Part shown: positions 1 to 21,016 of the stretch, piece after piece
How positions within the stretch are numbered: the first letter of the stretch is position 1
How the letters are laid out: each line of letters starts with the position of its first letter
Origin: a virus
DNA: 21,016 nucleotides
Reading direction: 5' to 3' (one strand)
Virus record (IMG/VR): IMGVR_UViG_3300018416_000144
Location: 1-21,016 of that record
The notes under the pieces: model-generated
Database searches by the model: none
Seen by the model: only the letters and a program-made list of their open reading frames with translations
Told to the model about the DNA's origin: nothing
Made by a program: the position numbers and the translations under genes

Positions 1-63
1 ACGAGGTTAGAAGAAGAAATGATCTCCTCATACTCTCTTCCTGTTATCGATATGATAGGATAA
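1..63 (+). CDS. C-terminal end of a neck protein, probably gp13 (partial)
   Basis: An open frame runs from the window edge to a TAA at 61-63, giving only 20 residues that end in SLPVIDMIG. The frame is in phase with no other gene and stops seven bases before the next start, as expected for an upstream gene of the same operon. In T4-type phages the gene directly before 14 is 13, the neck protein that helps seal the filled head before the tail joins. The identity rests on position only, because too little sequence is present to recognise the family. Confidence 0.5.
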   Translation, partial: TRLEEEMISSYSLPVIDMIG

Positions 64-69
64 GAAACT

Positions 70-1065
70 GTGGCTAAAAATTACTATTTCGAAAACTACG
101 AGAATTCGATGGAGCAACATCTCATCGATGACTTGGTCGTGGAATCGATAAAAATATTCGGAATAGACACTATGTTTTTGCCTAGAACTTTGGGCGCAAA
201 AGATGATCTCTTAAACGAAGATGATCTGCCCATCTACAAAGATGCGTATGAAGCTGAGATGTACGTAAAAAATGTAGACGGATTTGAAGGAGAAGGAGAC
301 TTCTTATCTAAGTTCGGATTACAGATTAGAGACTCAATCACTCTTACGATTGCAAAAACTACGTATGAGCAAGAAGTTGGTATACACACAGAGATTAATA
401 GACCACGTGAGGGAGATATCATTTATCTTCCTTTGAATAGAAAGATGTTTGTGATTCAACACGTAGAACACGAAGCAATTTTCTATCAGATGGGATCACT
501 TCAAACATATGATCTGAGATGTGAACTGTATGAGTATAGCGGTGAGAGATTCGACACTGGATTGCCATATTTAGATGACAAATTTAAAGACGAAAACTTG
601 TTTATCGATAGCGAAGGAACAACGTTCACAGTAGAAGTTAGAAACAGTGTATTTCATATGATAGACACTGAGGCGAGAGGCGATCTTGTAAGTACTCCTA
701 AACTTGAAGCAAGAGTAGATGAGAAAATAATTTTTGATCAGTCTCACGCATCAAACACTGGCTTTCCTTTACGAATATATACAACTACGTCACCTAACAC
801 TGGTTCAGAAATTACGACTGGAGTAACGGTTACTGGTACACCAGGAGTAGACGGATTACTAACATACATTCCATCAACTACTGGTACTTTTTACTATATC
901 AATCCTACAACTATAGGAATGGGCGAAACAATTACAGTAGAAGTATCTAAACTGCAAAGCGTAGAGACATACGATGACATTGCAGATAATACAACTATAG
1001 AATCGTTTGCTGATAACATTGTTGATTTCAGTCAGAATAACCCATTTGGGGAGGACAACTTCTAA
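70..1065 (+). CDS. 14: T4 gp14-like neck protein with an inserted beta domain
   Basis: This is the neck (head completion) protein that joins the DNA-filled head to the tail. The start is GTG, with AGGA at 57-60 nine bases upstream. Residues 1-200 match the gp14 family as I know it: the N-terminus MAKNYYFENY, then VVESIKIFGIDTMFLPRTLG, and a closing NPFGEDNF. The protein is 331 residues against about 256 in T4. The excess lies at about residues 210-293, a Gly/Thr-rich beta block (IIFDQSHASNTGFPLRIY, TTGVTVTGTPG, TFYYIN, IGMGETI). This resembles the cupredoxin-like domain common in marine phage virion proteins, but the usual His and Cys ligand positions are Phe and Ile here. Gene 15 starts at the last base of the stop codon. 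The family call is firm; the insert call is inference. Confidence 0.85.
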   Translation: MAKNYYFENYENSMEQHLIDDLVVESIKIFGIDTMFLPRTLGAKDDLLNEDDLPIYKDAYEAEMYVKNVDGFEGEGDFLSKFGLQIRDSITLTIAKTTYEQEVGIHTEINRPREGDIIYLPLNRKMFVIQHVEHEAIFYQMGSLQTYDLRCELYEYSGERFDTGLPYLDDKFKDENLFIDSEGTTFTVEVRNSVFHMIDTEARGDLVSTPKLEARVDEKIIFDQSHASNTGFPLRIYTTTSPNTGSEITTGVTVTGTPGVDGLLTYIPSTTGTFYYINPTTIGMGETITVEVSKLQSVETYDDIADNTTIESFADNIVDFSQNNPFGEDNF

Positions 1066-1862
1066 TGTTTGGTCAGCACTTTTACAACGAATCGACACGA
1101 AGATATGTTGCCGTATTTGGTACACTGTTTAATGATATTCAGATAGGGCGCAGTAATAACGCAGGTACTGAGATACAGCGAATGACTGTGCCGATCAACT
1201 ATGCACCAGCACAAAAGTTACTTGCGAGACTAGAAGGTGATCCAAACTTAGATAAGCCTGCTATTACTCTACCTCGTATGTCATTCGAGATTATGGGCAT
1301 GAATTATAATCCAACACGTAAAGTTGGATCACTTATAAGACAAACAAAGTCAATAGCCGCAGATGACAATAACGTACTAAATTTATATAGTCCTGCTCCA
1401 TATGATATCGACTTTCAGTTGAATATTATGACAAAGTACACTGAAGATGGCACAAAGATTTTAGAGCAAATCTTGCCATTCTTCAAGCCAGACGTGACTG
1501 TCAGTGTTAAGATGATTGATAGCATGGATTTCTATGTAGATATTCCTGTAGTGTTACAGAGTGTAACTACAGAAGACTCATATGAAGGAGATTTTGAGAC
1601 TAGAAGAGTTTTAATGTGGACATTGAACTTTCAAATGAAGGCATTTTACTTCGGACCAACTACAAATAAGAGAATAATTAAGTTTGTTGACAATAATATA
1701 TATACTAATACTACGGCTACAGTTGCCGAAGAGCAAGTGAACGTACAACCTGGTTTGACCAGTGGCGGTCAACCTACTACGAAAATTGCGGATTCTGTCG
1801 CATACTCAGATATTAACATTGATGATAATTGGGCAGAGATCGTACAAATATTGGATGCTTGA
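1065..1862 (+). CDS. 15: Tail sheath stabiliser / tail terminator gp15
   Basis: gp15 forms the hexameric cap on the head-proximal end of the tail, stabilising the sheath and tube and docking to the neck. The product is 265 residues, close to T4 gp15 (about 272). Recognisable features are the N-terminal FYNESTRRYVAVFGTLFNDI, the central RMTVPINYAPAQKLLARL and the RRVLMWTLNFQMKAFYFGP segment. The start ATG overlaps the gp14 stop (TAATG), and GGGGAGG at 1048-1054 gives an excellent ribosome site, so translation is probably coupled. A bulged hairpin is encoded at 1752-1774 near the 3' end. Gene order 14-15-16 supports the call. Confidence 0.88.
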   Translation: MFGQHFYNESTRRYVAVFGTLFNDIQIGRSNNAGTEIQRMTVPINYAPAQKLLARLEGDPNLDKPAITLPRMSFEIMGMNYNPTRKVGSLIRQTKSIAADDNNVLNLYSPAPYDIDFQLNIMTKYTEDGTKILEQILPFFKPDVTVSVKMIDSMDFYVDIPVVLQSVTTEDSYEGDFETRRVLMWTLNFQMKAFYFGPTTNKRIIKFVDNNIYTNTTATVAEEQVNVQPGLTSGGQPTTKIADSVAYSDINIDDNWAEIVQILDA

Positions 1863-1863
1863 C

Positions 1864-2301
1864 ATGATTAAAGATGATATTAGTAATAGCTTGGGTCTAG
1901 AGCCTTTGCAAAATTTGAATGAAGGAGAAGGCGAATTGGTAATTCCTAAGAAGACTGAACTAGCAGAGATTAAGCCTGTCGATGATAAAGTTGACAGAGA
2001 CTATGATTATGCTAGAACTAACTTCTATAATATCATTGAAACCGGCACGGAAGCACTTGAGCAAATGCTAGATGTTGCGAAGGCATCAGAGCATCCTCGT
2101 GCATATGAAGTCGTATCAACCATCATGAAAACGCTCGTAGATGCTAACAAAGATTTAGTCTCTATGTCTGCTAAAAAGCAAGAGAGTGAAGAAGAAAAGA
2201 ATCCATCAGAAAAAGCAGTGACAAATAATAATATGTTTGTTGGATCTACCGCTGAACTTCAGCAACTACTGAAAGATATGAGAAGTAAAGATGCAGGCTA
2301 A
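1864..2301 (+). CDS. 16: Small terminase subunit gp16
   Basis: The product is the DNA-recognition and regulatory subunit of the packaging motor, 145 residues long (T4 about 164). The frame is open further upstream to 1762, but that stretch lies inside gene 15. The ATG at 1864, two bases after the gp15 stop and eight bases after a GGA, is therefore preferred. The middle (FYNIIETGTEALEQMLDVAK, then a run to DLVSMSAKK) is helical and fits the central coiled-coil oligomerisation region of gp16. The acidic N-terminus and a Gln/Leu-rich end (STAELQQLLKDM) flank it. The stop lies 11 bases inside gene 17. The call rests mainly on position next to an unmistakable large terminase plus general resemblance. 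Confidence 0.82.
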   Translation: MIKDDISNSLGLEPLQNLNEGEGELVIPKKTELAEIKPVDDKVDRDYDYARTNFYNIIETGTEALEQMLDVAKASEHPRAYEVVSTIMKTLVDANKDLVSMSAKKQESEEEKNPSEKAVTNNNMFVGSTAELQQLLKDMRSKDAG

Positions 2302-3898
2302 AGGTTATAATGGTAACATCAATCTAAAACGCAAAGGTACGGATGTTGAATTTACTCAGGAAATGATCACTGAGTTTTTGAAGTGTGCTAAGGATCCTAT
2401 ATACTTCTCTGAAAAATATATTCAAATCGTACACGTTGATCGTGGTCTAATACCTATTAAGATGTACGACTACCAAAAAGAAATATGTACTGCTATCACT
2501 GAGAACAGACGGGTCACAGTGAACACATCAAGACAGGCTGGTAAGACAACTACAGCCGTTGCTGTTATTCTGCACTACGTAATATTTAATGATTTCAAAA
2601 CAGTTGCGTTACTCGCAAACAAGGGAGATGCCGCACGTGAAATCTTAGATCGAATTAAAATTGCATACGAGGCACTTCCAAGCTGGCTACAGCAAGGGGT
2701 TATAGAGTGGAACAAGGGTTCAGTTGAATTCGAAAATGGCTGTAAGATTATAGCTGGTTCTACATCATCAAGTGCTATTCGTGGTAAATCTATTTCTTTT
2801 TTGTATATCGATGAGACTGCATTCGTAGAGAACTGGGATGAGTTCTTTGCATCTGTTTTTCCTACGATCTCATCTGGTGATACAACAAAGATTCTATTCA
2901 CTTCCACACCAAATGGACTGAATCATTTCTATAAAACATGTGTTGGCGCACAAGAAAATAGAAACGGATACATCTATATTGAAGTGCCCTGGGGCAAAGT
3001 TCCTGGTCGCAACGATAAGTGGAAGAAAGAAACTCTTGCGGCTATGGATTTCGATCAACAAAAATTTTCGCAAGAGTTTGAGTGTGCTTTCTTAGGTTCT
3101 TCAGGAACATTGATAGAAGGCTCAAAACTCAAGACTATGGTGGATCTACAGCCTGTTGCTCAGACAGATAAGATGAAAGTCTATCAACAACCACAACATA
3201 ACCACGTTTACGTGTGTGTTGTAGATGTGTCTAGAGGAAAAGGCTTAGATTATTCTGCATTTCAGATAATTGATGTAACCCAAATGCCATACCAGCAAGT
3301 ATGTGTGTACAAAGACAATACTATCACTCCCATTGACTACGCTGAAATCATATATAGAAGTATAGAGAGATACAACGATGCGTATACTTTAATCGAAGTA
3401 AACGACATAGGAGAACAGGTATCAGAAGTACTACATTATGAGTTTGAGGTTGAAACGCTAATGTTTACCGAGTCGGCAGGAAGAGCGGGTAAAAGATTGT
3501 CTACTGGGTTTTCTAAAAACGCTGATAAAGGAATCAGAACTACAAAAAATGTGAAGTCCATAGGCTGTAATATGCTTAAAATGTTGATTGAACAAGATCA
3601 ATTAATAATTAACGACTTCCAAACAATAAATGAACTTTCAACATTCTCCAGACGTGGCAATTCTTATGAAGCGGAATCTGGAACACACGATGATTTGGTT
3701 ATGTGTCTAGTGTTATTCGGATGGATGACCGATCAAACGTTTTTCAAAGAAGTCACAGACATAAATACTATCGATAAACTCAGATCAAGGAACGAAGAAG
3801 AACTTATGGAAAGCCTTCTACCAATTGGTTTTAACACTTATGACGAGGATATCCTTGAAGAGGAACAGATAGGAACAGCCCGGTGGTTAAACTACTAA
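2291..3898 (+). CDS. 17: Terminase large subunit gp17 (packaging ATPase and nuclease)
   Basis: gp17 pumps DNA into the prohead and cuts the concatemer at headful. The product has 535 residues (T4 about 610, with a longer N-terminus). The ATPase domain shows Walker A SRQAGKTT (residues 80-87), Walker B FLYIDE (170-175) and coupling motif TSTPNG. The RNase H-like nuclease domain follows, with acidic residues at D312 (VVDVSRG), E369 (LIEVND) and D467/D468 (HDDLVM), the D-E-D pattern of T4 gp17. The ATG at 2291 overlaps the end of gene 16 by 11 bases, and no other in-frame Met occurs before residue 25. The gene ends just before a late promoter for the tail genes. All motifs are intact. Confidence 0.97.
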   Translation: MQAKGYNGNINLKRKGTDVEFTQEMITEFLKCAKDPIYFSEKYIQIVHVDRGLIPIKMYDYQKEICTAITENRRVTVNTSRQAGKTTTAVAVILHYVIFNDFKTVALLANKGDAAREILDRIKIAYEALPSWLQQGVIEWNKGSVEFENGCKIIAGSTSSSAIRGKSISFLYIDETAFVENWDEFFASVFPTISSGDTTKILFTSTPNGLNHFYKTCVGAQENRNGYIYIEVPWGKVPGRNDKWKKETLAAMDFDQQKFSQEFECAFLGSSGTLIEGSKLKTMVDLQPVAQTDKMKVYQQPQHNHVYVCVVDVSRGKGLDYSAFQIIDVTQMPYQQVCVYKDNTITPIDYAEIIYRSIERYNDAYTLIEVNDIGEQVSEVLHYEFEVETLMFTESAGRAGKRLSTGFSKNADKGIRTTKNVKSIGCNMLKMLIEQDQLIINDFQTINELSTFSRRGNSYEAESGTHDDLVMCLVLFGWMTDQTFFKEVTDINTIDKLRSRNEEELMESLLPIGFNTYDEDILEEEQIGTARWLNY

Positions 3899-3909
3899 AT
3901 TGCTGTTTT

Positions 3910-3917
3910 TATAAATA
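3910..3917 (+). promoter_or_regulatory. T4-type late promoter for gp18
   Basis: This is an exact TATAAATA octamer in the AT-rich gap between genes 17 and 18, the T4 late promoter consensus recognised by gp55-bearing RNA polymerase. It lies 51 bases before the gp18 start, leaving room for a leader with AAGGAG at 3954-3959. Confidence 0.85.
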
Positions 3918-3967
3918 TAGAAATAAAGAAGTTTATAACTTACAAAATAAACAAGGAGAAATGAGAA

Positions 3968-6121
3968 ATGGCTTTTCAAACAAGTCCAGGCGTTAATATC
4001 AGCGAAATCGACCTAACGAATGTCGTCCCAGCTGTAGCGACAACTGAAGGCGCAATTGCGGGTGTCTTTCGTTGGGGTCCAGAACTAGAAAGAATCCTAG
4101 TAACATCAGAGCAAGACTTAGTTAATCGCTTTGGTAAACCATTAAGTAGTTCTACATCAGTTGAATCTTCTGCAGGTACCGCAGAGACTGTAACGTTTGA
4201 CGATGTTGCAGTGCCCACAGCAGGTGGAGCCGCTACTGATACGTGGACACTTGTAGTTGGTAGCGAAACTTACGTTACTGCCGCAGGCGACTATGCTGAT
4301 CTATCTGCTGTTGCAACAGCAATTCAAGCTAAACTAACTTTAGATGGTGTAACTGATTACTCAGTATCAGTGGTCAGCAACTTGATTACACTAACATGGT
4401 CTTCAGTTGGCAATCAAGTAGTTGGAACATACAGTATTACTTACACAGGTGGCGGAACTGGATCTGCAAATGATGCGGCTCCTACTATCGTGCAAGGTAC
4501 TGCTCGTACAGTAACGACTACTCAGTGGTCAAACTACGAGACGTTCTTTTCAGCCGCAAACTTTTTATCGTACAGTGACGCATTGTACGTAACACGTGTT
4601 GTCGGCTCAGCCGTAGCATCTACCGGCACAAACTTCAACGCAAAATACAAAGGTACATTAGGTAACTCTATTCAAGTATCTCATTGCGTAGGAAGTTCTA
4701 ACATGAGCGTAACTGCTAGAGCAGATAATCTAGTAATTGATCCGTACAAAACTGTAGGTACAATCACAAATAGTACTTCGGCTCTTACGTATCTTTCAGT
4801 TGGAGATAGAATCGTATTATCAACTGGAGACGAACTAGTTGTTACTGCAATTGCTTCACCTACCGGATCTGGTCCTTATACGAGACAAGTCACCTTTGAT
4901 AGAGTGTTTAGTCCAGCAGATGGTGCTCAGTACAATTCCACTTTCAGCACACAGTGGAGAGATGCGGATTTATTTGATTCTGCTCCTTCAAGTGCAAGTA
5001 GAATGCACGTTGTTGTGCGTGACAGAGATGGCGCAATTACTGGCACTGCAGGAACAATCTTAGAGGTATTTGAGGATATCGACACTACATCTGGTTCATT
5101 GAACCCAGACGGATCTACTAACTTCTCTCCAGACGTTTTCGAGAATCGTTCAGATTGGATTGCATGTACTGTGAGTCAAGCAGGACTTCAAGCATCTTTG
5201 ACTTACGGTCAAGCGAATCTTGCTGGTGGAGTTGATAGTCCAGACGAAAGTTCGATTCCAATTGGCAAATTAACTGAAGGCTATAGCCTATACGTAGATC
5301 CAGCTGATGTGGATGTATCACTCATCATTCAAGGTAAAGCAAGAGGATCAGTTCTTGCGAATCACATCATCAATAGTGTATGTGAAGTTCGTAAAGATTG
5401 CGTGGCATTTATTTCGCCTGAACTAAGCGACACTACCGTTGCTGATATGACAGCATTTGCTGGTGAACTTACTGCTTCTACATTTGCAGTCGTGGACAGC
5501 GGATATAAATATCAGTATGACAAGTACTCAGACGTATATCGTTGGATTCCGTTGAATGCTGATATCGCAGGTCTTTGTGCAAGAACAGATGACGTAAGAG
5601 ATCCTTGGTTCTCACCTGCTGGTTACAGTAGAGGAAATATTAAGAACGTTGTTAAGTTACGATTGAACCCCGCTAAAGCTGAAAGAGATGTGCTTTATAG
5701 AGCAAAGATCAATCCAGTTATTACACAGCCGGGACAAGGCACTGTACTGTTCGGAGACAAAACTTTTGCTCCAACAACTTCAGCGTTTGATAGAATCAAT
5801 GTACGTAGATTGTTCATCGTTCTTGAGAAGGCAATCGGTGTAGCCGCTAAGTCTACATTGTTCGAATTCAACGATGACTTTACGAGAGCCCAGTTTAAGA
5901 ACCTAGTTGAGCCTTTCTTACGAGACGTTCAGGGTAGACGTGGTATCTATGACTTCAGAGTTGTTTGTGACGAAACTAACAATACCTCGAATGTCATTGA
6001 TAGTAATCAGTTTGTTGGCGATATTTACATCAAGCCTGCACGTTCTATCAACTTCATCCAGCTTAACTTTGTAGCCGTTAGATCGGGTGTAGAGTTTTCT
6101 GAAGTAGTAGGTCAGTTTTAA
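3968..6121 (+). CDS. 18: Contractile tail sheath gp18 with an inserted domain
   Basis: gp18 polymerises around the tube and contracts to drive injection. The product is 717 residues against 659 in T4. Family landmarks are the N-terminal SPGVNISEIDLTNVVPAVAT, GAIAGVFRWGP, NFLSYSDALYVTRVV, KYKGTLGNS and, at the C-terminus, SPAGYSRGNIKNV, RINVRRLFIVLEKAI and FLRDVQGRRGIYDFRVVCDE. Residues about 60-186 separate two stretches that are normally close together (RFGKPL and NYETFFSAANFL). They form a Thr/Val/Ala-rich beta block (TVTFDDVAVP, DTWTLVVGSETYV, YSVSVVSNLITLTW) resembling small domains in other phage surface proteins. AAGGAG ends nine bases before the ATG at 3968. An ATG at 3961 is out of frame and ends after 11 codons. 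It is followed by tube gene 19. Confidence 0.95.
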   Translation: MAFQTSPGVNISEIDLTNVVPAVATTEGAIAGVFRWGPELERILVTSEQDLVNRFGKPLSSSTSVESSAGTAETVTFDDVAVPTAGGAATDTWTLVVGSETYVTAAGDYADLSAVATAIQAKLTLDGVTDYSVSVVSNLITLTWSSVGNQVVGTYSITYTGGGTGSANDAAPTIVQGTARTVTTTQWSNYETFFSAANFLSYSDALYVTRVVGSAVASTGTNFNAKYKGTLGNSIQVSHCVGSSNMSVTARADNLVIDPYKTVGTITNSTSALTYLSVGDRIVLSTGDELVVTAIASPTGSGPYTRQVTFDRVFSPADGAQYNSTFSTQWRDADLFDSAPSSASRMHVVVRDRDGAITGTAGTILEVFEDIDTTSGSLNPDGSTNFSPDVFENRSDWIACTVSQAGLQASLTYGQANLAGGVDSPDESSIPIGKLTEGYSLYVDPADVDVSLIIQGKARGSVLANHIINSVCEVRKDCVAFISPELSDTTVADMTAFAGELTASTFAVVDSGYKYQYDKYSDVYRWIPLNADIAGLCARTDDVRDPWFSPAGYSRGNIKNVVKLRLNPAKAERDVLYRAKINPVITQPGQGTVLFGDKTFAPTTSAFDRINVRRLFIVLEKAIGVAAKSTLFEFNDDFTRAQFKNLVEPFLRDVQGRRGIYDFRVVCDETNNTSNVIDSNQFVGDIYIKPARSINFIQLNFVAVRSGVEFSEVVGQF

Positions 6122-6127
6122 TAAATA
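6120..6127 (+). promoter_or_regulatory. Possible variant late promoter for gp19
   Basis: AATAAATA overlaps the gp18 stop codon and differs from the TATAAATA consensus only at the first base. It lies 23 bases before the gp19 ATG, tight but possible for a short leader. Tube protein is needed in large amounts, so a separate late start would make sense. Read-through from the gp18 promoter is the alternative. Confidence 0.4.
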
Positions 6128-6149
6128 TTAATCAAAGGAGATATGAATA

Positions 6150-6704
6150 ATGGCTTTCAACATTAATGAAATTAAAAGCCAACTGACCTTCGGGGGTGCT
6201 AAAGCATCGCTGTTTCAAGTACAGATTACAAATCCTGTAAATGCAATAGCGGATCTTAAAACACCTTTCATGGTACAGGCGGCAGCAATTCCAGAGAGTA
6301 CTCTGGGCACAATCGAGATTCCGTATTTCGGTCGTAAAGTAAAAATCGCAGGTGACAGAACATTCGCAGAGTGGACTGTTACTATCATGAATGATGAAGA
6401 CTTCCTAATTCGCAATGCGATGGAAAACTGGATGGCTTCAATCAATGCACACGAAGGTAATACACGACAGTTGGCAACAGCGGCGAGTTCAGAGTATAAG
6501 TCACAAGCACAGATTACTCAGTACTCAAAAACTGGTGTACCATTGAGAACGTATAACTTTAATGGTCTGTTCCCAACAGCAGTTGCTTCAATTGCTATGG
6601 ATTGGAACACTACGGACGATATTGAACGATTTGATGTGACATTCCAATACGATTGGTGGAACGTTGACGGTGGCATCACTGGCAACGGCGGCACTAACGC
6701 TTAA
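6150..6704 (+). CDS. 19: Tail tube protein gp19
   Basis: gp19 builds the inner tube through which DNA passes, and stacks as hexamers inside the gp18 sheath. The product is 184 residues (T4 about 163). It begins MAFNINEIKSQLTFGGAKAS and shows the tube-fold pattern: FQVQITNP, IEIPYFGRKVKIAGDRTF, WTVTIMNDEDF, then LRTYNFNGLFPTAV and ERFDVTFQYDWW near the end. AAAGGAG at 6134-6140 is nine bases from the ATG at 6150. An ATG at 6143 is out of frame and stops after seven codons. A strong intrinsic terminator follows 17 bases after the stop. The protein at 12223 shares the same pattern and is a paralogue. Confidence 0.95.
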   Translation: MAFNINEIKSQLTFGGAKASLFQVQITNPVNAIADLKTPFMVQAAAIPESTLGTIEIPYFGRKVKIAGDRTFAEWTVTIMNDEDFLIRNAMENWMASINAHEGNTRQLATAASSEYKSQAQITQYSKTGVPLRTYNFNGLFPTAVASIAMDWNTTDDIERFDVTFQYDWWNVDGGITGNGGTNA

Positions 6705-6720
6705 TTGGGCGATAATTAGG

Positions 6721-6746
6721 GGGGAGAATGGTTCTCCCTCTTTATT
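6721..6746 (+). terminator. Intrinsic terminator after gp19
   Basis: GGGAGAA (6722-6728) pairs perfectly with TTCTCCC (6732-6738) around the three-base loop TGG, with G6721-T6739 as a possible extra wobble pair. TCTTTATT follows. It closes the tail (18-19) transcription unit before the portal gene. Confidence 0.85.
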
Positions 6747-6758
6747 AGAGGATTAACT

Positions 6759-8321
6759 ATGGATTTATTTGGATTTGAAATAAAGCGGAAGAAGGATGAG
6801 AATGACAATATTCCATCTTTCGTTACTCCGCAAACTGACGACGGCGCTGTAAATATCGCCGCAACTGGTACTGGGATCAGTACTTTTTTGGACATGGACG
6901 GTACTGCAAAGTCAGAAGCAGAACTTGTTCAGAAGTATAGAACTATGTTACAGCAACCTGAGGTTTCTCAGGCAGTTGACGATGTAGTAAACGAAGCAAT
7001 TTCAATCTCAAACGACCAGAAAGTCGTTGAGTGTGTTACAGATGATTTAGATCAACCTGATAACATTAAGAAAAAGATTAGAGAAGAGTTCGACGGTGTA
7101 CTTAAACTACTAGACTTCTCTAACACTGGATACGAAACGTTTCAAAAGTGGTATGTTGATGGAAGAATCAACTATCATGTTATGATTGACGTTAAAGCGC
7201 CTAAGAAGGGCATACAAGAATTACGATATATTGATCCTCGCAAGCTTAGAAAAGTACGTGAGTATAAGAACGAAAAGATTGGCGATAAAGACAATCAAGC
7301 TGTAGCAAAAAAGATTAAGAATGAATATTATATCTACAGTGAAAAAGGATTCAATAATATCAGTGGTAGTAGACCACAAGGTTTTGCAGATGGTAGTACT
7401 CAAGGAGGTATGGCAGGTCTTAAAATTGCGAAAGACTCTATTGTAAATGCCAACTCTGGATTACTTAATGAAACTAGTACGCTAGTATTATCGCATTTAC
7501 ATAAGGCATATAAGCCTTTAAATCAGTTGCGTATGATGGAAGATGCTGTTGTAATCTATCGTATCTCACGTGCGCCTGAAAGAAGAATTTTTTATATTGA
7601 TGTTGGTAATCTGCCTAAAATGAAAGCAGAACAGTATCTACGTGATATGATGACTAAGCATAAAAATCGTTTAGTCTATGATATGGCTACAGGTGACGTT
7701 AAAGATGATCGTAGGCATATGTCTATGACTGATGATTTTTGGTTACCTAGACGTGAAGGCGGTAGAGGGACAGAGATTACTACTCTACCAGGTGGACAAA
7801 ATTTAGGCGAATTAGAAGACGTTATGTACTTTCAGAAGCGTCTATTAAAAGCATTAAATGTTCCCATTTCGAGAATGGAATCTGATGCAGGATTTTCTTT
7901 AGGAAGAGCATCAGAGATTTCAAGAGATGAGATCAAATTTAGTAAGTTTATTAGCAGACTGAGAGCAAGATTTGCTACTTTGTTTGATAAGATATTAGAA
8001 AAGCAGTTGATTTTAAAAGGAGTTATTGCTCCAGAAGATTGGGCTGCAATTCAATCTAATCTCCGTTATGACTTCATGAGTGATAATCACTTTGAAGAAT
8101 TGAAAACAAGTGAGATTTTGAGAGAGCGACTAGGTTTACTTAGAGATATTGATGAGTATACCGGCAAGTACTATTCGACAGATTGGGTACGTAAAAACGT
8201 ACTATATATGACAGAAGATGAAATCGAAAAGATGACTCAGGACATTAAAGATGAGGAAGAATCGACAGAAGATGACGATGATTCAGGAATCGATTTTGGA
8301 ACAGAACATAAGATCGTATAG
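6759..8321 (+). CDS. 20: Portal protein gp20
   Basis: gp20 forms the dodecameric portal at the unique head vertex. It initiates prohead assembly, docks the terminase and later binds the neck. The product is 520 residues, essentially the T4 length (524). Family features include the acidic, flexible N-terminus, the early KYRTMLQQPEVSQAVDDVVNE segment, LRYIDPRKLRKVREY, APERRIFYIDVGNLPK, the MATGDVKDDRRHMSM crown-side stretch and LEDVMYFQKRLLKALNVP. The C-terminus is very acidic (EEESTEDDDDSG). AGAGGA at 6748-6753 lies five bases before the ATG. No promoter is visible in the 54-base gap after the terminator, so expression probably depends on read-through or an unrecognised start. Confidence 0.96.
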   Translation: MDLFGFEIKRKKDENDNIPSFVTPQTDDGAVNIAATGTGISTFLDMDGTAKSEAELVQKYRTMLQQPEVSQAVDDVVNEAISISNDQKVVECVTDDLDQPDNIKKKIREEFDGVLKLLDFSNTGYETFQKWYVDGRINYHVMIDVKAPKKGIQELRYIDPRKLRKVREYKNEKIGDKDNQAVAKKIKNEYYIYSEKGFNNISGSRPQGFADGSTQGGMAGLKIAKDSIVNANSGLLNETSTLVLSHLHKAYKPLNQLRMMEDAVVIYRISRAPERRIFYIDVGNLPKMKAEQYLRDMMTKHKNRLVYDMATGDVKDDRRHMSMTDDFWLPRREGGRGTEITTLPGGQNLGELEDVMYFQKRLLKALNVPISRMESDAGFSLGRASEISRDEIKFSKFISRLRARFATLFDKILEKQLILKGVIAPEDWAAIQSNLRYDFMSDNHFEELKTSEILRERLGLLRDIDEYTGKYYSTDWVRKNVLYMTEDEIEKMTQDIKDEEESTEDDDDSGIDFGTEHKIV

Positions 8322-8337
8322 ACTAGTTGTAATAAAA

Positions 8338-8345
8338 TATAAATA
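8338..8345 (+). promoter_or_regulatory. T4-type late promoter for the prohead core genes
   Basis: This exact TATAAATA lies 17 bases after the gp20 stop and 32 bases before the gp67-like start. A second AT-rich TATATAAAC follows at 8349-8357 but does not match the consensus. The promoter would serve the 67-68-21 block. Confidence 0.85.
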
Positions 8346-8369
8346 AGATATATAAACGAGGAGATAGTA

Positions 8370-8570
8370 ATGAGCGTGAAAGAATTAATTAAACATGCGA
8401 TGGACAAAGACGCAACACAATTTCAGTCTCAGTTCCAGGACATTATGGCAGACAAAATGACATCTGCTATCGAAACAAAATATGCTGACATGTTTGGTGC
8501 AGGCGAAACAGTAGAAGTTGAAGAGCCAGTTTCAGAACCAGACGTAGAAGCAGTAACAGACCAAGAGTAA
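8370..8570 (+). CDS. 67: Small prohead core protein, gp67-like
   Basis: A 66-residue protein sits in the gene 67 position, directly after the portal gene (T4 gp67 is about 80 residues). The first half is helical and mixed-charge (VKELIKHAMDKDATQFQSQFQDIMADKM) and the second is acidic and Pro/Val-rich (EVEEPVSEPDVEAV). In T4, gp67 is an internal core protein needed for correct head shape and is degraded by the gp21 protease; I see no strict I/L-X-E cleavage motif here. ACGAGGAGA at 8356-8364 provides the ribosome site. Sequence similarity alone would not secure the name; position and composition do. Confidence 0.7.
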   Translation: MSVKELIKHAMDKDATQFQSQFQDIMADKMTSAIETKYADMFGAGETVEVEEPVSEPDVEAVTDQE

Positions 8571-8579
8571 GGGGCAACA

Positions 8580-9041
8580 ATGAAAAGCTTTAAGGAAATG
8601 CTTGCTGAGACTACGGATAAACCAAAGTCTCCAGATGAGCAGAATTTTTTAGACAAACATATCGTTGACAAGCGTGATCATCCTGTCGCACCTGATGACC
8701 AGTTCTCAGGTGAGATTAAAGGCAAGAAGAAAAAGAAGCGTGAAGCTGATCGTGAAGAAGGTCAAGATAAAGAAGTCTATGAAGAAATTGAAGCTGAAGA
8801 AGAGATCATTGTTGAAGGTGTTCTTGAAGATTTAGCTAAAATTGTTAAGACTAAATCTATAGGTCACGTAAAGTTTAAAGACGGTAAGAAGCAAAAGGTC
8901 GATCTTACTACCGCATCTATGATCCTTTCAATGCACAAGCAATTGAATGGCTCTAATAAAAAGAAAGTTGAAGGTATGCTAGATGACAGCAAAAAGTTTA
9001 TGCAGATCGTTCAATTTGCAATGACCGCAGGGAAGAAATAA
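8580..9041 (+). CDS. 68: Prohead core protein, gp68-like
   Basis: A 153-residue, highly charged protein occupies the gene 68 position (T4 gp68 about 141 residues). It starts MKSFKEMLAETTDKP. It has a Lys cluster (GKKKKKREADREE), an acidic stretch (EEIEAEEEIIVEG), and a compact-looking C-terminal part (IGHVKFKDGKKQKVDL, then KKKVEGMLDDSKKFM). LAE (residues 8-10) and IVE fit the I/L-X-E rule of the T4 prohead protease. The ATG is 10 bases after the gp67 stop, preceded by AAGGGG, so it is co-transcribed. Its role as core component is inferred from T4. Confidence 0.68.
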   Translation: MKSFKEMLAETTDKPKSPDEQNFLDKHIVDKRDHPVAPDDQFSGEIKGKKKKKREADREEGQDKEVYEEIEAEEEIIVEGVLEDLAKIVKTKSIGHVKFKDGKKQKVDLTTASMILSMHKQLNGSNKKKVEGMLDDSKKFMQIVQFAMTAGKK

Positions 9042-9042
9042 T

Positions 9043-9738
9043 ATGTCTCTATTAATCAAAGAAATTGTTGAAGACGTACAATATATCTCGGAAGATATCC
9101 TCAACGAAGAGGGTGAAAAAACGGGTAAGAACTATTTCATTGAAGGTGTTATCATGCAAGGTGACATTAAAAATAGAAATGGACGCATGTATCCAGCATC
9201 TACTCTTATTAAAGAGATGACTAGGTATAACAAGAATTACGTTGAAGCAAAACGTGCATATGGCGAGTTGGGTCATCCAGCTGGACCTACAATCAATTTA
9301 GATCGTGTGTCACATATGTTTACAGAACTTAAGCAGGACGGATCTAACATTGTTGGACGTGCTAAAGTTATGGATACTCCAATGGGTAAGATCGTAAAAA
9401 GTCTTATCGATGAAGGCGCAAACCTAGGTATCTCATCACGTGGCATGGGTTCTATTAAGCAAAACAAAGATGGAGTTATGGAAGTGCAGGGCGACTTTAT
9501 GTTAGCTACTGCTGGAGATATCGTTGCAGATCCTTCTGCTCCAGACGCATTCGTTAAGGGCGTTATGGAGGGAGTCGATTGGGTCTACGATGTAGCATCT
9601 TCTTCTTGGACAATGGCAAATGCATTTGATCAAATTGAAGAGGAAATCAAGGAGACGGCAAAAGTATCTACAAGGGAATTGGAGATTAGGGCCGCCGCTC
9701 TTTTTGAAAAATTTGTAAGTTCATTGTCAAAAACATGA
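9043..9738 (+). CDS. 21: Prohead maturation protease gp21
   Basis: gp21 is the serine protease assembled inside the prohead. It trims the capsid and core proteins, digests the scaffold and then destroys itself. The product is 231 residues (T4 about 212). Likely catalytic residues are His78 in GELGHPAGPT and Ser131 or Ser132 in LGISSRGMG; GDFMLATAGDIVADPSAPDAF follows, as in the T4-type family. The N-terminal ISE (15-17) and LNE (20-22) match the enzyme's own I/L-X-E target rule and are plausible self-cleavage sites. The start is one base after the gp68 stop (TAATATG). The ribosome site is the GGGAAG at 9030-9035 inside gene 68, indicating tight coupling. Confidence 0.93.
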   Translation: MSLLIKEIVEDVQYISEDILNEEGEKTGKNYFIEGVIMQGDIKNRNGRMYPASTLIKEMTRYNKNYVEAKRAYGELGHPAGPTINLDRVSHMFTELKQDGSNIVGRAKVMDTPMGKIVKSLIDEGANLGISSRGMGSIKQNKDGVMEVQGDFMLATAGDIVADPSAPDAFVKGVMEGVDWVYDVASSSWTMANAFDQIEEEIKETAKVSTRELEIRAAALFEKFVSSLSKT

Positions 9739-9742
9739 TTTT

Positions 9743-9750
9743 TATAAATA
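9743..9750 (+). promoter_or_regulatory. T4-type late promoter for the gp22 scaffold
   Basis: This exact TATAAATA begins five bases after the gp21 stop and lies 37 bases before the gp22 ATG. It has the TTTTTATAAATA context also seen before gp18 and gp23. Confidence 0.87.
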
Positions 9751-9786
9751 TAATAGATAAACACCTACTATTAAAGGAGAAACCAA

Positions 9787-10716
9787 ATGAGTGAAGAACT
9801 AGAGAAGAATCTAGACTTGGACGAAGCCAAAGCAACTGGTGAAGATTCTGTTGCGGCTGATCCTGTAACACCTGCTGGCGGCGCTGTTAAAAAGCGTAAA
9901 GGCGATGTTAAAAAGGCAGCTGATCCTAAGGCAGATAACATCGAAGATGATGTAAAAACACCACAGGGCTCAAATGACGAAGGACTGAAAGAAGCAGTCG
10001 AGCGTCTATTTGAAGGCACCGAACTGTCTGAAGATTTTAAAACACAAACAGTGGCAATTTTTGAAGCCGCTGTACAAGAAAAAGTGATCGCTGAAAAAGC
10101 CGCACTTGAAGAAAAGTTTGAAAGTGATCTGCAGGAGCAAGTTAATACTACTGTAGACGAGTTAGTAGAAAAAGTTGACCAATATCTAGACTACGTTGTA
10201 GAAAGCTGGATGGAAGACAACAAGGTTGAAGTCGAAAGCAACATTAAAGTTGAAGTCGCTGAATCACTACTGACAAGTATCAAAGGTCTTGTTATTGAGC
10301 ATAACATGGAAATCGATGATGAGCAAGTCGATGTAGTTGCCGACCTAGAAGCTAGACTTGAAGAGTCTAATTCTAAGTACAACGATGTCGTTGAGCAAAT
10401 GATTGAAATTCGTGAAGCGAAAGAAAAGGCTGACCTTGACATCGCATTCAAAACTATTTCTGAGGACTTAACAGACACTCAAGTCGAAAAATTGCGTGTT
10501 CTCTCAGAAGGCGTGTCTTACGAATCAGTAGAAGAGTTTGCAACAAAAGTAGAAGCGATTAAAACTTCTTACTTTGCTGAACAAGCTCCTGTTGTGAAGG
10601 AAGACGAAACCGATCTTCTAAATGAAGAGACTGCGGAAGAAGCAGAGCAAGCAGTAGCTCTTGATCCTGCTATTGCTCGTTATGCGGAATCGCTTGGCCG
10701 CTTTGCCGCAAAATAA
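9787..10716 (+). CDS. 22: Major prohead scaffold gp22
   Basis: gp22 forms the core around which the capsid assembles, and it is then cut to small peptides. The product is 309 residues (T4 about 269), extremely acidic and Ala/Val/Glu-rich. Long helical heptad-like stretches run over about residues 65-260. Several I/L-X-E protease targets are visible: LSE (80-82), IAE (101-103), IRE (208-210), ISE (224-226), LSE (249-251) and LNE (278-280). The C-terminus ARYAESLGRFAAK fits scaffolds whose tail contacts the shell. An AAAGGAG ribosome site precedes the ATG. The N-terminal Lys/Asp-rich part (VKKRKGDVKKAADPK) is low-complexity. Its place between the protease and capsid genes makes the call secure despite fast sequence change. 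Confidence 0.93.
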   Translation: MSEELEKNLDLDEAKATGEDSVAADPVTPAGGAVKKRKGDVKKAADPKADNIEDDVKTPQGSNDEGLKEAVERLFEGTELSEDFKTQTVAIFEAAVQEKVIAEKAALEEKFESDLQEQVNTTVDELVEKVDQYLDYVVESWMEDNKVEVESNIKVEVAESLLTSIKGLVIEHNMEIDDEQVDVVADLEARLEESNSKYNDVVEQMIEIREAKEKADLDIAFKTISEDLTDTQVEKLRVLSEGVSYESVEEFATKVEAIKTSYFAEQAPVVKEDETDLLNEETAEEAEQAVALDPAIARYAESLGRFAAK

Positions 10717-10721
10717 ATTTT

Positions 10722-10729
10722 TATAAATA
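10722..10729 (+). promoter_or_regulatory. T4-type late promoter for the gp23 capsid
   Basis: This exact TATAAATA begins five bases after the gp22 stop, in a TTTTTATAAATA context, 36 bases before the gp23 ATG. A strong AAAAAGGAG ribosome site follows, as expected for the most abundant virion protein. Confidence 0.88.
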
Positions 10730-10764
10730 ATACTAAGTAAAATCTCAAAAAAGGAGAACCACAA

Positions 10765-12033
10765 ATGAGAAATGAAGAACTAATGCAAAAGTGGAAGCCG
10801 ATTCTAGAGCATGGCGCTCTGCCCGGCATCCAAGATTCTCACAGAGCGGCCGTAACAGCTACTCTTTTGGAGAACACCGAAGAATCAATGCGTGAAGGCG
10901 AAAGTCTCGGCGCAACTGGCTCTTTACTAAACGAAGCCGCACCAGCTAACTCAACTGCTGATATGGCTAAATACGATCCCGTACTGATCTCTCTAGTACG
11001 CCGTGCAATGCCTAACTTGGTTGCATATGATATCGCAGGCGTACAGCCGATGACTGGCCCAACTGGCTTGATCTTCGCTATGCGTTCTAAGTACGAAGAC
11101 ACATCTGGTAAGCCAGAAGCCTTCTACGGCGAAGCAGATACCGATTACTCTGGTACTGGTACTCATGCTAACGCATTGGGTGCAGGATCAGAAACAACTG
11201 GTACTGGCCTTGATACTGCTGATGCAGAAGCACTTGGTGATGGAGCCGGAGCTGAATTTGCTCAGATGTCTTTCTCCATTGAAAAAGTTTCTGTAACTGC
11301 TAAGTCACGTGCTTTGAAAGCTGAGTACACAACTGAGCTTGCTCAAGACCTTAAAGCTATCCATGGTTTGGATGCTGAGACTGAGTTGGCAAACATGTTG
11401 TCTGCTGAGTTGCTTGCTGAAATCAACCGTGAAGTAATCCGTACAGTGTACTCAAACGCTGTTGCTGGTTCTCAAGGTGGAGTAGCTTCAAACGGTACTT
11501 TCAACCTAGACGTTGACGCAAATGGCCGTTGGTCAGTTGAGAAGTTCAAGGGATTGATGTTCCAAATTGAAAAAGAAGCCAACCAAATCGCAAAAGATAC
11601 TCGTAGAGGAAAAGGCAACATCATCGTCTGTTCTTCAGATGTAGCTTCTGCTCTTCAAATGGCCGGTGTACTTGATTACGCACCTGCTCTTAACTCTAAC
11701 AATCTGAATCCAGATGACACAGGCAACACGTTTGCTGGTGTTCTGAACGGTCGCTTCAGAGTTTACATTGACCCATATGCTGGTGCAAACTACATGGTTG
11801 TCGGTTATAAAGGTTCTAGCGCATTTGATGCTGGTCTTTTCTACTGCCCATATGTACCATTACAGATGGTCAGAGCAGTTGGCGAGAACAGCTTCCAGTC
11901 TAAGCTGGGCTTCAAGACTCGTTACGGAATGGTTTCAAACCCATTTGCTCAAGGTGCAACTGTTGGATCTGGCGCACTTGCTGCCAACACCAACGTGTAC
12001 TACAGACGTACCGCAGTTACCAACTTGCTGTAA
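10765..12033 (+). CDS. 23: Major capsid protein gp23
   Basis: This is the HK97-fold shell protein, 422 residues against 521 in T4, so it is compact. Family landmarks are MRNEELMQKWKPILEH at the N-terminus, YDPVLISLVRRAMPNLVAYDI, GVQPMTGPTGLIFAMRSKY, VTAKSRALKAEYTTELAQDL, IIVCSSDVASALQMAGVLDY and FKTRYGMVSNPFAQG near the end. The propeptide is probably removed after LNE at residue 57 (SLLNE|AAPANS), matching the gp21 I/L-X-E rule and the T4 cleavage near residue 65. A glycine/threonine-rich segment at about 122-160 (YSGTGTHANALGAGSE) looks like a surface loop. The gene has its own late promoter and is followed by a very strong terminator, so it can be a single-gene transcript. Codon choice appears more regular than in neighbours, as expected for high expression. 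Confidence 0.97.
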   Translation: MRNEELMQKWKPILEHGALPGIQDSHRAAVTATLLENTEESMREGESLGATGSLLNEAAPANSTADMAKYDPVLISLVRRAMPNLVAYDIAGVQPMTGPTGLIFAMRSKYEDTSGKPEAFYGEADTDYSGTGTHANALGAGSETTGTGLDTADAEALGDGAGAEFAQMSFSIEKVSVTAKSRALKAEYTTELAQDLKAIHGLDAETELANMLSAELLAEINREVIRTVYSNAVAGSQGGVASNGTFNLDVDANGRWSVEKFKGLMFQIEKEANQIAKDTRRGKGNIIVCSSDVASALQMAGVLDYAPALNSNNLNPDDTGNTFAGVLNGRFRVYIDPYAGANYMVVGYKGSSAFDAGLFYCPYVPLQMVRAVGENSFQSKLGFKTRYGMVSNPFAQGATVGSGALAANTNVYYRRTAVTNLL

Positions 12034-12064
12034 TAATAAGATTGGGGTTAACCCAACTTACTTT

Positions 12065-12092
12065 AAAGAGGCTCTTCGGAGCCTCTTTTTTT
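12065..12092 (+). terminator. Intrinsic terminator after gp23 with a UUCG tetraloop
   Basis: Ten perfect base pairs (12065-12074 with 12079-12088) close a C-UUCG-G tetraloop, an exceptionally stable loop. The 3' arm runs into a seven-T tract. It is 31 bases after the gp23 stop and separates the head operon from the next late promoter six bases downstream. Confidence 0.95.
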
Positions 12093-12097
12093 GTCTG

Positions 12098-12105
12098 TAT
12101 AAATA
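12098..12105 (+). promoter_or_regulatory. Late promoter driving the structured RNA
   Basis: This exact TATAAATA lies just after the gp23 terminator. With the usual T4 geometry, transcription would start about six bases after the octamer, at roughly 12110-12112. That is the first base or two of the folded element. A second late promoter 89 bases downstream serves the protein gene, so this one is not needed merely for the protein. Confidence 0.82.
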
Positions 12106-12109
12106 TAAC

Positions 12110-12184
12110 AGTATGGCAGAGTATCATGGGGCGTGATGCTTAATAGAGGCGACCCACTAAAGTCCGCTACCGTCTACCATACTC
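12110..12184 (+). ncRNA. Candidate structured RNA: three-way junction of unknown class
   Basis: These 75 bases fold by eye into three stems. P1 is seven perfect pairs (12110-12116 with 12177-12183). P2 is eight pairs including two G-U (12119-12126 with 12134-12141), closed by loop UGGGGCG. P3 is six pairs with one G-U and one bulged C (12148-12153 with 12162-12168), closed by loop CCACUAAA. UGG in the first loop can pair with CCA in the second, giving a possible kissing contact. The 5' end coincides with the predicted late transcription start. Size and P1 length resemble tRNA, but there is no T-arm or GTTC motif. The layout recalls purine riboswitches, but their conserved junction is absent. 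Function is unknown: a leader, a ribozyme or a small RNA are all possible. No open frame of note is present. Confidence 0.55.
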
Positions 12185-12186
12185 TA

Positions 12187-12194
12187 TATAAATA
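12187..12194 (+). promoter_or_regulatory. Second late promoter, for the tube-like gene
   Basis: This exact TATAAATA starts three bases after the structured element and lies 29 bases before the ATG at 12223. The ten-base perfect palindrome ATAGTACTAT (12192-12201) overlaps its end and the predicted start site. Confidence 0.82.
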
Positions 12195-12222
12195 GTACTA
12201 TATAACTTTGATAGAGGATATC

Positions 12223-12741
12223 ATGTCAACATCAAATTTCTTATCGCCAGTAGAGTTTAAGTTAGTGATCAATCGATTGCCTAACACAGAGTTCTATGTC
12301 CAACAGATCAATGTGCCTGGTATCAACTCTGGTGCGGCAGAAAGGTCTACTCCGTTTAAGAACATCTACACACCTGGTGATAAGCTTATCTTTGACGATT
12401 TGAATGTTACTCTTGTTGCTGATGAAAATCTCGCATCATTCAGAGAGTGTTGGGATTGGCTACATGCAGTCACACGTGCTGAAGGATTTGAAGGGTACGC
12501 AGGACTCAACTCTCCTGCCGTAGGCGGTGCGACTAATATCACCTCAGATGGCAAAGGCAGCATGTCAGATGCATCGTTGATTATACTAGACAGTAATAAA
12601 AATGCTAATATACAAATATCGTTTACAGACGTATTCCCGATTAGCATTGGACCAATACAGCTAAATACTAGTGATACAGATGTGGTACCACCCACATTCG
12701 ATGTGACGTTTAAATACAGCGGATATAAGATCACAGTTTAG
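12223..12741 (+). CDS. Tail-tube-like structural protein (gp19 paralogue)
   Basis: The product is 172 residues from the ATG at 12223, which has AGAGGA at 12213-12218. The frame is open to a TTG at 12208, but that codon lies upstream of the ribosome site. The protein aligns by eye with the tube protein encoded at 6150 in the same order: EFKLVINRLP with SLFQVQITNP, TPGDKLIFDDLNVTLVADEN with KIAGDRTFAEWTVTIMNDED, WDWLHAVTRAEGF with ENWMASINAHEGN, FTDVFPISIGPI with FNGLFPTAVASI, and FDVTFKYSGY with FDVTFQYDWW. It is therefore a tube-fold protein and may cap, initiate or complete the tube, as T4 gp54 and gp48 do. In marine T4-like phages this position before uvsY is often occupied by gene 3 (tail completion), so it may be that functional equivalent. 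Late expression fits a virion part. Confidence 0.75.
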   Translation: MSTSNFLSPVEFKLVINRLPNTEFYVQQINVPGINSGAAERSTPFKNIYTPGDKLIFDDLNVTLVADENLASFRECWDWLHAVTRAEGFEGYAGLNSPAVGGATNITSDGKGSMSDASLIILDSNKNANIQISFTDVFPISIGPIQLNTSDTDVVPPTFDVTFKYSGYKITV

Positions 12742-12743
12742 TG

Positions 12744-12772
12744 TTGACTTTTTGCTGAATATAGTGTAGACT
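12744..12772 (+). promoter_or_regulatory. Sigma70-type promoter for uvsY-uvsW
   Basis: TTGACT (12744-12749) and TAGACT (12767-12772) are separated by exactly 17 bases and begin three bases after the tube-like gene's stop. Neither gp55 nor the late octamer is involved, so host holoenzyme could read it early. The short GTATAGTCATAC repeat around 12774-12785 overlaps the expected start. Confidence 0.7.
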
Positions 12773-12808
12773 TGTATAGTCATACATGTACTTAATTATG
12801 GAGATATT

Positions 12809-13243
12809 ATGAAGATAGATGAGATCATTAAAGAATGGGAAAAAGATGGACCAGTGGACACCATCAACATATCCAGAGAATCCTCTGAGATACCGAAACT
12901 GCACAATAAGTACTTTAAATTCTATATGGGAGAAGGCTATCTCCTGAAGAAGATGAAGGCTGACTACAAAAAATTACACAAGCTGAAGACTGAGTACTAC
13001 AAAGGTGATCTGGATATTAGTGAACTCAAGCAGTATGGATGGGAACCTCAACCGCTAAAAATTCTCAGACAAGACATTCCGACTTACATAGAGGCAGATG
13101 ATGATATCATTGAAGCATCTCTTAAGATAGGAGCGCAAGAGCAAAAAGTAGAGTACCTCGAGTCTATTATTAAACAGATCAATAATCGTGGATTTCAAAT
13201 CAAATCAATCATAGACTGGGAGCGTTTTAGAACAGGTGCCTAA
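12809..13243 (+). CDS. uvsY: Recombination mediator UvsY
   Basis: UvsY loads the UvsX recombinase onto gp32-coated single-stranded DNA in recombination-dependent replication and repair. The product is 144 residues (T4 137). It is Lys/Glu-rich and helical throughout, with KYFKFYMGEGYLLKKMKADY and LKTEYYKGDL corresponding to the T4 family's N-terminal half. The C-terminal INNRGFQIKSIIDWERFRTGA closely matches the T4 family ending (IKSRGFAIKHI). GGAG at 12800-12803 lies five bases before the ATG. The stop overlaps the uvsW start (TAATG), and the uvsY-uvsW pairing is that of T4. UvsX itself is not in the window. Confidence 0.9.
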   Translation: MKIDEIIKEWEKDGPVDTINISRESSEIPKLHNKYFKFYMGEGYLLKKMKADYKKLHKLKTEYYKGDLDISELKQYGWEPQPLKILRQDIPTYIEADDDIIEASLKIGAQEQKVEYLESIIKQINNRGFQIKSIIDWERFRTGA

Positions 13244-14703
13244 TGGATAACGTGAGTGTAGAAAAAGTCGATGACGTTTACGTGAGAGTAAACGCAGACC
13301 CTGGGATCAAGATGGAAATGAGCGAGTACTTCACATTCGAAGTGCCTGGCGCTAAGTTCATGCCTGCTGTTCGCAACAAAGTTTGGGACGGCAAAATTCG
13401 TCTATTGAACACGATGACTGGTATGATCTACGCTGGTTTGATTCCGTATATACTCAAGTTCTGTAACACAAGAGAATATCATGTTACAATCGATAAGGGT
13501 CTTGTACCTAATAATGTTGTCAACGATGATGCTGGAATGCAACTTGCAAAGGAGTTTAACTCTACGTTTGTTCCGAGAGATTATCAGAACGAAGCAGTTG
13601 TTCATGCATTAAGGAGTGAAAGAGCCTTACTGCTATCACCCACTGCTTCTGGTAAGTCATTCATTATATACCTGTTAACTCGCTTTCACGTAGAATCTGC
13701 TAACAGAAAAGTGTTGATCGTTGTGCCTACAACTTCGCTAGTTGAGCAAATGGCATCAGACTTCATTGAATATAACAACGGAAACGAACTATCAATACAT
13801 AAAATTCGTGGTGGCATTGATAAGAATGTAGATGCTGATATCACTATCACAACATGGCAGTCAGTGTACAAGCTAAGAAAAGATTGGTTTGAGAAGTTTG
13901 ATGTTGTAGTGGGAGATGAAGCACACCTATTTAAAGCCAAGTCGCTGACAAAAGTATTAGAGAAAATGCCTAGTTGTCAATATAGATATGGGTTCACTGG
14001 AACATTAGACGGAACTCAGACTCATAAACTAGTACTTGAAGGACTTTTTGGTTCAGTCTATGAGGTCACAAAGACAAAGAAACTTATCGAAGATAACACA
14101 TTAGCAGACTTTTTTATCACTGCCATTGTATTGCAGTACCCCGATGAAATTAGGAAGCTAAATAAAAATAAGACGTATCAAGAAGAAATCGACTGGATAG
14201 TGAGTAATGAATCAAGAAACAAATACATCAAAAATCTCGCACACAGCCTCGAAGGAAACACGCTCATCTTATTTCAGTTCGTTGAAAAACACGGCAAAAT
14301 ACTACATCCTATGCTTGAGGGAAATGACAAGGCCGTACACTTTATCCACGGAGCTGTTAGTGCTGAAGATCGTGAAGCAGTTAGGCATTTGGTTGAGTCA
14401 AGCAATAATAATATTATTCTCGCTAGTTATGGTACTTTTAGCACTGGGGTTAATATTAAGCGTTTGGATAATATCATATTTGCAAGCCCTAGTAAATCAA
14501 AAATACGAAACTTACAATCCATAGGGCGAGTGCTACGTAAAAGTAGTGACAATACCAAAGCTACATTGTATGATATTGTAGACGATCTACAGTGGAAAAG
14601 TAGTAAGAATTTCGCAACCAAGCATTTTATGGAAAGAGTGAAAATTTATAATGAAGAAGGTTTTGAGTTTCGTATATACAATGTCAACATAAAGGGGAAT
14701 TAG
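13243..14703 (+). CDS. uvsW: Superfamily 2 helicase UvsW
   Basis: UvsW unwinds R-loops, D-loops and stalled forks. In T4 it shuts off origin-primed replication and promotes recombination-dependent replication. The product is 486 residues (T4 503). Motifs in order are the Q-like PRDYQNEAV (111-119), Walker A SPTASGKS (132-139), Ia VVPTTSLVEQM, motif Ib ITTWQS, DEAH (225-228), motif III FTGTLD (251-256) and motif VI QSIGRVLR (425-432). The N-terminal roughly 100 residues (MEMSEYFTFEVPGAKFMP, WDGKIRLLN) are the UvsW substrate-binding domain. Translation is coupled to uvsY. A consensus reverse promoter at 15087-15114 could give antisense RNA over the 3' end of this gene. In T4 uvsW is late; here it appears to be driven by the sigma70-type uvsY promoter. 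Confidence 0.96.
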   Translation: MDNVSVEKVDDVYVRVNADPGIKMEMSEYFTFEVPGAKFMPAVRNKVWDGKIRLLNTMTGMIYAGLIPYILKFCNTREYHVTIDKGLVPNNVVNDDAGMQLAKEFNSTFVPRDYQNEAVVHALRSERALLLSPTASGKSFIIYLLTRFHVESANRKVLIVVPTTSLVEQMASDFIEYNNGNELSIHKIRGGIDKNVDADITITTWQSVYKLRKDWFEKFDVVVGDEAHLFKAKSLTKVLEKMPSCQYRYGFTGTLDGTQTHKLVLEGLFGSVYEVTKTKKLIEDNTLADFFITAIVLQYPDEIRKLNKNKTYQEEIDWIVSNESRNKYIKNLAHSLEGNTLILFQFVEKHGKILHPMLEGNDKAVHFIHGAVSAEDREAVRHLVESSNNNIILASYGTFSTGVNIKRLDNIIFASPSKSKIRNLQSIGRVLRKSSDNTKATLYDIVDDLQWKSSKNFATKHFMERVKIYNEEGFEFRIYNVNIKGN

Positions 14704-15063
14704 ATGCTTATACACATCAAAATGAAATCAGGAGATGATCTCATCGCTACACTTTTGTCGAGTGATGATGAAGAAGTAACTATTGAAAATCCCATTCTAG
14801 TAAAGATACACCCAGTTCATGGGTTTTTTGCTAAAAGCTGGATGCTTCTTTCTGAGGCAAATAGCGTAGGCCTGTCACTTAAAGACATTACCTTTTGGGG
14901 ACAAGCAAACAGTAAAGCTATCGAATACTACGATACCTTTGCAGAGAGACTTACACAACTTCAGAGCCTAAGAGCCCGAGAAGAAATACGTGAAGAGCAG
15001 ATTGAAGAGATCGAAGATGTGCTAGTTGCTTACCTAGAGTCTAAAGAATCTATAAAGCATTAG
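14704..15063 (+). CDS. Small Sm-like phage protein of unknown role
   Basis: The product is 119 residues. The N-terminal half (MLIHIKMKSGDDLIATLLSS, then EEVTIENPILVKIHP) has the strand-turn pattern of an Sm/LSm beta-barrel: a bent first strand, the SGDD turn and an N-P in the next strands. The C-terminal roughly 45 residues are helical and charged (LRAREEIREEQIEEIEDVL), possibly a coiled coil. Similar short proteins occur in marine T4-like phages, as I recall, without a known function. The ATG follows the uvsW stop directly, with AAGGGG at 14693-14698, so it is co-transcribed with uvsY-uvsW. RNA binding (as in Hfq) is possible but unproven, because half of the classical Sm2 motif is not evident. 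Confidence 0.6.
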   Translation: MLIHIKMKSGDDLIATLLSSDDEEVTIENPILVKIHPVHGFFAKSWMLLSEANSVGLSLKDITFWGQANSKAIEYYDTFAERLTQLQSLRAREEIREEQIEEIEDVLVAYLESKESIKH

Positions 15064-15086
15064 TGTTTTAATATTCGTATAACTCA

Positions 15087-15114
15087 ATTATACACGATTC
15101 CTCAGCCATGTCAA
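15087..15114 (-). promoter_or_regulatory. Consensus sigma70 promoter on the minus strand
   Basis: Read on the minus strand, TTGACA (15114-15109) and TATAAT (15092-15087) are both perfect consensus hexamers, separated by 16 bases. Transcription would begin near 15080 and run leftwards into the 3' end of the Sm-like gene and uvsW. No coding frame of note lies on that strand. It is head-to-head with the gene 55 promoter. Confidence 0.6.
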
Positions 15115-15154
15115 GTCTTTTTTCAGTTATTTTTAAATAAAATTTTACTTGACA
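15109..15154. repeat. Inverted repeat joining divergent -35 boxes
   Basis: TGTCAAGT (15109-15116) and ACTTGACA (15147-15154) are perfect eight-base inverted copies. Each arm contains one -35 hexamer, of the minus-strand and plus-strand promoters respectively. The 30 bases between them are strongly AT-rich (TTTTTT at 15118-15123, TTTTTAAATAAAATTTT at 15130-15146). This resembles a shared UP-element-like centre. Confidence 0.65.
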
Positions 15155-15177
15155 AACGAGGTTAAAAGGGTTATACT
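15149..15177 (+). promoter_or_regulatory. Sigma70-type promoter for gene 55
   Basis: TTGACA (15149-15154) and TATACT (15172-15177) have the ideal 17-base spacing, with an AT-rich tract upstream. It lies 26 bases before the gp55 ATG and would make the late sigma factor available early from host polymerase. The preceding stretch 15064-15108 shows no terminator. Confidence 0.88.
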
Positions 15178-15202
15178 TGTACACAATAAGGAGTGAAAAT
15201 GC

Positions 15203-15781
15203 ATGGCAAAAAGAAATTACGTTAACAATCCAGAATTCTTGCAAGCTATCATAGCATACAAAAAGCTATGCAGTGAAGCAGAAGATTCGGGAGATCCAAG
15301 ACCACAGATACCCGACTATATAGGACATTGTATCTACCAGATATCAACTAGGCTCGCATCTAAGCCTAATTTTTCTGGGTACTCATACAAAGATGAGATG
15401 ATCAGTGATGGACTTGAGAATGCTATTCAAGCTTTGGGAAATTTTGATCCTGAAAAGTCTCACAATCCGTTTGCTTACTTCACTCAGATTATTTGGTACG
15501 CATTTCTTCGGAGAATCGAAAAAGAGAAGAAGCAGTTGTATATCAAGCACAAGGTTACAGAAAATTCTGTGATGACTGGTACTGCCGTAGATCACGCTGA
15601 GGGCAGTGTGGATCGAAATGGAGAACCAGGTTATATCGATCTCAATAATGACTACATGAGTGATTTTGTTCGTGGTTATGAAAAGAAGATGGACGACAAG
15701 AAAAAAGCGCAAATCAAATCCAAGAAGGGCTTAGAGAAGTTTATTGATGATGAGGATAAAACGAAAGAGGAGACAGAATGA
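15203..15781 (+). CDS. 55: Late-transcription sigma factor gp55
   Basis: gp55 replaces the host sigma factor and directs RNA polymerase to the TATAAATA late promoters, in T4 together with gp33 and the gp45 clamp. The product is 192 residues (T4 185). The family core is clear: a YIGHCIYQISTRLASKPNFSGYSY stretch, DEMISDGLENAIQALGNFDP, then NPFAYFTQIIWYAFLRRIEKEKKQ. This is the sigma region 2-like helix set, with its aromatic-rich segment. AAGGAG at 15188-15193 is nine bases before the ATG at 15203; an ATG at 15199 is out of frame. The C-terminus is highly charged (KKMDDKKKAQIKSKKG). The stop overlaps gene 47 by four bases (ATGA). Its cognate promoters occur at least six times in this window. 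Confidence 0.95.
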   Translation: MAKRNYVNNPEFLQAIIAYKKLCSEAEDSGDPRPQIPDYIGHCIYQISTRLASKPNFSGYSYKDEMISDGLENAIQALGNFDPEKSHNPFAYFTQIIWYAFLRRIEKEKKQLYIKHKVTENSVMTGTAVDHAEGSVDRNGEPGYIDLNNDYMSDFVRGYEKKMDDKKKAQIKSKKGLEKFIDDEDKTKEETE

Positions 15782-16845
15782 AAATTGCTGTTATCAATGA
15801 TACACATTGGGGTGCAAGAAACGATAACGCCGCATTTCAAGAATACTTTAACAAATTTTATCGGGAAGTTTTCTTTCCCAAGTTGCGTGAAGAAGGTATA
15901 AAAACTATATTTCATCTTGGTGATGTAACAGATAGACGTAAGTACATTAACTTTGTAACAGCCAAGAACTTAGAAGAGAACTTCATGAAAGTGTGCCATG
16001 AAGAAGGTATCGAACTGTACATCATTGCAGGTAATCATGATACGTTCTACAAGAACACAAATGAGGTCAATAGTCTTCGGCAATTGTATGGTACATCTAA
16101 GTACGATAACATCCACATCTATTGGGATGAGCCAGTTGAACTACAGATGGAAAGCTGTAAAGTGATGATGGCGCCTTGGATCTGTGCTGACAATCAAGAG
16201 AAGTCATTTCAAGCATTTAAAGACACAGATGCTCAAGTTCTATTTGGTCATTTAGAGATGCAGGGCTTTGAAATGATGAAAGGTCAACTTTGTGATCACG
16301 GACTAGACAAGAAGATTTTTAATCGTTTTGATGCGGTCTATTCTGGTCACTTTCATCATCCGTCTACGATAGACAACATCACTTATCTTGGTGCACCGTA
16401 TGAGATGAATTGGTCAGATTATGATCAGAGGCGTGGATTCAACATCTTCGATACTGAAGATAGAAGTATGACTCACGTTGCAAACAATCTACGTATGTTC
16501 CATAAAATCATGTATGACGATGAAGATATGACAATCGAAGATATTGCAAATCTTGACACTTCGAACTTGACAAACACCTTCATAAAAGTTATAGTAAGAA
16601 ACAAGAGTAATCCATATATCTTCGATTTGTTCTTGGACAAGTTGCAAGCCGCCGGACCTTGTGATATCAAGGTTGTCGAGGATCATATGAATTTGGATGT
16701 AATTGATGAGAGTGAACTAGTTGATGAAGCACAGGACACTTTGACCATTCTAAAACAGTATGTCTCTAACTTGGAGATTACGAATGATAAGGCAAAGATC
16801 GAAAAAGTGCTAGATGAATTATATCAAGAGGCTATCAATTTATGA
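15778..16845 (+). CDS. 47: Recombination nuclease subunit gp47 (SbcD/Mre11-like)
   Basis: With gp46 it forms the Mre11/Rad50-type complex that resects DNA ends for recombination-dependent replication and degrades host DNA. The product is 355 residues (T4 339). All metallophosphoesterase motifs are visible: NDTH (7-10), GDVTDRR (48-54), GNHD (85-88), GH (157-158) and GHFH (190-193). The C-terminal roughly 120 residues (from LRMFHKIMY) form the usual capping and gp46-binding part. The ATG overlaps the gene 55 stop. A promoter-like TTGACA-N17-TATAGT lies within the gene at 16567-16595 and could add transcription of gene 46. Confidence 0.95.
   Translation: MKIAVINDTHWGARNDNAAFQEYFNKFYREVFFPKLREEGIKTIFHLGDVTDRRKYINFVTAKNLEENFMKVCHEEGIELYIIAGNHDTFYKNTNEVNSLRQLYGTSKYDNIHIYWDEPVELQMESCKVMMAPWICADNQEKSFQAFKDTDAQVLFGHLEMQGFEMMKGQLCDHGLDKKIFNRFDAVYSGHFHHPSTIDNITYLGAPYEMNWSDYDQRRGFNIFDTEDRSMTHVANNLRMFHKIMYDDEDMTIEDIANLDTSNLTNTFIKVIVRNKSNPYIFDLFLDKLQAAGPCDIKVVEDHMNLDVIDESELVDEAQDTLTILKQYVSNLEITNDKAKIEKVLDELYQEAINL
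16567..16595 (+). promoter_or_regulatory. Possible internal promoter within gene 47
   Basis: TTGACA (16567-16572) and TATAGT (16590-16595) are 17 bases apart. These are the same two hexamers and the same spacing as the promoter at 20087. It lies 247 bases before the gp46 start, inside coding sequence (ALT-poor region LTNTFIKVIVR), so chance cannot be excluded. Confidence 0.4.
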
Positions 16846-18554
16846 TACTATTTGAAAAGGTTCGTTATAAGAACATTTTAAGTACTGGTAATACTTGGAC
16901 AGAAGTTTTTTTAAACCGCAGTAAATCCACTTTGATCGTGGGCGAGAATGGAGCAGGCAAATCAACCATGCTTGATGCTCTTACATTTGCCCTATACGGC
17001 AAGCCGTTCAGAAAGATCAATAAGAATCAGTTGACAAACAGCGTTAACGGCAAAGGTTTAGAGGTAGAAGCCTTCTTTAGCATTAGTGGTAATAACTATG
17101 TAATCAAGCGTGGTATCAAGCCAGGCAAGTTTGAAGTTTGGAAGAATGACGAACTACTAAACCAAGATGCGGCTGCCCGTGATTACCAGACATACTTAGA
17201 AGAGCAAATTCTAAAACTCAACTACAAGTCTTTTGGTCAAGTAGTTGTTTTGGGTTCTAGTACGTTTATTCCATTTATGCAGTTGAAAGCGGGTGAGCGT
17301 AGGGATATCATTGAAGACTTATTAGATATTCAAATTTTTACAACGATGAATACTCTTCTTAAAGATAAAGTGTCAGAGAACAAAGCAGAGATTACTGACA
17401 TTAAATACCAGATCGACTTAGTTGAGAATAAGATCGATAGTGCCAAAAATCACAATGCGTCTATTCGAAAGATTAAAGAGACTGAAGTTGGCAAGCTGAA
17501 AGACAAACTTAAAGAACAAGTTGTGTTTGTCGAAGAACAACAGGCTTTAATGGATACACTCTTAGATGAAATTGAAGAACTAAATAGCAGTATCACAGAC
17601 AAGGCTGATCAAAAGAAAAAACTAGCAGAGTTTCAGGAGCTAAATCATGATCTCACAACTCGACTCAATAAGTTACGTAAGGACGTTGAATTCTATCAAA
17701 AGCACGACAACTGTCCAACCTGTAAACAAGGGATCGAACACGAATTCAAAGAAGAAACAATCGAATCCTCAAGAGCAACAGCGGCAGAAATCGAAACAGC
17801 AAAAGGGGAGATTGGACATAAGAGTGTAGTGGTTGAGACTAGACTTGCAGAAATCGATCAAGTTGAAGATACTATGTCGGAGAAAAATATCTCTGTTAGT
17901 GAGCATAGAGCAAATGTTAAGATTGGCATGAATACGTGTAAGTCTATCAAGAAAGAACTTGATGGTGCCCAACAAGAAGTTGAGGAGATCGATACTTCTG
18001 ATATTAAGAAGTTAGAGGGCGACCTAAATGACTATCACTCAAAGCAGAATGAACTATTTGATCATAGAGAGACCTTGAGTGTTGTTGCTTCTATGCTGAA
18101 AGATGGCGGTATCAAAACTCGTATTATTAAACAGTATGTACCAGTGATGAACAAACTGATCAATAAGTATTTGTCAGCAATGGACTTTTTTGTTCAGTTT
18201 GAATTAGATGAAAACTTTAACGAAACAATCAAGTCTCGTTTCCGTGATGAGTTTTCTTATTCCTCTTTCTCAGAGGGCGAGAAGTTAAGAATTGACCTTG
18301 CACTTCTCTTTACATGGAGAGCCGTATCTAAGTTGCGGAACTCTGTGTCCACTAACTTGTTGATCATGGATGAAATTATGGATTCTTCGTTAGATAATGC
18401 AGGAACTGAAGAGTTTCTAAAAATCATTGAAGAACTGACTGCTGACTCAAACATCTTTATTATCAGTCACAAGGGTGATCAACTATTTGACAAATTCCAT
18501 AGCGTAATCAAGTTCGAAAAAGTGAAGAACTTTAGTAGAATTGCAACAACATAG
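16842..18554 (+). CDS. 46: Recombination nuclease subunit gp46 (SbcC/Rad50-like ATPase)
   Basis: gp46 is the SMC-type ATPase partner of gp47. The product is 570 residues (T4 560). Walker A GENGAGKST is at 34-42. Two coiled-coil arms flank a zinc hook C291-P-T-C294. The ABC signature SFSEGEKLRID has its SEGE at 477-480, and Walker B LLIMDE (506-511) is followed by the D-loop DSSLD. A C-terminal switch His lies in FIISHKGD. Every key residue is present, so the complex should be active. The ATGA overlap with gene 47 keeps the two subunits in step. The arms are short, as in T4 gp46. Confidence 0.97.
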   Translation: MILFEKVRYKNILSTGNTWTEVFLNRSKSTLIVGENGAGKSTMLDALTFALYGKPFRKINKNQLTNSVNGKGLEVEAFFSISGNNYVIKRGIKPGKFEVWKNDELLNQDAAARDYQTYLEEQILKLNYKSFGQVVVLGSSTFIPFMQLKAGERRDIIEDLLDIQIFTTMNTLLKDKVSENKAEITDIKYQIDLVENKIDSAKNHNASIRKIKETEVGKLKDKLKEQVVFVEEQQALMDTLLDEIEELNSSITDKADQKKKLAEFQELNHDLTTRLNKLRKDVEFYQKHDNCPTCKQGIEHEFKEETIESSRATAAEIETAKGEIGHKSVVVETRLAEIDQVEDTMSEKNISVSEHRANVKIGMNTCKSIKKELDGAQQEVEEIDTSDIKKLEGDLNDYHSKQNELFDHRETLSVVASMLKDGGIKTRIIKQYVPVMNKLINKYLSAMDFFVQFELDENFNETIKSRFRDEFSYSSFSEGEKLRIDLALLFTWRAVSKLRNSVSTNLLIMDEIMDSSLDNAGTEEFLKIIEELTADSNIFIISHKGDQLFDKFHSVIKFEKVKNFSRIATT

Positions 18555-18563
18555 GAGAGTAAA

Positions 18564-18746
18564 TTGGCAATAGCAGATCGATTGGCTTCTTTAGAGAGGA
18601 AACATAAGAACTTGCATGATAGGGTAGAAGCGGCTGAAGCAGAGAAAGCACCAGACCACTATATATCTAATATGAAGCGAGAAAAGTTAGTACTTAAAGA
18701 TGAGATTACTCAACTCAAAAAACAAGTGATCGAACAATTTAAATAG
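18564..18746 (+). CDS. DUF465-like small coiled-coil protein
   Basis: The product is 60 residues and starts with TTG; AGGAGAG at 18553-18559 lies five bases upstream, and no ATG is available until residue 37. The sequence is one heptad-rich helix, a short break (KAPDHYISNM) and a second helix (KREKLVLKDEITQLKKQ). This is the layout of the DUF465/YdcH family, whose short alphaproteobacterial members have the same -LKR-KL-LKDEI- ending. Molecular role unknown. It could have been captured from a host, so it is a weak clue to an alphaproteobacterial host. It lies between gene 46 and the cytidylyltransferase with gaps of about 10 bases, so it is in the same transcript. Confidence 0.72.
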   Translation: MAIADRLASLERKHKNLHDRVEAAEAEKAPDHYISNMKREKLVLKDEITQLKKQVIEQFK

Positions 18747-18757
18747 AAGGTGATTAT

Positions 18758-19207
18758 ATGATGAAGAAAGCGAAACGTGTAGGATTTACATGTAGTACGT
18801 TTGACCTGTTACACGCAGGACATGTTATGATGCTACGTGAAGCAAAAGAACAATGTGACCACTTAATATGTGGTCTTCAAATCGATCCTGCTTTGGATCG
18901 ACCAGAGAAGAACTCACCCATTCAATCTATTGTTGAGCGTTATACTCAACTACAGGCTGTGAAGTACGTTGATGAAATCGTGGTGTATTCTACCGAAACT
19001 GACTTGAAAGATATTCTTGAGTTGTATCTCATTGATGTTCGTATCTTAGGTCCAGAGTACAAAGATAAAGACTTTACTGGTAGAGATGTGTGTGACAGGC
19101 GCAACATAGAATTATATTTCAACAATAGAGACCATCGATTTTCGTCTAGCAGTCTGCGTACTAACGTAGTATGGGGCGAGTCGGACATGGTAAACAAGAA
19201 CAAGTAA
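18758..19207 (+). CDS. Cytidylyltransferase-like nucleotidyltransferase
   Basis: The product is 149 residues and closely resembles the glycerol-3-phosphate cytidylyltransferase / RfaE-C group. The nucleotide-binding GFTCSTFDLLHAGHVMML contains the HAGH signature (19-22). RYTQLQAVKYVDEIVVY and ILGPEYKDKDFTG (97-109) follow, then SSSSLR (129-134) in place of the usual ISTT-type motif. Such enzymes join a phosphorylated small molecule to CMP or AMP, making an activated donor; the substrate cannot be read from sequence. AAGGTG at 18747-18752 is five bases before the first of two Met codons. It directly precedes two glycosyltransferase-like genes, so it may supply their donor. Phage copies of this family are known but poorly characterised. 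Confidence 0.85.
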   Translation: MMKKAKRVGFTCSTFDLLHAGHVMMLREAKEQCDHLICGLQIDPALDRPEKNSPIQSIVERYTQLQAVKYVDEIVVYSTETDLKDILELYLIDVRILGPEYKDKDFTGRDVCDRRNIELYFNNRDHRFSSSSLRTNVVWGESDMVNKNK

Positions 19208-19210
19208 GTC

Positions 19211-20074
19211 ATGATAGAGCGAATATACATTCCCACTGTTCGAAGGTGTGACAATCAAATCACATATGAAAATCTTCCTAAGGAACTTCAGGAAAGAGTC
19301 ATTATGGTAGTTGAGCCTGGCGAAAGGCATCTATACAACTACCCTTGCGAGTATCTTGAAATACCAGAAGAGATAGTTGGCAGTTGGACACAACTCGCAC
19401 AAACCAGAGAGTTCATTCATAAACACGCTGGTGCCATAAAGTATTGTGTTGCCGATGACGATATAGTAATTAAACGAAGAAATGCGAAGTATTGGACTGG
19501 AGAGTCTAATATGGAGTTGACAAAAAGAAATGCTACTTCAGAAGAAACCCTAGAGATGTATGATAAGATATCTACTTGGCTCGATGAAAAGCCTATAGGT
19601 ATTGTTGGTCTTTCTGAAGCAGGTATACCGCCAGCAGACGTTGAGTATGAAGACACAAGGGATGTCTACTCTTATGTGTTTTATGATGGAAGAATGATAT
19701 CTAAAATCATTGATGAGATGGATATTTGTTCTTTAAGAATTGCTGAAGACGTTCTCTTTTTGTATGAAGCGATGTCTAGAGGCATCAACACTAGAAAGTC
19801 TACTGAATGGATGTTTGACAATAGAAGTCTAGTAGATAAAAAGTTATCAGACTCCCGTGAAGTTTGGTCTGGTATGTTTGATAGTGAAGAAGAAAAGCCA
19901 GAAGATTTTTATCAAACTGAAGAACACTATGAAGCGTTAAGGTACATACAGCGAAAATATCCATACGGAATGAAGATTTTTGAAAAGCATGGCAAAATGA
20001 AAAACGTCAAGTATTGGAAGAAAGTCTACAGACCAATGGTGGCTGATGGTGCCTCGCTTGAAGAGTTTATGTAA
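19211..20074 (+). CDS. Glycosyltransferase-like protein (GT-A type, TAGT-like)
   Basis: The product is 287 residues. It begins IERIYIPTVRRCDNQITYENL, with IVVEP-type IMVVEPGE at 32-38, a Gln-x-x-Thr-Arg helix (LAQTREFIHKHAGA) and YCVADDDIVIKRR, whose DDD (82-84) would be the metal- and sugar-nucleotide-binding DXD of a GT-A fold. A later AEDVLFLYEAMSRGI resembles an acceptor or base-binding region. I relate it to phage TET-associated glycosyltransferases, which add sugars to hydroxymethylated pyrimidines. That link is from memory and may be wrong; other substrates are possible. The start is three bases after the preceding stop, with no strong ribosome site, implying translational coupling. 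The C-terminal roughly 100 residues are charged and not recognised. Confidence 0.6.
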   Translation: MIERIYIPTVRRCDNQITYENLPKELQERVIMVVEPGERHLYNYPCEYLEIPEEIVGSWTQLAQTREFIHKHAGAIKYCVADDDIVIKRRNAKYWTGESNMELTKRNATSEETLEMYDKISTWLDEKPIGIVGLSEAGIPPADVEYEDTRDVYSYVFYDGRMISKIIDEMDICSLRIAEDVLFLYEAMSRGINTRKSTEWMFDNRSLVDKKLSDSREVWSGMFDSEEEKPEDFYQTEEHYEALRYIQRKYPYGMKIFEKHGKMKNVKYWKKVYRPMVADGASLEEFM

Positions 20075-20086
20075 TTAAATTTGGTG

Positions 20087-20115
20087 TTGACAAATCCATA
20101 AATATCTGATATAGT
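20087..20115 (+). promoter_or_regulatory. Sigma70-type promoter for the last gene
   Basis: TTGACA (20087-20092) and TATAGT (20110-20115) are 17 bases apart in a 64-base non-coding gap. The GTGTTGAC context is shared with the uvsY promoter at 12741. It lies 24 bases before the next ATG. Confidence 0.82.
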
Positions 20116-20138
20116 GGTAATAATTTAATGGAGTACAT

Positions 20139-21016
20139 ATGACAAACAACACAAAACCTATAGTCGAAGAGAGTGCCAACTACGACAACTATATGGATGA
20201 TGAGGCACGTAAAAATGATTCTTACAGTATTAGCTTAGACAAATTTTTCGATGAGCCTATGCCTGATAAACTTGTTGATGCTACTAAAGTTAAAAAGACT
20301 GTACAGAACGATGTATGGAAATCAATTTACGTTCACTTTAGAACGCAAGATGATATGGTCGATTTCTGTCAAAAAATTAATCAGATGATTCCAGGATACG
20401 TAAAAGAAACTTACTATCCATTAGAAGATCGTGCGGTGTCTTTGTTTAAAGATATGGAAGAAGAGCCTGTTGCGATTGATGCTAATCTACTTGTTCCTGA
20501 ATACAATGGACCAGGATTCAGTAAAGTCAAGCCTGTCGAATCAAGCTGGACAAAACACTGGGTTGGTATGCCAGAATTCACTCAAAACGATAAAGTGAAG
20601 TTCAGAGCAATCACTATGCACTTTAGATGTGAGGCTGACTATAAAGAGTTCTCGCAAAAAATCAATCAAGAGGTTACTGAGAAGACTAAAAGCATTTGGC
20701 ATCCCGAACAGCATATCACAAAGAATTTGTTGTTACGGTGGATTCAGCCAGAGGGTAGAACTTTACCTAGACATCCCATGTACATCGTATCTAAGGGTCG
20801 TGCGGATTCAATGTTTACTTCAAGGTCTTTGTCTCGTATGCAGATTCCACATTACATTGTGATTGAGCCGCAAGACTTAGATAGCTACGATAAAGCACTT
20901 GACGTATTCAAAATGAGAGATTATGTGACACTTCTAGTCGCACCTTTCTCCAATCACGGAGATGGTCCTGGTCGTGCTAGAAACTGGGCATGGGATCATT
21001 CGATCAGTATCGGTGC
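20139..21016 (+). CDS. Tandem-repeat plus glycosyltransferase-like protein (partial)
   Basis: An open frame runs from the ATG at 20139 (GGAG at 20130-20133) to the window edge, giving 292 residues with the C-terminus missing. After an acidic leader of about 55 residues come two copies of an alpha/beta module (about 56-94 and 150-189), sharing I-x-V/M-H-F-R-x3-D-x3-F-x-Q-K-I-N-Q. The second copy is preceded by WVGMPEF-Q and ends TKSIWHPE, a signature I recall from phage ParB-like and related modification proteins. From about residue 210 a new domain begins: HPMYIVSKGRADSMFTSRSL, then YIVIEPQDL and GPGRARNWAWDHS. This parallels the preceding protein and the TET-associated glycosyltransferase family. 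The DXD site would lie just beyond the edge. The gene is under its own early-type promoter. Function is inferred, not proven. Confidence 0.68.
   Translation, partial: MTNNTKPIVEESANYDNYMDDEARKNDSYSISLDKFFDEPMPDKLVDATKVKKTVQNDVWKSIYVHFRTQDDMVDFCQKINQMIPGYVKETYYPLEDRAVSLFKDMEEEPVAIDANLLVPEYNGPGFSKVKPVESSWTKHWVGMPEFTQNDKVKFRAITMHFRCEADYKEFSQKINQEVTEKTKSIWHPEQHITKNLLLRWIQPEGRTLPRHPMYIVSKGRADSMFTSRSLSRMQIPHYIVIEPQDLDSYDKALDVFKMRDYVTLLVAPFSNHGDGPGRARNWAWDHSISIG

Follow-up and report, generated by a model that had tools for sequence, protein, structure and literature searches.

A reverse sigma70-type promoter kept at the uvsW/gene 55 border of T4-like phages, with a possible role in early anti-late transcription

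Early transcription of the strand opposite late genes gives rise in phage T4 to anti-late RNA, known from classic hybridisation data to which no single conserved promoter is tied, and a similar role is proposed here for a promoter at the border of uvsW and gene 55. In Synechococcus phage S-PM2, CfrI is an experimentally proven antisense RNA (Millard et al. 2010, as reported in PMC2984593), described there as a detected transcript of ~225 nt at psbA and a homing endonuclease gene. At T4 oriF and oriG, MotA-dependent middle promoters may act through a non-coding RNA, a process ended by UvsW (PMC3016281). The site described here would, like CfrI, give antisense RNA in a T4-like marine phage, and it shares with the T4 origins a promoter with a possible non-coding RNA role. 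It differs from CfrI in being known from its promoter sequence alone, and from the T4 origins in being of sigma70 type; unlike CfrI, as that source presents it, it is conserved far beyond one phage. Sigma70 promoters have been predicted genome-wide in cyanophages, in a paper in whose main text the word antisense does not occur (PMC3037559), and early and middle transcription in cyanophages without the T4 regulators has been called an open question (PMC2984593). A literature search found no description of the present conserved reverse promoter, which is weak evidence of novelty given its partial journal coverage.

The window, meaning the whole stretch of DNA analysed, is a 21-kb IMG/VR contig of a marine T4-like phage with the gene order uvsY - uvsW - Sm-like - gp55 - gp47. 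Two complete sigma70-type promoters stand back to back in the 139-bp gap 5' of gp55, and the features relevant to them are as follows.

12187..12194, plus strand: last T4-type late promoter-like site (TATAAATA) 5' of uvsY-uvsW-Sm-like
12809..13243, plus strand: uvsY (Pfam UvsY, E 2e-27)
13243..14703, plus strand: uvsW helicase, putative antisense target (Pfam UvsW_N and helicase domains)
14704..15063, plus strand: Sm-like or 'methylamine utilization' small gene, putative antisense target (PHROG 471, E 9e-7)
15069..15086, minus strand: reverse start region (TGAGTTATACGAA), holding a short inverted repeat in most relatives but not in the window's subclade
15080, minus strand: predicted antisense RNA start, placed 7 nt past the -10 from the hexamer position
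15087..15092, minus strand: reverse -10 TATAAT, 16-bp spacer, 12/12 together with its -35
15109..15114, minus strand: reverse -35 TTGACA, 12/12 together with its -10
15118..15123, minus strand: UP-element-like A-tract just 5' of the reverse -35, its A-rich positions conserved in the pelagic group
15149..15177, plus strand: gene 55 promoter TTGACA-N17-TATACT, 11/12 (-35 at 15149-15154, -10 at 15172-15177)
15203..15781, plus strand: gp55 late sigma factor (PHROG 234, E 5e-59; Pfam Sigma70_r2)

The divergent pair reported in the initial annotation is real and correctly placed, with a 12/12 minus-strand promoter (15114-15087) facing away from that of gene 55. Its further statements that the window has no minus-strand gene and that the reverse promoter would fire antisense to the Sm-like gene and uvsW also hold, as all 19 ORFs of at least 80 aa lie on the plus strand and the orientation of the site aims it into these two genes. 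The reverse promoter bears the marks of sigma70 recognition (TTGACA/TATAAT, spacing within 16-18 bp, and -10 positions 1, 2 and 6 the most constrained) and ranks first among 40 promoter-like sites in 18 kb, a total of mostly weak sites that does not exceed shuffled sequence (47.8 +/- 7.0). A different kind of divergent promoter, the symmetry-driven bidirectional type, likewise has one non-coding antisense partner, but its two directions share one -10 and start 7-25 bp apart (PMC10268837), whereas the window has two complete promoters with predicted starts at ~15080 and ~15184, about 104 bp apart; this class was rejected for the window.

Conservation was followed through three IMG/VR scans, with gp55 of the window phage, Syn33 and Sf-FR1 as queries, which gave 240 loci and, with eight reference phages added, 171 distinct Sm-like/gp55 intergenic regions; the Sm-like gene precedes gp55 at every locus used. 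Of these 171 regions, 170 carry a minus-strand promoter scoring at least 10/12, the single exception being Methylophilales phage Melnitz, and most members of the window's group score the full 12/12; the counts are not independent, given the shared ancestry of the sequences. Shuffled controls reach 10/12 in 144 of 3,420 regions (about 4%) and 12/12 in none. Loss of the reverse hexamers from relatives that keep the gene 55 promoter, the outcome that the initial annotation had named as contrary to its reading, is thus not the case in those 170 regions. It is rather the forward promoter that is the less conserved, falling below 10/12 in 16 of the 171 regions, nearly all of which retain the reverse one, and where one of the two has decayed it is more often the forward. 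The reverse promoter scores 12/12 in Pelagibacter phages HTVC008M and Mosig and in Sinorhizobium phages phiM12 and phiN3, 11/12 in S-PRM1, ACG-2014f, S-SKS1 and Stenotrophomonas phage DLP_6, and is weak in MC09; the Pelagibacter, Sinorhizobium and Stenotrophomonas phages that have it share the order uvsW - Sm-like - gp55. It is absent from RB32 and Vibrio phage PVA8, where gp55 has other neighbours. The reverse promoters of S-PM2 and Syn33 are stronger than that of P-HM2 (120.2-120.8 kb).

Within the aligned regions the hexamers hold ~2.0 bits against 0.2-0.8 bits at most spacer positions, meaning that the spacer has mostly turned over around them. The reverse -35 carries 2.0 bits per position in the pelagic and first cyanophage groups and 1.9-2.0 in the second, while in the cyanophage groups -10 positions 1, 2 and 6 are invariant and variation falls mainly at 3 and 5, as sigma70 recognition predicts; the reverse spacer is 17 bp in all cyanophage-type regions but one. 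Several pelagic lineages have two tandem 12/12 reverse promoters. Since it is kept in almost all related phages examined, the reverse promoter is very likely functional. A/T-rich DNA does often contain weak promoter-like sites, but near-universal conservation with a sigma70 pattern of tolerated positions makes chance the least probable reading of all, and the ~104 bp between the predicted starts, against 7-25 bp (PMC10268837), places a functionless by-product of promoter symmetry at the same very low level.

In the 174 kb of Syn33 the reverse promoter is the sole minus-strand site of at least 11/12, versus 27 on the plus strand, and around other genes plus-strand sites are strongly enriched while minus-strand sites mostly match shuffled sequence, on which ground a general anti-late promoter system was rejected. 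The clearest minus-strand excess elsewhere lies in the left 60 kb of G003 (5 sites versus 0.6 expected). Strong minus-strand promoter-like sites were also seen singly or in series: four at 5290-9554 of G003, in a late module near terminase and tail-sheath genes; three tandem 12/12 promoters, 74-77 bp apart and opposite a plus-strand promoter, at 71629-71808 of Melnitz-1 (MZ577095.1), the phage without a reverse promoter at gp55; and, at 156286-156313 of phiM12 (KF381361.1), a second, near-identical copy of that phage's reverse gp55 promoter, flanked by a small gene and nrdJ and again facing away from a downstream plus-strand gene.

No antisense ORF is conserved by position in the pelagic or cyanophage groups, no intrinsic terminator is conserved within 2.5 kb at the 171 loci, the Sm-like gene displays no clear synonymous constraint, and no conserved RNA sequence was found; Rfam returned nothing above threshold, its RAGATH-27 hit (E 0.79; 27.8 bits, where the gathering score is 76.1) being at chance level. 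A discrete sRNA was rejected for want of a conserved terminator, clear synonymous constraint or Rfam match above threshold, and a hidden minus-strand gene for want of a conserved ORF. That the promoter drives a small protein-coding gene is very improbable: in phiM12 a 50-aa minus-strand CDS is annotated immediately downstream, but the frame is broken in phiN3 and, as stated, no ORF position recurs in the other groups. With neither conserved ORF, terminator nor clear synonymous constraint, only the promoter points to an RNA function, and selection has probably acted on the act of transcription or on a primer role. A promoter that aims into late genes, has no evident gene product and is nevertheless kept in phages of cyanobacteria, Pelagibacter, Sinorhizobium and Stenotrophomonas implies a shared step in the timing of UvsW, late transcription or replication in these abundant phages.

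Early anti-late transcription over the Sm-like gene and uvsW appears to be the likeliest role, held with somewhat less than even confidence. T4 expresses uvsW from a late promoter, and UvsW, restricted to late times, unwinds origin R-loops (PMC3016281); as these R-loops start replication in T4, early UvsW would be harmful. In the window the late-promoter-like TATAAATA sites sit upstream of structural genes, the last at 12187, and none lies directly 5' of uvsY, uvsW, the Sm-like gene or gp55. Because the late-type sites are found only farther upstream and no plus-strand sigma70 site of at least 11/12 stands upstream of uvsY-uvsW-Sm-like in the window, late read-through probably accounts for the transcription of these genes, an arrangement that agrees with an antisense effect on uvsW. 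The reverse promoter, of a type that uses host sigma70 and from which we infer early activity, stands where the late module on the left borders the early one that begins with gene 55 on the right, pointing left, and would meet the read-through unit head-on at its end. Early in infection a non-coding RNA would start at ~15080 and cross the Sm-like gene in antisense, continuing into uvsW and possibly as far as uvsY; leftward transcription itself, and not the RNA sequence, would be what matters, opposing stray early transcription and translation of uvsY-uvsW-Sm-like by interference or RNA pairing, until polymerase programmed by gp55 overrides it from the upstream late promoters. Against this role, the early antisense RNA may be gone before the late uvsW mRNA appears. 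Also on the plus strand here, inside the Sm-like gene, a stem-loop followed by a T-run (ACCCAGTTCATGGGT TTTTTG, 14810-14832) looks like an internal terminator.

How the two promoters are arranged bears on a second reading, in which the reverse promoter serves gene 55 itself, polymerases loaded back to back helping or competing with each other (through supercoiling, shared A/T-rich upstream DNA or mutual exclusion) and so tuning early gp55. The initial annotation had noted an eight-base inverted repeat formed by the -35 boxes, and had considered a regulated switch; the repeat is indeed exact in the window (TGTCAAGT at 15109-15116 and ACTTGACA at 15147-15154, around a 30-bp centre of which 27 are A/T), but relatives do not keep it as a unit (L004, for example, has GTCTTGACA). 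Within the window's group the -35 boxes lie 13 to 68 bp apart, and in the Syn33-type cyanophage group the promoters interleave, with a median -35 gap of -16 bp. Since the spacing of the -35 boxes is not conserved, the window's repeat is best read as incidental, and a divergent switch with a shared operator, needing a fixed repeat spacing, was rejected. Interleaving does mean that one polymerase would exclude the other, making coupling to gp55 possible and most plausible in Syn33-type phages, and even the longer regions of phiM12 and phiN3 keep the reverse promoter at a distance of about 0.1-0.15 kb from gp55. The variable geometry, together with the decay of the forward promoter beside a retained reverse one described above, argues against such coupling as the general explanation, and we consider it unlikely.

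Copies of the reverse promoter elsewhere provide a further view of its activity. The cyanophage module TTGACA-N17-TA[C/G]AAT-AACNNTGTNNGGGTTCA occurs in at least 120 IMG/VR places; among the 120 matches listed, 96 are flanked on the other side by a divergent gp55, and most of the remaining 24 have a candidate ORF downstream. In sense, the module precedes cpeT, segE-like and other ORFs that begin 55-91 nt from the -35, the clear cases being CpeT and SegE-type GIY-YIG proteins (55-81 nt), with cpeT of Syn33 among them. This recurrence in sense before cpeT and segE-type genes favours transcription from the antisense copy, and with it a working promoter. Sense copies that also carry the repeat described below were seen in Syn33 at 13830 and 46909 (L334, L335), in S-PM2 at 162737 (L457), and in IMG/VR loci L352, L372, L394, L398, L414, L418, L451 and L454, where they precede cpeT, segE-type GIY-YIG endonuclease genes and small unknown genes.

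A short inverted repeat occupies about -6 to +9, just 3' of the reverse -10, in most relatives, and its loop frequently has T[G/A]T close to the predicted start (AGCG-TTAT-CGCT, AGAG-TTATCG-CTCT, AACCT-TGTGG-AGGTT, CAGGA-ATG-TCCTG, AACGG-TGT-CCGTT, AGGC-ATGT-GCCT and TCAGG-TGTCG-CCTGA are examples). Its arms covary: by a scripted comparison, MAFFT having aligned the hexamers but not the repeats of eight distant elements, mean uninterrupted pairing is 2.44 over 32 arm types, a value attained in none of 500 controls with arms swapped among the sequences, for which the mean falls to 1.20. With G-T pairs allowed the minus strand pairs better than the plus strand (4.41 versus 3.06), a difference resting largely on one clade. 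A terminator hairpin on the sense strand was rejected, there being no T-tract and the arms pairing less well on that strand in one clade. The early-promoter hairpins of phage N4 likewise combine free stem bases with conserved loop bases, but those hairpins have their centre at -11 and their reader is a phage polymerase (PMC4496689), whereas the relatives' repeat centres on a predicted sigma70-type start; an N4-type hairpin promoter was rejected for this position. The repeat is not essential to the promoter, since the window's own subclade has lost it, and across whole genomes repeats of this type are not enriched at promoters generally (38 versus 32 expected). Its presence in most relatives suggests an extra function outside the anti-late model.

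One such function would be the binding of a regulator to the repeat, with the reverse gp55 site, cpeT and segE-like genes as a small regulon. Covariation of the arms and recurrence of the module at few other places are in line with this, but the arms vary greatly in sequence from genome to genome and even inside one genome, unlike a fixed operator, and the repeat is missing from the window's subclade, so that we regard a regulator as improbable. A separate reading is replication priming, in which the leftward RNA would form an R-loop to prime replication from an origin, as transcripts do at T4 oriF and oriG, and UvsW, encoded at the same locus, would clear it later. The T4 precedent (PMC3016281), a single strong non-coding promoter that nearly all relatives retain at one position despite the lack of conservation in its RNA, and the better folding of the repeat on the non-template strand in part of the family, which could keep an R-loop open, all speak for a primer. 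The absence of a GC-skew switch at the locus in ten contigs (weak negative evidence on an origin), the lack of iterons in an unsystematic look, and the position of the same module in sense before ordinary genes speak against it, leaving it with a low probability. More broadly, and as a rather doubtful proposal, T4-like phages infecting marine and soil bacteria may share an undescribed sigma70 promoter type with a start-site stem-loop conserved in pairing and not in sequence, whose most constant copy would be the antisense promoter at the uvsW/gene 55 border, controlling the early-to-late switch of replication or transcription.

Further promoter-like elements were encountered in the same genomes. 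The window has a strong plus-strand site within gp47 (16567-16595), as does G003 at 61870 with similar flanks, and strong plus-strand sites within coding genes, recurring between relatives, are also found at G001 23754, G004 13399 and G002 9377; such intragenic sites may be internal promoters for the next gene. The early modules of G001, G002 and G004 share an early promoter family, GGTTGACA...TCCAACCTGCTATAAT, in which an inverted repeat GGTTG...CAACC between the -35 and -10 looks like a common control site, with examples in G002 at 10965, 11331, 69109, 69332, 72341 and 72660.
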